From Nitrosospira sp. (lineage in GTDB: Bacteria > Pseudomonadota > Gammaproteobacteria > Burkholderiales > Nitrosomonadaceae), in contig JAPLQS010000067.1 of NCBI GenBank assembly GCA_026399575.1, positions 1-64,000 of the forward strand: a DNA stretch of 64,000 nucleotides, given 5' to 3'. Made by a program: the position numbers and the translations under genes. Positions 1 through 64,000 of this stretch are shown here, piece by piece. The notes beneath the pieces were generated by a model that had not been told where the DNA came from, ran no database searches, and worked only from the letters and a program-made list of their open reading frames with translations. Positions within the stretch are counted from its first letter, which is position 1, and every line of letters starts with the position of its first letter.

Positions 1-471
1 ATCGAGACCGGCCTGCCTGAGCTGCTCGGCCTGCCCCGGTTTCAACATCCCCAATGTGGCGCAGGTTTCCAGCCCCAGCGCTTTTACTGCACTGATCATT
101 TGCGCTACTTTGTCGATATCGCGCTGTTTGGGTCCGCGCCACGCAGCGCCCATGCAGAAGCGTGATGCTCCCTGCGCTTTTGCCGCCTCCGCTGTGGCAA
201 TCACTTCCGTGAGCGACAACATGTCCTGGTCTTCAACGCCGGTATGGTAGCGCGCTGCCTGCGGGCAATAACCGCAGTCCTCGGGGCAACCGCCGGTCTT
301 GATCGAGATCAGTGTGGACAACTGTACAGCATTGGCATCGTGGTACTGGCGATGAACCAACTGGGCACGGTGAATCAGGTCACTGAAAGGTAAATCCAGT
401 AATGCTTCGACTTGGAAAACACTCCAACGTGATTGGCTGACGATGGTTGCATCGGGAGCAAGCTGATCCAT
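1..471 (-). CDS. bioB: Biotin synthase BioB, N-terminal part (cut by window start)
   Basis: Radical SAM enzyme that inserts sulfur into dethiobiotin in the last step of biotin synthesis. The 157 visible residues contain the 4Fe-4S/SAM motif CPEDCGYC, with Cys at 62, 66 and 69, after a typical N-terminal helix region ([10 protein letters not shown]) and the strand [11 protein letters not shown]. The rest of the gene, including the 2Fe-2S ligands, lies left of the window. The ATG at 469-471 is the first Met in frame and fits the family's N-terminus. It is divergent from comF with 160 bases between them; I saw no clear BirA operator there. Assignment is secure. Confidence 0.95.
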
Positions 472-631
472 TCTATATCCTGTATTGACCTGTGGCTGGG
501 GCGATTAATCGATCCGGCTGTACTACCATTAATTTGGAAATATTGATTTACCGGAATGATGTGAATCATCGGGGATACGGTCACCATTGTCAATTTATCA
601 CCCAGCATCTTTAAACGACAGATTAAATACA

Positions 632-1291
632 ATGCAGATATTTTTCCGCAAGCACTGTCTGTTATGTGGAGCATCCGGTAACGACGATTTGTGTACACCC
701 TGCCGCAACAGCTTGCCTTACCTGCCGTTTGATCGCTGTCCGGTATGCGCCTTGCCGGCTGCAGGAAGACTGGTTTGTGGTGCCTGTCTGGCGTACCCAC
801 CCGCGTTTACTCATACCGTGGCAGCGGTAAGCTACGCCTTTCCAATAGATGCAATGATCCATTCACTCAAGTATCGGGCGAATCTTGCGATGGCACCGAT
901 ACTGGCCGATTTGCTGGCAGCACAAATTGATCAGGTAATATTCCCGGATTTCATCATACCTATGCCGTTGCACCCTGTCAGACTGCGTGAACGGGGTTTC
1001 AATCAAGCTCTGGAAATCGCCCGCTGTATCGCGAAAAAAACAGGTATCGCTTTATTGCCGGATGTCTGCAAGCGCATCAAAAATACCGTTTCGCAGACTG
1101 GTTTGCCATGGAAGGAACGCGAAAAAAATATTCGCGGCGCATTCGCCTGCGAAATGGACCTGACGGGAAAGCACATAGCTGTGCTGGATGACGTAATGAC
1201 TACTGGTGCAACCCTGAATGAATTAACGCGGGTGCTGCATGCCTGCAGGGCAGTGAAAGTAAGTGGGTGGGTAGTGGCAAGAACACTATAG
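632..1291 (+). CDS. comF: ComF-family phosphoribosyltransferase-like protein
   Basis: ComF/GntX family protein of about 219 residues, the usual length. The N-terminus carries Cys pairs of a zinc-ribbon type (L-C-G-A, C-T-P-C, C-P-V-C, C-G-A-C). The C-terminal phosphoribosyltransferase fold has the PRPP-binding loop V-L-D-D-V-M-T-T-G-A-T. Family members are needed for DNA uptake in naturally competent bacteria, where ComF works with the translocated single strand; the precise reaction is unknown. I chose the ATG at 632. A TTG at 587 would add 15 residues that do not look like the family. A neighbouring bio gene is common for comF in proteobacteria. Confidence 0.88.
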   Translation: MQIFFRKHCLLCGASGNDDLCTPCRNSLPYLPFDRCPVCALPAAGRLVCGACLAYPPAFTHTVAAVSYAFPIDAMIHSLKYRANLAMAPILADLLAAQIDQVIFPDFIIPMPLHPVRLRERGFNQALEIARCIAKKTGIALLPDVCKRIKNTVSQTGLPWKEREKNIRGAFACEMDLTGKHIAVLDDVMTTGATLNELTRVLHACRAVKVSGWVVARTL

Positions 1292-1334
1292 AAAACGGCA
1301 ATCAAGAAGCAGTATCACAAGTTATCGCGGCATA

Positions 1335-2672
1335 TCATGTCGGGGCATGTATGTAGACAATGAGTTGACTGCCTACCTCACTTTCAAATTTCCGGATGCG
1401 CATGATCAGACTCTCGCTCAACACACAATCCTTTGCCAGCATAAATGCACCATATGCGGTCAAGATATCCCGCGACAATACCATGCCCTGCTTTAGCTGC
1501 CGTGAATTCACTATTAGCTCCGATTCTGTCTGGAATGGCGCTTCCTTCACCATGGTCACAAGCATAAAGGCATCTACCACTGCCGGGTCGTAACGCTTTC
1601 CCCTGCCTTCCTGGATGTAGGCAACCGCTTCGCTTGGGCTGAGGCGTTTGCTCAGCAACTTACCGATCTGCACTGCATCGTAATCATAAACTAGCGCGAG
1701 TATGCGTGCGCCCAGTGGGATACCCGCCCCTGCCAACCCGTCCGGATAACCCAGACCATCGAAGCGTTCGCGGTGACTGCGGATAAGTTTTGCCTCGGCA
1801 TGGAGTTGTTCCAGTGCCATCAATGCAACCTGTCCCTTGACCGGATGCTTGATCACTTCAGCACGCTCTTCTCCAGTCAGATTTACAAAAGATTTTTCAA
1901 ACAACCGATCCGGTAAGCCGATTTTGCCGATGTCATGCAATAACGCGGCGATAAACACATTCTGTACTTCCGCGTCATCCATATTCATGCGCTGAGCAAT
2001 CATGCGAGAAAGCGAAGCAACCCGCCGCGAGTGTCCGGCCAAGTCACCTTCACGCAATTCAATCAGATTGGAGAACACCTGGATCGAAGTAACAAAGCTC
2101 TTTTTTAGGTTGCTATGAGCAATTTCAAGAAGCTCCATAGTCCGGCGCACTTCTTCAGTGCGCGCTTCGACCTTTTCTTCCAGATTGGCATTAAGGTCCT
2201 TCAGTTCTTCGTTCTGCCTGTGCGTCAACTCTTCCAGGCGCTTTTTCTCCCGTTCCAGTATCTGCTGATGCAGCGCATGCTTGATCGTCGGAATAATGTC
2301 ACTATCCTGCCAGGGCTTGGATATGTAGCGATATATTTGCCCCTTGTTGATGGCATCAATGGTGGCGCCGATTTCGGTATGGCCGGTGATCAGCATACGT
2401 ATGGTTTCCGGCCATTTCTCCCTGACTTGCTCCAGAAATTGCGCTCCATTCATTTCCGGCATGCGCATATCCGAAACTACCAGATCAACGTGTTCTCTCT
2501 CCAGTATTGCCAGCCCCTGGGCGCCACTTTCCGCCGTCAATATCCGGTAGCCAAACGGGTGAAATAACCGCTTCAGCGCTGATAAGATATTGGCCTCGTC
2601 ATCAACAAACAGCACGGTTGCCTTGATCTCTGGCACGATCTGCAATGTCGACAGGGTCTGCGTTTTGCTCAT
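1335..2672 (-). CDS. Response regulator with HD-GYP domain
   Basis: Predicted cyclic-di-GMP phosphodiesterase controlled by phosphorylation. Residues about 15-130 are a receiver with an intact phosphoacceptor (L-V-V-S-D-M-R-M-P), followed by a coiled coil to about 190, then the HD-GYP domain (A-L-L-H-D-I-G-K-I-G-L-P and F-D-G-L-G-Y-P-D-G-L). The family's H-H-E metal motif reads S-H-R-E-R, so one of the paired His ligands is Arg; activity is therefore uncertain. The last 65 residues resemble the small protein at 9060-9410. I used the ATG at 2670-2672, preceded by a GGGA ribosome site, rather than a GTG 12 bases upstream. It is the last gene of the signalling cluster, 120 bases after the cyclase. 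Confidence 0.88.
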   Translation of the reverse strand: MSKTQTLSTLQIVPEIKATVLFVDDEANILSALKRLFHPFGYRILTAESGAQGLAILEREHVDLVVSDMRMPEMNGAQFLEQVREKWPETIRMLITGHTEIGATIDAINKGQIYRYISKPWQDSDIIPTIKHALHQQILEREKKRLEELTHRQNEELKDLNANLEEKVEARTEEVRRTMELLEIAHSNLKKSFVTSIQVFSNLIELREGDLAGHSRRVASLSRMIAQRMNMDDAEVQNVFIAALLHDIGKIGLPDRLFEKSFVNLTGEERAEVIKHPVKGQVALMALEQLHAEAKLIRSHRERFDGLGYPDGLAGAGIPLGARILALVYDYDAVQIGKLLSKRLSPSEAVAYIQEGRGKRYDPAVVDAFMLVTMVKEAPFQTESELIVNSRQLKQGMVLSRDILTAYGAFMLAKDCVLSESLIMRIRKFESEVGSQLIVYIHAPT

Positions 2673-2792
2673 ATTTGTTCCCACTATTAAATACGTTTTA
2701 TACGGTCAGTCTGCGCTGGCTCAACAGGCTGCCACGCACGAGTAACAACGTGACTTGCCAGGCAACTACCGGTATCGCTGTTGCCATGAAAT

Positions 2793-4286
2793 CTACGAAA
2801 CGACTTTATCGCCGCCAGAATGCTGACCGGCATCCAACATCCCGGAGTGATGGAGAATTACATTATTACGCCCGTTTTTCTTCGCATGGTACATGGCGAT
2901 ATCGGCATTCTTCATCAAGGTTTTCTCATCTCTGCCATGCTCTGGATAAACAGCAATCCCAATACTTGACGAGATATGCATGCTATGGCCAGCCAACTCG
3001 AAGGGCTGACTCAAGACATGGCGAATTTTCTCTGCGACCATCGTGGCGTCCTGTTCCTGTTCAATATTCGGCAGCAGTGCAATGAATTCATCTCCGCCGA
3101 TTCGTGCAACGATATCGGATTCACGCATACACTCTTGCATGCGTTTAGCCGCCTCCTTCAGTAACAGATCCCCCACGGCATGACCAAATATATCATTGAT
3201 TGGTTTGAATTTATCCAGATCCAGAAACATCAGCGCCAAATATTTTTTATCCCGTTTGGCGGTGGCGAGAGCCTGTTGCAGACGGCCAGTGAACAGAGCG
3301 CGGTTGGGCAAGTCGGTAAGCGCATCAAATTGTGCCATATAAATCATGCGTTCCTCTGCGACCTTGCGCTCGGTGATGTCACGCACCGTTGCCTGCAATA
3401 CTTTTTTACCGCCATAGTCGAACGTGGACAGCAATACTTCGGCAGCGAAGTCTTCCCCATTTTTTCTGCGATGCACCCATTCGAAATGTTTCTGACCTTG
3501 CGCGTATGCGGCCATGATATTTTCATGTGCCGTCAACAGCGAATCCCGTCCATCAGGCTGGAAAGGCGGCGACAATACGGACAGGTGGGATGCGATGAAC
3601 TCCTGTTTAGTCGCCACCCCGAACATTGCTAGCGCACTATAATTGCAGTCGAGAAAACTTTTATCCGTTAGCAGCATGATGGCATCAGCCGAACTTTCGA
3701 AAATGGCGCGGAATTTTTTCTCGCTTGCATGCAGATTGGCATTAAGCTCCTTCAATTCTTCGTTCTGTCTGTGGGTCAACGCTTCCAGACGTTGCTTTTC
3801 CCGTTCCAGCATCTTCTGCTGCAAGGCATGCTTAACCGCTAGGGTGATATCATTTTCTTCCCATGGTTTGCATATGTAGCGGTATATCTGCCCTTTGTTA
3901 ATGGCCTCAATGGTGGCGTTGATCTCAGTGTAGCCACTGAGTAACATGCGCACCGTTTCCGGCCATTTTGCCCTGACTTTTTCCAGAAATTGTGCGCCGT
4001 TCATTTCCGGCATGAGCATATTGGAAATCACCAGATCAACGCTTTCGCGATCGAGGATTTTCAGTCCCTGGACACCGCCTTCCGCAGTCAATACACGATA
4101 GCCAAACGGGCGGAACAATCGCTTTAGTGACGCCAGAATATTGGGGTCATCGTCAACGAACAGTACAGTTGCGCCGATCACTGAAGCGGTCTGTGATGCC
4201 GGTACATCTCTTGTCTTGTCCATTCGCGCATCCATTAATTTCTCATTTTCTGAAAGTTGTATCGCTTCCGCCTTTTGCTTGCTCAT
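2793..4286 (-). CDS. REC-PAS-GGDEF diguanylate cyclase
   Basis: Predicted cyclic-di-GMP synthase of 497 residues: receiver (about 36-150), PAS (about 185-310) and GGDEF (about 320-480). The active-site motif R-I-G-G-D-E-F is intact and an inhibitory I-site (R-E-S-D) lies five residues before it, so the product should feed back on the enzyme. The receiver has Asn where the phosphoacceptor Asp belongs (V-I-S-N-M-L-M-P), although the acidic pocket and the Lys (C-K-P-W) remain. Regulation by ordinary phosphorylation is unlikely. The ATG overlaps the stop of the upstream kinase gene as ATGA, so the two are probably translationally coupled. The receiver is clearly paralogous to that of the next gene downstream. 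Confidence 0.93.
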   Translation of the reverse strand: MSKQKAEAIQLSENEKLMDARMDKTRDVPASQTASVIGATVLFVDDDPNILASLKRLFRPFGYRVLTAEGGVQGLKILDRESVDLVISNMLMPEMNGAQFLEKVRAKWPETVRMLLSGYTEINATIEAINKGQIYRYICKPWEENDITLAVKHALQQKMLEREKQRLEALTHRQNEELKELNANLHASEKKFRAIFESSADAIMLLTDKSFLDCNYSALAMFGVATKQEFIASHLSVLSPPFQPDGRDSLLTAHENIMAAYAQGQKHFEWVHRRKNGEDFAAEVLLSTFDYGGKKVLQATVRDITERKVAEERMIYMAQFDALTDLPNRALFTGRLQQALATAKRDKKYLALMFLDLDKFKPINDIFGHAVGDLLLKEAAKRMQECMRESDIVARIGGDEFIALLPNIEQEQDATMVAEKIRHVLSQPFELAGHSMHISSSIGIAVYPEHGRDEKTLMKNADIAMYHAKKNGRNNVILHHSGMLDAGQHSGGDKVVS

Positions 4287-5953
4287 ACACTTTCCGTTTG
4301 CGGCTGTCGCACTGGCAGCCATACTCGGAACACGCTCCCTTTCCCTACTTCGCTTTGCGCTTCCATCCGCCCCTGATGTTTCTGCACAATCCCATACGAC
4401 AACGATAATCCCAACCCTGTTCCTTGGCCTATCGGTTTGGTTGTGTAGAACGGTTCAAATATTCGCTTCAGATCCGCCGTCGCTATCCCTTTGCCCGTGT
4501 CCGCAATCTCCACCCACACTTCGGCATCCTGCCTGCCAGTGCGAACTGTAATAGTGCCGCGCTTCTCGACCGCATGCACCGCGTTCACCAGCAGGTTCAT
4601 GAATACCTGGTTGATCTGTGAAGGCAGACATTCCACCGCCACAATGTCGCCATATTCCTTTACCACTTCCACCTTGTATTTGATCTCGTTGTGAACAATG
4701 TTCAACGTGCTGTCCAGTCCTTTGTGCAGATCGGCCGCATACCATTCGTCGTCCGCATCCACATGTGAAAAATCCTTTAGATCCCGCACAATGTTTTTAA
4801 CATGGACAATGCCTTCCCTCGATTCAACCATCAGTGCGCGCAAGTCTTCTTTCAGAAAGGTGATATCCAGTTTTTCCCGCGCAGCCTGCAGTCGCGCACG
4901 CACTCCCTCATCAGCAATCGCTCCTTCCGCACTCTCATAATCCTCGATCATGCGAAACACATCCTGGACATATTTTTCCAAAGTACCCAGGTTCGAATAA
5001 ACATAGCCAATCGGATTGTTGATTTCGTGTGCCACGCCTGTCGCCAATTGACCGATGAAGGTCATGCGTTCTGACTGCAGCAGATGGTCGTGCGCTTCCT
5101 TTAACTTGGCGTCCAATTCCTGTATTTTTTCGTAATGCTCGGTCAGTTCCCCGTTTACCTGCTCGCGTCCGCTGATGTTGCGAAAAATGCCACGAGTGGC
5201 CACGGTTTTGCCATTCTCAAGGCGCGCGCTCACATTGCCCTCCATGGCGATAATTCGCCCATCCTTCGCCCGGAAAGCGGTTTCTATCAACCCTGCCTCC
5301 TTTGTCACCATGGCCCGCTGTTCGCGCTCGTTGCGGTGCTTACGATAATCGGTATGAACGATTTCAAAGAGGTTCAGTGCTGCTATTTCTTCTGCGGAAT
5401 AACCAAGCGTCTCGCGCCAGGCGCGGTTTGCAAAAAGGATGCGTCCATCCGGCGTGAAGCTATGAATCAGATCATTGGTACCATCTAGCAGGTCCTGCAG
5501 CTGTGCCGTGCGCTCGTGCAACCCTTGAGTCATGCGCCTCTGCCGCAAGGCAACTTCTACCCGGCAGGGAAGTAACTTCAGGTAGTTATGTTGAGGATCC
5601 TTGATCAGGTAATCATGTGCACCAAGATGAAACGCCTGGACAGCGATCTCTTCGTCGCCTGAACTGGTGATGAAAATCACCATCTGACCAGCAAATGCCT
5701 CCATCAGGTCAAACGAAGTACCATCAGGAAAGCGATAATTGGTGAGAATGACGTCAAAGCTACGGGTGGCGAGAATCTTGCGGGCTTCGGTCACCGAACG
5801 GGCAACCGTCATCTGGTAAGTGAGCGCGTTTTCAGCTACGGCTCTGATCAACATCATTTCATCCACCGGATCACCCTCTATGAGAAGGATGAAGATGGGT
5901 GCCGTCAATCCGGCATCGGCATGATCTGCGGGAATTATGGCTCTATCATTCAC
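4283..5953 (-). CDS. REC-PAS sensor histidine kinase
   Basis: Soluble histidine kinase of 556 residues with no membrane segment. Residues 18-135 form a receiver, 150-270 a PAS domain (ending R-G-I-F-R-N-I-S-G-R-E), then a helix and the kinase core. The phosphorylated His is in G-V-A-H-E-I-N-N-P; the ATP-binding N box (N-L-L-V-N-A-V), G1 box (D-T-G-K-G-I) and G2 box (G-T-G-L-G-L-S) are intact. The receiver has Asn in place of the phosphoacceptor Asp (V-I-L-T-N-Y-R-F-P). The start is GTG at 5951-5953. The kinase half is nearly the same as that of the gene at 6648-8054, so the two arose by duplication. It is coupled to the cyclase by a 4-base overlap. Confidence 0.92.
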   Translation of the reverse strand: MNDRAIIPADHADAGLTAPIFILLIEGDPVDEMMLIRAVAENALTYQMTVARSVTEARKILATRSFDVILTNYRFPDGTSFDLMEAFAGQMVIFITSSGDEEIAVQAFHLGAHDYLIKDPQHNYLKLLPCRVEVALRQRRMTQGLHERTAQLQDLLDGTNDLIHSFTPDGRILFANRAWRETLGYSAEEIAALNLFEIVHTDYRKHRNEREQRAMVTKEAGLIETAFRAKDGRIIAMEGNVSARLENGKTVATRGIFRNISGREQVNGELTEHYEKIQELDAKLKEAHDHLLQSERMTFIGQLATGVAHEINNPIGYVYSNLGTLEKYVQDVFRMIEDYESAEGAIADEGVRARLQAAREKLDITFLKEDLRALMVESREGIVHVKNIVRDLKDFSHVDADDEWYAADLHKGLDSTLNIVHNEIKYKVEVVKEYGDIVAVECLPSQINQVFMNLLVNAVHAVEKRGTITVRTGRQDAEVWVEIADTGKGIATADLKRIFEPFYTTKPIGQGTGLGLSLSYGIVQKHQGRMEAQSEVGKGSVFRVWLPVRQPQTESV

Positions 5954-6647
5954 GATATGCTGGGCTCGCTGGTTATCCAGTAGTTACTAGTGTGATGCGC
6001 ACGCCGAGCGTAGACTCACCCTAATCCGGAATCGGAACGCTCCATCCAGATAATCTCTGAACAAATCCGGCATTCACGTCAGAATGCATCGTTCAGGTCA
6101 CATCAGTTCAGTATCCCAGTCAATCGAACTACGTTAATTTCCCGATTCAACTGTTCCACTTTCATCTCCGCTTGTTTGGCCCTGTACTTGGGGCTAGGCA
6201 ATTTTGCAGGATAAGCCGATGCCTTGATGTAGGAATTCGCTTATTTTTATGTAGGAACATGAGAAAGTGGAAAGGTGTGACAGGAATTCATTTGGCCGAG
6301 ATCCCCATGAACCCCCTGATTAAACCCATCTGAATTGTGAAGTTGGTGATGCAGCAATGTTCAGGTCTGCATCGAGCATATGCGATCGGTAGCAGTCTGG
6401 ATTATTCAAGATGAAAGGAGGGCAAGACGAGTATGGCCGAACGCAAAGGGCGGCAGCACCCAGGTGCCTTGCATGATATTGTGAAAATCGAAAGATAAGT
6501 CTAGCAACTCGGCATGCCACCAATACCCGATTTGCCGTCTTGCCAGTGAACGTTTAACAGATCAGGTTGAAGATGACCGTGAAATTTGATCGCGAACTCG
6601 GATACACAAAGTTTCCGCCCTTACTCGCCACCCTTGGCCGTTTTTGC
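5954..6647. other. Intergenic stretch between two paralogous kinase genes, no gene recognised
   Basis: About 690 bases with no convincing coding sequence. The longest reading frame (67 codons, minus strand, 6320-6523) has a composition unlike a conserved protein and matches no family I know. The region is less GC-rich than its neighbours and interrupts an otherwise tightly packed gene cluster, which suggests debris from the kinase duplication or a decayed insertion. The last bases, 6631-6650, still resemble the junction at 4270-4286 between the other kinase and the cyclase, including a remnant of the cyclase start. No inverted repeats of an insertion sequence were found. Confidence 0.4.
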
Positions 6648-8054
6648 TCAAGCACTTTCCATCCGTGGCTGCCGTATCGGCAGCCACACTCTGAATGAGG
6701 CACCTTTTCCCGCTTCACTTTGCACCTCTATCCGCCCGTGATGCTTCTGGATAATGCTATATGACAGCGATAATCCCAGCCCCGTCCCGTGACCTATCGG
6801 TTTGGTCGTGAAAAATGGATCAAATATCCGCTTCAGATCCGCCGGGGCTATCCCGTTGCCCGTGTCCGCAATCTCCACCCACACCTCGGCATCCTGTTTG
6901 CCGGTGCGCACGGTGATAGTGCCGCGCTTGTCGATTGCCTGCGCCGCATTCACCAGCAGATTCATGAATACCTGGTTGATTTGCGAGGGCAGACATTCCA
7001 CCGCTACAATATCGCCGTACTCCTTAACCACTTCCGCCTTGTATTTGATCTCATTGTTGACAATATTCAGCGTACTATCCAGTCCTTTGTGCAGATCGGC
7101 CGCATACCATTCGTTGGCCGCATCCACATGCGAGAAATCCTTCAAATCCTGCACGATATCCTTGACTCGGGTGATTCCTTCCCGCGACTCATTCATCAGC
7201 GCGCGCAAGTCTCCCTTCAGAAAAGCAATATCCAGCTTCTCCCGCGCCGCCTGTAACTGCGCACGCACTCCCTCATCGACAATCGTCCCTTCCGCACTTT
7301 CATAATCCTCAAGCATGCGAAATACATCCTGGACATATCTTTCCAGAGTACCCAGGTTCGAATAGACATAGCCAATTGGATTATTGATTTCGTGCGCCAC
7401 ACCTGCTGCCAATTGACCAATCGATGCCATTCGTTCGGATTGCAGCAATTGATTCTGAGTTTCTTCCAGGCGCTTGTTGATGCCACGAATCTCATCATTC
7501 ATCTGCGCCGCCATGACGATACGCTGCTGCTGGTCTATGTGCAGACGGGCATTTTCGATCACCAGCGTGATCAGATTCACTATTATCTCGCCATTTTTCA
7601 GATCAGCTTCAGTATAGGACTCCCCCGTACTCTGACGATTGATAGTGAGCGTGCCTATGACCCGATGTTCAATCATCAATGGCCAGCACATTGCCGAATG
7701 TGGGCGCGACGACCGGTCGCGCTTGATCGCCAACTTGAAGCGTGCATCACTGGCAATATCACCATTCAGCAGCAGCGATCTGCCCGTTTCCGCCACCAGG
7801 CCAAGAATACCTTCGCCAAATTCGATCTTGCTGCCGATGACAAATTCCGGGACGCCGATTCCGACGGCAATCATGAGGTTCTGACCATCGGCATCGAGCA
7901 AGGCAAAGGTACCGCCACTGGCACCAAAACCATTGACGACGTGCTCCAGAATCGCCTGTTGCACTTCTTGCGGCTTGTTGCGCAATTCGGTGATTTGTCC
8001 CAGCTGGTAGAGCTGGTAAACCCAGGAAAGCTTGCTAGTCTCGTCTGCTGACAT
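6648..8054 (-). CDS. GAF sensor histidine kinase
   Basis: Soluble histidine kinase of 468 residues. A GAF domain (about 25-175, with C-W-P-L-M-I-E-H and G-T-L-T-I-N-R) should bind a small ligand or sense redox state. A helix follows, then the kinase core with His in G-V-A-H-E-I-N-N-P and intact N (N-L-L-V-N-A-A), G1 (D-T-G-N-G-I) and G2 (G-T-G-L-G-L-S) boxes. The core from about residue 215 is close to the kinase at 4283-5953 in both protein and DNA, while the sensor domains differ: duplication followed by sensor exchange. It starts 14 bases after the HDOD gene ends, so they are probably cotranscribed. Confidence 0.92.
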   Translation of the reverse strand: MSADETSKLSWVYQLYQLGQITELRNKPQEVQQAILEHVVNGFGASGGTFALLDADGQNLMIAVGIGVPEFVIGSKIEFGEGILGLVAETGRSLLLNGDIASDARFKLAIKRDRSSRPHSAMCWPLMIEHRVIGTLTINRQSTGESYTEADLKNGEIIVNLITLVIENARLHIDQQQRIVMAAQMNDEIRGINKRLEETQNQLLQSERMASIGQLAAGVAHEINNPIGYVYSNLGTLERYVQDVFRMLEDYESAEGTIVDEGVRAQLQAAREKLDIAFLKGDLRALMNESREGITRVKDIVQDLKDFSHVDAANEWYAADLHKGLDSTLNIVNNEIKYKAEVVKEYGDIVAVECLPSQINQVFMNLLVNAAQAIDKRGTITVRTGKQDAEVWVEIADTGNGIAPADLKRIFDPFFTTKPIGHGTGLGLSLSYSIIQKHHGRIEVQSEAGKGASFRVWLPIRQPRMESA

Positions 8055-8068
8055 GGCTTCCTGTTGTG

Positions 8069-8920
8069 CTACTCCGGCACCAGCAGTTTCATGCTGGCAT
8101 ATTGCCGCTCGATTTCCGCCATCTGCATCGGCAGTATGTCATGATCCATATCCAGACGCGTCCATGCCGCAACGGACAATGCCGGCATCAGATCAGAATT
8201 GCGATCATCAAAATCCAGCATATGCGACAGAACGTTGGCGACATGCACCAGATCCGTTAATGCATTTGGCTCATACTCGGGGTTGTGATGGTCGCGAATT
8301 GCCTTCTGGATCGGTACCGGAAAGCGCCAGCGCCGGGTCAGCTCATATCCGATCTGTGCATGATCCAATCCGAGTTCGGCACGCTCTGCCATGACCATGG
8401 TGACATCATCCGCCGCACAGCGTGCCAGTACCGCCGCAAAATTTTTATTGAAATATGCATCCAGCACCAGCTTGCCGACATCGTGCAGCAATCCCGCAGT
8501 GAATGCCAGGCCTTCATCTCTGCCCGACGCCTTTGCCAAGTGGTGGGCGCATACGGCAACACCGATGTTATGGTGCCAGAAAGACATCCGGTCGAAATTG
8601 CTGGGCACTTCCGGTACCGGAAATTGATTGATCAATCCGGCCGCCGCCACCAGCGAGCGTACATTATGAAAACCCAACACCACCACCGCACCCTTGATTG
8701 AGCCGATCTTGCCGGAATTGCCGTAGAAGGGTGAGTTTGCCACCTGCAGGACGCGCGCCGTCAGCCCCTGATCCCGCCCAATTTTTCGTACCAGGTCGGT
8801 GAAATTGACATCTTTTTTGTCGAAACTCGCCAGAATCTCCATCACCAGTACCGAAAGAGAGGGTATCTGGCGAACGGCACTGATCACCTGTTCGATCGTC
8901 AATGTATTCGTATTGCTCAT
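8069..8920 (-). CDS. HDOD-domain signalling protein
   Basis: HDOD protein of 283 residues. HDOD domains are degenerate relatives of HD phosphohydrolases and usually act as scaffolds in cyclic-di-GMP, motility and stress signalling, without known enzymatic activity. Visible features are I-P-S-L near the N-terminus, V-A-N-S-P-F-Y, the His-Asp pair in G-L-L-H-D-V-G-K and D-H-H-N-P near the domain end. There is no attached GGDEF, EAL or receiver domain. I chose the ATG at 8918-8920, which has a GGAA ribosome site; a start at 8980 would add 20 residues. The gene stands between a structured leader (8983-9050) and the GAF kinase. Confidence 0.9.
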   Translation of the reverse strand: MSNTNTLTIEQVISAVRQIPSLSVLVMEILASFDKKDVNFTDLVRKIGRDQGLTARVLQVANSPFYGNSGKIGSIKGAVVVLGFHNVRSLVAAAGLINQFPVPEVPSNFDRMSFWHHNIGVAVCAHHLAKASGRDEGLAFTAGLLHDVGKLVLDAYFNKNFAAVLARCAADDVTMVMAERAELGLDHAQIGYELTRRWRFPVPIQKAIRDHHNPEYEPNALTDLVHVANVLSHMLDFDDRNSDLMPALSVAAWTRLDMDHDILPMQMAEIERQYASMKLLVPE

Positions 8921-8982
8921 GCTTCCGAATTCCTTTATTACACTTTGTTGTATTGACTCAGAAATGACAGGGCAAGCCACTC

Positions 8983-9050
8983 TTGGCTAAGACTCGTCCT
9001 TCCCGGCTACGCATGTAGTCTGTAATACCTAGCCAACTGGAAGGATCGAG
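8983..9050 (-). promoter_or_regulatory. Structured leader with two competing pairings upstream of the HDOD gene
   Basis: In the 139-base gap before the HDOD gene, arms at 8993-9003 and 9039-9050 form an 11-bp stem (CTCGTCCTTCC against GGAAGGATCGAG, one bulge), continued by GGCTA (9005-9009) with TAGCC (9030-9034). The same TAGCCAA arm (9030-9036) also pairs perfectly with TTGGCTA (8983-8989), which would open the inner helix. Two mutually exclusive pairings are what an attenuator or riboswitch-like leader shows. No U-tract follows, so it does not look like an intrinsic terminator. It matches no RNA family I recognise. Function is inferred from base pairing only. Confidence 0.4.
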
Positions 9051-9059
9051 CAATAGCGC

Positions 9060-9410
9060 TTAATCCTCTAGCTCAGGCGATGAATTACTTTTGTGCAATG
9101 CGGAAAGCCGGTATTGCAGCAACGTATTATGCAGCTTGAGCATTATCGGGTCAGTACCTGCCACACGAAACAGACGCTCGACCCTTGCCCTGATACCTGC
9201 TTCCAGTGCGGCGCTCTCATCCAGGGTAAGCGGCACTTCCTGCGACACCATGACATAATCCACCTCGCGCTGTCTGAGCGAGGCAATCGTGGCAGCAGAC
9301 AGCACCGTCCCCTCCGACAGCAAACAAGTGCCATTGGGATTACATACATCCTGCACCAGCAGCATCCCTGTTTCAATCTGATCAAGCGCCAAGCGTTCTG
9401 TTTTTATCAC
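9060..9410 (-). CDS. Small protein resembling the C-terminal domain of the REC-HD-GYP protein
   Basis: Protein of 116 residues with no named family that I can assign. The first 60 residues follow the pattern L-x-x-G-M-L-L-V-Q-D-V, L-L-S-E-G-T-V-L-S, then a helix and Y-V-M-V. This is the same pattern as the tail of the HD-GYP regulator at 1335-2672 (L-K-Q-G-M-V-L-S-R-D). The second half is helical and ends acidic. The start is GTG at 9408-9410, overlapping the stop of the upstream regulator as GTGA, so the two are translationally coupled. A role as partner or adaptor in the cyclic-di-GMP cluster is inference. Confidence 0.75.
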   Translation of the reverse strand: MIKTERLALDQIETGMLLVQDVCNPNGTCLLSEGTVLSAATIASLRQREVDYVMVSQEVPLTLDESAALEAGIRARVERLFRVAGTDPIMLKLHNTLLQYRLSALHKSNSSPELED

Positions 9411-10225
9411 CCTGTCATCCCCTCAGGGTCTGGCACAATCACCAGCACCCGGCCTTCCGCTACCGAAGCAGCGCCCATCGAATAACCCCAGAATTCTACA
9501 TTACCTCCGTTCTCAAGCTGACAGGCGTGGCGTTTCGCGCCGCCCCCGAGAGAGTTAATCATGATTTGGGGTAATCGCTCCGAAGCATAGCATCCAACCA
9601 GCGCCCCTCTGCTGCCGGCAGAAAATAGCTCATCCGCCATGCGATTGGTAACGGCAATCAGGTCGTCTTCTCCAACACCAATTACCGCTACCGGCAGACC
9701 CTCCAGTATTTCTTGTGATACCCGCAACATATCCAGGTTAAATCTGCCTTCAAGGGTTTCTTTCTCCACGCGCTGCTCAAGCATCTGGTTAATATTCAGC
9801 AGTTGCCTATTCGCTTCCTGTAGCGCCTGTCCCAGCTGTATATTCTCCATTTTCATTTCGTAACGCTGAAAAGCCTCTTCCACATTGGCCCGCAGCAGAT
9901 CGTCTTCCCATGGCTTGGTGAGAAATTTGTAGATGGCTCCACGGTTGATGGCATCTGTCACCGCGTTGAGTTCGGTATGTCCGCTCAACACGATCCGTAT
10001 AGTATCGGGATAGAGGTCCTTCACTTTGTTCAAGAATTCCACACCGGTCATTTCCGGCATGCGTTGATCGGAAATAATCACGCCCACCTCATTCTGTGCC
10101 AGCAGTTCCAGCCCTTCCCTGCCGCCAGCCGCTTTCAGAATGTTATAGCCGTCACGCCGCAGCAACCGTGCCAAGGCGGCGACAATATTCTCTTCGTCAT
10201 CAATCAGCAGAAGTGTACGTTCCAT
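9407..10225 (-). CDS. Response regulator with C-terminal PAS-like domain
   Basis: First gene of the signalling cluster. A receiver (residues about 4-120) has an intact phosphoacceptor (I-I-S-D-Q-R-M-P), switch Ser (V-L-S-G-H) and Lys (L-T-K-P-W). A coiled coil to about 165 leads into a PAS-like region (about 170-270) with no output enzyme, so it probably acts by protein contact. It is a plausible target of the two histidine kinases, whose own receivers are absent or degenerate. I placed the start at the ATG at 10223-10225, which sits four bases after AAGGA; upstream alternatives are the adjacent ATG at 10228 and a TTG at 10255. Confidence 0.85.
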   Translation of the reverse strand: MERTLLLIDDEENIVAALARLLRRDGYNILKAAGGREGLELLAQNEVGVIISDQRMPEMTGVEFLNKVKDLYPDTIRIVLSGHTELNAVTDAINRGAIYKFLTKPWEDDLLRANVEEAFQRYEMKMENIQLGQALQEANRQLLNINQMLEQRVEKETLEGRFNLDMLRVSQEILEGLPVAVIGVGEDDLIAVTNRMADELFSAGSRGALVGCYASERLPQIMINSLGGGAKRHACQLENGGNVEFWGYSMGAASVAEGRVLVIVPDPEGMTG

Positions 10226-10499
10226 CATGTCCTTAAGCAGCAAATCCTGACTCAATCAGCCTTAGTGTAAGTGCGTCACGCATGCTATCAGTTTTTATCC
10301 ATTGCGTGCCAACCTGGTTTTGGGGCGATCAGACCGGTTAACTTGTTTTTGCGGCATAATGTGCCATGAACTTTAGCCCTCATTGAAATATTTCCTGGCG
10401 GTTATGGCTGAGTGTTACTGCGTGCCACACCCAATCTGCTGCATCAGGCTATGACTTGCCCCACCCGGAATGACGCTTTTAACTTGAGTGGCAAATACG

Positions 10500-10964
10500 A
10501 TGTTCGACGTGATCCTGTTCCAACCCGAAATCCCGCCCAATACCGGCAACATCATTCGCCTGTGCGCGAATACGGGAACAAGGCTGCATCTCATCAAACC
10601 ACTGGGATTCACTCTGGAAGACAAACAACTGCTGCGCGCCGGCCTGGATTATCACGAGTTTGCCAGCATAACGGTGCATGAGACCTGGGCAGATTGCGCC
10701 AGAAGTCCGCAAGGCCGACGCATTTTTGCCGTATCCACCAAGGGAACGCAACGCTATAACCTGGCTTCTTATGCTACTGATGATGCTTTTCTTTTCGGCG
10801 CGGAAAGCTGCGGATTGCCTGCTGAGTTGCTGGAAAGTTTTCCGGGAGACCGCCGCATCTGCGTACCGATGGTAGCTGGCAGTCGTAGCCTCAACCTATC
10901 CAATACGGTCGCGGTAGTGCTCTACGAAGCCTGGCGGCAGGTCGGGTTTAGCGGAGCAAGCTGA
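10500..10964 (+). CDS. trmL: tRNA (cytidine(34)-2'-O)-methyltransferase TrmL
   Basis: SPOUT-class enzyme that 2'-O-methylates the wobble base of tRNA-Leu isoacceptors using SAM. The 154 residues begin [17 protein letters not shown], the hallmark N-terminus, and carry the knot motifs [10 protein letters not shown] and S-L-N-L-S-N-T-V-A near the C-terminus. The ATG at 10500 gives this N-terminus exactly; a GTG four codons upstream (10488) is possible. It is a single gene between two minus-strand groups. The length matches the family. Confidence 0.95.
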
Positions 10965-11033
10965 GTACGCCTGCTGTCAGCCATAATATTTTTATCGGCA
11001 CAGGATGCAAAACTGCGCTGCAGTTCTTTCTGT

Positions 11034-12023
11034 TCAGCCATTCTCTGTCTTCGGCTCCCGATTGAGCAGTGCTTCTACTGCCGCCTTGGGCAGCACACCA
11101 TCGTACAGTATGCTGCAGACTGCCTGAGTGATCGGCATTTCTACATCCAGTTCCCGGCTCAGCCGCAATACTTCCCGTGCGGTATACACACCTTCTGCAA
11201 TGTGCCCGAGATCCTGCAGAATATCCGGCAGCGGCCGGCCTGCCGCCAGCATTAGACCGACTCGCCGGTTGCGCGACAGATCGCCAGTAGTGGTGAGTAT
11301 CAGATCGCCCATCCCCGCCAACCCCAAGAAGGTTTCCATCTGCCCGCCGAGCTTCAGTCCCAACCGGGTAATCTCCGCCAACCCCCGTGTAATCAGTGCG
11401 GCACGGGCATTGTGACCGAACCCCATACCATCGGAAATGCCAGCAGCTATCGTAATGACATTCTTGACCGCTCCGCCTGTTTCGACACCAGCGACATCAT
11501 TGCTTGAATAAACTCGCAGCCGGGGAGTATGCAACTGTGCCGCAATGTTTCTGGAAAACTCTTCATCGTATGACGCCAAAGTCAATGCAGTAGGCAATCC
11601 CTGCGCTACTTCCTGGGCAAAACTCGGTCCTGACAGTACCCCACAGGGCGCCACTCCAGCATATTCCTCCTGCGCCACCTGATGCGGCAATTTGGCGGAT
11701 TGTGCCTCGAATCCCTTGCACCCCCAGATCACCGGGACAGCTCTTCCACAGGCAACAACTCTGCGCAAAGTCTCGCGCAATCCGGCGACGGGAACGACGA
11801 TCAGCGCAAGATCGGCCGTGTCAATGGCAGCAGCGAGCACGGACGTCAACTGCAGTGAATCAGATAGGGGAAAATCGGGAAGATAACGGCGATTGGTTCG
11901 CTGCGAGAGCATCTCGGCGAGATGCTCCGCATCCGGTGTCCATAATGTTACTTGGTGGTGCGTACCGAGGTTAATGGCCAGTGCGGTGCCCCAAGCGCCT
12001 GCGCCCAGGATGGCTACTTTCAT
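11034..12023 (-). CDS. gpsA: Glycerol-3-phosphate dehydrogenase [NAD(P)+]
   Basis: Cytosolic enzyme that reduces dihydroxyacetone phosphate to sn-glycerol 3-phosphate for phospholipid synthesis. The Rossmann motif G-A-G-A-W-G-T-A-L is at residues 7-15, the substrate-binding segment G-G-A-V-K-N-V near 190, and N-A-R-A-A-L-I-T-R-G near 235. At 329 residues it is full length. It is the last gene of a minus-strand run secB, SH3 protein, gpsA, and its ATG overlaps the stop of the SH3 gene by four bases, so the two are cotranscribed. Placement of secB and gpsA next to each other is common in proteobacteria. Confidence 0.97.
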   Translation of the reverse strand: MKVAILGAGAWGTALAINLGTHHQVTLWTPDAEHLAEMLSQRTNRRYLPDFPLSDSLQLTSVLAAAIDTADLALIVVPVAGLRETLRRVVACGRAVPVIWGCKGFEAQSAKLPHQVAQEEYAGVAPCGVLSGPSFAQEVAQGLPTALTLASYDEEFSRNIAAQLHTPRLRVYSSNDVAGVETGGAVKNVITIAAGISDGMGFGHNARAALITRGLAEITRLGLKLGGQMETFLGLAGMGDLILTTTGDLSRNRRVGLMLAAGRPLPDILQDLGHIAEGVYTAREVLRLSRELDVEMPITQAVCSILYDGVLPKAAVEALLNREPKTENG

Positions 12024-12502
12024 GAACCCCAGACCTGATGCGTCCTGACGTAACCACTCTGACCATCACGGTGACGCACCTTGATCCAGCCATTTATGGC
12101 GGGTTCCAGCCATTCCATCACCACGTTTTGCTGGGCTTCAAATAACAGCGGCGAATTTATATCCGCCGCTTGATATGCCTCAGCTTGTGGTGCAGTGACA
12201 ATCACGTAGCGCTTGTTGCTTAATACTTTCTCTTCCACCCAGGCAAGACTGCCGCCACTATCACGTACCTTGACCCAACCCTCAACTTTTACTATTGCTT
12301 CCACCGGCAGATGGCGACTTGCCACAAATATCTTGCCAGCCTTGAGCGAGGGAGCGTCATACATAATGGCAGCGTTGTCGGCTATGGAAAAAAAATCCAG
12401 TGCTGCAATGGCATGCCCCTGAATCAGCAGTAACGATGCCAGCAGCAACGCCTGAGTCTGGCGCCGCCGAGGTAAGCTTCCGAAGAGCGGAGAGTATTTC
12501 AT
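12020..12502 (-). CDS. Secreted SH3-domain protein
   Basis: Protein of 160 residues with an N-terminal signal sequence (basic stretch followed by A-L-L-L-A-S-L-L-L and a likely cleavage after A-I-A-A near residue 34). Two SH3-like repeats follow, each with the V-K-V-R-D / I-K-V-R-H-R-D-G strand and a W-V-E / Y-V-R-T turn. Bacterial SH3 domains in the periplasm usually bind peptidoglycan. It lies between secB and gpsA and overlaps gpsA by four bases. The specific function is unknown. Confidence 0.85.
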   Translation of the reverse strand: MKYSPLFGSLPRRRQTQALLLASLLLIQGHAIAALDFFSIADNAAIMYDAPSLKAGKIFVASRHLPVEAIVKVEGWVKVRDSGGSLAWVEEKVLSNKRYVIVTAPQAEAYQAADINSPLLFEAQQNVVMEWLEPAINGWIKVRHRDGQSGYVRTHQVWGS

Positions 12503-12504
12503 TT

Positions 12505-12984
12505 TCAGTGTGTTTGCTTGGCCTCTTCCGTTGACCCCGCTGCTGCCGCATTCAGGTCAGCCTGCTGTTTGTCCTGCTGGTAAATCACTTCAAAATTTAC
12601 CGGATTCAGAATTACCGGAGGAAATCCGGCACGCGTGACTATGTCTGATACGGCCTCGCGCAGATAGGGAAATAGAATGTTGGGGCAGGCAATGCCCAAT
12701 ACCGGCTCCATTTCAGTTTCCGCCAGGTTGCGTATCTGAAAGATGCCGGCCTGCCGAACCTCCACCAGAAACATGGTCTTGTCATTGACTTTGGCAGTAA
12801 TGGTTGCGGTCAACAGTGCCTCATACATGCCTTCATCGATGCGCTCACCTATCGTGTGCAATTGCACATCCACCTGTGGCGCTTCACGTTCAAGAAAAAC
12901 TCCCGGCGCATTGGGAATCTCCAGAGACAGATCTTTGACGTAGATTTTCTCGATGCGGAAAACCGGTTGCTGCTGTTCGCTCAT
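12505..12984 (-). CDS. secB: Protein-export chaperone SecB
   Basis: Tetrameric cytosolic chaperone that keeps precursor proteins unfolded and delivers them to SecA. The 159 residues show the family pattern F-R-I-E-K-I-Y-V-K-D-L-S-L-E-I-P-N-A-P near the N-terminus and the conserved C-P-N-I-L-F-P-Y-L-R-E stretch, followed by G-F-P-P-V-I-L-N-P-V-N-F. Length is normal. It starts at the ATG at 12982-12984 and ends two bases before the SH3 gene, so it probably leads that operon. grxC lies 108 bases upstream on the same strand, a very common neighbour. Confidence 0.97.
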   Translation of the reverse strand: MSEQQQPVFRIEKIYVKDLSLEIPNAPGVFLEREAPQVDVQLHTIGERIDEGMYEALLTATITAKVNDKTMFLVEVRQAGIFQIRNLAETEMEPVLGIACPNILFPYLREAVSDIVTRAGFPPVILNPVNFEVIYQQDKQQADLNAAAAGSTEEAKQTH

Positions 12985-13092
12985 GTTGAATTCCGTGTTG
13001 ATTGATTTAAAAAGTAGCGCACTGGCGTAACAATCAGTATCGCAGGGATGCAGCCAGTTCGGAAAACAGTTGAACCACTGCGGGACATATAA

Positions 13093-13350
13093 TCAGTCCG
13101 CCAGCAGCTTTACCAGTTCATCGTTGCGATCAAGTTGCACCAGATCATCGTAACCGCCGACATGAATGTCGCCGATATAAATTTGCGGGACGGTACGGCG
13201 CGCACTTCTCTGCATCATTTCGGCCCGGCGGGCGGGATCCAGGTCGACGCGAATTTTTTCGATCTCCGTTACCCCTTTGGAGCGCAATAGCCGCTCTGCC
13301 ATGATGCAATATGGGCAAGTACCAGTGGAGTACATGATTACTCTGGCCAC
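13093..13350 (-). CDS. grxC: Glutaredoxin 3
   Basis: Glutathione-dependent disulfide reductase of 85 residues, the normal length. The dithiol active site is C-P-Y-C near residue 12. The glutathione-binding segments T-V-P-Q-I-Y-I-G and G-G-Y-D-D-L are present. The start is GTG at 13348-13350, preceded by a strong AGGGG site; the later ATG would remove the first beta strand. It follows the rhodanese-like gene after ten bases, so the two are probably cotranscribed and may both serve thiol chemistry. Confidence 0.95.
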   Translation of the reverse strand: MARVIMYSTGTCPYCIMAERLLRSKGVTEIEKIRVDLDPARRAEMMQRSARRTVPQIYIGDIHVGGYDDLVQLDRNDELVKLLAD

Positions 13351-13360
13351 GCAATTGCCC

Positions 13361-13780
13361 CTACTTCTGCACTATTGGCAAATTCGCCTTTTGCCATGTG
13401 TCGATACCCCCTGCAAGGTTATGCACATGGACAAAACCATGTTTGAGCAGAATCGAACCGGCTTTACCGGTGGTGTTCATGCCGCTGCGGTGTATCAGTA
13501 CGATAGGCTTGCTTTTGAATTTTTCCAGTTCCTGTATCCGATCCTCAAGCTTGTCGGCAGGAATATGCTTTGAATTGACGATGTGCCCCGCATCATATTC
13601 ACTGCCTTCGCGTACATCCAGCACCAATGCATCCTTGTAGTTGATGAGCTGAACAGCCACCAGCGTATCCACCTCATTACCGGAGCGACGTGCCGATAGC
13701 AACGACCACAGCAGCATGCCGCCGCTCACCGCAGCAGCAAGGATCATGGCGAAATTATTCTGTACGAATGCTGATTCCAT
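13361..13780 (-). CDS. Membrane-anchored rhodanese-like protein lacking the catalytic Cys
   Basis: Protein of 139 residues: one N-terminal membrane helix (about 10-28) and a single rhodanese fold with the V-L-D-V-R-E-G-S-E-Y and A-G-H-I-V-N-S-K-H-I-P motifs. In active rhodaneses the loop after the central strand begins with Cys; here it reads L-I-H-R-S-G-M-N, with His in that position. Sulfur transfer is therefore unlikely, and the domain may act in binding or as a structural module. The usual neighbours (grxC, secB, gpmA, envC) match the YibN type found beside secB in proteobacteria. Confidence 0.85.
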   Translation of the reverse strand: MESAFVQNNFAMILAAAVSGGMLLWSLLSARRSGNEVDTLVAVQLINYKDALVLDVREGSEYDAGHIVNSKHIPADKLEDRIQELEKFKSKPIVLIHRSGMNTTGKAGSILLKHGFVHVHNLAGGIDTWQKANLPIVQK

Positions 13781-14045
13781 ATCTATCCCTTCATCTCCTC
13801 AACCGCAGATTTTATCAGAGACTGGGACATTCCGGGACTCTCTTGTTCCAACCGACTCAAAACAGGCCATGATCGGCAAACTGATTAAAGCGCTGTTGAT
13901 CAGTTTTCTGTTATTTGCCGGGTTCCGGAAAACTTCCCCGTCGTTCAGACCAATTGCATGCTGCGGTATCTGACAAAATATATTAAAATATCATCGGATT
14001 TCAAACTGCTTCATAGAAGATCTCATCCTTTTCATAAAGGCCAAC

Positions 14046-14795
14046 ATGAAGAAACTTGTTCTCCTGCGGCATGGAGAAAGTACCTGGAACGAAGAAAATC
14101 GCTTTACCGGTTGGACTGATGTGGATTTGTCGCAGAAAGGCTTGGAGGAAGCTAGAAACTCCGGCCGGTTATTGCGGGAAAACGGGTTCGTATTCGATGT
14201 TGCCTACACTTCGGTATTGAAACGCGCCATACGTACTTTATGGATCGCGCTGGATGAAATGGATCAGATGTGGGTCCCGGTCAATCTTTCCTGGCGACTG
14301 AACGAACGGCATTATGGCGCGCTGCAAGGTCTCAATAAAGCCGAAACAGCGACCATATATGGTGACGAGCAGGTGCTGATCTGGCGCCGCAGCTACGATA
14401 TCCGTCCACCTGCGCTGACTGCCGAGGATGACCGCTACCCCGGCTTTGATCCCCGCTACCGGAATTTGGCCAAACCAGACATTCCCCTGACCGAGTGTCT
14501 CCAGGACACGGTGACAAGATTCCTTCCCTACTGGAACGAAACCATTGCGCCAGTGGTGCGATCCGGGCAGCGAGCCATCATTGCTGCTCATGGCAATTCA
14601 CTGCGGGCGCTGGTCAAGTATCTCGACAATATTTCCGATCAGGATATCCTGGATCTCAATATTCCTACTGGCATACCGCTGGTATACGAGCTTGACGACG
14701 ACCTGAAACCCATCCGGAATTACTACCTGGGCGATCAGGCGGAAATTGAAAAAGCCAGGCAAGCCGTGGCAAATCAGGGCAAAGCCAAGGCATAG
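14046..14795 (+). CDS. gpmA: 2,3-bisphosphoglycerate-dependent phosphoglycerate mutase
   Basis: Glycolytic enzyme interconverting 3- and 2-phosphoglycerate through a phospho-His intermediate. The catalytic motif L-R-H-G-E-S-T-W-N is at residues 7-15, F-T-G-W-T-D follows, and the second His lies in A-A-H-G-N-S-L-R near 185. At 249 residues it is full length. The start is the ATG at 14046; the ribosome site is weak. It is immediately followed by the EnvC-like gene and then ctpA, an order widely conserved in beta- and gammaproteobacteria. Confidence 0.97.
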
Positions 14796-14873
14796 TTGGG
14801 GTCAATCCAGGCTTATGATTTCTTTCCGGCGCAAGCACGCTTGAAAACATCCGCGTATATCCGCAAGGAACCG

Positions 14874-16049
14874 CTGAAGGTACTTTTAAAACTCATCTTG
14901 CTTTGCGTGCTGGTGTTATCGTATCCGCTCCATGCCGCCCCCAAAGCCAATCCGGAAGACCTGAAGCAACTACGCCACCGCATTGAGGCGTTGCAGAAAG
15001 AACTGACAAGCAAGGAAGAATCTCGATCGGAAGCAGCAGATGCATTGCGTGAATCGGAACAAGCCATCAGCGGCGCCAGCCGTAAACTAGCCGAACTCAC
15101 CCAGGAGCAGCACGCGGCCAATGGCACTCTTAACCAATTGCAAACCCGGTCCGGGCAAGTCAGAAGCAATATCGATACGCAACAGTTGCAGTTAAGCAAA
15201 CTGCTCTACCGGCAGTATGTTGGCGGACAACAGGAATATCTGCGGCTGTTGCTCAATCAGCAGGACCCCAACCAGATTGCACGTGAATTGCATTACTACA
15301 GTTATCTCTCGCGTGCGCACGTGGAGAGTATCAATGCGCTGCGCGCCAGCCTTGAGCAACTTGATGCGCTCACCCGCGAGAGCCGCAATAAAAGTCTGGA
15401 GATTGCCGCAATTCAGGCGGAGCAGGCCAGGCAGAAGAAACACCTGGAGCAGGAAAAAACCGAGCATAAGAAACTGCTCGCGCGCATTTCGCTGCAGGTT
15501 GAGCAGCAACGACGCGAAATCGGCAAACTCAAGCGTGACGAGGAGCGTCTCTCCCGTCTGGTGGAGAGAATCGGCAAACTGCTTGCGCAAAAGAAGCGCT
15601 CCACGCCTCTGAGCAATAGCAGCTTGCCCGACGCATCGACGGATGGAGATCCGTTCGCGGCACTCAAAGGCCGCCTGAGTCTGCCGGTACGAGGGGAACT
15701 TACCAACCGCTTTGGCAGTCCACGTTCTGATGGCGGTATGACGTGGAAAGGATTGTTCATCCGCTCGCCCAGCGGTGAGGAGGTTAAAGCCATTGCCGGC
15801 GGCCGCGTGGTATTTGCCGACTGGCTAAGAGGATTCGGCAATCTCATGATCGTGGATCACGGTGGCAGTTACATGAGCCTCTACGGCAATAACGAGATCA
15901 TCTACAAACAAGTGGGTGATACCATACGCGGTGGTGACACCATTGCCGCAGTGGGAAACAGCGGCGGCAATGCGGATTCCGGTTTATACTTTGAGCTGCG
16001 CCATCAAGGCAAACCGTTTGACCCCTTAAACTGGGTCAGAATAAAATGA
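14874..16049 (+). CDS. EnvC-like murein hydrolase activator (degenerate M23 domain), probable CTG start
   Basis: Periplasmic coiled-coil protein expected to activate cell-wall amidases during division. After a signal peptide (K-V-L-L-K-L-I-L-L-C-V-L-V-L, cleaved near P-L-H-A-A) come about 220 residues of coiled coil and a C-terminal LytM domain. The zinc ligands of true M23 peptidases are lost (W-K-G-L-F-I and L-Y-F-E-L-R replace the His motifs), as in EnvC and NlpD. No ATG or GTG precedes the signal peptide in frame. The CTG at 14874 lies four bases after AAGGA and gives a perfect signal peptide; the only common alternative is a TTG at 14796. It sits between gpmA and ctpA. Confidence 0.85.
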   Translation: MKVLLKLILLCVLVLSYPLHAAPKANPEDLKQLRHRIEALQKELTSKEESRSEAADALRESEQAISGASRKLAELTQEQHAANGTLNQLQTRSGQVRSNIDTQQLQLSKLLYRQYVGGQQEYLRLLLNQQDPNQIARELHYYSYLSRAHVESINALRASLEQLDALTRESRNKSLEIAAIQAEQARQKKHLEQEKTEHKKLLARISLQVEQQRREIGKLKRDEERLSRLVERIGKLLAQKKRSTPLSNSSLPDASTDGDPFAALKGRLSLPVRGELTNRFGSPRSDGGMTWKGLFIRSPSGEEVKAIAGGRVVFADWLRGFGNLMIVDHGGSYMSLYGNNEIIYKQVGDTIRGGDTIAAVGNSGGNADSGLYFELRHQGKPFDPLNWVRIK

Positions 16050-16080
16050 ATGGCAATAACATAAGTCTGGAGAAAATGTA

Positions 16081-17514
16081 ATGCGCAACAAGATGCAGCA
16101 ATTCAGCCTGATTCTTTTTGGCGCCGTCGCGGGCGTGATGCTGAGCCTCAATTTCTCTGCGGTGGCCAACAAGGATACCAAGGAAGTCCTGCGTCCGCTC
16201 CCGGTCGAAGAGCTGCGCGCGTTTACCGAAGTATTTGGCCGCATCAAAAGCGATTATGTCGAACCGGTAGAAGACAAGAAGCTGATCACTGAAGCCATTA
16301 ACGGCATGCTGACCGGACTCGATCCACATTCTGCCTACCTGGATATGGATGCCTACAAGGAGCTGCAAATTGGCACTCAGGGCGAATTCGGCGGACTGGG
16401 CATTGAAGTCACCATGGAAGACGGCTTTGTTAAAGTAGTTTCGCCTATTGAAGATACGCCTGCATTCCGTGCCGGGATCAAAACTGGCGATCTGATCATC
16501 AAACTGGACGATACCGCGGTTAAAGGTCTGTCTCTGAGCGACGCAATCAAACGCATGCGCGGCAAACCCAATACCCCCATCACCATTACCGTATCGCGCA
16601 AGGGTGAGACCAAGCCGCTGCTGTTCACCCTGGTACGCGCCATTATCAAGATTCAGAGCGTCAAATCGAAATTGATCGAACCTGGCTATGCGTACATACG
16701 CATTACCCAGTTTCAGGAGCAAACCGGCGAGAATCTGGCCAAGGCCATAGACAAGTTGTTTAAAGAAAGCCCGGTGCCGATGAAAGGGCTGATACTGGAC
16801 CTGCGGAATGATCCGGGCGGATTGCTGAACGGTGCAGTGGCGGTGTCTGCTGCTTTCCTGCCGGCCAACTCACTCGTGGTTTATACCGATGGCCGTACCG
16901 ATGACGCCAAGATGAAACTCCGGGCCAGCCCCGAATTTTATCTGCGGGACTCCAAAGGCGACTACCTGAAAGGATTGCCGCCAGAAATCAAGACCGTGCC
17001 CATGGTCACATTGGTGAATGCCGGCTCGGCCTCCGCCTCGGAAATTGTTGCGGGTGCATTGCAGGACCATAAGCGCTCCGTAGTCATGGGCACCCAGACT
17101 TTTGGCAAGGGGTCGGTGCAAACAATACTGCCGCTGGGCAACAATACCGCCATCAAGCTCACCACTGCGCGCTACTACACTCCCAATGGGCAATCCATCC
17201 AAGCCAAGGGAATCACGCCGGATATCGCTGATGCGTCAGCAAAAGACGAATCTGCGCGCCTGCGCGAATCCGATCTGGATCGCCATCTGTCCAATGGAAA
17301 GACCGACAAGACCAAACCTGTCGATGCGGCAAAAGCCGCACCAAAGCCTGCAATCAAGGCACCCAAGCCGGAGAACGGCGACGACAGCAGCAAAACACCT
17401 GAGCCACCCATGGAGTTTGGCTCCAGCAATGACTTGTTGCTGACCCAGGCAATGAATCACCTCAAAGGCATCGTTCCCGAAGCGGAAAAGAAATCGGCAG
17501 AACCCAGCAACTGA
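16081..17514 (+). CDS. ctpA: Carboxyl-terminal processing peptidase (S41 family)
   Basis: Periplasmic serine protease that trims or degrades proteins from the C-terminus. The 477 residues contain an N-terminal membrane anchor or signal (about 5-28), a PDZ domain (about 95-180, G-L-G-I-E-V-T) and the S41 catalytic domain. The Ser-Lys dyad is visible as G-S-A-S-A-S-E (Ser 318) and F-G-K-G-S-V-Q (Lys 343), with the usual 25-residue spacing. A low-complexity Lys/Ala/Pro-rich stretch (about 400-445) precedes the C-terminus. It starts at an ATG with an upstream GGAG, 31 bases after the EnvC-like gene, so the two are likely cotranscribed. Confidence 0.95.
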   Translation: MRNKMQQFSLILFGAVAGVMLSLNFSAVANKDTKEVLRPLPVEELRAFTEVFGRIKSDYVEPVEDKKLITEAINGMLTGLDPHSAYLDMDAYKELQIGTQGEFGGLGIEVTMEDGFVKVVSPIEDTPAFRAGIKTGDLIIKLDDTAVKGLSLSDAIKRMRGKPNTPITITVSRKGETKPLLFTLVRAIIKIQSVKSKLIEPGYAYIRITQFQEQTGENLAKAIDKLFKESPVPMKGLILDLRNDPGGLLNGAVAVSAAFLPANSLVVYTDGRTDDAKMKLRASPEFYLRDSKGDYLKGLPPEIKTVPMVTLVNAGSASASEIVAGALQDHKRSVVMGTQTFGKGSVQTILPLGNNTAIKLTTARYYTPNGQSIQAKGITPDIADASAKDESARLRESDLDRHLSNGKTDKTKPVDAAKAAPKPAIKAPKPENGDDSSKTPEPPMEFGSSNDLLLTQAMNHLKGIVPEAEKKSAEPSN

Positions 17515-17551
17515 TTCCACCGGGAGTAACTGGATTGATCTCATCACAGTT

Positions 17552-18319
17552 ATGAACGACAACCAGTTGCTGCGCTACAGCCGTCACATCCTGCTGCCTC
17601 AAATCGACATTGAGGGGCAGGAAATCCTGGCCCGGTCGCATGCACTCATTATCGGTGCAGGTGGTCTGGGCTCACCTGCTGCGATGTATCTCGCTGCCAG
17701 CGGTGTTGGCAAAATCACCCTGTGCGACCATGACGTGGTCGACCTCACCAATCTGCAACGGCAGATCATCCACCATACCGCAGCCATCGGCACTCCAAAA
17801 ACACACTCTGCAAAGAAAACGCTGGCAGGCATCAATCCGGAAGTAAATGTGGTCGCTCTGCATGAGCGCGTCGACCAGAACAGGCTGCTGCAACTGGTTG
17901 CCGAGGCGGATGTGGTACTGGATGCAAGCGATAATTTCAGCACCCGCCACGCGTTGAACCAGGCTTGTATCGCCTGCCGGAAACCGCTGGTGTCCGGCGC
18001 GGCCGTGCGTTTTGACGGGCAGGTGACCGTATTCGATTTGCGCCGTGGCGACAGCCCCTGTTATCACTGCCTGTTCCCGGCAGACGGCGAGAATGAAGAT
18101 ATGCAGTGCGCAGTAATGGGAGTGTTCGCACCGCTGACGGGTATCATCGGTTGTGTGCAGGCAGCGGAAGCGCTCAAAATTCTGCTTGGTATCGGGGAAA
18201 CCCTGAATGGCCGTCTGCTGCTGCTCGATGGCCTGACGATGAACTGGCGTTCGGTTAAACTGAATAAAGATCCGGCATGTGCGGTATGCAGCATTCCGGA
18301 ACCGGCAACCATAAGCTAG
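17552..18319 (+). CDS. moeB: MoeB/ThiF-family adenylyltransferase
   Basis: Adenylates the C-terminal glycine of a small ubiquitin-like sulfur carrier (MoaD or ThiS) for molybdopterin or thiamine synthesis. It has the N-terminal R-Y-S-R-H-I-L-L-P, the nucleotide-binding G-A-G-G-L-G-S-P near residue 37, D-N-F-S-T-R and two zinc Cys pairs, C-Y-H-C and C-A-V-C. At 255 residues it lacks the rhodanese tail of longer MoeB/MoeZ forms. Which carrier it serves cannot be told from the sequence alone. It starts 37 bases after ctpA, and its 3' end overlaps the convergent slmA by four bases. Confidence 0.9.
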   Translation: MNDNQLLRYSRHILLPQIDIEGQEILARSHALIIGAGGLGSPAAMYLAASGVGKITLCDHDVVDLTNLQRQIIHHTAAIGTPKTHSAKKTLAGINPEVNVVALHERVDQNRLLQLVAEADVVLDASDNFSTRHALNQACIACRKPLVSGAAVRFDGQVTVFDLRRGDSPCYHCLFPADGENEDMQCAVMGVFAPLTGIIGCVQAAEALKILLGIGETLNGRLLLLDGLTMNWRSVKLNKDPACAVCSIPEPATIS

Positions 18320-18912
18320 TTGCCGCGGTTATTCCCACCTGACAACAACTCTCTGCGCTGCGCTTCCCAGTATTCCAGCGGATCGCGCTTGAAGCCGCTC
18401 TTGGCAAACTGGTGCCAGCGGCCGGTGACATAACACATCAGCAGATTTGCCTGTGCCGCCGCGTCCAGCCCGGAGGTGGTTTCCTGCTCACTGGCAGCGA
18501 AACGCAACGCCTGCTTCAGCGTCGCCTCGAGACGGTCATGCAATTGATTGATGCGCACCTGCAGCCTATCATTTTCGTTTACCAGCGCATCACCGATCAA
18601 CACCCGCGTCATGCCTGGATTTTTCTTGGCAAAGCCCAGCAACAGTGACAGGATACCGTCAATCTGACGAATAGCATCTTTCTCTTCTGCAGTCAGTTTG
18701 TTGATAAGACCAAACAGCGTCTGTTCAATGAATTCGATCAATCCCTCGAACATTTGTGCCTTGCTGGCAAAATGCCGGTACAGCGCGGCTTCGGAAACGT
18801 CGAGCCTGGCCGCCAGCGCCGCGGTGGTAATTCTCTCTGCACGCGGATTCTCCAGCATTTCCGCCAGGACCTGCAGGATCTGAAGTTTTCTTTCACCGGG
18901 TTTGGCTGGCAT
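18316..18912 (-). CDS. slmA: Nucleoid occlusion factor SlmA
   Basis: TetR-fold DNA-binding protein that blocks FtsZ ring assembly over the nucleoid. The helix-turn-helix is at about residues 28-50 (T-T-A-A-L-A-A-R-L-D-V-S-E-A-A-L-Y-R-H-F), and the C-terminal part has the family's G-R-W-H-Q-F and Y-W-E-A-Q-R. At 198 residues the length is right. It follows argB on the same strand after 33 bases, suggesting one transcript, and converges on moeB with a four-base overlap. I saw no SlmA binding site in the window. Confidence 0.95.
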   Translation of the reverse strand: MPAKPGERKLQILQVLAEMLENPRAERITTAALAARLDVSEAALYRHFASKAQMFEGLIEFIEQTLFGLINKLTAEEKDAIRQIDGILSLLLGFAKKNPGMTRVLIGDALVNENDRLQVRINQLHDRLEATLKQALRFAASEQETTSGLDAAAQANLLMCYVTGRWHQFAKSGFKRDPLEYWEAQRRELLSGGNNRGN

Positions 18913-18945
18913 GAGTCTCTCGATTAAGTAAAAAGCATTTCTGTA

Positions 18946-19851
<906 letters not shown>

Positions 19852-19946
19852 TCAGCTATTTTACACCGGGAATCAGCAATGTTGCAGGTAGACAAGCATT
19901 CCGTTGCCGTGCCGGGAAAAGTCAGGAAAGCCCGCGACATTCGAGA

Positions 19947-22900
19947 CTACGCGAGAGCCTCAGCCTTTTCCTTGGGCTGATCGTCGAACCAGCGGTACAA
20001 CATGGGCATCAGCACCATCGTCATCATGGTCGCGGTGGTCAACCCGCAGATCACCACGATGGCCAACGGCTTCTGCACCTCGGAGCCGAGTCCGCTGGCG
20101 GCCAGGAATGGCGCCAGGCCCAATATCGTCGTCGCAGCCGTCATCATCACTGGACGAAAGCGCTGCTCGCAACCTTTTTTCACCGCGTCGGCCACGCTCA
20201 AACCCTCATAGCGCAGTTGCCGGATAAATTCGATCAGCACCACCCCGTTTAATATCGATGTGCCCCAGACCGCGATAAAACCTACTGACGCCGGTACCGA
20301 CAGATACTGGCCGGTGATGAACAGCCCGACGACACCGCCGACAGAAGCAAACGGCAAAGCCAGAAAAATGAGCGTGGCAAGCTTGACCGAATTGAACAGC
20401 ATGAACAACAGGAAGAAGATCAGAGCCAGGGTAATCGGCACGATCACCGAGAGTGTCGCCATGGCGCGCTCCATATTCTGGAACTGCCCGCCCCACTCGA
20501 AATAATAACCCGGGGGTAATTTGATTTCCTTTGCGGTGCGCTCCTGCAGCTCAGCGACGAAACCGCCCAGGTCACGTTCATGTACATTGGCGCCGACCAC
20601 CACGCGGCGTCTGGCGAATTCGCGCGCAACCACCGCCGGACCATCAAGCACCCTGATATCTGCCACTGCGCTCAACGGCACCAGTATGCCGCCACGTGCG
20701 ATCAAGCCACCAGGCCCGGCGTTGCCAGCGGGACGCAACAACAGATCACGTATGGCTTCGACATCGTCACGGAATTCCACGGGATAGCGTAAGAGCAGCG
20801 TAAAGCGCCGCTCGCCCTCGAATACCTGAGTGACCACCTTGCCGCCGATTGCGGTAGCAATCAACTCATTCACTTCGGCAACGTTAAGGCCGTGACGAGC
20901 GATGGCGCGGCGGTCGATATCGATGGTCAATTCCTGCTGGCCTGACAAGCGTTCGAGGCGCAGATCCCGTGCCCCGCGCGTTGACTTGACGATGCGCGCC
21001 ACCTGCTCGGATAGTTTGCGCAGCTCTTCCAAGTCGTCGCCAAAGATTTTGACCGCAACCTGTGAGCGCACTCCGGTCACCATCTCGTCCACCCGTTGCG
21101 CGATCGGCTGCGACAGCACGATATTGACACCGGGCAGCGCCGTCAGCGCCTTGCGGATATCCTCCTCGATCTCCGTCTGGGTGCGGCCAGACCCCTCCAG
21201 GTCCAGCGCCGCAATCGGGTCAGACTCGTTCTGTGACGCCGGGTCGGCGGGCGATTCGCCGCGGCCTAGCTTGGATACCACGACCTTCACTCCTGGTACC
21301 GCGGCGATCAGCTTCATTGCCTCTGTTTCCAGCTTGATTGCCTCTTCCAGCGAAATCGACGGCACCCGGATGATCACCGGCGTGATCGAGCCTTCCTGCA
21401 TGATTGGAATGAATGATTTACCGAGCAGCGGGTACAAGACGAATGCCAGCGACAGCAAGCCCAGCGCGATCATCATGGTAACTTTCTGATTCCCCAGCGC
21501 TGCATTGAGTATGCGCAGATATCTGGACTTGAGGACGGCGATGATTTTGGTGTCCTCCTCCGAGCCGCCTTTCAGGATATAAGCGCTTAACACCGGCGAC
21601 AGCAGCACCGAAACAAACAGCGCCACCATCAACGCAATGGCGATGGTGACGGCAAGCGGGCTGAACATCTTGCCTTCCATGCCCTCCAGCGTCATCAGCG
21701 GCAGGAATACCAGCACGGTAACAATGATGCCGAAGATCACTGGTGTCGCTACCTCGCTGGTTGCCTTGACAATGATATCGAATTTTGATGCGCCCGTGCC
21801 GCGCGCCTGGTTCAGCTTCTGATAAATGTTTTCCACCACCACCACGGTCGGGTCCACCATCATGCCGAGGGCTATCGTCAGCCCCCCCAAAGACATCAGG
21901 TTGGCCGGCATGCCTTGCTGGTCCATCACCAGAAATGTCACCAGTGGCGTAATGACGAGCGTCGAACACACTACCAGGCTGGTGCGCAGGTTGCCCAGAA
22001 AAACGAACAGGACCACGACGACCAGGATCAGGGATTCGACCAACGTGCTATAAACTGTTCCCAGTGCGGCATCCACCAAATCGGTCCGGTCGTAAAAAGG
22101 CACAATCTGGAGTCCGTCCGGCAATATGCCACGCTCGTTGATCTCAGCAACTTTTTGCTTGACCCGTACGACTATTTCCTTGGCATTGCCACCGCGCAGC
22201 ATCATCACGATGCCAGTTACAGATTCGGTGTCACCGTTCTTGATGCTGGCTCCCAGGCGCACCTCGCCGCCGAACTGCACCTGGGCCACGTCGCGTACAT
22301 ACACGGGCACGCCTTCCAGCTCTTTGAGCACGATATTGCGGATGTCGTCCAGCGAGCGGATCAGACCCACGCCCCGAATCAGGTATTGCTCGGAGTGCAG
22401 CGGCAGTATGTTGCCGCTGGAATTCGCGTTATTGTTCGCAAGCGCCAGGTCTACCGCCGCCAATGTCAGGTCATAGTGACGCAACCGGTTCGGATCGACC
22501 AGCACCTGGTATTCCTTGACATGGCCGCCGATGGAATTGACTTCCGCCACGCCCCGGATCGAGCGCAGCATCGGTCGCACCACCCAGTCCTGAATCGTGC
22601 GTCGCTCCATTAACTCCTCGACCGTGAGCGCGCGCTTGCCGTCGTCGGGATGCTCAATGGTGTATTGGTATACCTCACCTAGACCGGTGGATACCGGCCC
22701 GAGTACTGGTGTGATGCCCGGTAGCATCCTTGGGGATACCTCGATCAGCCGCTCCATCACCAGCGCGCGCGCAAAGAAAACATCGGTTTTGTCGGTAAAC
22801 ACCAGCGTGATCAGCGATAACCCGCTCTTGTTCAGGGAGCGCATCTCCACCAGCCCCGGCAGGCCAGTCATCGCGATTTCCACCGGCACCGTGATCAGCC

Positions 22901-23087
22901 GCTCGACCTCTTCCGGACTGCGGCCAACTGCCACCGTGGCGACCTGCACCTGGATGTTGGTTACATCGGGGAAAGCATCGACCGAGACGGTCTTCGTGGC
23001 AATCACGCCTGCAGCGCACAGGCCCAGCGCGACCACAACCACCAGCAGGCGCTGATTGAGCATGGCGCGCACGATTGCGGCAAGCAT
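19947..23087 (-). CDS. Heavy-metal RND efflux pump, inner-membrane subunit (CzcA/CusA family)
   Basis: Proton-driven transporter of 1046 residues that exports metal ions through a three-part channel. It has the N-terminal helix, periplasmic porter domains (V-D-A-F-P-D-V-T-N-I-Q-V), a second half ending R-P-V-M-M-T-A-A-T-T-I-L-G, and about 12 membrane helices. The helix-4 motif used to predict the substrate reads A-L-G-M-M-V-D-P-T-V-V-V-V-E-N. It keeps the central Asp and Glu but lacks the D-F-G of Co/Zn/Cd pumps, and has Pro-Thr where copper/silver pumps have two Ala. The metal is therefore unassigned. It is the last gene of the three-gene operon, three bases after the adaptor. Confidence 0.93.
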   Translation of the reverse strand: MLAAIVRAMLNQRLLVVVVALGLCAAGVIATKTVSVDAFPDVTNIQVQVATVAVGRSPEEVERLITVPVEIAMTGLPGLVEMRSLNKSGLSLITLVFTDKTDVFFARALVMERLIEVSPRMLPGITPVLGPVSTGLGEVYQYTIEHPDDGKRALTVEELMERRTIQDWVVRPMLRSIRGVAEVNSIGGHVKEYQVLVDPNRLRHYDLTLAAVDLALANNNANSSGNILPLHSEQYLIRGVGLIRSLDDIRNIVLKELEGVPVYVRDVAQVQFGGEVRLGASIKNGDTESVTGIVMMLRGGNAKEIVVRVKQKVAEINERGILPDGLQIVPFYDRTDLVDAALGTVYSTLVESLILVVVVLFVFLGNLRTSLVVCSTLVITPLVTFLVMDQQGMPANLMSLGGLTIALGMMVDPTVVVVENIYQKLNQARGTGASKFDIIVKATSEVATPVIFGIIVTVLVFLPLMTLEGMEGKMFSPLAVTIAIALMVALFVSVLLSPVLSAYILKGGSEEDTKIIAVLKSRYLRILNAALGNQKVTMMIALGLLSLAFVLYPLLGKSFIPIMQEGSITPVIIRVPSISLEEAIKLETEAMKLIAAVPGVKVVVSKLGRGESPADPASQNESDPIAALDLEGSGRTQTEIEEDIRKALTALPGVNIVLSQPIAQRVDEMVTGVRSQVAVKIFGDDLEELRKLSEQVARIVKSTRGARDLRLERLSGQQELTIDIDRRAIARHGLNVAEVNELIATAIGGKVVTQVFEGERRFTLLLRYPVEFRDDVEAIRDLLLRPAGNAGPGGLIARGGILVPLSAVADIRVLDGPAVVAREFARRRVVVGANVHERDLGGFVAELQERTAKEIKLPPGYYFEWGGQFQNMERAMATLSVIVPITLALIFFLLFMLFNSVKLATLIFLALPFASVGGVVGLFITGQYLSVPASVGFIAVWGTSILNGVVLIEFIRQLRYEGLSVADAVKKGCEQRFRPVMMTAATTILGLAPFLAASGLGSEVQKPLAIVVICGLTTATMMTMVLMPMLYRWFDDQPKEKAEALA

Positions 23088-23090
23088 GGC

Positions 23091-24236
23091 TTACTCCAAC
23101 TCGGCGAGCTTGCGCTCGTTATCTAAATGGAAAGCGCCGTCCACCACAATCTTCTGCTCGATGGTGACTCCTTTCAGCACTGGATACATGTCGGCTACTT
23201 CGGGACCCAATTCGACCGGAACACGCAGGAACTTATTATTGCCTTGTGCCAGGAAGACGTAGTCGCGGTTGCTTTCGCGCACCACTGCTGTTTTTGGCAC
23301 CACCAAGCTCTTGGTCGGGTTATCCAAAATGTGCATGTTGGCCAGCATATCGGGCTTAAGGTTGCGCGTTGGGTTTTCTACCAGCGTGCGCACCATCACT
23401 GTGCGGGTTAATGGATTTAGTGTATCTGCAACGAAAATGATGCGGCCGTCGAAGCTTATTTCATCGCCTAGCGCCGGCACGTGGATCTCCGCATGTTGAT
23501 TGATTTTCACATCACGCGCGATCTGCTCCGGCACATCGCCCACCACCCAGACAGAGGATAGATCGGCTACCCGGAATAACTGATCGGCCGGTTGCACTAC
23601 CTGGCCGACGATGACATTCCGGCCGATCACAATGCCGTTCTTGGTCGATCTGATAGCAATGGAAGGCAGAATGTGCCCGTGCTTTGCCAGTTCTTTCAGC
23701 GTATTGCTGTCCACACCCAGCAAGCGCAACTGATCCTTCGCCGATTCAAACTCGGCACGGGCAATTTCCAGCTCCGATACGCGCCGCTCCACCTCGGCGA
23801 GAGGCAGTACGTCAGCAGCACGCAAATGATGTGCGCGCTCGGCCGCTTTTTCGGTCACGATAGTGCGCGAATAAGCCCGCAAATAGACCAGTTGCGCCTG
23901 AGTCAATTCGGGACTGGTAATACGCGCGAGCGGATCACCAACTTTAACGATGTCCCCCAGCATGACGTATAAATCGGTAACGCGCCCCGTCACGAAGGAG
24001 CCGATATGAACCAGCCTTTCTTCGTCCACCTCGACTCGGCTCGGCGCCTGCAACTTGTCGGCGAGACTGACCATCGTGGGCTGGCCAATTATGATGCGTT
24101 CCGTCAATTCCGGCCTGAGTGTGATGCTGTTTATATCCTGGACTTCTTTTTTCGGGGGAGCAGGCGGCTCACTGCATCCTGCTGCAAACAACGTAGCCAG
24201 CACGACTGCGCCAGCGGCCAGGATGGTGGTTTTCAT
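23091..24236 (-). CDS. RND efflux periplasmic adaptor lipoprotein (CzcB/CusB family)
   Basis: Membrane fusion protein joining the inner-membrane pump to the outer-membrane channel. An N-terminal lipoprotein signal ends in L-F-A-A-G-C, with Cys at about residue 21. Barrel-sandwich halves (V-T-D-L-Y-V-M-L-G-D-I-V-K-V-G and I-G-R-N-V-I-V-G-Q-V-V) flank a helical hairpin at about 120-195. The C-terminal beta domain ends near 381. There is no N-terminal metal-binding His or Met cluster. The ATG overlaps the stop of the outer-membrane gene as ATGA. Family assignment is firm; the metal is unknown. Confidence 0.92.
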   Translation of the reverse strand: MKTTILAAGAVVLATLFAAGCSEPPAPPKKEVQDINSITLRPELTERIIIGQPTMVSLADKLQAPSRVEVDEERLVHIGSFVTGRVTDLYVMLGDIVKVGDPLARITSPELTQAQLVYLRAYSRTIVTEKAAERAHHLRAADVLPLAEVERRVSELEIARAEFESAKDQLRLLGVDSNTLKELAKHGHILPSIAIRSTKNGIVIGRNVIVGQVVQPADQLFRVADLSSVWVVGDVPEQIARDVKINQHAEIHVPALGDEISFDGRIIFVADTLNPLTRTVMVRTLVENPTRNLKPDMLANMHILDNPTKSLVVPKTAVVRESNRDYVFLAQGNNKFLRVPVELGPEVADMYPVLKGVTIEQKIVVDGAFHLDNERKLAELE

Positions 24237-25522
24237 TCGAGGGCTTGCTCCTTGGGATAATGCGCGCGTAGCCGGTCAATTTCGGCAGCAGCGGCCTGCA
24301 ACTCAAAACGCGCCAGCAACGAGTCCACGAGGATGCCACGCAAGATCCGCTGGGAATCAAGCACCTCGATCAGGCCGCGCTCACCGAAGCGGTGAGCAGT
24401 TCGGGCAACCTGGAACGCCAGCTCGGCTTCCCGGATGATACCGCCTTCGAACATTTCCACCCTGCGCTGCGCAATCTGGTAGCCCTGCCAAGCGGATTCG
24501 AGCAATTGACCCACCTCGAACACGCGATATTCCAGCGTTTCGCGCACTCGCGCGGAATCGAATATGGCTGCGTTGATCTCGCCGCGGCGCTGGTACAGCA
24601 GCGGAACAGTCACTCGCATGCCCGCTCTATTTTCGGTGTATTGAGCATCCTGATAATTCAGGAGTAAGACGTCCACTGAGGGAATAATCGCGGCGCGTTC
24701 CTGGCTGATGCGCCGCCGAGCGCGCTCCTGTTCGGCTTGCAGCCGCAATATTTCCGGGTTGGCGGCCGGCACTTCCTCGCGTAATACCTCCAGCGCCGGC
24801 AATTGCACCGGATCACGCAATGTGGCGCTCAGCTCGAAATCGGGCTTCAATGCACCCGCAGTAAGCTGTCTCAACATAACACGCGCTCGCTGCGCATTTA
24901 ACTGCGCCGCTTCTTTACGGCCAGCCGCATTCAACACTTCGGCATCAGCCCGGATCAATTCGAAACGCGCTGTTTCACCCACTTCCACGGCCAACTTGAT
25001 GCGTCGGCGTACATCATCCATCAAGTCGAAAACTTCGGTCTCTATACGTGCGATTTCCTGGCGTTGCAACAGTTCAAATGCACGCACTCGTAGCTGTGCC
25101 GCCAGATCAGCGCGTACTTGGTTGAGACTGGCACGGCTGGCCTCTACCCCGGCTGAGGCGGCATCGATGCGTGCACTGCGCATGAACGGATTTTCGATAG
25201 GCTGGACAATGCCAACCTCGCGGGTGCTATTCGCGGGATTGGCCGCCAGGATACGCGGATGTTGAGGCCCTCCCATCGCGCTTACTTGCGGATTGGGATA
25301 AGCCGAGGCGGAGATCACGCCTGATTCGGCAATGCCCACCTGGGAGCGTGCGGCATGCACCAGACCATTGGCTTCCAGCCCCAGACGTTGCAATGCTTCG
25401 ATGGAAATCGCCGTAGTAGCCACGATAGCAGGTACTGCGGCGGGTTCCTCGGCTGACACACATGTAAACTGCAAGACAAGAATCAGTCCCAACAAGCTAC
25501 GGCATCGTGAATTGACTTGAAT
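24233..25522 (-). CDS. TolC-family outer-membrane efflux protein, probable ATT start
   Basis: Outer-membrane channel of the RND pump, about 430 residues with long paired helices typical of the TolC family (for example A-N-P-E-I-L-R-L-Q-A-E-Q-E-R-A and the repeat of that helix in each half). No ATG or GTG is available. The strong ribosome site AAGGAG (25531-25536) follows an in-frame TAA at 25535-25537. The next codons are GGA GAC GCA ATC ATT, and the ATT at 25520-25522 (8 bases from AAGGAG) would give a clean signal peptide ending V-S-A. A TTG at 25495 is 35 bases from the ribosome site. First gene of the efflux operon, divergent from the NhaR-like regulator. Confidence 0.87.
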   Translation of the reverse strand: MQVNSRCRSLLGLILVLQFTCVSAEEPAAVPAIVATTAISIEALQRLGLEANGLVHAARSQVGIAESGVISASAYPNPQVSAMGGPQHPRILAANPANSTREVGIVQPIENPFMRSARIDAASAGVEASRASLNQVRADLAAQLRVRAFELLQRQEIARIETEVFDLMDDVRRRIKLAVEVGETARFELIRADAEVLNAAGRKEAAQLNAQRARVMLRQLTAGALKPDFELSATLRDPVQLPALEVLREEVPAANPEILRLQAEQERARRRISQERAAIIPSVDVLLLNYQDAQYTENRAGMRVTVPLLYQRRGEINAAIFDSARVRETLEYRVFEVGQLLESAWQGYQIAQRRVEMFEGGIIREAELAFQVARTAHRFGERGLIEVLDSQRILRGILVDSLLARFELQAAAAEIDRLRAHYPKEQALE

Positions 25523-25653
25523 GATTGCGTCTCCTTAACGGCGGAATACGGCTAATACCTGCTTATACTAAGGTTTAATTTGCATCAATAAAAGCAGTAT
25601 CTTTCTGATAATATGATCGGCATTTACGAACTATTGTACTTTGAACCGCCACC

Positions 25654-26565
25654 ATGCTCAACTACCGGCAATTACATTATTTCTGGGCCGTCGCCAAGGC
25701 AGGCAGCATCATCCGTGCGAGCGAACGGCTGCATCTCACACCCCAAACTCTAAGTGGCCAGATCAGTTTGCTGGAGGAAACGCTGGGTGTGGCTCTGTTC
25801 TTGCGGGTGGGTCGACGTCTGCAACTGACGGAAACTGGCCGGCTCACACTCTCTTACGCCGATGAACTGTTCCAGATCGGCAACGATCTGGAGGAGGCTC
25901 TGCGCAGCCGTCCTGAAGACCGCTCCATCCAGTTTCGCGTGGGAGTTGACGATGTTGTGCCGAAATCGATTGCCTATCGACTGCTGACACCGGCAATGTC
26001 AATGACCGAACCGGTGCGCATTGTTTGCCGGGAGAACAAGCTGGTGCGATTGCTGGTGGAACTGGCAATCCACCAGCTTGATCTGGTGCTTGCCGACCGG
26101 CCCATGCCGCCCGAGACGAATGTGAAAGGCTACAGCCACAAACTTGGAGATTGCGGCATCACGTTTTTTGCCGCACCACAGCTTGCAGCGCAGCTTAAAG
26201 GCAAATGGCCACGCATACTGCATGCTGCTCCCCTGCTGATACCCGGCGAGAATGCCGCCGTGCGGGTGACACTGATGCGCTGGTTCGATACCCATCAGAT
26301 CCGCCCACGTATCGTGGGGGAGTTCGATGACAGTGCGCTGATGCATGCTTTCGGGCAAGCCGGTATCGGTATTTTCATCGCCCCATCGGTGATCGCCGAC
26401 GAAGTGCAACGCGAGCATGGCGTCACAGTCATCGGTCGAACCGATGAAGTCACCGAACAGTTCTATGCCATCTCAATGGAACGCCGACTCACCCACCCCG
26501 CAGTGGTCGCAATCAACGACACTGCGCAGCGCAAGTTGTTCGCCAGTCTTAAGAAAACTCGTTGA
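25654..26565 (+). CDS. LysR-family regulator of the NhaR type
   Basis: Transcription factor of 303 residues. The helix-turn-helix is N-terminal (Y-F-W-A-V-A-K-A-G-S-I followed by L-T-P-Q-T-L-S-G-Q-I), and the N-terminus M-L-N-Y-R-Q-L-H-Y-F-W is typical of NhaR, the sodium/pH-responsive activator of nhaA. A co-inducer domain fills residues 90-300. No nhaA is present. Because it is divergent from the metal efflux operon with about 130 bases between start codons, it probably controls that operon and itself. Its ligand is not known; ions are a natural guess. Confidence 0.88.
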   Translation: MLNYRQLHYFWAVAKAGSIIRASERLHLTPQTLSGQISLLEETLGVALFLRVGRRLQLTETGRLTLSYADELFQIGNDLEEALRSRPEDRSIQFRVGVDDVVPKSIAYRLLTPAMSMTEPVRIVCRENKLVRLLVELAIHQLDLVLADRPMPPETNVKGYSHKLGDCGITFFAAPQLAAQLKGKWPRILHAAPLLIPGENAAVRVTLMRWFDTHQIRPRIVGEFDDSALMHAFGQAGIGIFIAPSVIADEVQREHGVTVIGRTDEVTEQFYAISMERRLTHPAVVAINDTAQRKLFASLKKTR

Positions 26566-26737
26566 CAGGAATCCGATCGGCCGCAAGTCAGCAGCATCAG
26601 AAAAGAAAGGCCCCAGACGAGCATAGCGGAATCATCTTGCCTGTCGCGCAGGTCAGAACGGATAGTGGAATTGATAGGGGTTGGTGCGGGGGAATAACAG
26701 CGCGGGACTCTAAACTAAGCTATTACCGAGTCCAGAA

Positions 26738-27160
26738 TCAGAATTGATCAGGTGCTTTATCCAGGCTGCTGGCAGCCTTCTTCTGCTCTTCTCGCAACTG
26801 CTCATATTCACGCCATTTATGCTTGATCTCATAGTGCTTCTCAGGCGGAAGCTGCTTGATATTCTTGTACTTCTCGCGCACCTTATTGCGCTGATCGGAA
26901 GTCAGTGCAGCCCAGTCACGCATCTGCGACTGTATGCGCCGCTGTTCAAGGGAAGACATATTCGGGTAGCGTTTGGCGATACTCAACCATTTCTTCTTTC
27001 GGACAGCATCCATCCCGTCCCAATTCTGCGCGAGGGGTGCCAGGACTTGCTTTTGCTGAGAATTCAGCCGCCCCCAAGCAGGCTGCCCGGATTCAGCCAA
27101 GACATGGGCAGGGGCCAACAAGCAGAGCCAGAGGACTACTGCCAGGAGTGGTCTAGCCAT
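26738..27160 (-). CDS. Secreted DUF3106 protein
   Basis: Protein of 140 residues with a signal peptide (L-L-A-V-V-L-W-L-C-L-L-A-P, cleavage near V-L-A-E) and a mature part rich in Lys, Arg, Gln and Trp. It shows the DUF3106 pattern: repeated L-x-x-x-Q-K/R, W-L-S-I-A-K-R-Y-P and R-D-W-A-A-L-T-S-D-Q-R. It is probably helical and periplasmic. It overlaps the end of the DUF3619 gene by 25 bases and is third in the sigma-factor operon. In betaproteobacteria these three genes are usually found together. A stress-sensing role is inference. Confidence 0.85.
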   Translation of the reverse strand: MARPLLAVVLWLCLLAPAHVLAESGQPAWGRLNSQQKQVLAPLAQNWDGMDAVRKKKWLSIAKRYPNMSSLEQRRIQSQMRDWAALTSDQRNKVREKYKNIKQLPPEKHYEIKHKWREYEQLREEQKKAASSLDKAPDQF

Positions 27161-27516
27161 TCACCGAACTCATCGTCAAGATACGCGTCAACTGGCAACT
27201 CATCGGTGAGCAGCATTATATCCAGATCCGCGATATCGTCTCCCTGCTGCAAAGGAGTTTGCCAGTAAGCAATGCCTGCCAGAGCGAGCAATAGAGCAAA
27301 CAGCGATAATATCCTGCCAGCGTTGAAATGATGCCGGTCATGCCCGCTGTGCGCAGATGTACCGCCGCCCGTGGCGACCCGTGTCTCGCTCATCTGGTAA
27401 TTCTCCAGAGAAGCTCTGCGCGCCGCCTGCAGGCGTTGCAGGGTGTCCTGCCCGATATCATCCAATCCTCGATTTAGCAGCCGGGTAATTTCTTTTCCCA
27501 ATTCCGGTTCATTCAT
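27136..27516 (-). CDS. DUF3619 membrane protein, candidate anti-sigma factor
   Basis: Protein of 126 residues: a cytoplasmic N-terminal helical region of about 55 residues (L-G-K-E-I-T-R-L-L-N-R), a His-rich linker (H-S-G-H-D-R-H-H), one membrane helix (I-L-S-L-F-A-L-L-L-A-L-A-G) and an acidic C-terminus on the far side. That layout, and its place directly after an ECF sigma factor with an ATGA overlap (27513-27516), suggest an anti-sigma factor, although it shows no zinc anti-sigma motif. The start at 27514-27516 follows the coupling. Function is not established. Confidence 0.85.
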   Translation of the reverse strand: MNEPELGKEITRLLNRGLDDIGQDTLQRLQAARRASLENYQMSETRVATGGGTSAHSGHDRHHFNAGRILSLFALLLALAGIAYWQTPLQQGDDIADLDIMLLTDELPVDAYLDDEFGEWLDHSWQ

Positions 27517-28088
27517 GGCTCGATTCCTTTCTTCCTCAAAATAGTGGCAAGAGCGTGGGTTGCACGGGAGCAATGAGTCTTCACGCTTCCTTCCGAACAT
27601 TCCATGATCGACGCAGTCTCTTCAACATTCATTTCTTCCCAATAACGCAGCAGGAAGGCTTCGCGTTGACGTGCCGGCAGAGTTTTTATAGCTTCTTCAA
27701 TAGAACTAACAAGTTGTGACCGTTCCAACTGCTCATGCGGATCATTGCCGAAATCGGAGTCTGTCTTTACCTGCAAAGTTTCCAGCAGATCGTAGTCTTC
27801 GCCCCCTTTTTCCTGATTGCTAGGCGTGAATGACGAGAACAATGTAGTCCATAGTGAGCGGGTTTTCTGCCGCCGATAGTAATCACGTATGGTGTTCTGC
27901 AGAATGCGCTGGAACAGGAGCGGCAACTCCTCCGGCAGATTGGCCGCATATTTTTCAGTGAGCTTCATCATGGAGTCCTGGACAATATCCAGCGCCACAT
28001 GCTCGTCCCGTACTGCAAACAGCGCCTGCTTGTAAGCACGCCGCTCGGTTTCAGCCAGAAAATCGGAAAGTTCCTGCCGGGTAGCCAG
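27513..28088 (-). CDS. ECF-type RNA polymerase sigma factor, probable CTG start
   Basis: Alternative sigma factor of about 191 residues with region 2 (A-L-D-I-V-Q-D-S-M-M-K-L, then R-I-L-Q-N-T-I-R-D-Y-Y-R-R) and region 4 (L-P-A-R-Q-R-E-A-F-L-L-R, then E-G-S-V-K-T-H-C-S-R-A). The first ordinary start codon is a GTG at 27998, but that would remove region 2.1. The frame continues upstream as A-T-R-Q-E-L-S-D-F-L-A-E-T-E-R-R-A-Y, which is clearly protein, to CTG (28086-28088), GTT and ATT, then a TAA stop at 28095-28097. CTG lies nine bases after AGG. It is followed by DUF3619 and DUF3106 genes in one operon. Confidence 0.87.
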   Translation of the reverse strand: MATRQELSDFLAETERRAYKQALFAVRDEHVALDIVQDSMMKLTEKYAANLPEELPLLFQRILQNTIRDYYRRQKTRSLWTTLFSSFTPSNQEKGGEDYDLLETLQVKTDSDFGNDPHEQLERSQLVSSIEEAIKTLPARQREAFLLRYWEEMNVEETASIMECSEGSVKTHCSRATHALATILRKKGIEP

Positions 28089-28350
28089 AACAATTTACCT
28101 GTAGTTAAAAAAGATTGGGCATTACCGGCGGCAATGGTAGCAAACTTTTTCGTCATGCTGGATTAGTTTTATGCGTAGCAGAGGCGATGGATCAGCGCTT
28201 GATTGATCCATGGCAGTGGTTTCTGGAGTACCATTGTGCCGCATATCGGAATGACATCTATTTGAAACCGCATCCTTCCGGAACCGGGTATCCAGTTTTT
28301 CCCCTGCATTTGAAACGTACCCACATATTCGATCCTTTGCGCTCCCGCTA

Positions 28351-30648
28351 ATGCAACCGACCCCCTCCACATCCGCTCTGCCCTCCGCCTGGTCTGCCCA
28401 AGTCGAATCGTATCTGGCCGATGGAGAAAATGTGTTGGCCTGGCTGGAAACTGACCTCGATGTCCAACTGCATTTTGCCTCCGGCCTTTTGGTTGTCACC
28501 AACCTGCGTTTGCTGTCCAGATCATCGACAGATGCCCCCTGGCAGGATTGGATTTACCGCCAGGGAATGATGTTGACGCGCCGCGATCATTCCGGCATTG
28601 GCAACCTTGAGCTGACTGACACAGATTCACTGCTTGCCTGTTGGCGCTATACGCTCAGTAACAATCTTGCCGCTGGTCGCCTGCTCGAACATTTCCTGCA
28701 GCAACTCGGTCACCACCTCACCGGGGAACTCCCTCTATCGCCGGAGCATATCCTGTGCCCGAAATGCCAGAGTGTGCTCGATGCTCCGCTCCCGCCCGGG
28801 CAGGAAGAATGTGCATTGTGCAGCAAGGAAATGTATACGCCCCCTTCCACTTGGACATTATTCCGCCTGTGGCGCTTCGCCAGACCCTACAAATGGCGAC
28901 TGCTCGCCGGCTTTCTGCTGACCTTGGGCAGCACGGCGGCAACACTGGTGCCGCCTTACATGACCATGCCGCTGATGGATAACGTGCTGATCCCCTATCA
29001 GAACGGCAAACCGATCGACACCGACCTGGTGACGCTCTACCTTTCCGGTTTGTTCGGCGCAGCATTACTGGCCTGGATGCTGGGTTGGGCGCGCACTTAT
29101 GTTCTCGCACTGGTTTCAGAACGCATCGGCGCCGATCTGCGCACCGCCACTTACGAACATCTGCTGAAGCTCTCGCAGGAGTACTTCGGCGGCAAACGCA
29201 CCGGCGATCTGATGGCGCGCATCGGCTCGGAAACCGACCGCATCAATATTTTCATTTCGCTGCACCTGCTCGATTTTGCCACCGACGTGCTGATGATCGC
29301 CATGACCGCGGCCATTCTGGTTTCGATCAATCCCTGGCTGGCGCTGGTGACCCTGCTGCCGCTGCCCATCATCGCCTGGCTGATTCACGTGGTGCGCGAC
29401 AAGCTGCGTACCGGCTTTGAAAAGGTCGATCGCATCTGGGCCGAAGTGACCAATGTGCTTGCCGACACCATCCCCGGGATGCGAGTAGTCAAGGCGTTTG
29501 CGCAGGAAAAACGCGAAGCGGCGCGCTTTCGCGCAACGAACCAGCACAACCTGGAAGTCAATGACCGGGTGAACAAAATCTGGTCATTGTTCACCCCGAC
29601 CGTGACGCTGCTCACCGAAATCGGGCTGCTCGTGGTATGGATTTTCGGCATCTGGCAAGTTTCGGAGAATGCGATCACTGTCGGCGTACTCACCGCTTTC
29701 CTGGCTTACATCAGCCGCTTCTACCTGAGGCTCGACTCGATGAGCCGCATTGTTTCATTTACCCAGAAGGCGGCGGCAGGCACCAAACGTATTTTCGAAA
29801 TTCTTGATCAGACTTCCAGTGTCCCTGAACCTGCCAATCCGGCGCACCTGCCGAGCGTCACCGGCCGCATCGAATTGCGCGGTGTCGGTTTCCGTTATGG
29901 CACGCGCAGCGTGACGCGCGATATCAGCATCGTTATTGAACCGGGTGAAATGGTCGGCCTGGTCGGCCATAGCGGCTCGGGCAAAAGCACGCTGGTCAAT
30001 CTGATCTGCCGCTTCTACGACGTGACCGAAGGCGCGATCCTGATCGATGGGGTGGATATTCGCTCGCTGCCGGTGGCCGAGTACCGCAAACACGTGGGCT
30101 TGGTGCTGCAGGAACCGTTCCTTTTTTTCGGCACCATCGCCGAAAACATTGCCTACGGCAAACCCGAAGCGACGCGCGCGGAAATTGTCGCTGCCGCCCG
30201 TGCCGCCCATGCGCACGAATTCATCCTGCGCCTGCCACATGGCTATGACTCACTTGCCGGGGAACGCGGACAAGCGCTCTCGGGTGGCGAGCGGCAGCGC
30301 ATTTCAATTGCCCGCGCACTGCTCATCGATCCGCGCATCCTGATACTCGACGAAGCTACCTCTTCGGTTGATACCGCCACCGAGAAGGAAATCCAGAAAG
30401 CGCTCGACAATCTGGTGCGCGGCCGCACCACTATCGCCATTGCGCATCGCCTGTCCACCCTGCGCGGCGCTGACCGGCTGATCGTGCTCGACCGTGGCAG
30501 TATTGTTGAAGTTGGCAACCACGCCGAACTGATGGCCCGTGCAGGCCATTACTACAACCTGTATCAGGCCCAGGCACGCAATGTCGACACCGAGGACGAC
30601 CTGCACCGACAGGATATTGCTCTCAAGACAGAGGAAGCGCGCATATGA
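28351..30648 (+). CDS. Cyanophycin-associated ABC transporter (fused permease and ATPase)
   Basis: Half-transporter of 765 residues working as a dimer in the inner membrane. Residues 1-125 are an unusual N-terminal region with a PH-like strand (L-L-V-V-T-N-L-R-L-L). A zinc ribbon (C-P-K-C, C-A-L-C) follows at about 137-160, then six membrane helices (180-460) and the ATPase with Walker A G-H-S-G-S-G-K-S-T, signature L-S-G-G-E-R-Q and Walker B I-L-I-L-D-E-A-T. The fold is of exporter type (MsbA-like). It overlaps the DUF1854 gene by four bases and precedes two cyanophycin synthetases, an association seen in other betaproteobacteria. The substrate is unknown. Confidence 0.9.
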   Translation: MQPTPSTSALPSAWSAQVESYLADGENVLAWLETDLDVQLHFASGLLVVTNLRLLSRSSTDAPWQDWIYRQGMMLTRRDHSGIGNLELTDTDSLLACWRYTLSNNLAAGRLLEHFLQQLGHHLTGELPLSPEHILCPKCQSVLDAPLPPGQEECALCSKEMYTPPSTWTLFRLWRFARPYKWRLLAGFLLTLGSTAATLVPPYMTMPLMDNVLIPYQNGKPIDTDLVTLYLSGLFGAALLAWMLGWARTYVLALVSERIGADLRTATYEHLLKLSQEYFGGKRTGDLMARIGSETDRINIFISLHLLDFATDVLMIAMTAAILVSINPWLALVTLLPLPIIAWLIHVVRDKLRTGFEKVDRIWAEVTNVLADTIPGMRVVKAFAQEKREAARFRATNQHNLEVNDRVNKIWSLFTPTVTLLTEIGLLVVWIFGIWQVSENAITVGVLTAFLAYISRFYLRLDSMSRIVSFTQKAAAGTKRIFEILDQTSSVPEPANPAHLPSVTGRIELRGVGFRYGTRSVTRDISIVIEPGEMVGLVGHSGSGKSTLVNLICRFYDVTEGAILIDGVDIRSLPVAEYRKHVGLVLQEPFLFFGTIAENIAYGKPEATRAEIVAAARAAHAHEFILRLPHGYDSLAGERGQALSGGERQRISIARALLIDPRILILDEATSSVDTATEKEIQKALDNLVRGRTTIAIAHRLSTLRGADRLIVLDRGSIVEVGNHAELMARAGHYYNLYQAQARNVDTEDDLHRQDIALKTEEARI

Positions 30649-31118
30649 TCAACCAACCTGATTTTCAACTGAGTCGGAACGCCTTCGGTCGGTTGGTATT
30701 CATCAGCCCGGATGGGCAGACACAGGAAGGGGTGGTGGCCGTGCGCGCCTTTCCAATCGCCGCGCCCGACCAGGGCATTGCGCTGCTTGATACGCAAGGC
30801 CACGAACTGGTTTGGATTGAGTGCCTGGGCGATCTGCCGGACGAATTGCGCACTCTGATCGAGGCGGAACTCGGCAGCCGCGAATTCATGCCGGAAATCA
30901 AACGCATCCTTGGAGTTTCAAGTTTTGCCACACCGTGTACCTGGCAGGTGGAGACAGATCGCGGCGTGACCGCCTTCATCCTCAAGGGGGAAGAAAATAT
31001 CCGCCGCCTGACCCCGCCAGCCCTGCTGATTACGGAAAGCCACGGCATTCACTTCCTGATCCGTGATCGCTTTGCGCTCGATCATCACAGCCGCAAGATT
31101 CTGGATCGTTTCCTCTAG
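30645..31118 (+). CDS. DUF1854 protein of the cyanophycin locus
   Basis: Soluble protein of 157 residues without signal peptide or membrane segment. It is rich in beta strands (G-R-L-V-F-I-S-P-D-G, V-V-A-V-R-A-F-P, G-I-H-F-L-I-R-D-R) and ends L-D-H-H-S-R-K-I-L-D. DUF1854 has no known function. It begins within the stop region of the ABC transporter gene (overlap 30645-30648), so the two are translationally coupled and may form one complex. Pairing of this domain with that transporter and cphA genes recurs in betaproteobacteria. Confidence 0.87.
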   Translation: MINQPDFQLSRNAFGRLVFISPDGQTQEGVVAVRAFPIAAPDQGIALLDTQGHELVWIECLGDLPDELRTLIEAELGSREFMPEIKRILGVSSFATPCTWQVETDRGVTAFILKGEENIRRLTPPALLITESHGIHFLIRDRFALDHHSRKILDRFL

Positions 31119-31192
31119 CCTCCCGCTCTCCTGTCTCGCCGCATGGCAGCCAGAAACCAGGCAAAAAGTCCTGCAAAAAATTAAACAACCAT

Positions 31193-31206
31193 TTGATATA
31201 AATCAA
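31193..31206 (+). promoter_or_regulatory. Perfect FNR/ANR-type site upstream of the first cyanophycin synthetase
   Basis: TTGATATAAATCAA is an exact match to the FNR consensus TTGAT-N4-ATCAA. It lies in the 221-base gap between the DUF1854 gene and cphA', 134 bases before the ATG. A -10-like hexamer TATTCA is at 31226-31231, roughly the distance expected if the box sits near -41.5. This suggests an internal promoter for the two synthetase genes activated when oxygen is low. The site is seen directly; its use is inferred. Confidence 0.6.
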
Positions 31207-31339
31207 TAAACCTCCAAGAAGCAGGTATTCATGAGGCTTTGGGGCCCGATTCTGCTGCCCGAATTATTTAATGTGGCTGTAAACCGATCCATGCCAACCG
31301 CGTTAGTTCGGCTTCGTCCACTCAGTACGGCGCCATTTC

Positions 31340-33634
31340 ATGCCAGATTGCATCACTAACGACCACATTGACAAGAAAGACATCAAGTTTCTCGAGATCC
31401 GCCATCTGAATGGTCCCAATATCTGGACCTACTACCCGGTTCTTGAAGCACTTGTCGACATCGGCGAACTCGAAGACTTTCCATCCAACACCATCCCCGG
31501 CTTTTATGAACGTCTGTCTTCCTCGCTGCCTTCGCTGATCGAGCACCGCTGCAGCTACGAAGAACGTGGCGGTTTTCTGCGCCGGGTTGAGGAAGGCACC
31601 TGGCCATGCCATATCCTCGAACACGTTACGCTTGAATTGCAGAATCTGGCTGGCATGCGCGGCGGCTTTGGCAGGGCCCGTGAAACTTCGGTGCGCGGCG
31701 TCTACAAGGTGATCGTCAGCGCCTGGCATGCGGAAATTACGCGCAGCGCCCTGTTTGCAGCGCGCGAACTGGTGCTGTCAGCAATGCGGGGCCACCAACC
31801 CTATGACGTAGAGGCCACGCTCGAACGTCTGCGCGGCATGGTCGATTCGCTCTGGTTAGGCCCATCGACTGCATGCATCGTTGATGCCGCCGCCACTCGC
31901 AATATTCCCGCCATTCGACTGCTTGCCAGGGGAAATCTGGTGCAGCTCGGCCATGGCGCCCGCAGCCGACACATCTGGACCGCCGAAACCGACCGTACTC
32001 CGGCAATTGCTGAAAGCATCTCACGCGACAAGGATCTGACCAAGTCGCTGCTGCGCTCCTGCGGCGTTCCTGTTCCCGAGGGACGTATCGTCACCAGCGC
32101 TGAAGATGCCTGGGAAGCCGCTGAAGACATCGGCTTGCCTGTCGTGATCAAACCCTGTGACGGCAATCATGGCCGTGGGGTCTTCATTGAATTGACCCGA
32201 CGTGAAGAGGTCGAATCAGCCTATCACGCGGCACTGAAAGAAGGCAGTGGCGTACTGGTCGAACGTTATATCCCTGGTACCGAACACCGCTTGTTGATCG
32301 TGGGTGGACAACTCGTTGCCGCCAATCGGGGCGACTCGGTATCGGTTACCGGTGACGGGACTTCAACCATCACCGAGTTGATCGAGCAGCAGATCAATTC
32401 CGATCCGCGCCGCGGGACGACCGAAGACTTCCCGCTCAACATGATTCGCCTGGATAAAGCAGCACGCATGGAAATTGCCCATCAAGGTTTCAGCGGCGAC
32501 TCAGTGCCGGCAGCCGACCTTGAAGTTCTGATCCAGCGTAACGGCAACCACGCTTTCGACGTTACCGATGAAGTGCACCCCAGCATTGCCGCAGCGGCCT
32601 CACTCGCTGCCCGCATTGTCGGTCTGGATATCGCCGGCATCGATCTTGTCACCGCTGATATTTCGCGCCCGCTCAGCGAGCAAGGCGGCGCCATCGTCGA
32701 GGTCAACGCCGGCCCCAGCCTGCTGATGCATATCAAACCCGCTGTGGGCACACCCCGTCCGGTTGGCAAAGCCATCGTCGACCACCTGTTCCCGGACGGC
32801 GATGACGGTCGCATTCCGATTGTAGGCATCAGCGGCAGCTACGGCAAAACTACCGTGGCACACCTCGTCGCACGGCTGCTCACCCTCTCCGGCAAACATA
32901 CCGGGCTGGCATGCAGCGATGGGTTGTACCTGGATTCCAGGCAAATTGACAAAGGCGATTGCGCCAAATGGGATGCAGCCAACCGTATCCTGATAAACCG
33001 CTCGGTCGAGGCCGCCGTGTTTGAGAACGGCAGTGATGCCATCCTCGGCGAGGGACTGGTCTACGATTGCTGCCAGGTCGGCATCATCACCAACGTCGAG
33101 CCAACCCGGCACTACGGCCGCTACGATATTGCAACCCCCGAGCAGGTTTACACTATCCTGCGCACCCAGATAGACGTGGTAACACCGACCGCGGCGGCAG
33201 TGGATGATGTGATCGACATGGTATTGCCAACGGGTGCTGCGGTGCTTAACGCCAGGGTAGAGATGCTGGTCGAGATGTCCAAACTGTGCAACGGTGAAGT
33301 CATTTACTTCAGCCTTGATCCCGAACTGCCGGCTGTCACCGCGCATCGCGCACAAGAAGCGCAAGGCAGGCGTGCGGTCATCGTTCGTGCTGGGGAAATC
33401 ATGCTTGCCACCGGCGCCGATGAAGTGCTCTTGATCAAACTGGCCGATGTCCCTCTGACTGATGGCGGACGTGCAATTGCACAGATCGAGAACGTTCTGG
33501 CCGCAGTGGCTGCCGCATGGGCGCTCGGCATCGAACCCGATCTCATTCGCAGCGGAATCGCAATAACCGAATTAAGCCAGGAAAAATGTAGCTCTCCCCG
33601 GATCGAACCGGAAACTCAAGGAAACTATTCATGA
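31340..33634 (+). CDS. Cyanophycin synthetase-like protein, short form
   Basis: ATP-dependent ligase related to CphA, 764 residues against 857 for the neighbour. It has the N-terminal domain (L-N-G-P-N-I-W), an ATP-grasp domain (about 210-470, V-V-I-K-P-C-D-G-N-H-G-R-G-V and E-V-N-A-G-P-S) and the centre of a Mur-ligase domain with P-loop G-S-Y-G-K-T-T. The Mur C-terminal domain is missing: the protein stops soon after L-G-I-E-P-D-L-I. It resembles the second synthetase copy (CphA' or CphA2 type) known from other bacteria; CphA2 can polymerise beta-Asp-Arg dipeptides. Which activity this one has cannot be read from the sequence. ATGA overlap with cphA. Confidence 0.9.
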   Translation: MPDCITNDHIDKKDIKFLEIRHLNGPNIWTYYPVLEALVDIGELEDFPSNTIPGFYERLSSSLPSLIEHRCSYEERGGFLRRVEEGTWPCHILEHVTLELQNLAGMRGGFGRARETSVRGVYKVIVSAWHAEITRSALFAARELVLSAMRGHQPYDVEATLERLRGMVDSLWLGPSTACIVDAAATRNIPAIRLLARGNLVQLGHGARSRHIWTAETDRTPAIAESISRDKDLTKSLLRSCGVPVPEGRIVTSAEDAWEAAEDIGLPVVIKPCDGNHGRGVFIELTRREEVESAYHAALKEGSGVLVERYIPGTEHRLLIVGGQLVAANRGDSVSVTGDGTSTITELIEQQINSDPRRGTTEDFPLNMIRLDKAARMEIAHQGFSGDSVPAADLEVLIQRNGNHAFDVTDEVHPSIAAAASLAARIVGLDIAGIDLVTADISRPLSEQGGAIVEVNAGPSLLMHIKPAVGTPRPVGKAIVDHLFPDGDDGRIPIVGISGSYGKTTVAHLVARLLTLSGKHTGLACSDGLYLDSRQIDKGDCAKWDAANRILINRSVEAAVFENGSDAILGEGLVYDCCQVGIITNVEPTRHYGRYDIATPEQVYTILRTQIDVVTPTAAAVDDVIDMVLPTGAAVLNARVEMLVEMSKLCNGEVIYFSLDPELPAVTAHRAQEAQGRRAVIVRAGEIMLATGADEVLLIKLADVPLTDGGRAIAQIENVLAAVAAAWALGIEPDLIRSGIAITELSQEKCSSPRIEPETQGNYS

Positions 33635-36204
33635 ACGTATCGCGTATCCGCGCACTGCGCGGCCCCAATTTATGGAGCCAACGCACCGCCATAGAGGCTG
33701 TTGTCTCCTGCAACAGCGCCGAGTGTTCCCTGGACAAAATACCGGGACTTGTAGCCCAACTGAATAAACACTTCCCGGAAACCACCCTGCCCCAGCCAGT
33801 AGAACGCCACGAAGCCATAACCATGGCGCAGGTGCTGGAATTCGTCGCGCTCAACCTGCAAACACGAGCCGGTTGCCCGGTCAGCTTCAGCCACACCGCA
33901 CAAACAGCGGAAACCGGCACCTACCGGGTTATTGTTGAATACAGTGAAGAGGCAGTTGGTCGTCTTGCTTTTGAACTCGCACAAACTTTATGCCTTGCTG
34001 CAATTGATGCCACTCCCTTTGACCTGGCCGCAGCATTGCAGCGTCTGCGCGAACTGGATGAAGACATGCGCCTCGGACCCAGCACCGGCGCCATCGTCCA
34101 TGCCGCTGTAGCGCGCGGCATTCCTTATCGCCGCCTGACTGAAGGCAGCATGGTACAGTTTGGCTGGGGCAGCCGGCAGCGCCGTATCCAGGCCAGCGAA
34201 ACCGATCGGACCAGTGCCGTCGCCGAATCCATCGCACAGGACAAGGAATTGACCAAGATGCTGCTGCATGCTGCTGGCATTCCCGTTCCGGCAGGCCGAC
34301 CTGCAGCAAGTGCGGCAGATGCCTGGGCGGCCGCCTGCGAAATTGGCGGACCGGTCGTCGTAAAACCACAGGACGGCAACCAGGGCAAAGGAGTAGCAGT
34401 AAATCTCACAAACCGTGAGCAGGTGGAAACTGCCTACGCAATAGCGGCTGAAATCAGCGACGAAGTCCTGGTCGAACGTTACATCTCCGGCCATGACTAC
34501 CGCATGCTGGTGATCGGCAACAGACTGGTCGCTGCCGCGCGGCGCGAGCCGCCACAAGTGCTCGGCGATGGCGTGCACAGCGTGCGCCAGCTGGTGGATC
34601 AGGTCAACAGTGACCCACGACGTGGTAAGGATCACGTCACTGCGCTGACCAGAATAGATTTTGATGAAATTGCGCTTGCCCATCTCGCAACCCAGAACCT
34701 GACCGCCGCATCCATCCCGGCCAAAGATGTGCGCGTGATCCTGCGCAATAATGCCAACCTCTCTACGGGTGGCACAGCCACCGATGTGACCGACGAAGTT
34801 CACCCCGAGCTTGCCGCACGTGTGGTGGCCGCTGCGCAAATGATCGGCCTCGATATTTGCGGCGTTGATGTCATCTGCGACAACGTGCACAATCCGCTGG
34901 AGCAACAAAACGGCGGCATCGTCGAAGTGAATGCCGCACCAGGCCTGCGCATGCACCTGCAACCTTCATCCGGCAAAGGCCGTGCGGTTGGTGAGGCCGT
35001 CATCGCCAACATGTTTGCTGCTGACGACGATGGACGCATTCCCGTGGTCGCCGTGACCGGTACCAACGGCAAGACCACCACTGTGCGTCTGATCGCCAAC
35101 ATTCTCAGTTGCCAGAATCTGCGTGTCGGCATGACCAATACCGACGGGGTCTATGTTGCGGGACAGCGCATCGACACCGGCGATTGCAGCGGTCCGAAGA
35201 GTGCGAAAAATGTCCTGCTCCACCCCGATGTCGATGCCGCCGTATTCGAGACGGCGCGCGGCGGCATGCTGCGCGAAGGACTGGGTTTCGACCACTGCCA
35301 GGTTGCAGTGGTCACCAATATCGGCATGGGCGATCACCTTGGCCTCGCGCACGTGCATACGGCTGAGGATCTGGCTCTGGTCAAACGTGTCGTCGTGCAG
35401 AACGTTACGCCCGGCACTGGCGTCGCCGTGCTCAACGCCGCTGACCCACTGGTGGCCAACATGGCGGATGGCTGCCCCGGCTTGATCACCTTCTTCGCCC
35501 GCAACCGCCATCATCCGGTGATAGTCAGGCATCGTGCACAGGGCAAGCGTGTGATCTATCTCGACGGCGATTCGATAGTCGCTGCAGAAGCCGGGCTTGA
35601 GCACCGCATTTTGCTGAGCGGAATCCCGATCACGCAGAACGGTAGCATCGGTTTCCAGATCGAGAATGCCATGGCAGCCATCGGCGCCGGCTGGGCGCTT
35701 GCGCTTGATTGGGTGGTCATTCGTGCCGGTTTGGCCAGCTTTGTCAGTGATGTGCAAACCGCACCCGGCCGCTTCAATCTCTTCAGTCATCGTGGCGCCA
35801 CGTTGATCGCCGACTACGGTCACAATGCGGATGCAATCCGGGCGCTGGTATGCGCCATCGATAACATGCCGGCCAACCGCCGCTCGGTAGTCATCAGCGG
35901 TGCCGGCGACCGGCGCGACGAAGACATCCGCCAGCAAACCGAGATTCTCGGTGACGCTTTTGACGAGGTCGTGCTGTATCAGGATCAATGCCAGCGCGGC
36001 CGCGCCGATGGAGAGGTGCTGGGCCTGCTGCGGCAAGGACTGGAAAATGCCAAGCGTACCCGCGAGGTCAAGGAAATCCGGGGTGAGTTTGTCGCCATCG
36101 ATGCCGCTTTCGCCAGCCTCAAGGCCGGCGAACTCTGTCTTATTCTCGTCGACCAGGTCGAAGCAGCGCTCAGACACATCAGCAGGCGGGTAGTGGCAGG
36201 CTGA
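33631..36204 (+). CDS. cphA: Cyanophycin synthetase
   Basis: Makes cyanophycin, a nitrogen-storage polymer with a polyaspartate backbone and arginine side chains, without ribosomes. The 857 residues include the N-terminal domain (R-G-P-N-L-W), ATP-grasp domain for adding Asp (V-V-V-K-P-Q-D-G-N-Q-G-K-G-V, E-V-N-A-A-P-G), and a complete Mur-ligase-like domain for adding Arg (P-loop G-T-N-G-K-T-T-T near 480; I-A-D-Y-G-H-N-A-D in the C-terminal part). Length is normal. The start overlaps the previous gene's stop as ATGA, so the two synthetases are made together. No cyanophycinase gene is in the window. Confidence 0.96.
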   Translation: MNVSRIRALRGPNLWSQRTAIEAVVSCNSAECSLDKIPGLVAQLNKHFPETTLPQPVERHEAITMAQVLEFVALNLQTRAGCPVSFSHTAQTAETGTYRVIVEYSEEAVGRLAFELAQTLCLAAIDATPFDLAAALQRLRELDEDMRLGPSTGAIVHAAVARGIPYRRLTEGSMVQFGWGSRQRRIQASETDRTSAVAESIAQDKELTKMLLHAAGIPVPAGRPAASAADAWAAACEIGGPVVVKPQDGNQGKGVAVNLTNREQVETAYAIAAEISDEVLVERYISGHDYRMLVIGNRLVAAARREPPQVLGDGVHSVRQLVDQVNSDPRRGKDHVTALTRIDFDEIALAHLATQNLTAASIPAKDVRVILRNNANLSTGGTATDVTDEVHPELAARVVAAAQMIGLDICGVDVICDNVHNPLEQQNGGIVEVNAAPGLRMHLQPSSGKGRAVGEAVIANMFAADDDGRIPVVAVTGTNGKTTTVRLIANILSCQNLRVGMTNTDGVYVAGQRIDTGDCSGPKSAKNVLLHPDVDAAVFETARGGMLREGLGFDHCQVAVVTNIGMGDHLGLAHVHTAEDLALVKRVVVQNVTPGTGVAVLNAADPLVANMADGCPGLITFFARNRHHPVIVRHRAQGKRVIYLDGDSIVAAEAGLEHRILLSGIPITQNGSIGFQIENAMAAIGAGWALALDWVVIRAGLASFVSDVQTAPGRFNLFSHRGATLIADYGHNADAIRALVCAIDNMPANRRSVVISGAGDRRDEDIRQQTEILGDAFDEVVLYQDQCQRGRADGEVLGLLRQGLENAKRTREVKEIRGEFVAIDAAFASLKAGELCLILVDQVEAALRHISRRVVAG

Positions 36205-36216
36205 CAGCTCGACCAC

Positions 36217-37302
36217 ATGCGCATCGATGTTTCAAGAATGCCCTTGGTGGATACACTCAAGGCCATTGCCTGTCTGCTGATCGTAGCGCATCACCTGTCC
36301 ATCTACGGCCCCATGTCGGATCTGGCATACCCACTGATTCCCGGCCTGCTCGAATGGCTGCGTGAATACGGCAGAATGGCGGTGCAGGTTTTTTTCGTGG
36401 TAGCGGGTTTTCTGCTGGCCGGGAAACTTGTACCACTCGGAGCGCCGCTCGCCACCGACCCGATTCCGGCCATCAAGCGACGCTACCTTCGCCTGGTCAT
36501 CCCGTATCTCGCTGCCCTGATCCTGGCGATCGGCTGTGCGGCGCTGGCCAGGCACTGGATGACTCACGACTCCATCCCCGCCGCACCCAATCTCTTCCAG
36601 TTTCTGGCGCATGTATTTCTGCTGCAAGATCTGCTTGACCAGGAAGCCTTGTCAGCAGGCGTCTGGTACGTGGCCATCGATTTTCAGCTATTTACTCTGG
36701 CAGCGTTTCTGTTCTGGCTATCCGGAAAGATCGAGCAGCGCCATCCGCAGCTGAGATCAACCGCGCTGGTTCTGATTGCGGGCTTGACCATGGTCTCGCT
36801 ATTCGCGTTCAACAGGAATGCTTTCTGGGACGAAACCGCTCTCTATTTCTTCGGCTCGTATGGTCTCGGGATTCTGGCTTACTGGGCTTCCGGCAGCCAG
36901 CGCCCTGCTCTCTGGCTCGCATTACTGGGTGCACTGGCAGTAGCGGCCTTGCTGGTGGATTTCCGTGACCGGATAGCGGTTGCAACGGTCGTAATGCTGC
37001 TGTTGGGATGCGCCCGACACTATGGAATCCTGACAAGCTGCCCGGTACCCGATTTCCTGACCTATCTCGGGCGCATTTCTTACTCCATCTTTCTGGTTCA
37101 CTTCCCGCTGTGCATGGTGGTCAACGCAAGTTTCTTCCGCTTCCTCCCGCATGAAGCAGTCACCAGCCTGTTCGGGCTGGTTCTGGCTTTGGGCATCAGC
37201 ATCCTCGGCGGCGCTTTATTCTACAAATGGATCGAAAGCCGTCCGCTTGCAGACAGGATGCGCCTGTTGCTATTTCCCGCTCAGGCTGGTCAGCAGCAAT
37301 AG
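36217..37302 (+). CDS. Acyltransferase family 3 membrane protein
   Basis: Integral membrane O-acyltransferase of 361 residues with about ten helices. The family signature is present: [15 protein letters not shown] near residue 12 (catalytic His), [11 protein letters not shown] near 56 and [10 protein letters not shown] near 285. Such enzymes acetylate or succinylate sugars and lipids at the cell surface. It starts only 12 bases after cphA, so it is probably cotranscribed, but no link to cyanophycin is evident. Its 3' end overlaps the convergent htpG by 33 bases. Confidence 0.88.
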
Positions 37303-39186
37303 TTCGTTGAGCCTCTTGACGAATCCGGCCGGGTCTTCGAGCTGACCGCCTTCGGCCAGCAGCGCCTGGTCGAACAGGATATGGCTCCAGTCAGCAAAGC
37401 GCGCTTCCTCGTATTTCAAGCGTTGCACCATCGGATGGTGCGGGTTGATTTCGAGTATGGGCTTGGTGTGGTTCACTTTCTGTCCGGCTGATTTGAGCAG
37501 GCGTTCCAGATGACCACCCATGTCGTGGCTGTCCGCCACCAGACAGGCAGGAGACTCGGTCAGGCGCAGGGTGACGCGTACATCCTTCACCTGCTCGCCA
37601 AGGACGCCCTTGATCTTCTCGGTAAGCTCCTTGTATTCGCCCGCTTCCTTTTCCTGCTCTTTCTTTTCCGCCTCGTCTTCCAGCTTGCCCAGATCCAGGC
37701 TGCCCTTGGCCACCGATTGCAGTGATTTGCCCTCGAACTCGGTCAGGTTTGCCGCCAGCCACTCGTCCACGCGCTCGGCCAGCAGCAGCACTTCGATGCC
37801 TTTCTTGCGGAAAACTTCCAGGTGCGGACTGTTTCTGGCTGCCTTGAGATTGTCGGCAGTCACATAATAGATCTTCTCCTGCCCTTCTTTCATGCGCCCG
37901 ACATAATCGCTCAAGGATACGCTCTGTTCATCGTTCTCGGCATGGGTGGAAACAAAGCGCAGCAGCTTGGCAATGCGTTCGCGGTTGGCGTAGTCTTCCC
38001 CTACACCTTCTTTCAGCACCTGGCCAAATTCCTGCCAGAAAGTCTTGAATTTTTCCTTGTCGCTGTCCTGCTCGCTCTGGGCAAGGTCCTCAATCAACCC
38101 CAGCACCTTCTTCACTGCACCCGCACGGATGGCCTCGATGTCTTTCGATTCCTGCAGAATCTCGCGCGAAACATTCAACGGCAAGTCGTTGGAATCGATC
38201 ACCCCGCGCACGAACCGCAGGTAATTTGGCAGCAGCTTGTCGGCATCATCCATGATGAACACCCGCCGCACATACAGCTTGATGCCGTGGCGGCGCTCGC
38301 GCTCAAACATGTCAAACGGCGCGCGCGACGGAATGTAGAGCAACTGGGTATATTCCTGCTTGCCTTCCACCTTGGCATGCACATAGGCCAGCGGCGGCTC
38401 GAAATCATGCGCCACATGTTTGTAGAATTCCTCGTACTGTTCCGGGGTGATTTCGTTCTTGGCGCGCGCCCACAAGGCGCTGGCCTGGTTGACGGTCTCG
38501 TCTTCGTCGCTAATGGTGTTTGCGTTCTTTTCCTTGGACCACTCCTCCTTCTTCATCATGATCGGCAAGGTGATATGGTCGGAATACTTGCGGATGATGG
38601 TGCGCAACTGCCAGCCATTGAGCAGATCGTCCTCTCCGTCACGCAAGTGCAGAATGACTTCGGTGCCGCGCCCTGTTTTCTCCACGATCTCCAGCGTATA
38701 ATCCCCCTCACCTGCAGATTCCCAGCGCACCCCGTGTTCTGCGGTCAAGCCGGCGCGGCGCGTAATCAGCGTCACCTTGTCGGCGACAATGAAGGCGGAA
38801 TAGAAACCGACGCCGAACTGACCGATCAGATGCGCATCCTTGGCCTGATCACCGGTCAGGGCACTGAAGAATTCGCGTGTGCCGGACTTGGCGATGGTGC
38901 CGATATGCTCGATCACTTCCTGCCGCGACATGCCAATGCCATTGTCGGCGATGGTCAGGGTGCGGGCTGCAGCGTCGTAGCTGATGCGGATTTTAAGATC
39001 GGGGTCGGTTTCGTATAAAGCGCCATCAGCCAGGCCTTCGAAGCGCAGCTTGTCGGCGGCATCCGATGCATTGGAGATCAATTCGCGCAGGAATATTTCC
39101 TTGTTGCTGTACAAGGAATGAATCATCAGCTTGAGCAGTTGTTTGACTTCGGTCTGGAAACTCAGGTGTTCGACAGTGTCTTGCAT
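37270..39186 (-). CDS. htpG: Molecular chaperone HtpG (Hsp90)
   Basis: ATP-dependent chaperone dimer of 638 residues. The N-terminal ATP-binding domain shows [15 protein letters not shown] and [11 protein letters not shown]; the middle and dimerisation domains follow to the end. I started it at the ATG at 39184-39186, preceded by AAGGAGAG; an upstream reading frame would add 26 non-conserved residues. A heat-shock promoter lies 30-57 bases upstream. It is a single-gene unit converging on the acyltransferase. Confidence 0.97.
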
Positions 39187-39215
39187 GGTTCTCTCCTTGG
39201 AAAAATGCAGTAGGA

Positions 39216-39243
39216 TTATGAGGGCAAATTGGAAATTTTCAAG
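39216..39243 (-). promoter_or_regulatory. Heat-shock (sigma-32) promoter of htpG
   Basis: On the minus strand CTTGAAA (39237-39243) is a perfect sigma-32 -35 element. It is followed after 12 bases by CCCTCATAA (39216-39224), close to the -10 consensus CCCCATNTA. Transcription would begin about 20 bases upstream of the htpG ribosome site. Sequence match is direct; function is inferred from the consensus and from htpG being a classical heat-shock gene. Confidence 0.7.
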
Positions 39244-39282
39244 CTGCCCATGTATCGAATTCACATTTAAATTTTGCCCACC

Positions 39283-40383
39283 ATGAAAATTCTCGGTCGT
39301 TTCGTAACTGTTCTTCTGCTCTGCTGTGCCCTGCCCGCCACTGCCCAGAATCGTGTTTTACCCCTGGATAAAATCAAATTGCCGCCCGGGTTCAGCATCG
39401 CTCTATGGGCGGAAGCGCCCAATGCACGCGGCCTGGCGTTGGGAAAAAATGGCACGGTATTCGCCGGCTCCATGGCAGAAGGCAAGGTTTATGCGATTAG
39501 CGAAAACAATGGCGCGCGCCAGGTCAGAATCATTGCCCATGGGCTCAATCTGCCGGTGGGTGTCGCCTTCCGTGAGGGGGCGCTGTATGTCTCTGCGATC
39601 AATCGCATTCTGCGCTTTGATGACATTGAGCAAAAACTCGATCAACCCGGCAAGCCGGTGCTAGTGACCGATATTTTTCCCTCGGAAAAACACCATGGCG
39701 GGAGATTCATCGCCTTTGGCCCCGACGGCCTGCTGTATGCAGCGATCGGCGCACCGTGCAATAGCTGCGAGGTAGATCCCGCCAATTTTGCCATGATTGC
39801 GCACATCAAACCCGATGGCAGCGGCCGTGAAATTTACGCACAAGGCGTAAGAAATTCAGGCGGCTTTGACTGGCATCCGGAAACCAGGGAATTGTGGTTT
39901 ACCGATACCGGAAACGACTGGTTGGGCGACAATACGCCGCCCGACGAACTCAATCATGCCCCCAGAAAAGGCATGCATTTCGGCTTTCCCTATTGTTATG
40001 GCGGCGATGTTCCCGACCCTAAATTTGGCGCCAAGCGCGATTGCGGCAAGCTCACTGCGCCGGCAGTCAAATTCGATGCGCATATTGTGCCATTGGGAAT
40101 GCGTTTCTACACCGGCAAGATGTTTCCGGCGGAATATCATAACCAGATTCTGGTGGCCGAGAATGGCTCGTGGAATCGCCGTGAGAAGGTCGGCTACCGG
40201 CTCAAGCTGATCCAGCTAAAGAACAACAAGGTGGTGAAACAGCAAGTGTTTGCCGAAGGCTGGCTGCAGGAAGAAAAAGCATGGGGCAAGCCGGCTGACA
40301 TGCTGGTGATGCCCGACGGCGCGCTGCTGGTTTCGGATGACCATGCCGGCGCAATTTACCGCATCAGCTACAAGAAACCGTAG
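39283..40383 (+). CDS. Secreted sorbosone/glucose dehydrogenase-like beta-propeller protein
   Basis: Periplasmic protein of 366 residues of the soluble, PQQ-dependent sugar dehydrogenase fold. It has a signal peptide ([14 protein letters not shown]), then propeller repeats with the family's [33 protein letters not shown] and [10 protein letters not shown]. It also has a Cys pair (C-N-S-C). Substrate and cofactor use are unproven for this subfamily, and no PQQ genes are nearby. The ATG at 39283 is preferred to a TTG nine bases earlier. The nested repeat at 40388 follows directly and may serve as terminator. Confidence 0.85.
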
Positions 40384-40387
40384 AACC

Positions 40388-40467
40388 GTAGGCTGGGGTG
40401 AGGCACGAACCCCAGCAGCGTCATGTAATCTCGAAATGCTGGGGTTCACAAGTTCACCCCAGCCTAC
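40388..40467. repeat. Nested inverted repeat (REP/MITE-like)
   Basis: Outer arms GTAGGCTGGGGTGA (40388-40401) and TCACCCCAGCCTAC (40454-40467) are perfect complements. Inner arms GAACCCCAGCA (40407-40417) and TGCTGGGGTTC (40437-40447) also pair. The whole 80-base unit can fold into one long cruciform or hairpin just after the stop of the sugar-dehydrogenase gene. The motif pairing GTAGGCTGGGGT with GAACCCCAGC is of a type dispersed in many proteobacterial genomes. I found no second copy in this window. Confidence 0.75.
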
Positions 40468-40694
40468 TGCACTTCGGAGTTGAAAGCCTGACCGTCTCCT
40501 CCTGGCACAACTGAGACCTGCATGAAAGACCTGGGTCGAGAGGCGGTATTTCGAGATGCCAGGAAATGTCTAGTAAATCAGGGGTGATCAACCCCCACAC
40601 ATCAAATTTCCTCAAGTAAAACTATGCCGTGCCGTTATCCTTTATTAGGAGAAGGTTGGCCAGATCAGAATGATCGGCTAACCCGCAATTACTC

Positions 40695-40762
40695 GGCAAA
40701 CTTACTGAAAGGTAAGGACGCAAAGTCACCGGCCTAAGGGAAACTAAGGTAGCGGGACTGCC
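40695..40762 (+). ncRNA. Cyclic-di-GMP-I (GEMM) riboswitch aptamer
   Basis: The conserved GEMM-I core is present in order: GGCAAAC, a stem capped by a GAAA tetraloop (TTACTGAAAGGTAA), GGACGCAAAG, the tetraloop-receptor helix starting CACCGGCCTAAG, and GGTAGCGGGACTGCC. The closing helix P1 pairs GGCA (40695-40698) with TGCC (40759-40762). The element lies 191 bases before the ATG of the orphan receiver gene. Hairpins occur at 40764-40781 (CATGGA/TCCATG) and near 40850 (GAGCA/TGCTC) in the expression platform, but neither has a U-tract, so control may act on translation or a distant terminator. Confidence 0.85.
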
Positions 40763-40953
40763 TCATGGATGCTCGTCCATGTGCAGAACCGACTCTGAAG
40801 CGCCCCGACACCAAAGACGGTCATGCCGTGAAAACACGTACGGTCAATCTCTGAGCAGTTTGCTCCGGATAGATGCGTTGACATAACGGCGTGGATTTTT
40901 GCATCACGTACAACAATGAAATCCGCTATTGAACATCAAGAAGGAGTTTCATC

Positions 40954-41427
40954 ATGAATGCAGGCAAAGCACTGGTTGATCAGGCACACTGGTTGTTACA
41001 CGAAATCGAAGTGCAATCTACAGATAGCTGTACGGGTTTGCGCATAGTACTGGCCGATGACAGCAGTGACATGCGCCAGCTTCTAAAAGGCATTCTGGAG
41101 AATATGGGTGCAGAGATAATAGGTGAAGCTGTCGATGGCCAGCAGGCAATCACCATGGCAGCACAGTATCGACCCGATATTATATGCCTGGATGTGGAAA
41201 TGCCGATTGTGAGCGGTATCGATGCACTCGCCAAGATACATGCAAGCCATCCAAGCATCAAAGCTGTCATGGTAGCCAACCGGGCTGACCTAAATACAGC
41301 CGTGCGGGCAATCACCCTCGGGGCTTGCGGCTATATACTCAAACCTTACAAACCGGACCAACTCGAGGCTGCCTTATGCAAGGTGATACGATACAAGCGT
41401 AAGCAGCTCTTAGTGGCCAGGACATAA
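40954..41427 (+). CDS. CheY-like response regulator under riboswitch control
   Basis: Stand-alone receiver protein of 157 residues: an N-terminal extension of about 28 residues, then the domain with acidic pocket (V-L-A-D-D-S), phosphoacceptor Asp in C-L-D-V-E-M-P and Lys in I-L-K-P-Y. The position of the conserved switch Ser/Thr reads M-V-A-N-R, so it is Ala, which may weaken the phosphorylation response. There is no output domain and no kinase next to it. A strong AAGGAG precedes the ATG. The cyclic-di-GMP riboswitch in the leader implies that its level follows the second messenger made elsewhere, for example by the 1.3-10 kb cluster. Confidence 0.88.
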   Translation: MNAGKALVDQAHWLLHEIEVQSTDSCTGLRIVLADDSSDMRQLLKGILENMGAEIIGEAVDGQQAITMAAQYRPDIICLDVEMPIVSGIDALAKIHASHPSIKAVMVANRADLNTAVRAITLGACGYILKPYKPDQLEAALCKVIRYKRKQLLVART

Positions 41428-41625
41428 TCCCTTCGGGTGCGCCAGTATCAAATTTGAACTGAGATAATCCAGTTACCAGCTTTTCCCGAACCGGCGAACC
41501 ACCCGTAACTTAAATACTAAACGTCTGTTCCTGGCACTTTCGCACCCTTCAAGTACGGCTCAGTTCGGATGAAGTCTGACATTGTATGTGAGATTGAGCC
41601 CGAACTGATGCCGGTGGGTGCTGTG

Positions 41626-43076
41626 CTATGTGGACTGTTGAATCGCGTAAGCGCACAGCGCCATCAGCGCCTGCGGGAAGAGGCCGAAGGCGAGTACCGC
41701 CAGACCATTTGTGCTGATCAGCAGCTTGACGTCGCCCGACGGCAGAATCGGTGCATCGCTTTCAGGTTCGTCGAAATACATCAGCTTGATGATGCGCAGA
41801 TAATAGAACGCGCCGACCAGCGAGAACAACACCGCCACTACCGCCAGCCATACGTAACCCGCATTCAGTACCGCCTGCAGTACCGCCAGCTTCGCATAAA
41901 AACCCACCAGCGGCGGCACGCCGGCCAGCGAGAACATCAGCAGCAAGGTGATGAATGCATACCAGGGATTGCGCCGGTTGAGTCCCTTGAAATCGTCAAT
42001 CTTCTCGGCTTCAAATCCCTCGCGTGACAACAGCATGATCATGCCGAAGATACCCAGGGTCATCAACACATAAACCACCATGTAGAACATGGACGAGCTG
42101 TAGCCGTTGCCATCCGCGCTGACGATCCCCAGCAGCATGAAACCCATGTGCGAGATGGTGGAGTACGCCAGCATGCGCTTGATATTGGTCTGGGCAATGG
42201 CGGCGAGGTTGCCGATGATCATGGACATCACTGCCAGGATGATGAGCATGCCCTGCCAGTCTGCCCCATGCCCTCCACCAGCAGGCGCATGACAAAACCG
42301 AATGCCGCCAGTTTGGGGGCAGAACCGATAAACAGTACCACCGCCGTGGGCGCGCCCTGATAGACATCCGGCGCCCACATGTGGAACGGTGCTGCGCTCA
42401 ACTTGAAGCTGATGCCGGCAACAATGAATACCAGCCCCACTACCAGTATCGCGTAATCATCAATCACGCCGCCCTGGATCACTTTCTGAATCACTTCGGC
42501 GACCTGGGCAATATTGAGCACACCAGTGGCGCCGTAGACCATGGACATGCCGTACAGCAGGAAACCGGAAGCCAGCGCTCCCAGCACGAAATATTTCATT
42601 GCCGCCTCGGTGGCCGCTACCGAATCGCGGCGCAATGCGACCATGGCATAGAGCGACAATGACAGCAGCTCCAGCCCCAGGTAGAGAGTCAGGAAATGGC
42701 TGGCGGATATCATCACCATCATGCCCAGGGTGGCGAACAGGGTCAGGCTGAAAAATTCGCCGTTGAACATACCGCGCACCGCGATATAGTCACGTGAATA
42801 CACCAGCACCATCGACACCGTGACATAGGTCAGCAGCTTCAGGGTGTCGGCCATGGCATCGTCGACAAACATGCCGGAGAAGGTGTAGGTCGTGCCCGGA
42901 GCCAGGGTAAAGAAAGTAATCAGCGCGCAGCCGAACAGCGCAGCCTGCGCCAGCAGATAAGCGAGGTAGCGTCTCTTTTCGCCCGCCACCAGGTCAGCCA
43001 GCAACACCACGCACACCATCACCAGGAGAAATATCTCCGGATAGGCGGGGGCGAGATCAGGCGGCAGAAAATTCAT
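41626..43076 (-). pseudogene. nuoN: NADH-quinone oxidoreductase subunit N, broken by one-base frameshift
   Basis: Proton-pumping membrane subunit of complex I, last gene of the nuo operon. The N-terminal part reads in one frame to L-L-V-E-G-M-G (about residue 270). The rest, starting [12 protein letters not shown], reads in another frame to the normal end. Adding one G to the GGGG run (42264-42267 on the plus strand) restores a single protein of 483 residues, the usual length. Because complex I is otherwise complete and no other damage is visible in either half, a sequencing error or very recent mutation is most likely. The start is ATG at 43074-43076. Confidence 0.9.
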
Positions 43077-43115
43077 TTATCATCCTTGAAGGCAAACTGC
43101 ATTTCATCATTCCGG

Positions 43116-44600
43116 TTATAACTTGCCACGGGTCACGTGTGCCAGCAGCTCGTCTACTGTGGCATGCATCACTTCCGTCAACGGCAGCGGATAAACCCCC
43201 ATCCACAGCACTGCCGCTGCCAGTATCGCCAGGATCAGAATTTCACGGCGATTGATATCCTGCAGCGCTTCCACGGCGGGGTTCGCCACCGCGCCGAATA
43301 CCACCCGCTTGTACATCCATAGGGTGTAGGCCGCACCAAAAATCAGCGTGGTGGCGGCGAGGAACGCATACCAGAAATTCACCTGCATTGCGCCCATGAT
43401 CACCATGAATTCGCCGACGAAACCGCTGGTGCCGGGCAAGCCGGAATTGGCCATGGCAAACAGCATGAAGAACGCGGCGAATACCGGCATCTTGTTGGCC
43501 ACTCCGCCGTAATCGGCGATCTGGCGCGAATGCAGCCGGTCGTACATCACGCCCACGCACAGGAACATGGCAGCGGAGATGAAGCCGTGTGAAACCATTT
43601 GCACCATTGCGCCTTCAACCCCGTAGGCGTTGAACAGGAAGAAACCCAGGGTGACGAATCCCATGTGCGATACCGACGAGTAGGCGATGAGCTTCTTCAT
43701 GTCCGCCTGCACCAGCGCGACCAGTCCGATGTACACCACCGCGACCAGCGACAATGTGATCATCATGCCGGAGAGATACTGGCTGGCATCCGGCACGATC
43801 GGCAGGGAAAAACGCAGGAAGCCGTAACCGCCCAGTTTCAGCAGGACCGCTGCCAGCACCACCGAACCACCGGTGGGCGCTTCCACGTGCGCGTCCGGCA
43901 ACCAGGTATGCACCGGCCACATCGGCACTTTCACCGCGAATGCCAGCAGGAAAGCGATGAATATCAGAATCTGCGGCGCCAGCGGCAATGGCAGCTTGTG
44001 ATAATCCAGTATCGAGAAACTACCGCCGGAAGTCGTGTACAGGTAAATGAATGCCACCAGCATCAGCAGCGATCCCAGCAGCGTGTACAGAAAGAATTTG
44101 ATTGCCGCATACACGCGATTGGGGCCACCCCAGATGCCGACGATCAGGAACATCGGAATCAGCGAGGCTTCCCAGAACACGTAGAACAGAATCGCATCGA
44201 GCGAGGAAAACACACCGTTGACGATGCCGGACATGATCAGGAAGGCGCCCATGTACTGCGACACCCGGCTGCTGATCACCTGCCAGCCGGCCAGAACCAC
44301 CAGCGGCGTGGTGAAGCAGTTGAGCAGAATCAGCGGCATGGCGATGCCGTCCACCCCCAGGTGGTAATGGATGTTGAAGCGCTCGATCCAGGGGTGAAGC
44401 TCGACAAACTGCATGCTTCCCAGCAACGGGTCGAAGCCGCTATACAGCGGCAGCGCCACCAGCAGGCCGGCCAGCGATCCGGCGAGCGCCAGGTATCTTG
44501 CCAGCTGGGCATTGCGGTCTCCGCCCGTGGCGAGCACCGCGACACCGGCAAGAATGGGCAGCCAGATGATCAGACTTAACAAGGGAAAACCAGACGACAT
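43116..44600 (-). CDS. nuoM: NADH-quinone oxidoreductase subunit M
   Basis: Antiporter-like proton channel of the complex I membrane arm, 494 residues and about 14 helices. Motifs include Y-H-L-G-V-D-G-I-A-M-P-L near residue 85, the conserved Glu in F-Y-V-F-W-E-A-S-L-I-P-M, the helix-7/8 motif W-P-V-H-T-W-L-P-D-A-H-V-E-A-P-T-G-G and S-S-V-S-H-M-G-F-V-T-L-G. It starts at the ATG at 44598-44600, 78 bases after nuoL, and precedes nuoN by 39 bases. Confidence 0.97.
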   Translation of the reverse strand: MSSGFPLLSLIIWLPILAGVAVLATGGDRNAQLARYLALAGSLAGLLVALPLYSGFDPLLGSMQFVELHPWIERFNIHYHLGVDGIAMPLILLNCFTTPLVVLAGWQVISSRVSQYMGAFLIMSGIVNGVFSSLDAILFYVFWEASLIPMFLIVGIWGGPNRVYAAIKFFLYTLLGSLLMLVAFIYLYTTSGGSFSILDYHKLPLPLAPQILIFIAFLLAFAVKVPMWPVHTWLPDAHVEAPTGGSVVLAAVLLKLGGYGFLRFSLPIVPDASQYLSGMMITLSLVAVVYIGLVALVQADMKKLIAYSSVSHMGFVTLGFFLFNAYGVEGAMVQMVSHGFISAAMFLCVGVMYDRLHSRQIADYGGVANKMPVFAAFFMLFAMANSGLPGTSGFVGEFMVIMGAMQVNFWYAFLAATTLIFGAAYTLWMYKRVVFGAVANPAVEALQDINRREILILAILAAAVLWMGVYPLPLTEVMHATVDELLAHVTRGKL

Positions 44601-44678
44601 GTTTATTCCGTTATATTCGCGTATCCGGCAGATACGCCGGGGAAATGCAGCATCCTATGGTCTGTTCTCTCATGACTA

Positions 44679-46625
44679 TCACAACCACAAGCTCATCAAC
44701 ACGAATACACCGACGATCATGGTGAACGCGTAATGGTAGATGTAACCTGACTGGAAGCGACGTACCAGCAGGGCGGTCCAGCCTACTACCCGTGCCGCGC
44801 CGTTGACGAAGAAGCCATCGATCACTTTCACATCGCCGATTTTCCATAGTCCGCCGCCCAGTGCGCGCGCGCCACCGGCGAATAGCCACGAGTAGAATTC
44901 GTCGATGTAATATTTGCGGTCGAGCAAGGTGTAAAGTGGCCCGGCAATCTGTTTTATTTTCCCCGGCAAATCGGTTTTCACCATGTACAAATACCATGCG
45001 GTGAAAATCCCGCCGATGGAAAGCCAGAACGGTGCGGTAGAGAGCGCGTGGGTCATCATCCCCACGATGCCGTGAAATCCTTCAGCCATTTGTGCCACCG
45101 CCCCATGCTGCGGCGAGATCTGGATGGCATCACCGAAATAGCCGCCAAACAGCATCGGCCCGATCAGCCAGCCTGCACCGACGGTGGGGATTGCCAGGAT
45201 GATGAGCGGCAGCGTCACCACCCAGGGCGATTCGTGCAAATGCTCCTCGGTATGGTGGTCCATGCGCGGCTTGCCATGGAAGGTCATAAATATCAGACGG
45301 AAGGTGTAGAACGCCGTGATGAACACGGTGGACAGCACACAGAAATAGGCGAAACCGGCACCGGGAATATCGGCGAAATGTACCGCTTCAATGATGGCGT
45401 CCTTGGAAAAGAATCCGGAGAAACCAGGCACGCCGGCGCTGGCCACTGCCGCCATGAACATGGTCCAGTAAGTGATGGGCATGTATTTCTTGAGCCCGCC
45501 CATTTTGCGCATGTCCTGCTCATGGTGCATGGCGATGATGACCGAGCCTGCGCCCAGGAACAGCACCGCCTTGAAGAAGGCGTGCGTCATCAGGTGGAAT
45601 ACCGCCACCGAATAGGCTGAAGCACCCAGTGCCACCGTCATGTAGCCCAGTTGCGACAGGGTGGAATACGCTACCACGCGCTTGATGTCGGTCTGCACGA
45701 TGGCTACCAGCGCCATGGACAGCGTGGTGATGCCGCCTATCACCAGTATCACTGTCAGCGCGGTATCGGATAACTCGAACAGCGGCGACATGCGCGCCAC
45801 CATGAAAATGCCTGCGGTCACCATGGTGGCGGCATGGATCAGTGCGGAAATCGGTGTCGGCCCTTCCATCGAATCCGGCAGCCACACATGCAGCGGGAAT
45901 TGCGCGGATTTGCCCATGGCGCCGACAAACAGCAGAATGCACGTCACCGACATCAGCAGCCACGGTGATCCGGGAATGATTTCGATGGTCTGGGTCGCGA
46001 TCTGCGGCGCCTGTGCGAATACCGCTGCATAATCCAGCGTGCCGAAATACATCAGCACCAGGCCGATGCCGAGGAGGAAGCCGAAATCGCCGACCCGATT
46101 GACCAGGAAGGCTTTCATGTTGGCATAGACCGCTGTCGGGCGGGTAAACCAGAAACCGATCAGCAAATAAGAAACCAGCCCCACCGCTTCCCAGCCAAAG
46201 AACAGTTGCAGGAAGTTGTTGGCCATCACCAGCATCAGCATGGAGAAGGTAAACAGCGAGATATAGCTGAAGAACCGCTGATAACCGGGATCGTTGTGCA
46301 TGTAGCCGATGGTGTAGATATGCACCATCAGCGACACGAAGCTCACCACCACCATCATCGTGGCCGAAAGCTGGTCGATCAGAAAACCGACTTCGAAACG
46401 GGTATTGCCGGACGTCATCCAGGTATAGACGCTGCCGTTATAGGTATTGCCTTGCAGCACGTCCATGAAAACCGTGATGGATGCGGCCACGCACACCAGC
46501 ATCAGCGCAATGGTGGCGCGATGGCTCCAGGTCGGGCCGATCACGCGACCCAACAGGCCGGCGATCAGCGCCCCTGCCAGCGGTGCCAGCGGAACCAGTA
46601 AATAAAGTTTCTGCATCTCGGTCAT
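44679..46625 (-). CDS. nuoL: NADH-quinone oxidoreductase subunit L
   Basis: Largest antiporter-like subunit, 648 residues, with the long lateral helix that braces the membrane arm at its C-terminal end. Conserved segments include L-F-F-G-W-E-A-V-G-L-V-S-Y-L-L-I-G-F-W near residue 135, F-P-L-H-V-W-L-P-D-S-M-E-G-P-T-P near 235 and V-A-Y-S-T-L-S-Q-L-G-Y-M near 315. The length is normal, and the start is the ATG at 46623-46625. It lies 39 bases after nuoK. Confidence 0.97.
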   Translation of the reverse strand: MTEMQKLYLLVPLAPLAGALIAGLLGRVIGPTWSHRATIALMLVCVAASITVFMDVLQGNTYNGSVYTWMTSGNTRFEVGFLIDQLSATMMVVVSFVSLMVHIYTIGYMHNDPGYQRFFSYISLFTFSMLMLVMANNFLQLFFGWEAVGLVSYLLIGFWFTRPTAVYANMKAFLVNRVGDFGFLLGIGLVLMYFGTLDYAAVFAQAPQIATQTIEIIPGSPWLLMSVTCILLFVGAMGKSAQFPLHVWLPDSMEGPTPISALIHAATMVTAGIFMVARMSPLFELSDTALTVILVIGGITTLSMALVAIVQTDIKRVVAYSTLSQLGYMTVALGASAYSVAVFHLMTHAFFKAVLFLGAGSVIIAMHHEQDMRKMGGLKKYMPITYWTMFMAAVASAGVPGFSGFFSKDAIIEAVHFADIPGAGFAYFCVLSTVFITAFYTFRLIFMTFHGKPRMDHHTEEHLHESPWVVTLPLIILAIPTVGAGWLIGPMLFGGYFGDAIQISPQHGAVAQMAEGFHGIVGMMTHALSTAPFWLSIGGIFTAWYLYMVKTDLPGKIKQIAGPLYTLLDRKYYIDEFYSWLFAGGARALGGGLWKIGDVKVIDGFFVNGAARVVGWTALLVRRFQSGYIYHYAFTMIVGVFVLMSLWL

Positions 46626-46664
46626 GAAATTCTTCTCAGTATTCCTGTATTACAATTTGTGCGG

Positions 46665-46970
46665 CTATCCTTTGAGCTTGTTCAGGTCATCCACATTGAT
46701 GGTGCGCAAGTTGCGGAACAGCACCACCAGTATCGCCAGACCAATGGCGGATTCCGCCGCCGCCACGGTAAGGATGAAAAATACAAAAATCTGCCCTGAC
46801 ACGTCCTGCAGGTAATGCGAGAACGCGATGAAATTCATGTTGACCGCCAGCAGCATCAGCTCGATCGCCATCAACAGGATGATCACATTCTTCCGGTTGA
46901 GGAAAATGCCGACTATGCTGATGGCGAACAGAATCGCACCGAGCACCAGGTAATGGGATAACGACACCAA
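46665..46970 (-). CDS. nuoK: NADH-quinone oxidoreductase subunit K
   Basis: Small membrane subunit of about 101 residues with three helices. It carries the proton-path glutamates in [13 protein letters not shown] near residue 36 and [10 protein letters not shown] near 70. The reading frame opens with TTG (46968-46970) followed by GTG (46965-46967); family members start near S-L-S-H-Y-L-V-L-G, so GTG may be the real start. No ATG is available close by. It lies between nuoJ and nuoL. Confidence 0.95.
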
Positions 46971-47015
46971 GTTAACTGCCCCTTCTCAGGATTACATTCG
47001 ATACAATCATCGCTC

Positions 47016-47621
47016 CTACTCCTTTTTCTCGGACGGCATCGACACCATCCGCACCCGGTCAGCGCGCTTCACTTTCACCTGTTGCGACGGATCAAGGAAA
47101 CGGGGGCCGGTACGGCGGCGCAGCGTCAACGCGATCGCGGCAACAATAGCCACCAGCAGTATCACTGCCGCCAGTTCGAATGCGTAAACATATTCGGTGT
47201 AAATCAAGCGACCCAATTCCTTGGTGTTGCTGTAATCGGCGGCGCGCGCTGGTGGTGCAGGCATCTGGCCTATGCTGAACTTCCTGCCCATCAGCACCAT
47301 GGCCATCTCGGCCGCCATCACCAGCGCCAGCAAGGCGCCGAACGGGAACCATTTCCAGAAACCTTCACGCAACCGGTCGAGATTGATGTCCAGCATCATC
47401 ACCACGAACAGGAACAGCACCATCACCGCGCCCACATACACCAGCACCAGCGTGATCGCGAGGAATTCCGCCTGCAGCAGCAGCCACAGTCCGGCACAGG
47501 TAAAAAATGCCAGTACCAGCAGCAATGCCGCATGCACCGGGTTGCGCGCAGTAATGACGCCCAGCGCGGATGCCACCAGCACGGTCGCGAAAAAATAAAA
47601 AGTTATGTCCTGAAAACTCAT
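47016..47621 (-). CDS. nuoJ: NADH-quinone oxidoreductase subunit J
   Basis: Membrane subunit of 201 residues and five helices. The N-terminus M-S-F-Q-D-I-T-F-Y-F-F and the segment I-T-A-R-N-P-V-H-A-A-L-L-L-V-L-A-F-F, followed by V-Y-V-G-A-V-M-V-L-F-L-F-V-V-M-M-L, match the family, including the pi-bulge helix. The C-terminal tail is charged. I used the ATG at 47619-47621; a GTG two codons earlier is possible. It follows nuoI by six bases. Confidence 0.96.
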   Translation of the reverse strand: MSFQDITFYFFATVLVASALGVITARNPVHAALLLVLAFFTCAGLWLLLQAEFLAITLVLVYVGAVMVLFLFVVMMLDINLDRLREGFWKWFPFGALLALVMAAEMAMVLMGRKFSIGQMPAPPARAADYSNTKELGRLIYTEYVYAFELAAVILLVAIVAAIALTLRRRTGPRFLDPSQQVKVKRADRVRMVSMPSEKKE

Positions 47622-47627
47622 ATGCAC

Positions 47628-48116
47628 TTATCGGTAGCTCGCATCCGCTGCTCTGTCTTTCGCTATCTGTTCTTCATGCCGATCACCCACTGCCAGCAGC
47701 ATCTGCTTGGTATAAACCAGATCGCCGCGCTTCTCGCCGTGGTATTCCAGAATCCGGGTCTCGACTATCGAATCCACCGGGCAGGATTCCTCGCAGAAAC
47801 CGCAGAATATGCACTTGGTCAGATCGATGTCATAGCGCGTGGTGCGCCGGGTGCCGTCGTCCCGCTGCTCGGATTCGATGGTAATCGCCAGCGCCGGACA
47901 TACCGCCTCGCACAGCTTGCAGGCAATGCAGCGCTCTTCCCCGTTGGGATAGCGGCGCAACGCATGCAGCCCGCGAAAACGCGGAGATTGCGGGGTCTTC
48001 TCTTCGGGAAAATGGATCGTGATCTTGCGCGCGAACATGTAGCGCCCGGTGAGCATCATGCCCTTGAGCAGCTCAAACAGCAGGAAGGTACGGAAAAAAT
48101 CCTTGATACGATTCAT
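47628..48116 (-). CDS. nuoI: NADH-quinone oxidoreductase subunit I
   Basis: Hydrophilic subunit of 162 residues carrying two 4Fe-4S clusters (N6a and N6b) that pass electrons to NuoB. Both motifs are intact: [12 protein letters not shown] and [12 protein letters not shown]. The start M-N-R-I-K-D-F-F-R at 48114-48116 is preceded by AGGAG and fits the family; the frame is open for nine more codons upstream. It begins 14 bases after nuoH ends. Confidence 0.97.
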
Positions 48117-48130
48117 GGTTTTCTCCTGTC

Positions 48131-49231
48131 TCAGTGAAACCACAAATTAAGTGGGAACGCGTTCAGCATCGCTGGCGGCAGTTGCATCACCGCACCCAGC
48201 AGCACGATCCACACCAGCGTGAGCGGAATGAATACCTTCCAGCCAAGACGCATGATCTGATCGTAGCGGTAGCGCGGAAAAGTGGCGCGGAACCAGAGGA
48301 AAAAGAACAGCAGAAACGCTATCTTCAGCAGCAGCCAGATGAAACCGGGAATCAGGGTGAATGGCGCGATATCGAACGGCGGCAGCCAGCCACCCAGGAA
48401 TATGAGGCTGGCCAGCGTTGCCACCAGTATCATGTTGGCATATTCCGCCAGGAAAAACACCGTAAAAGCCATGCCGGAGTATTCCACATGGAATCCGGCA
48501 ACGATTTCAGATTCGCCTTCGGCCACATCGAACGGGGCGCGGTTGGTCTCCGCCACGCCGGAAATGAAATACACCAGGAACATCGGGAACAGCGGGATCA
48601 GATACCAGTTGATGAAACTGCCGCCCTGCTGACCCTTGACGATGTCGCCCAGGTTGAGGCTATGCGACAGCATCAGCACACACACCAGCGCAAAACCCAT
48701 CGCCAGTTCGTACGAAACCACCTGCGCGGCAGAACGCATCGCGCCAAGGAATGCATACTTGGAATTGGATGCCCAGCCCGCAATGATGACGCCATAGACA
48801 CCCATGGAGGTCATGGCCAGAATATAAAGCAGGCCGGCATTGATATCCGCCAGCACCATTTCCGGGGAGAACGGCACGACTGCCCATGCCGCCAGTGCGG
48901 GGGCAATGGTCAGTATCGGCGCCATTATGAACAGAGTTTTATTGGCACCGTTGGGGATGATGATTTCTTTCATCAGCGCCTTGACCGCGTCGGCGATGGG
49001 TTGCCCCCAGCCAGCCAGCCATGGAATGCCGAAGAATGTCACCCGGTTAGGCCCGACGCGAATCTGCATGAAGGCGATGATCTTGCGCTCTGCCAGCGTG
49101 AGATAAGCCACCCCCAGCAGCAATGGCAGTACGATGGCGACGATCAGCGCCAGATTTTTCGTCAGGCTGAACAGAACCGGCCCCCACTCGGTGCCAAAGA
49201 ACTGCCCAAATAATTGTTGCGCGTATTCCAT
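48131..49231 (-). CDS. nuoH: NADH-quinone oxidoreductase subunit H
   Basis: Membrane subunit of 366 residues and about eight helices at the junction with the peripheral arm; it forms much of the quinone chamber. Conserved pieces include [38 protein letters not shown] and [16 protein letters not shown]. The start is the ATG at 49229-49231, one codon after a TTG. It lies 22 bases downstream of nuoG. Confidence 0.97.
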
Positions 49232-49253
49232 CAATAAATCCTGGGTCCCGCTG

Positions 49254-51620
49254 TCACAATTTTTCTACCGTGATGTCACCGAACATCGCGCCCAGCGCCA
49301 TGGTCAGCGGATGAGCAGACGCCACGCGCACGCAATTGGCGGGCAGCTTGTCATCACGCGCCGCCGGCAGCAGCACTTCGCCGTCACCTTGTTTTACTTT
49401 GACTGTGTCACCCGCCTGCACACCAAGCCTGTCCAGCAATGCGCCCGGCATCCATGCCGCCGGTGCCGCCGCATCATGTGTGCGCTGCAGCGATTCGGCA
49501 CGGCGTACGATGGGATCGGCCTGGTAGATCGGAACCTCACCAATACGTTGAAGCCCCGCGCTCGTCTGCCTGATTTCACCAACGGCAAAGTTGTTCAGCC
49601 GGTTATCCAGCCGTGCGCTGACATCGTTGTCAGCGGGGAAAATCTCCGCCCGTACTTGCTCCGGCGTCTCATAATCGAAACCGTCGAGTTGCAGCAGGTT
49701 GCCCAGCACCCGCAGCACCTTCCACGCCGGGCGTGCCTCGCCCAGGGGTGCCACCACCCCGTTGAAGCTCTGCACCCGGCCTTCAGTGCTGATAAAAGTG
49801 CCGGAAGTTTCAGTAAAGGGTGCAATCGGCAGCAGCACGTTGGCGTAATCGATGCTGGCGGCATGCTTCTTGTAGGCACTCAGCATCACCACCAGTTCCG
49901 CTGCAGCCAATGTTTTCAGCGCCTGCTGCGGATTGTGGCTGTCGAATTCCGTTTCCAGATTCAGCAGCACGTAAGCCTGACATGGCGCAGCCGTGGCACT
50001 CATCCCCAGCATTTGCGCAGCATTGCTGCCCCCCGTACCCGGCACTGCCCCGACGAGATATGCGCCCACGCTGTTGGCGGCCTCTCCCAGCACACCGAAA
50101 CTTGCTTCCGTGATTTGCGCGATATGCTGCGCCAGCACATGAATATCTGCATATTGCGGATGATGCTGTGCCAGGTTGCCGAGGAAAATCGCGGCCGGCT
50201 TATTATCAATGAGGCTGGCGGCGATCGCGCGCGCGCCATCGGTCACGCTGATGGCGTTTACTGCATTCTTCACCGCAGCCGGAATCTCCACCGCTTTCAA
50301 TTCGGCGGCAGCCTGCAGCACCTGCGCCAGCATCGCAGCCATCATGGCCGGAGCAACAATGGCCTGGTTAGTCACTTTGGTCAGCAGATCATCATCGACC
50401 GGGTTGATCAGATTCAATTGCGCACCCTGCTTCACCGCCTGACGCAAGCGCTGCGCAATGAGAGGGTGATCCTTGCGCAGGGTGCTGCCAATGACCAGCG
50501 CCGATTTCAATTGCGTAATTTCGGTGAGTTTCATCCCCAGCCAGGGCGTGCCTTGTGACTGCTTGTCGGCACGAAAATCGGACTGGCGCAGGCGATGGTC
50601 CACATTCCCGCTACCCATGGTCCGCACCAGTTTCTGCAGCAAATAAAGTTCTTCCATCGTGCTGTGGGGCGAAGCCAGCGCGCCTAAGCTCTGTGCGCCG
50701 TGTTTTTCCTTGGTCGCTTTCAATCCCGTGGCGACGAATTCCAGTGCGGTCTGCCAGTCGCATGCCTGCCACTGCCCATCGCGCTTTATCATCGGTGTGG
50801 TCAGACGCTCCTCCGAATTGAGCCCCTCGTAGGAGAAACGATCCTTGTCCGACAGCCAGCACTCGTTGATCTCTTCGTTCTCGCGTGGCAGTACGCGCAT
50901 TACCCGATTCTGTTTTATCTGCACCACCAGATTGGAACCGAGACCGCAATGCGGACTCACCGATCGGCGGCGCGACAATTCCCAGGTGCGTGCTGAATAG
51001 CGGAATGGTTTGCTGACCAGCGCACCCACCGGACACAGGTCTATCATGTTGCCGGACAACTCCGAATCCACCGTGTTGCCGACAAACGTCAGAATCTCGG
51101 AATGTTCGCCGCGCCCCGCTACGCCCAGTTCCATGATGCCGGCGATTTCCTGGCCGAAGCGTACGCAGCGGGTACAGAGAATGCAGCGGGTCATGTCGGT
51201 GGAAATCAGTGGTCCCAGATTCTTGTTTACCACCACCCGTTTGGGTTCCGTATAGCGTGAGGTACTTGCACCGTAACCTACCGACAGATCCTGCAACTGG
51301 CATTCGCCGCCCTGGTCACAAATGGGACAATCCAGCGGATGATTGATGAGCAGAAACTCCATCTGGCCTTTTTGTGATGCCACCGCCATGGCGGAATGGG
51401 TGGACACTTTCATGCCCTCCACCGCAGGCGTAGAACAGGCAGGCATGGGCTTGGGTGCTTTTTCTACCTGCACCAGGCACATGCGGCAGTTGGCCGCGAT
51501 CGACAGTTTCTTGTGATAGCAGAAATACGGAATGTAGATGCCCAGTTGTCTGGCGCCGTCCATGACGGTGCCGCCTGGGGACACAGATACCTGCTTGCCA
51601 TCAATCTCAATATTGGTCAT
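49254..51620 (-). CDS. nuoG: NADH-quinone oxidoreductase subunit G
   Basis: Largest peripheral subunit, 788 residues. The N-terminal ferredoxin-like part binds 2Fe-2S N1b (Cys 34, 45, 48 and 62). [14 protein letters not shown] binds 4Fe-4S N5, with its His ligand, and C-I-L-C-T-R-C-V-R plus C-P-V-G-A-L bind N4. The remaining 570 residues are a molybdopterin-oxidoreductase-like fold that has lost its cofactor. Length is typical of proteobacteria. It is located 50 bases after nuoF. Confidence 0.97.
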
Positions 51621-51670
51621 CGGCTATAAACTCTTGGATTGGTCATCCGTTTTATCCAGGAACGCCCGGA

Positions 51671-52948
51671 TTACACCAGGCATTTCTTGTGCTCTATGTG
51701 GTATACAAACTCGTCGCGAAAATGCTGAATCATGGCACGCACCGGCATCGCTGCCGCATCACCCAGTGCGCAGATGGTGCGCCCCTGAATGTTGTCAGCT
51801 ACGTTGTTGAGCAGATCCAGGTCTTCCATCCGGCCCTTGCCGGTTTCAATCCGGTGCACCACGCGATAGAGCCAGCCGGTACCCTCGCGGCACGGCGTAC
51901 ACTGACCGCAGGATTCCTCATAATAAAAATATGACAATCGCTCCAGCGCCCTTACCATGCAGGTGGTGTCGTCCATGATGATGACCGCGCCAGAACCAAG
52001 AAAGGAGCCGGCCTTGGCGAGAGAGTCATAATCCATGTCAGTCTGCATCATGATATCGCCGGGCAATACCGGCATGGATGACCCGCCGGGAATGCATCCT
52101 TTCAGTTTTCTGCCGCCACGCATACCCCCCGCCATCTCCAGCAGTTTCGCAAAAGGCGTGCCCATCGGCACTTCGTAGTTGCCGGGCTTGTTGACATGGC
52201 CTGACACCGAGAAAATCTTGGTACCGCCATTGTTGGGCTTGCCGATCTGCAGAAACTTCTCGCCACCGTTGCGGATGATCCATGGCACGGAAGCAAGCGT
52301 CTCGGTATTGTTGATAGTGGTGGGCTTGCCATAGAGACCGAAACTCGCGGGAAATGGCGGCTTGAAGCGCGGCTGGCCTTTCTTGCCTTCGAGCGATTCC
52401 AGCAAGGCGGTTTCCTCGCCACAGATGTATGCGCCGTAGCCGTGATGGTTGTACAACTGGAAGCTGAAATCGGAACCCAGGATGTTGTCGCCCAGCAGGC
52501 CTGCGGCGCGCGCTTCATCTACCGCCTCTTCCATGCGCTCGTATGTATCCCAGATCTCGCCATGAATGTAGTTGTAGCCGGTTCTGATACCCATCGCGTA
52601 AGCGCCGATGGCCATCCCCTCAATCAGGCTGTGCGGGTTGTGCCGCATGATGTCGCGATCCTTGAAAGTGCCCGGCTCGCCTTCGTCAGAATTGCATACC
52701 AGATATTTGGCACCCTCATATTGCTTGGGCATGAAGCTCCATTTCAATCCGGTCGGAAAACCCGCGCCACCACGCCCGCGCAGCGCAGATTTCTTCACTT
52801 CCTCAATGATTTTTGCCGGCGGAATGTTCTCACTCAGAATTTTTCTGAGCGCGGCATAGCCATCGCGCTGCACATAATTCTTGAGGCGCCAGTCGTCGGG
52901 GTCAGACGGATTCAATCCGGCCAGAAGTATCTGGGTGAGTTGTGTCAC
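51671..52948 (-). CDS. nuoF: NADH-quinone oxidoreductase subunit F
   Basis: NADH-binding flavoprotein subunit of 425 residues. It shows the FMN/NADH-binding glycine-rich segment [25 protein letters not shown] and the 4Fe-4S N3 motif [11 protein letters not shown]. The start is GTG at 52946-52948, overlapping the nuoE stop as GTGA; the frame extends 18 codons further but without family resemblance. NADH oxidation in complex I happens here. Confidence 0.97.
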
Positions 52949-53421
52949 TTGCTTAACTCCTCCAGCAGTTGATCGATCTTGGCGTCGGACATGAAACTGC
53001 ACATGCGTTTGTTATTTACCAGCAGCACAGGCGCATCGCCGCAGGCACCCATGCACTCGCCTTCCTTCAAGGTGAATTTTCCATCGGCGGTAGTCTGGTT
53101 GAAACCGATACCGAGCTTCTGCTTGAGACGGGCCGCTGCATCATTGCCGCCTGACAGTGCGCAGGGCAAATTGGTGCAGACGGTAAGCTTGTATTTGCCC
53201 ACCGGTTGCAGGTTATACATATTGTAGAACGTCGCCACTTCGTATACCGCGATCGCGGGCATGCCCAGATAATGGGCGATGAAGTCCATGGTCTCATTGG
53301 CCAGCCAGCCTTTCTCATCCTGAGCAAAGGCGAGCGCCGACATCACTGCCGATTGTTTCTGCTCGGCAGGATACTTGGCGACCTCATGGTCGATTTTCTT
53401 AATGGTTTCGGCGCTTAGCAT
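52945..53421 (-). CDS. nuoE: NADH-quinone oxidoreductase subunit E
   Basis: Thioredoxin-fold subunit of 158 residues holding the 2Fe-2S cluster N1a. The ligands are C-T-N-L-P-C and C-M-G-A-C-G-D-A-P. The N-terminal helical part ([15 protein letters not shown]) and [10 protein letters not shown] match the family. It is translationally coupled to nuoF through the four-base overlap. It starts at the ATG at 53419-53421, 31 bases after nuoD. Confidence 0.97.
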
Positions 53422-53452
53422 CTTGAACTAGAAGTTTAAATTCGTAGCGGCA

Positions 53453-54706
53453 CTATCTGTCTATCTCACCAAACACAATATCCTGCGTACCGATGATGGT
53501 TACCACATCGGCGATCATATGGCCCCGCGCCATCTCATCCATTGCCGCCAGATGGGCAAAGCCCGGAGCGCGGATTTTCAGGCGATAGGGCTTGTTGGCG
53601 CCGTCCGATATCAGGTAAATGCCGAACTCACCCTTGGGGTGCTCGACCGCTGCATAAACTTCCCCCGGCGGCACATGAATACCTTCGGTAAAAAGCTTGA
53701 AGTGATGGATCAGTTCTTCCATGTTCTGCTTCATGCCGAGACGCGCAGGTGGTGCGACCTTGTGATTGCTGGTTATCACCGGGCCGGGGTTTTTGCGCAG
53801 CCATTCGACACATTGTTTGATGATGCGGTTGGACTGACGGAACTCCTCCATCCGCACCAGGTAACGGTCATAGCAATCACCGTTGACTCCCACTGGTATG
53901 TCGAAATCCACCCGGTCATAAACTTCATAGGGCTGTTTTTTGCGCAGATCCCATTCCACGCCGGAACCGCGCAGCATCGGGCCGGTAAAGCCCAACGCCT
54001 TGGCACGCTCGGGCGACACCACGCCAATCCCTACCAGACGCTGTTTCCAGATACGGTTATCGGTCAACAGGGTTTCATACTCGTCCACATAAGTGGGAAA
54101 GCGGTTGGTGAAGTCCTCGATAAAGTCCAGCAGTGAGCCCCGGCGATTTTCGTTGAGTACCTTGGTATCCTTCTCGTTATGGATACGTGAAGCCTGGTAT
54201 TGCGGCATTGAATCCGGCAAATCCCGGTAGACTCCGCCGGGACGATAATAAGCAGCGTGCAATCTGGCGCCGGATACCGCCTCATAACAGTCCATCAGAT
54301 CTTCACGCTCACGAAAAGCGTAGAGGAACATGGTCATTGCACCTACGTCCAGCGCATGCGCACCGATCCACAACAGATGGTTGAGAATGCGCGTGATCTC
54401 GTCGAACATCACGCGGATATACTGCGCCCGCAGTGGCACCTCAACTTGCAGCAGCTTCTCGATGGCCATCACATAAGCATGCTCGTTGACCATCATCGAA
54501 ACATAATCCAGCCGGTCCATGTAGGGAACCGACTGGATGTAGGTCTTGTTCTCGGCCAGTTTCTCGGTGGCACGATGCAGTAACCCGATGTGCGGGTCGG
54601 CGCGTTGAATCACCTCACCGTCCAGTTCCAGCACCAAGCGCAGCACGCCATGCGCTGCCGGATGCTGCGGGCCGAAATTCATGGTGTAGTTGCGGATCTC
54701 AGCCAT
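53453..54706 (-). CDS. nuoD: NADH-quinone oxidoreductase subunit D
   Basis: 49-kDa-type subunit of 417 residues forming the quinone site with NuoB. The N-terminus reads [14 protein letters not shown], the conserved loop with the quinone-contacting His. Further matches are [21 protein letters not shown] and the C-terminal D-I-V-F-G-E-I-D-R. It is separate from nuoC, as usual outside the enterobacteria. Confidence 0.98.
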
Positions 54707-54733
54707 GCTTGGTAAACCTCTGCTGTGGCAAGC

Positions 54734-55351
54734 TCATTCGCTGTCTCCGTAATATTCTTCGCGGATCACGCGCGGGGTGATTTCACGCGGCTCTATACTG
54801 ACCGGCTGATAAATTACCCGTTGCTGGTCGGGGTCGTAGCGCATTTCCACGTTACCGGTCAATGGAAAATCCTTGCGGAAGGGGTTGCCGATAAAACCAT
54901 AATCGGTGAGGATGCGGCGCAAATCCGGGTGGCCAGTGAAAACAATGCCGAACAGATCAAATGCCTCGCGTTCAAACCAATTGGCGACTGGCCATATGTC
55001 GACCACCGAATCCAGCACCGGGAATTCGTCTTCGTCAGCGAAAACCTTGACGCGCAATCTGCAGTTATGACTGATGGAAAGCAGATGATAGACCGCAGCG
55101 AAGCGCTTGCCTTGCCAGTTGGCCTCTGCAATTGACTCAGCACCATAGGCTGAATAATCCACCCCGCACACATCGATGAGAGTGTCGAAATCCAGTTCGG
55201 AATGATCCCGCAGGGTTTTCATCGTCGATAACGAGTCGGCAGGCCGCAGTACGATGGTCAACTCACCCAGTTGTTCGTTGACGCTGACAAGCTTGTTTGC
55301 CAGCACGTTCTGCAGACAAAGGGAGAGCGTTTCCAGACGGGGGGAAGGCAT
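54734..55351 (-). CDS. nuoC: NADH-quinone oxidoreductase subunit C
   Basis: 30-kDa-type peripheral subunit, 205 residues. Signature segments are [12 protein letters not shown] near residue 55, [19 protein letters not shown] near 125 and [15 protein letters not shown] near 155. The C-terminal extension ends R-E-E-Y-Y-G-D-S. It lies between nuoB (7 bases) and nuoD (27 bases), all read together. Confidence 0.97.
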
Positions 55352-55358
55352 ATATGAC

Positions 55359-55835
55359 TCAGCGGGCGATGGTGTTGGTACGTTGAATCTTGTTCTGCAG
55401 CTGAATCAGGCCATAAAGCAGCGCTTCCGCCGTCGGTGGGCAGCCTGGAACATAGATATCCACCGGTACGATGCGGTCACAGCCACGCACTACCGAGTAG
55501 GAGTAGTGGTAATAGCCGCCGCCATTGGCGCAGGAGCCCATGGAAATCACCCAGCGGGGCTCGGCCATCTGGTCATAAACTTTACGCAGCGCGGGCGCCA
55601 TCTTGTTGCACAACGTACCGGCCACGATCATCACGTCTGATTGACGCGGACTGGGGCGGAAAACGATGCCAAAACGGTCGAGATCATAGCGGGATGCGCC
55701 GGCCTGCATCATTTCCACTGCACAGCAGGCAAGACCGAAGGTCATCGGCCACATGGACCCGGTTCGCCCCCAGTTAATGACTGAATCCAGACTGGTGGTG
55801 ACAAATCCTTTTTCCAGTACGCCTTCGATACTCAT
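55359..55835 (-). CDS. nuoB: NADH-quinone oxidoreductase subunit B
   Basis: Carries the terminal 4Fe-4S cluster N2 that reduces quinone. All four Cys are present: the adjacent pair in [10 protein letters not shown], one in [10 protein letters not shown] and one in V-P-G-C-P-P-T-A. The 158 residues begin M-S-I-E-G-V-L at 55833-55835; eight more open codons upstream are not conserved. It begins four bases downstream of nuoA. Confidence 0.98.
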
Positions 55836-55839
55836 AGGA

Positions 55840-56196
55840 TCAGTCCCACTCCAGTGCACCCTTCATCCACTCGTAGATAAAGCCGACGACGAGAATGCCG
55901 AGAAAAATCATCATGGCGATAAAACCGAACGAACCGATCTCGTTCAGCACTACCGCCCAGGGAAACAGGAATGCAATTTCCAGATCAAACAAAATGAAAA
56001 GAATGGCAACCAGGTAGTAACGCACGTCGAATTTCATGCGTGCATCCTCGAATGCCTCGAAACCGCATTCATAGGGCGAGAGTTTCTCGTTGTCGGGGCG
56101 ATTGGGTGCCAGCAACCAGCCACACGCCATGGCTCCGCCACCGACGGCAAGACCGACCAGGATAAACAGCAGAATGGGGAAATAATTTTCGAGCAT
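55840..56196 (-). CDS. nuoA: NADH-quinone oxidoreductase subunit A
   Basis: First gene of the nuo operon; membrane subunit of 118 residues and three helices. The family pattern is seen as [18 protein letters not shown] (a loop near the quinone site, with its Cys) and F-L-I-F-type helix [14 protein letters not shown]. The start at 56194-56196 fits the family; the frame stays open for 11 codons upstream. It lies 101 bases after the tRNA-Leu gene, where the operon promoter could be. Confidence 0.97.
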
Positions 56197-56297
56197 CGTT
56201 GTAACTGGAAACCGAGAATTAACGGGCAAGGGTGTCGCAAATGCTCAATTGGTCCTGCTTGCGCCTAACTGCTAGCTCCTGCTCCTGTTTCTAGAAT

Positions 56298-56382
56298 TGG
56301 TGCCGACGGCGAGACTCGAACTCGCACAGCTTTCGCCACCGCCCCCTCAAGACGGCGTGTCTACCAGTTTCACCACGTCGGC
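56298..56382 (-). tRNA. tRNA-Leu (anticodon GAG)
   Basis: An 85-base tRNA with encoded CCA. Acceptor stem GCCGACG pairs with CGTCGGC. The anticodon loop TTGAGGG (stem CCGTC/GGCGG) gives GAG, reading CUC and CUU leucine codons. A long variable arm (GGTGGCGAAAGCTGTGC) confirms the leucine class. It sits between secG and nuoA on the same strand, the usual place in betaproteobacteria, and is probably transcribed with them. Confidence 0.96.
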
Positions 56383-56465
56383 GGCTTAATTTGAGTTCTG
56401 AGTTTAAAAACTACCTTGAATTGGAACGCAGCCTCAATCAATTGTTCAATCAATTGATAAATTAA

Positions 56466-56816
56466 TTATTCCGGTATCTCTCTGGCTTTGGAGGCATCGT
56501 CAACTGCTGGCATCGCCGGGGCAGATCCTGCTGGCTTGGATGATTGAGTCGGTATTGCCCGCTCCATCACACCTTTGCTCTCGGTCTTGTTCCCGGAAAA
56601 ATACGTAAGCCCGAGACTGGTAATGAAAAACAACGCTGCCAGTACACCCGTAGTCCTGCTCAGGAAATTTGCCGAGCCGCTGGCGCCAAACAGACTACCT
56701 GATGCGCCACTACCAAAGGCAGCGCCCATGTCGGCACCCTTGCCGTGTTGCAGCAAAACCAGAACAATTACCGCAATGGCTGCTACTACATGGACTACCC
56801 AGATGAATGTTTCCAA
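56466..56816 (-). CDS. secG: Preprotein translocase subunit SecG
   Basis: Small inner-membrane subunit of the Sec channel, 116 residues. It has the two membrane helices at about 5-22 and 52-72 with the conserved loop G-K-G-A-D-M-G-A-A-F-G-S-G-A-S-G-S-L-F-G between them, and a variable Pro/Ala-rich tail. The start is TTG at 56814-56816, six bases after GGAG; no ATG is nearby. It follows tpiA by 17 bases and precedes tRNA-Leu. Confidence 0.95.
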   Translation of the reverse strand: METFIWVVHVVAAIAVIVLVLLQHGKGADMGAAFGSGASGSLFGASGSANFLSRTTGVLAALFFITSLGLTYFSGNKTESKGVMERAIPTQSSKPAGSAPAMPAVDDASKAREIPE

Positions 56817-56833
56817 TGTTTACTCCAAAAAGA

Positions 56834-57589
56834 TTAACTCTGTGCTGCCTGACAGATTGTGATGAATTCGTCGGCAACGAGTGAAGCGCCGCCGATCAAT
56901 CCTCCATCAATATCTGGCATGGCAAACAGCTCCGCAGCGTTATTCGCTTTGACGCTGCCACCATAAAGAACCTGTAACTCTGTAGCCACTTTAATATCAT
57001 GCGCAGCGATTCGATTGCGGATGAAGGCATGCACGTCCTGGGCCTGCTGTGGTGTGGCGGTTTTGCCGGTGCCGATGGCCCATACCGGTTCGTAGGCCAG
57101 TACCGATTTGGCCAGTGCATTTACACCCAGCAATTCGATTGCCGCGTCCAGCTGCTCCGCGATCACTCGCTCGGTGACGGCGGCTTCACGCTGCTCCAGG
57201 GTTTCGCCAACACACAGAATAGGCGTTAATCCGGCAGTCTGCGCCGCCCGGAATTTCAGCGCCACGGTGCGACTATCCTCAGCATACAAGGCGCGCCGTT
57301 CCGAATGGCCAACAATCACATAGCGGCAAGCAAAGTCCGCCAGCATTGCCGCAGACACCTCACCGGTATAGGCGCCCTTGTCATGCTGACTCACATTCTG
57401 CGCGCCCCAGGAGATATGGGTAGGCTGCAGCAATGACTGCACCTGCGACAGGTAAGGGTAAGGCACACACACGGTACAGTCCGCTCCGCGCAGCCCGGTT
57501 GTCCCGGCAACGATCAAGTCCAGCAGGACTCGATTCTGTGCTATTCCGCCATGCATTTTCCAGTTGCCAGCAACCAGTTTCGAGCGCAT
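56834..57589 (-). CDS. tpiA: Triose-phosphate isomerase
   Basis: Interconverts dihydroxyacetone phosphate and glyceraldehyde 3-phosphate. The 251 residues contain the N-terminal A-G-N-W-K-M-H (catalytic Lys), V-G-H-S-E-R-R (catalytic His), A-Y-E-P-V-W-A-I-G-T-G-K (catalytic Glu) and the phosphate loop Y-G-G-S-V. Full length. The start is the ATG at 57587-57589. It leads the unit tpiA, secG, tRNA-Leu, nuo. Confidence 0.98.
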   Translation of the reverse strand: MRSKLVAGNWKMHGGIAQNRVLLDLIVAGTTGLRGADCTVCVPYPYLSQVQSLLQPTHISWGAQNVSQHDKGAYTGEVSAAMLADFACRYVIVGHSERRALYAEDSRTVALKFRAAQTAGLTPILCVGETLEQREAAVTERVIAEQLDAAIELLGVNALAKSVLAYEPVWAIGTGKTATPQQAQDVHAFIRNRIAAHDIKVATELQVLYGGSVKANNAAELFAMPDIDGGLIGGASLVADEFITICQAAQS

Positions 57590-57837
57590 AGCCGTCTTTG
57601 TCCCTAAAAGGTGCGAATGTTACCCGTTCACGGGTACCCGGTCAATCGCGGGAAGCAAATGTAGAGAACTTTATAGGTATTGCAGGAACGAAAAAATGGA
57701 CGCGAAACCGATGAGCCTCGCACACAGGAGACGATGCAGAATGCAGCCTTCCCGTTCATTGCCTGGCTGGAGCATGAAACTATCATCGAATGCAACCATA
57801 ACCACATGTAGCATAAGGCAATTCAGGCTGGAGCTTC

Positions 57838-58117
57838 CTAAGGAACCACTGAACAAGCCCTCCGTGGAGCGCGTTGCAGGCAAAATGTGGATGATTGCAA
57901 GGCGCGCGACGCAGGTCGTAGCTGGTCTACGAGGCCAAGGAACGCAACACAGCAAGCGCCAGATTTTGCCGCAACCCAACGGGACGGGGCTTTGCAGGCG
58001 GTCTGCGGTGTCAGGCTCGTAGCGAAGGGAATGGCCATTCGCGTCCTCGCCTTTCGTGCATCCCATCCCGCAAAGCCGCCGTCGCGCCCGCGTGGGACTT
58101 GTTCAGTGGTTCCCTAA
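57838..58117. mobile_element. MITE-like element with terminal inverted repeats and 4-bp target duplication
   Basis: GGAACCACTGAACAAG at 57842-57857 and its exact complement CTTGTTCAGTGGTTCC at 58098-58113 bound a 272-base unit without coding capacity. Both ends are flanked by CTAA (57838-57841 and 58114-58117), the expected footprint of a 4-bp target duplication. The right-hand CTAA contains the pstB stop codon, so insertion happened exactly at the gene's end without changing the protein. The interior is GC-rich. The transposase that moves it is not in the window. The 248 bases between tpiA and the element hold no gene that I can see. Confidence 0.8.
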
Positions 58118-58908
58118 CCGAAGCGTCCGGTGATGTAGTCTTCCGTTTGCTTGTTCTTGGGTTTGATGAAAATAGTGTCGGTGACACCGAATTCAATGAG
58201 TTCGCCCAGATACATATAGGCGGTGTAGTCCGACACGCGTGCCGCCTGTTGCATGTTGTGGGTAACGATGAGAATGGTAACCTTGTCTTTCAGGTCGGTA
58301 ATGAGTTCCTCGATGCTGGCAGTGGCGATCGGATCAAGCGCCGAAGTGGGCTCATCGAACAGCAGAATTTCAGGATCGGTGGCAAGCGCACGTGCAATGC
58401 ACAGACGCTGCTGCTGACCACCGGAGAGATTGAAAGCCAGTTGATTCAATCGGTCTTTCACTTCATCCCACAGCGCTGCATCGCGCAGGGCCTCTTCCAC
58501 TTTCTCGTCCAGCACGGCACGCTGCCTTACGCCCCGCACCCGCAGGCCGTAAGCAACATTTTCATAAATTGACTTGGGGAAAGGGTTCGGTTTCTGAAAC
58601 ACCATGCTGATGCGCATGCGTACTTCAATCGGGTCCACGTTGCTTGCAAGAATATTGACGTCGTCCGGATGCAGAATAATCTCGCCCATGTAGCGGTTGC
58701 CGGGATAAAGGTCATGCATGCGGTTAAAGCAGCGCAGAAAAGTCGATTTGCCGCAGCCAGACGGACCTATCAATGCTGTCACTTGCTTCTCATGCAATAC
58801 CATATTGATGTTTTTAAGCGCATTGAACTCGCCATAGTAAAAACTCAGATCCCTAACCTCGGATTTGTACTGGGTGGACGTGGCGTGTACATCAGTGCTC
58901 TCGTGCAT
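58114..58908 (-). CDS. pstB: Phosphate ABC transporter ATP-binding protein PstB
   Basis: ATPase of the high-affinity phosphate importer, 264 residues. Walker [11 protein letters not shown]-loop V-F-Q-K-P-N-P-F-P, signature L-S-G-G-Q-Q-Q-R and Walker [13 protein letters not shown] are intact, and the end [10 protein letters not shown] is typical. I chose the ATG at 58906-58908, five bases after GAGG; an ATG at 58921-58923 would overlap pstA. The stop codon lies inside the target duplication of the MITE-like element. Confidence 0.96.
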
Positions 58909-58916
58909 GCGATCCT

Positions 58917-59843
58917 CTACCATTTGATTTTCTTACGCATGTGATAGCGCAAATAGATGGCCAGCCCATTCATGGCAAGGGTCATCACTACCAGTACCAG
59001 TCCTGCTGCCGCCGCGTTCAACTGAAATGCTTCTTCCGGCCGCGATACCCAGTTGAACATCTGAATCGGCATCACGGTAAACGGCGAGGTCAACCATTCG
59101 AAAGACAGAAAAGGAAATTCGGTCTGCACCAGTGACGGTGGCAGAAAAGCAATAAAGGTCATCGCACCGATGGTGATGATAGGTGCGGTTTCGCCAATCG
59201 CACGCGCCAGGCCGATAATGATGCCGGTCAAAATACCAGCTGCGGCATAGGGGATCAGATGATCAGAGACGGTTTGCCACTTGGTCGCACCGAGCGCATA
59301 AGCACCCTCACGAATGGCCACAGGAATGGCACGGATGGCCTCACGGGTGGTGACGATCACTACCGGCAGGATCAGTAATGCCAGCGCCAAACCCGCTGAT
59401 AGAATGCTCTGACCGAAACCCAGTTGATACACGAACAAGCCCAATGCCAGTAATCCGTAGATGATGGACGGCACCCCGGCAAGATTGGTGACATTGACCT
59501 CAATGATCTCGGTCACTAGATTCTTCGGCGCGTACTCTTCCAGATAAACGCCCGCCCCTATGCCCATCGGCACCGCCGCTACAATGGTCACCAGCATCAC
59601 CAGGGAAGTGCCGACCCATGCCGAAAGTATGCCGGCCGATCCTGGGCGCCGCGATGGAAAGGAAGTGAAAAAATCCCACGACAGGCGTGGCATCCCATCG
59701 ATGATCATCTGCGCGAATAACACCGTGAACGTGAGTACAGCAATCATCAACGCAAACATGCCCACAGCCATGAACATCAGATCCCAACGCTTGTGGCGTA
59801 CGATGATGGCACGAATTTCGTGCAGTTTGTCAGTGTTACTCAT
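58917..59843 (-). CDS. pstA: Phosphate ABC transporter permease PstA
   Basis: Inner-membrane permease with six helices, 308 residues. The coupling-helix region [23 protein letters not shown] and [10 protein letters not shown] match the family, as does the N-terminal cytosolic stretch. Start ATG at 59841-59843; the gene follows pstC by 15 bases and precedes pstB by eight. It forms the channel together with PstC. Confidence 0.95.
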
Positions 59844-59858
59844 CAGATGGATTCAGAC

Positions 59859-60797
59859 TCAATAGATTTCACGATAACGTTTACGCAAAATATGGCCGAT
59901 GATGTTGAACGAGAGCGTCATTAACAGCAATGTAAGACCGGCAGCGAAAATGGTCTGGTAGCCGATGCTGCCGTGAGGCAGATCACCCAGACTCACTTGT
60001 ACAATATAAGCGGTGATGGTTGCCGCTGGCTCCATCGGATTCCACGTGAGATTGGGCTGCATGCCGGCGGCTACTGCTACTACCATGGTTTCCCCCACGG
60101 CACGGGAAATACCGAGAATATATGCTGCGGCAATACCGGAATAAGCCGCCGGCATCACTACCCGGATGGCGGTCTGAAAGCGCGTGGCACCCATTGCATA
60201 GGAGCCTTCGCGCATACTCATGGGTACTGCGCGCATCGCGTCCTCGGACAAGGAGCTCACATAGGGGATGATCATGATGCCCATCACCAGTCCGGCGGAG
60301 AGCAGACTGAAACCTGGCAGCTCAGGAAAGATTTGCTGCAGCAGCGGCGTGACAAACAACAGCGCAAAATATCCGTACACGATCGTGGGTACGCCGCCCA
60401 GCAACTCGAGGAACGGTTTGGCTATTTCACGTACGGTGAAAGGTGCGAATTCGGAAAGGTAGATTGCGATGATGGTGCCCAGCGGAATCGCTACCAGTAG
60501 CGCCACCGCAGAGCTTACCAAAGTACCGGAGACCAGCGGCAATATGCCATAGTGCGCATCATCAAACAGCGGCGTCCATTGGGTGTCGGTAAGAAAATCC
60601 CAAATGGAAACATGCTGGAAGAATTCATACGATTCCTTCACCAGCATCACCACAATGGCCAGCGTAATTGCAACCGAGGCGAATGCCGTCAAGAACAGCA
60701 ACGCCTCAATGAAGCGCTCGCGCAAATTGCGGCGAAAACTGTACCCGAGTCTTCTGGGTTGGCTGATTTCAACGGGAGACTTTGCTGTCACGGACAA
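59859..60797 (-). CDS. pstC: Phosphate ABC transporter permease PstC
   Basis: Permease partner of PstA, 312 residues with six helices. It shows the PstC segments F-L-T-D-T-Q-W-T-P-L, G-T-I-I-A-I-Y-L-S-E, E-D-A-M-R-A-V-P-M-S-M-R-E-G-S-Y-A-M-G-A-T and S-R-A-V-G-E-T-M-V-V. No ATG is near: the frame opens with TTG (60795-60797, three bases after AGG), and a GTG two codons later is also possible. It is first in pstCAB. The binding protein gene pstS is not upstream as expected, nor is phoU downstream. Confidence 0.94.
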   Translation of the reverse strand: MSVTAKSPVEISQPRRLGYSFRRNLRERFIEALLFLTAFASVAITLAIVVMLVKESYEFFQHVSIWDFLTDTQWTPLFDDAHYGILPLVSGTLVSSAVALLVAIPLGTIIAIYLSEFAPFTVREIAKPFLELLGGVPTIVYGYFALLFVTPLLQQIFPELPGFSLLSAGLVMGIMIIPYVSSLSEDAMRAVPMSMREGSYAMGATRFQTAIRVVMPAAYSGIAAAYILGISRAVGETMVVAVAAGMQPNLTWNPMEPAATITAYIVQVSLGDLPHGSIGYQTIFAAGLTLLLMTLSFNIIGHILRKRYREIY

Positions 60798-60837
60798 ATG
60801 CCTTTTGAGGAGAGAGGGAATCTCTCGGCCTAGCCGA

Positions 60838-60871
60838 ATATTACGATGGAAATGTTACAGTCTCGTGACAC
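60838..60871 (-). promoter_or_regulatory. Candidate Pho box and -10 element of pstCAB
   Basis: On the minus strand GTGTCAC-GAGA-CTGTAAC (60854-60871) resembles the two 7-base half-sites with 4-base spacer of a Pho box (CTGTCAT N4 CTGTCAT). A -10-like TAATAT (60838-60843) follows ten bases later, the spacing used when PhoB replaces the -35 element. The rest of the interval 60798-61099 holds a small inverted repeat (60811-60826) and nothing else recognised. PhoB control is inferred. Confidence 0.5.
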
Positions 60872-61056
60872 GCGCGCTCAAACTCAAGGGCAATCCTTCA
60901 GTCCTTCTTGCAGATATTTGCTTATCTATTTGAATCTGTTACAAGTATCCGGATCGCTTGCGACAGCCCATTGCATGCTCCCTGGCGGCAGGCTCGCAGC
61001 CCGATAACATTCCCGGATTACCCGCTCCGGCATGATCCCGTGTGCCGGAATGAAAT

Positions 61057-61086
61057 TTGACCCTGGGAAGCCCGTTTTGCTATACT
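61057..61086 (+). promoter_or_regulatory. Promoter of the initiator tRNA gene
   Basis: TTGACC (61057-61062) and TATACT (61081-61086) are near-consensus sigma-70 elements 18 bases apart. Transcription would begin about 6 bases before the mature tRNA-fMet at 61100, as usual for short tRNA leaders. Confidence 0.75.
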
Positions 61087-61099
61087 CCGGATTCACTGG

Positions 61100-61176
<77 letters not shown>

Positions 61177-61187
61177 ACAAAGACAAC

Positions 61188-61219
61188 GGTTTGCAGGCTA
61201 TTGCTTGCAAACCTTTTTT
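61188..61219 (+). terminator. Rho-independent terminator of tRNA-fMet
   Basis: GGTTTGCA (61188-61195) pairs with TGCAAACC (61206-61213) around a 10-base loop, and a run of six T follows (61214-61219). This is a standard intrinsic terminator 11 bases after the tRNA. Confidence 0.85.
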
Positions 61220-61518
61220 CTTTGCGGTCCGTCATGTAGGGACCATGTAGGATTCTTTCGCCAATCTCCGTATCACGTATACACCCACCCACAGACAAAA
61301 ATCACCGGGCTATCTCTATTCATTTCCCACGTTTCCCACATTTTTCACGCATGTTTACATCACGGCCTGTTCGTCTACCATCATTTTCCTGAGATTGTAT
61401 TCCGCTTTATGTAACCTGGCTCTAGCGGTTTGCCATACGTACCAAATATTTTTCCCTCTCGCATAATGCCAGTCACATGGTCACAGACAGCGTTCTGTGA
61501 TGGATATAAATCATTTCT
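61220..61518. other. AT-rich noncoding stretch between tRNA-fMet and the HigBA pair
   Basis: About 300 bases with lower GC content than the surroundings and no plausible gene. It contains the direct repeat GTAGGGACCATGTAGG-type sequence near 61236 and a 7-bp hairpin (TCACAGA/TCTGTGA, 61481-61500) beyond the 3' end of higA, without a U-tract. Lying between a tRNA gene and a toxin-antitoxin pair, it may be the remnant of an integrated element, but no integrase or repeated tRNA end is visible. Confidence 0.35.
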
Positions 61519-61836
61519 CTATACAGCCATTAATTCGGCCTTAATCGGCTTTATGCCTGCCAGCTTCTCTGGTTGCTGCTCGACTTCCCACAGGTCTAGC
61601 GCCTGTTGCATGCGTAGCCAGCTTTCGGGCGTGGTGTTGAGCAGTTTGGCGACTCGTGCTGCCATCTCTGGAGTCATGCTGCGTTTTTCGTGCAGTAACT
61701 CGGAAACCGAAAGGCGCGATACACCAATCCTCTGCGCAAACTCAGTCTGAGTCATTTCAAGAGCTGGGAGTACGTCTTCTCGCAGGATAGCGCCGGGGTG
61801 CGTCGGCCGGCGCTTCGGGTCTCGTAGGGTCTTCAT
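61519..61836 (-). CDS. higA: HigA-type antitoxin
   Basis: DNA-binding antitoxin of 105 residues with an XRE-type helix-turn-helix at about 30-60 (T-Q-T-E-F-A-Q-R-I-G-V-S-R-L-S-V-S-E). The N-terminal R-R-P-T-H-P-G-A-I-L-R-E-D-V-L is characteristic of HigA. It should bind and inactivate HigB and repress the operon. Its ATG overlaps the last base of the toxin stop (TGATG), so the two are coupled, with toxin first, as is normal for higBA. Confidence 0.93.
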   Translation of the reverse strand: MKTLRDPKRRPTHPGAILREDVLPALEMTQTEFAQRIGVSRLSVSELLHEKRSMTPEMAARVAKLLNTTPESWLRMQQALDLWEVEQQPEKLAGIKPIKAELMAV

Positions 61837-62114
61837 CAGTGATAGTTCTCCAAGTTAACATCGATGGCATCCATGCCGTCGAATCGAAAAGTGATGCGCC
61901 AGTTACCGGTTACCGTCACGGCATAGGTTCCCTTGCGGTCGCCCGATAGCGGGTGAAATTTATATCCAGGAATATTCATATCTTCCGGTCTAACGACGGC
62001 ATCAAGGCGGTCAAGCATCCGCTCAGTGCGTACCTCGGTCTTGGCGATGACACCCCGGTGGTCGCCCTTCTTGAAGAACCGTTCAAGACCTTTGTGCTTG
62101 AATGTGCGTATCAT
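61836..62114 (-). CDS. higB: HigB-type mRNA interferase toxin
   Basis: RelE/ParE-superfamily toxin of 92 residues that cuts mRNA at the ribosome. It starts I-R-T-F-K-H-K-G-L-E-R-F-F and has P-G-Y-K-F-H-P-L-S-G-D-R-K-G and N-W-R-I-T-F-R-F near the C-terminus, ending L-E-N-Y-H, all typical of HigB. It precedes the antitoxin with a one-base overlap. Two inverted repeats upstream look like the operator. Length is normal, so the toxin is probably functional. Confidence 0.93.
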   Translation of the reverse strand: MIRTFKHKGLERFFKKGDHRGVIAKTEVRTERMLDRLDAVVRPEDMNIPGYKFHPLSGDRKGTYAVTVTGNWRITFRFDGMDAIDVNLENYH

Positions 62115-62123
62115 GGCTATATG

Positions 62124-62160
62124 TTCTTAACAAGAATACACTGTAATGATGTTGATTACA
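62124..62160 (-). promoter_or_regulatory. Operator region of higBA
   Basis: Two inverted repeats lie just upstream of higB: TTCTT-aac-AAGAA (62124-62136) and TGTAAT-N7-ATTACA (62142-62160). Paired palindromes over the promoter are typical targets of HigA autoregulation. Assignment to HigA is inferred. Confidence 0.5.
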
Positions 62161-62184
62161 AAATCAAGCAGTTTTTATAAGTTG

Positions 62185-62970
62185 TTATTGCTCCCGTTGC
62201 GGAGCCACAAAATCATTCTTCCAGCTACGGATCGCAGCAAACACGCTGACCGGATCAGGCAATGATGCGCCAAGATAATTGCCAGCACTCCGGATGACTT
62301 CCAATTGATTGCAGCGCAGGAACGGATTGGTGGCTTTTTCCCTCATCAGCGTTGACGGCAGGGTGGGAATATCCTGTTCACGCAGCTTCTTCATCGCAAC
62401 TTCGAGTTCGAGCAACGCCTGATTGCCGGGCTCGACCGCCCTGGCAAAATGGATATTGGCCAGCGTATATTCGTGACCGCAATAGACCAGGGTCTCATCG
62501 GGCAGCCCCGCCAGCTTCTGCAGTGAAGCATGCATCTGTTGCGGCGTGCCTTCGAATAACCGCCCACAGCCACAGGCAAACAGGGTATCGCCACAAAACA
62601 GCAGGTTTGCGCCATAATAGGCAATATGTCCTGCGGTATGGCCGGGAATGTCGAGCACGTTGAAACTGAGCGGAAATTCCGCCAGCTGTACATTGTCTCC
62701 TTCCCGCAGGCGATGGGTAAGCGTAGGGATAGACTCATGCGCGGGACCGTAAACCGGTACCGGAAATTCCCGCAGCAGCGCAGCATTGCCGCCGACGTGA
62801 TCGTTATGATGATGGGTATTGAGGATGGCGACGAGCTGCAGATTTTCGCGGCGCAAAAAATCCAGCACCGGCGCGGCATCGCCCGGATCGACCACAGCGG
62901 CGTGGCAACGGTCGTGGATGACCCAGATATAATTGTCAGTAAATGCGCGGACCGGAACGATATGTAGCAT
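62185..62970 (-). CDS. gloB: Hydroxyacylglutathione hydrolase (glyoxalase II)
   Basis: Metallo-beta-lactamase-fold enzyme that hydrolyses S-lactoylglutathione in methylglyoxal detoxification. The 261 residues contain the metal motif T-H-H-H-N-D-H-V-G-G near residue 52, G-H-T-A-G-H near 110, the bridging Asp in F-C-G-D-T-L-F near 127 and Y-C-G-H-E-Y-T near 165. The length matches. The start is the ATG at 62968-62970. It is divergent from the methyltransferase gene with 91 bases between, followed by rnhA, a conserved order in proteobacteria. Confidence 0.96.
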   Translation of the reverse strand: MLHIVPVRAFTDNYIWVIHDRCHAAVVDPGDAAPVLDFLRRENLQLVAILNTHHHNDHVGGNAALLREFPVPVYGPAHESIPTLTHRLREGDNVQLAEFPLSFNVLDIPGHTAGHIAYYGANLLFCGDTLFACGCGRLFEGTPQQMHASLQKLAGLPDETLVYCGHEYTLANIHFARAVEPGNQALLELEVAMKKLREQDIPTLPSTLMREKATNPFLRCNQLEVIRSAGNYLGASLPDPVSVFAAIRSWKNDFVAPQREQ

Positions 62971-63061
62971 GGTGTGATTGGGTTGGGTTAAATTTCAGCC
63001 TGGCCACGATACTCGGGTCAATTCGTGATTAAATTGTGGCCTGTCTCCTCGGACATTATAT

Positions 63062-63838
63062 ATGCCGACGCAAACTACGCAGCAATGGTTTGAGACCTGT
63101 CTCGGGCAATACCTGCTGGAACGGGAGCAAAACTATTTTGACCAGGCGGTAGCGGATGTATTCGGCTACAACGCCATACAGATCGGACTCCCGCAGCACG
63201 ACTTCCTGCGTACCAATCGCATGCCGCTACGATTCTGTGCGGGAACCGAGAAAGGCGTCATATTGCGGGCTGCCCCTGATTTTCTGCCGATTGAAAGCAA
63301 CAGTATAGATCTGGTGCTGCTGCCACATGTGCTTGAATTCAGCTCCAACCCCCACCAGATTCTGCGCGAAGTGCAGCGCGTATTGATGCCGGAAGGCCAT
63401 GTCATGGTCAGCGGCTTCAACCCTCGCAGTCTCTGGGGAATACGTCGATGGTTCGGCTCGGCCATGTACGACTTTCCCTGGCGCGGCAATTTCATCGCGC
63501 TGCCGCGACTCAAGGACTGGCTGACGTTATTGGATTTCGAGATGACCGCAGGCCGGTTATGCTGTTACGCCCCGCCATTCAGCCAGGAAAAATGGCTGCG
63601 GCGATTTGATTTCATGGAAGCCGCCGGCGATCGCTGGTGGCCCATTTCCGGCGGGGTATATTTCCTGCAAGCGGTCAAGCGCGTGCATGGCATGCGCGTC
63701 ATCAAGCCCGAATGGAAAGATGTACTTGCCGCCAGGAGAGGCATGGCGCCAGTTGCTCGCAGATTCAACGGCAATACCGCCGGAGAAGAGCCCCGGATAG
63801 CCGCTCGCACCCAAACCAAGGTACGAGGCGAGGAGTGA
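63062..63838 (+). CDS. SAM-dependent methyltransferase-like protein
   Basis: Class I methyltransferase-like protein of 258 residues. The usual glycine-rich motif I is not obvious, but post-I and motif II/III parts are seen as [27 protein letters not shown] and G-F-N-P-R-S-L-W-G. It is the type always found between gloB and rnhA in beta- and gammaproteobacteria. The substrate is unknown. Its stop overlaps the rnhA start as GTGA, so both are translated together. Confidence 0.85.
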
Positions 63839-64000
63839 AAGCGAAGCACGCGGGTGTGGTGGAAATATTTACTGACGGCGCCTGCAAGGGCAACCCCGGT
63901 ATTGGTGGCTGGGGCGCCCTGCTGCAATACGATGGACGGACGCGCGAGTTATCTGGCGGCGAGAAACTGACCACCAACAACCGCATGGAACTGCTCGCGG
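63835..64000 (+). CDS. rnhA: Ribonuclease HI, N-terminal part (cut by window end)
   Basis: Endonuclease that cuts the RNA of RNA-DNA hybrids. The 55 visible residues include the first catalytic Asp in [12 protein letters not shown] and, near the edge, the catalytic Glu in T-N-N-R-M-E-L. The start is GTG at 63835-63837, overlapping the methyltransferase stop. The rest of the gene lies to the right. Confidence 0.95.

Follow-up and report, generated by a model that had tools for sequence, protein, structure and literature searches.

The window analysed here (the whole stretch of 64,000 nucleotides) is contig C93 of a 2.09 Mb Nitrosospira genome assembled in 93 contigs, from an uncultured member of the Nitrosomonadaceae, a family of ammonia oxidisers. 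The locus of interest consists of a c-di-GMP-I (GEMM-I) riboswitch aptamer in the 5' leader of a same-strand, apparently monocistronic ORF that begins 188 nt downstream and encodes a receiver-domain protein. Its features are as follows:

40656..40684, + strand: promoter-like motif TTGGCC-17 nt-TAACCC, just 5' of the aptamer (proposed from the alignment of 11 leader copies)
40685..40765, + strand: c-di-GMP-I (GEMM-I) riboswitch aptamer (RF01051, 71.5 bits), with GAAA tetraloop and GGACGCAAAG core
40751..40794, + strand: predicted anti-aptamer hairpin (fold energy z and conservation)
40766..40953, + strand: rest of the 188-nt leader, from aptamer to start codon (alignment of 11 leader copies)
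40874..40893, + strand: weak terminator-like site, 7 pairs (3 G-C) followed by GATTTTTGCA (terminator scan; private to the window copy)
40941..40946, + strand: Shine-Dalgarno AAGGAG, 7 nt before the ATG (read directly)
40954..41427, + strand: single receiver-domain protein, 157 aa (Pfam Response_reg; alignment to solved CheY chains)
40978..40984, + strand: putative junction of an in-frame Rec1 deletion, at about codons 9/10 (alignment with the G001 and G010 Rec-Rec proteins, by eye)

Elsewhere in the window, 31340-36204 holds two overlapping ORFs of 764 and 857 aa, which we take to be a cyanophycin-synthetase-type pair.

The covariance-model search that the original prediction had proposed as a check on its GEMM-I riboswitch returned a significant match to RF01051 (E 4.8e-12 for 64 kb), scoring 71.5 bits against a gathering score of 35 and covering model positions 1-87 of 87, its full length. 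The riboswitch had been called correctly, while its start moves from 40695 to 40685, ten bases earlier. RF01051 was the only Rfam family listed for 40560-41440 with a cut-off of E 5; the scan had dropped two lower-scoring matches from the same clan that overlapped others. By sequence, 40685-40765 is a genuine c-di-GMP-I riboswitch, rather typical of an established class, with an unusually short distal P3 stem. In the RF01051 alignment, read by eye, the ligand-contact bases G20, A47 and C92 (Vc2 numbering) are all present. The first of these is the specificity position, where c-di-GMP binders have G; the G found here favours c-di-GMP over cGAMP, and makes it very improbable that the aptamer senses this other dinucleotide with a GEMM-Ib specificity. 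In favour of that alternative, many GEMM-I riboswitches of Geobacter are described as selective for cGAMP in an excerpt of PMC6456294. The host likely makes c-di-GMP, since 18 GGDEF matches, some partial, were found in its genome, which also contains four RF01051 matches. The family occurs in 36 of 61 genomes in the search of relatives and 67 of 369 in the class search, the window genome being counted in both.

In the protein encoded behind the aptamer, Pfam finds a single Response_reg domain (PF00072) at residues 31-141, with 91.3 bits against a threshold of 30.2, and nothing else at E<=0.001, which bears out the expectation of a bare receiver with no output domain. Aligned with CheY chains whose structures are solved, the protein keeps D35, D36, D80, Y127 and K130, and it has the acid pocket, phospho-acceptor Asp and Lys of PF00072. 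It lacks the switch Ser/Thr, a residue usual in receiver domains and not demanded by the Pfam model: as had also been foreseen, an Ala (Ala108) lies there, opposite the Ser of the CheY chains. Having Ala in place of the switch Thr, the receiver probably does not work as a classical two-state switch but as a phosphate sink or a binding partner.

The original description of an orphan CheY-like protein holds as regards the single receiver, which is nonetheless better read, from alignment with the G001 and G010 homologues, as a Rec-Rec protein minus Rec1. At E<=1e-25 the window protein was matched in 5 of 61 genomes, its own included. The homologue in the sister species G001 is 70% identical, 290 aa long from a TTG start, has two receivers, and follows a riboswitch of its own (RF01051 at C2:34561-34641, then 193 nt, then the Rec-Rec gene). 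Homologues in G010, G019 and G036 (47, 39 and 40% identity; 264-265 aa) also read as tandem receivers, the two domains having been confirmed with Pfam in the G001 and G010 proteins, and none of the three homologues from G010, G019 and G036 lies near an RF01051 match in its own genome. The window protein, with one receiver against two in G001 and G010, is not such a tandem: some nine residues of the ancestral N terminus are joined directly to the linker before Rec2, and about 133 codons present in G001 are absent in frame, the junction being placed by eye. Loss is the simpler reading because the relatives outside the window/G001 pair have two receivers, and the window receiver looks like the second half of a Rec-Rec protein after in-frame loss of Rec1, with a single MAG assembly as witness. 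Ala108 is probably derived, since the switch position is Thr in Rec2 of both G001 and G010.

These changes raise the question of whether a functional aptamer now precedes a decaying remnant, a protein deprived of Rec1, of its switch Thr and of any output. The in-frame loss and the T-to-A substitution relative to G001 and G010 would fit such decay, as would the scarcity of the protein (5 of 61 genomes at E<=1e-25, window genome included) and the state of G008, where no such match is found and one leader copy is followed by a 26-codon ORF that resembles the beginning of the gene. We nevertheless regard decay as rather unlikely, given that the phosphorylation-site residues are kept, the frame is open and the Shine-Dalgarno is good. 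Furthermore, over 140 codons compared with Rec2 of G001, dN is 0.20 and dS 0.77, and the resulting dN/dS of about 0.26, from one pair with both lineages mixed and not separated, argues for a functional receiver domain.

The riboswitch is not private to the receiver gene, as the same leader stands before classical GEMM-I targets in the genus. Searching with 40640-40975 (336 bases) recovered the leader unit, which comprises promoter-like motif, aptamer and leader, in 11 copies from five of the nine genomes of the genus, window included:

Window, + strand: single-receiver gene
G001: Rec-Rec gene
G000: type IV pilin
G004: pilin-like by reading, 40% identical to the G000 pilin
G000: GGDEF-EAL
G001: GGDEF-EAL, 98% identical to the G000 copy
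G000: CSD-DUF1294
G008, two copies: RTX proteins, one with cadherin-like domains
G008 (L049): M10/RTX protein
G003: 298-aa ORF without a Pfam match

The common stretch begins at the promoter-like motif, about 30 nt 5' of the aptamer, and differs among copies in its 3' extent, the matches stopping at query positions 147-327 of 336. In a search of 125 genomes of the family, three matches fell outside the genus, and these covered nothing but aptamer bases. In G008, between the leader and the M10 gene (L049, G008:C40, about 3110-3205), we found a 26-codon ORF starting MNAGTVLVDSP, the stop of which overlaps the M10 start codon; it resembles the start of the receiver proteins, and G008 has no match to the window protein at E<=1e-25. 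This resemblance points to the receiver gene as the origin of the leader. We tentatively raise the possibility that promoter, aptamer and leader form a portable cassette that has been copied before unrelated genes, capturing them into a c-di-GMP regulon, with the receiver (Rec-Rec) locus as one source. A comparison aimed at sites lacking the leader yielded no empty site: the CSD-DUF1294 gene was matched in one of nine genomes at the cut-offs used, the GGDEF-EAL gene had its 98% counterpart in G001, where the leader is present, and paralogues of 44-75% identity in G000, G001 and G004, and pilin matches in other genomes were 36-40% identical.

Two side observations concern the genes behind these and related riboswitches. 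The copies L039 (G000:C9) and L046 (G004:C52) look very alike in leader and upstream DNA, yet the pilin genes that follow encode proteins with only 40% identity, which would fit a swapped or fast-evolving pilin. In another genus of the family, L089 (G028:C45) and L094 (G034:C23) are a pair of GEMM-I riboswitches that resemble each other and are very unlike that of the window; L089 precedes a protein whose start, by eye, is like that of the G008 M10/RTX protein, and none such is listed behind L094. An M10/RTX-type gene may have come under GEMM-I control more than once.

Upstream of the aptamer, the promoter-like motif reads, by eye, TTGACT in 6 and TAGCGT in 4 of the 11 copies. A scan with the sigma-70 consensus did not report the 40656-40684 motif in the window, nor its equivalent in three of four other copies; it did report the motif in L048, with 9 of 12 consensus matches, and two sites in the scan of one other copy fall away from the motif.

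Downstream, the 3' strand of the aptamer (AGCGG..CTGC) can pair with GCAG..CCG.CT around a CATGGAT/GTCCATG stem-loop, the layout just 3' of the core being CTGC-ct-CATGGAT-loop-GTCCATG-t-GCAG with a CCG that extends to the aptamer's CGG. The fold of 40740-40800 has a z of -3.26, two other copies giving -5.39 and -3.13 (three copies tested), compared with -2.02 for the whole leader, which 7 of 200 shuffles equalled. Across the alignment of 11 copies, 90.9% of cells in the hairpin are paired, against 26-40% when the pairing is slid and 91.0% when letters are shuffled; no compensatory changes were found in these copies, and the covariation term of their consensus fold is only -0.06. For the 11 copies, the energy that is predicted to be gained when the aptamer pairs with the downstream strand lies between -6.6 and -20.4 kcal/mol, values that by construction are never unfavourable and have no control. 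Energy and conservation, without covariation, make the 40751-40794 hairpin a plausible candidate switch element. A second structured RNA in the leader was considered and set aside: there is no Rfam match to E 5, 40766-40880 taken by itself is no more stable than shuffled sequence (z 0.32), and the consensus fold contains the anti-aptamer hairpin only.

A switch that masks the Shine-Dalgarno receives no support from folding with the aptamer forced, its predicted accessibility being 0.37 in both states (computed on AGGAGT, one base shifted). The absence of such a predicted switch would accord with action on transcription rather than translation, through a weak intrinsic terminator, Rho or a short leader ORF, which we consider somewhat unlikely overall. 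For the first of these, one terminator-like site (40874-40893) was found against 0.3 expected in 40640-40980 (341 bases), or one against 1.2 in 40380-41620 (1241 bases), but scans of five other copies gave none on the leader strand, and in a single copy one on the opposite strand; a strong intrinsic terminator serving as expression platform was sought and not found, this weak, copy-specific site being the only one. For Rho, C runs of 6-12 are the longest in 5 of the 11 copies, and the best 78-nt C/G ratio exceeds the window's 95th percentile (1.87) in 4 of 11, a comparison of best-of-many with all stretches that is not a fair test, but the window copy is unremarkable by composition, its best ratio of 1.44 falling under the 90th percentile of 1.65. 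As regards a leader peptide, 4 of the 11 copies (window, G001 receiver, G003 and G004) have an intact short frame that starts with ATG and ends at a shared stop, but it is broken in the other 7.

Two further elements were noted in these leaders. The C runs (6 to 12) lie 3' of the anti-aptamer hairpin in L039, L046, L047, L048 and L049 and vary in length, marking a possible slippage site or assembly noise. A CCGGTAT-loop-ATACCGG hairpin stands shortly 5' of the Shine-Dalgarno or gene start at 3088-3106 of L049 and, by eye, at the matching place in L039, L046 and L048; it is degenerate in the window copy, and in the terminator scan of one copy it is listed on the opposite strand.

Taken as a whole, we consider it probable that a riboswitch in the leader adjusts the level of a small receiver protein to cellular c-di-GMP. 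In the ligand-free state, the strong hairpin at 40751-40794 is predicted to capture the 3' part of the aptamer; c-di-GMP would hold this part in the aptamer and free the downstream strand, and thereby presumably change translation or transcription of the receiver gene. The receiver, putatively Rec2 of an ancestral Rec-Rec protein, with Ala for Thr and a probable role as phosphate sink or binding partner, would be co-regulated with the surface-attachment genes under sister copies of the leader. This explanation is supported by the RF01051 (71.5 bits) and Pfam (91.3 bits) matches, the riboswitch-receiver association kept in G001, the dN of 0.20 against a dS of 0.77, the leader copies before genes of c-di-GMP type, the z values of the hairpin and of the whole leader, and the 18 GGDEF matches; it is weakened by the lack of compensatory change in the hairpin and its paired share no higher than in shuffled letters, the uncontrolled pairing energies, the privacy of the terminator-like site, the unchanged accessibility of the Shine-Dalgarno, the unremarkable fold of 40766-40880 and a dN/dS that mixes both lineages.

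If correct, a two-component protein of an uncultured member of the Nitrosomonadaceae is under likely c-di-GMP control alongside pilus, adhesin-like and GGDEF-EAL genes. Furthermore, if the leader does travel as a cassette, the genus would offer a natural series for the growth of a riboswitch regulon by copying of promoter plus switch, complete with a coding relic. To our knowledge such growth by copying has seldom been seen so directly, and among the matches listed in a search of the literature on riboswitch duplication or recruitment, no title or beginning of an abstract described such a case.

Placing the locus among other GEMM-I riboswitches, we found that 5 of the 156 loci examined are followed on the same strand, at no more than 1.6 kb, by a receiver: the window, G001, two Rec-PilZ genes (G485 and G390) and one single-receiver gene (G247), in which positions 1-90 of the 111-position profile were matched and which is followed by an HD-domain gene. 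By counts made by eye, the 156 comprise 68 of the 76 RF01051 matches from the search of relatives and 88 of the 111 from the class search outside G000 and G010, those left out being mostly weak matches together with L147, which has no recognisable core. Each member of a tandem was counted as a locus of its own, with downstream stretches that overlap; fewer than 200 nt follow the aptamer at three loci, contig ends cut some others, and in L128-L155 the aptamer end was set by the core motif rather than by model coordinates. The window protein served as seed for the receiver profile, which was extended at a cut-off of E 0.01 within the fetched loci alone and may miss divergent receivers. The G485, G390 and G247 loci share with the window a receiver directly behind GEMM-I and differ from it in domain make-up or neighbours. 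Separately, the G485 and G390 loci (L182 and L186) are of note in that a c-di-GMP riboswitch apparently controls a Rec-PilZ protein, likely itself a c-di-GMP-binding receiver protein.

In the literature, no paper on a stand-alone receiver with a c-di-GMP riboswitch appeared in a full-text search, and the window case is not reported among the matches listed for c-di-GMP-I or GEMM riboswitches with response regulators or receiver domains (an excerpt of the review PMC12564702 included) and for Nitrosomonas riboswitches. Among the closest known systems is that of C. difficile, in which, according to an excerpt of PMC6200980, c-di-GMP riboswitches exert direct control over the operons of two putative response regulators (CD630_32650 and CD630_32670). 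As is proposed for the window, a c-di-GMP riboswitch there sets the level of two-component proteins; these regulators, however, have DNA-binding domains, whereas the window encodes a lone receiver in a Gram-negative bacterium. The proposal that two signalling layers are joined at the RNA level is a fair inference from the position of the riboswitch, but given C. difficile and the Rec-PilZ and single-receiver loci it is not new in kind.

The aptamer shares with the RF01051 type, Vc2 of Vibrio cholerae, a complete model match, the GAAA tetraloop, the core and a position in the 5' leader, and the targets in the genus include the surface, pilus and cyclic-dinucleotide genes usual for the class. 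It departs from Vc2 in its very short P3 stem, in a 188-nt leader without a strong terminator and in that this genus-specific leader is common to unrelated genes. Bc1 of Bacillus thuringiensis, as described in an excerpt of PMC11218506, likewise has a long leader between aptamer and gene, but with two typical intrinsic terminators where the window has one weak, copy-specific terminator-like site. Together, these comparisons indicate that a receiver behind a GEMM-I riboswitch is real, somewhat uncommon and known in kind, and that the freshest part of the present locus is its copied leader.
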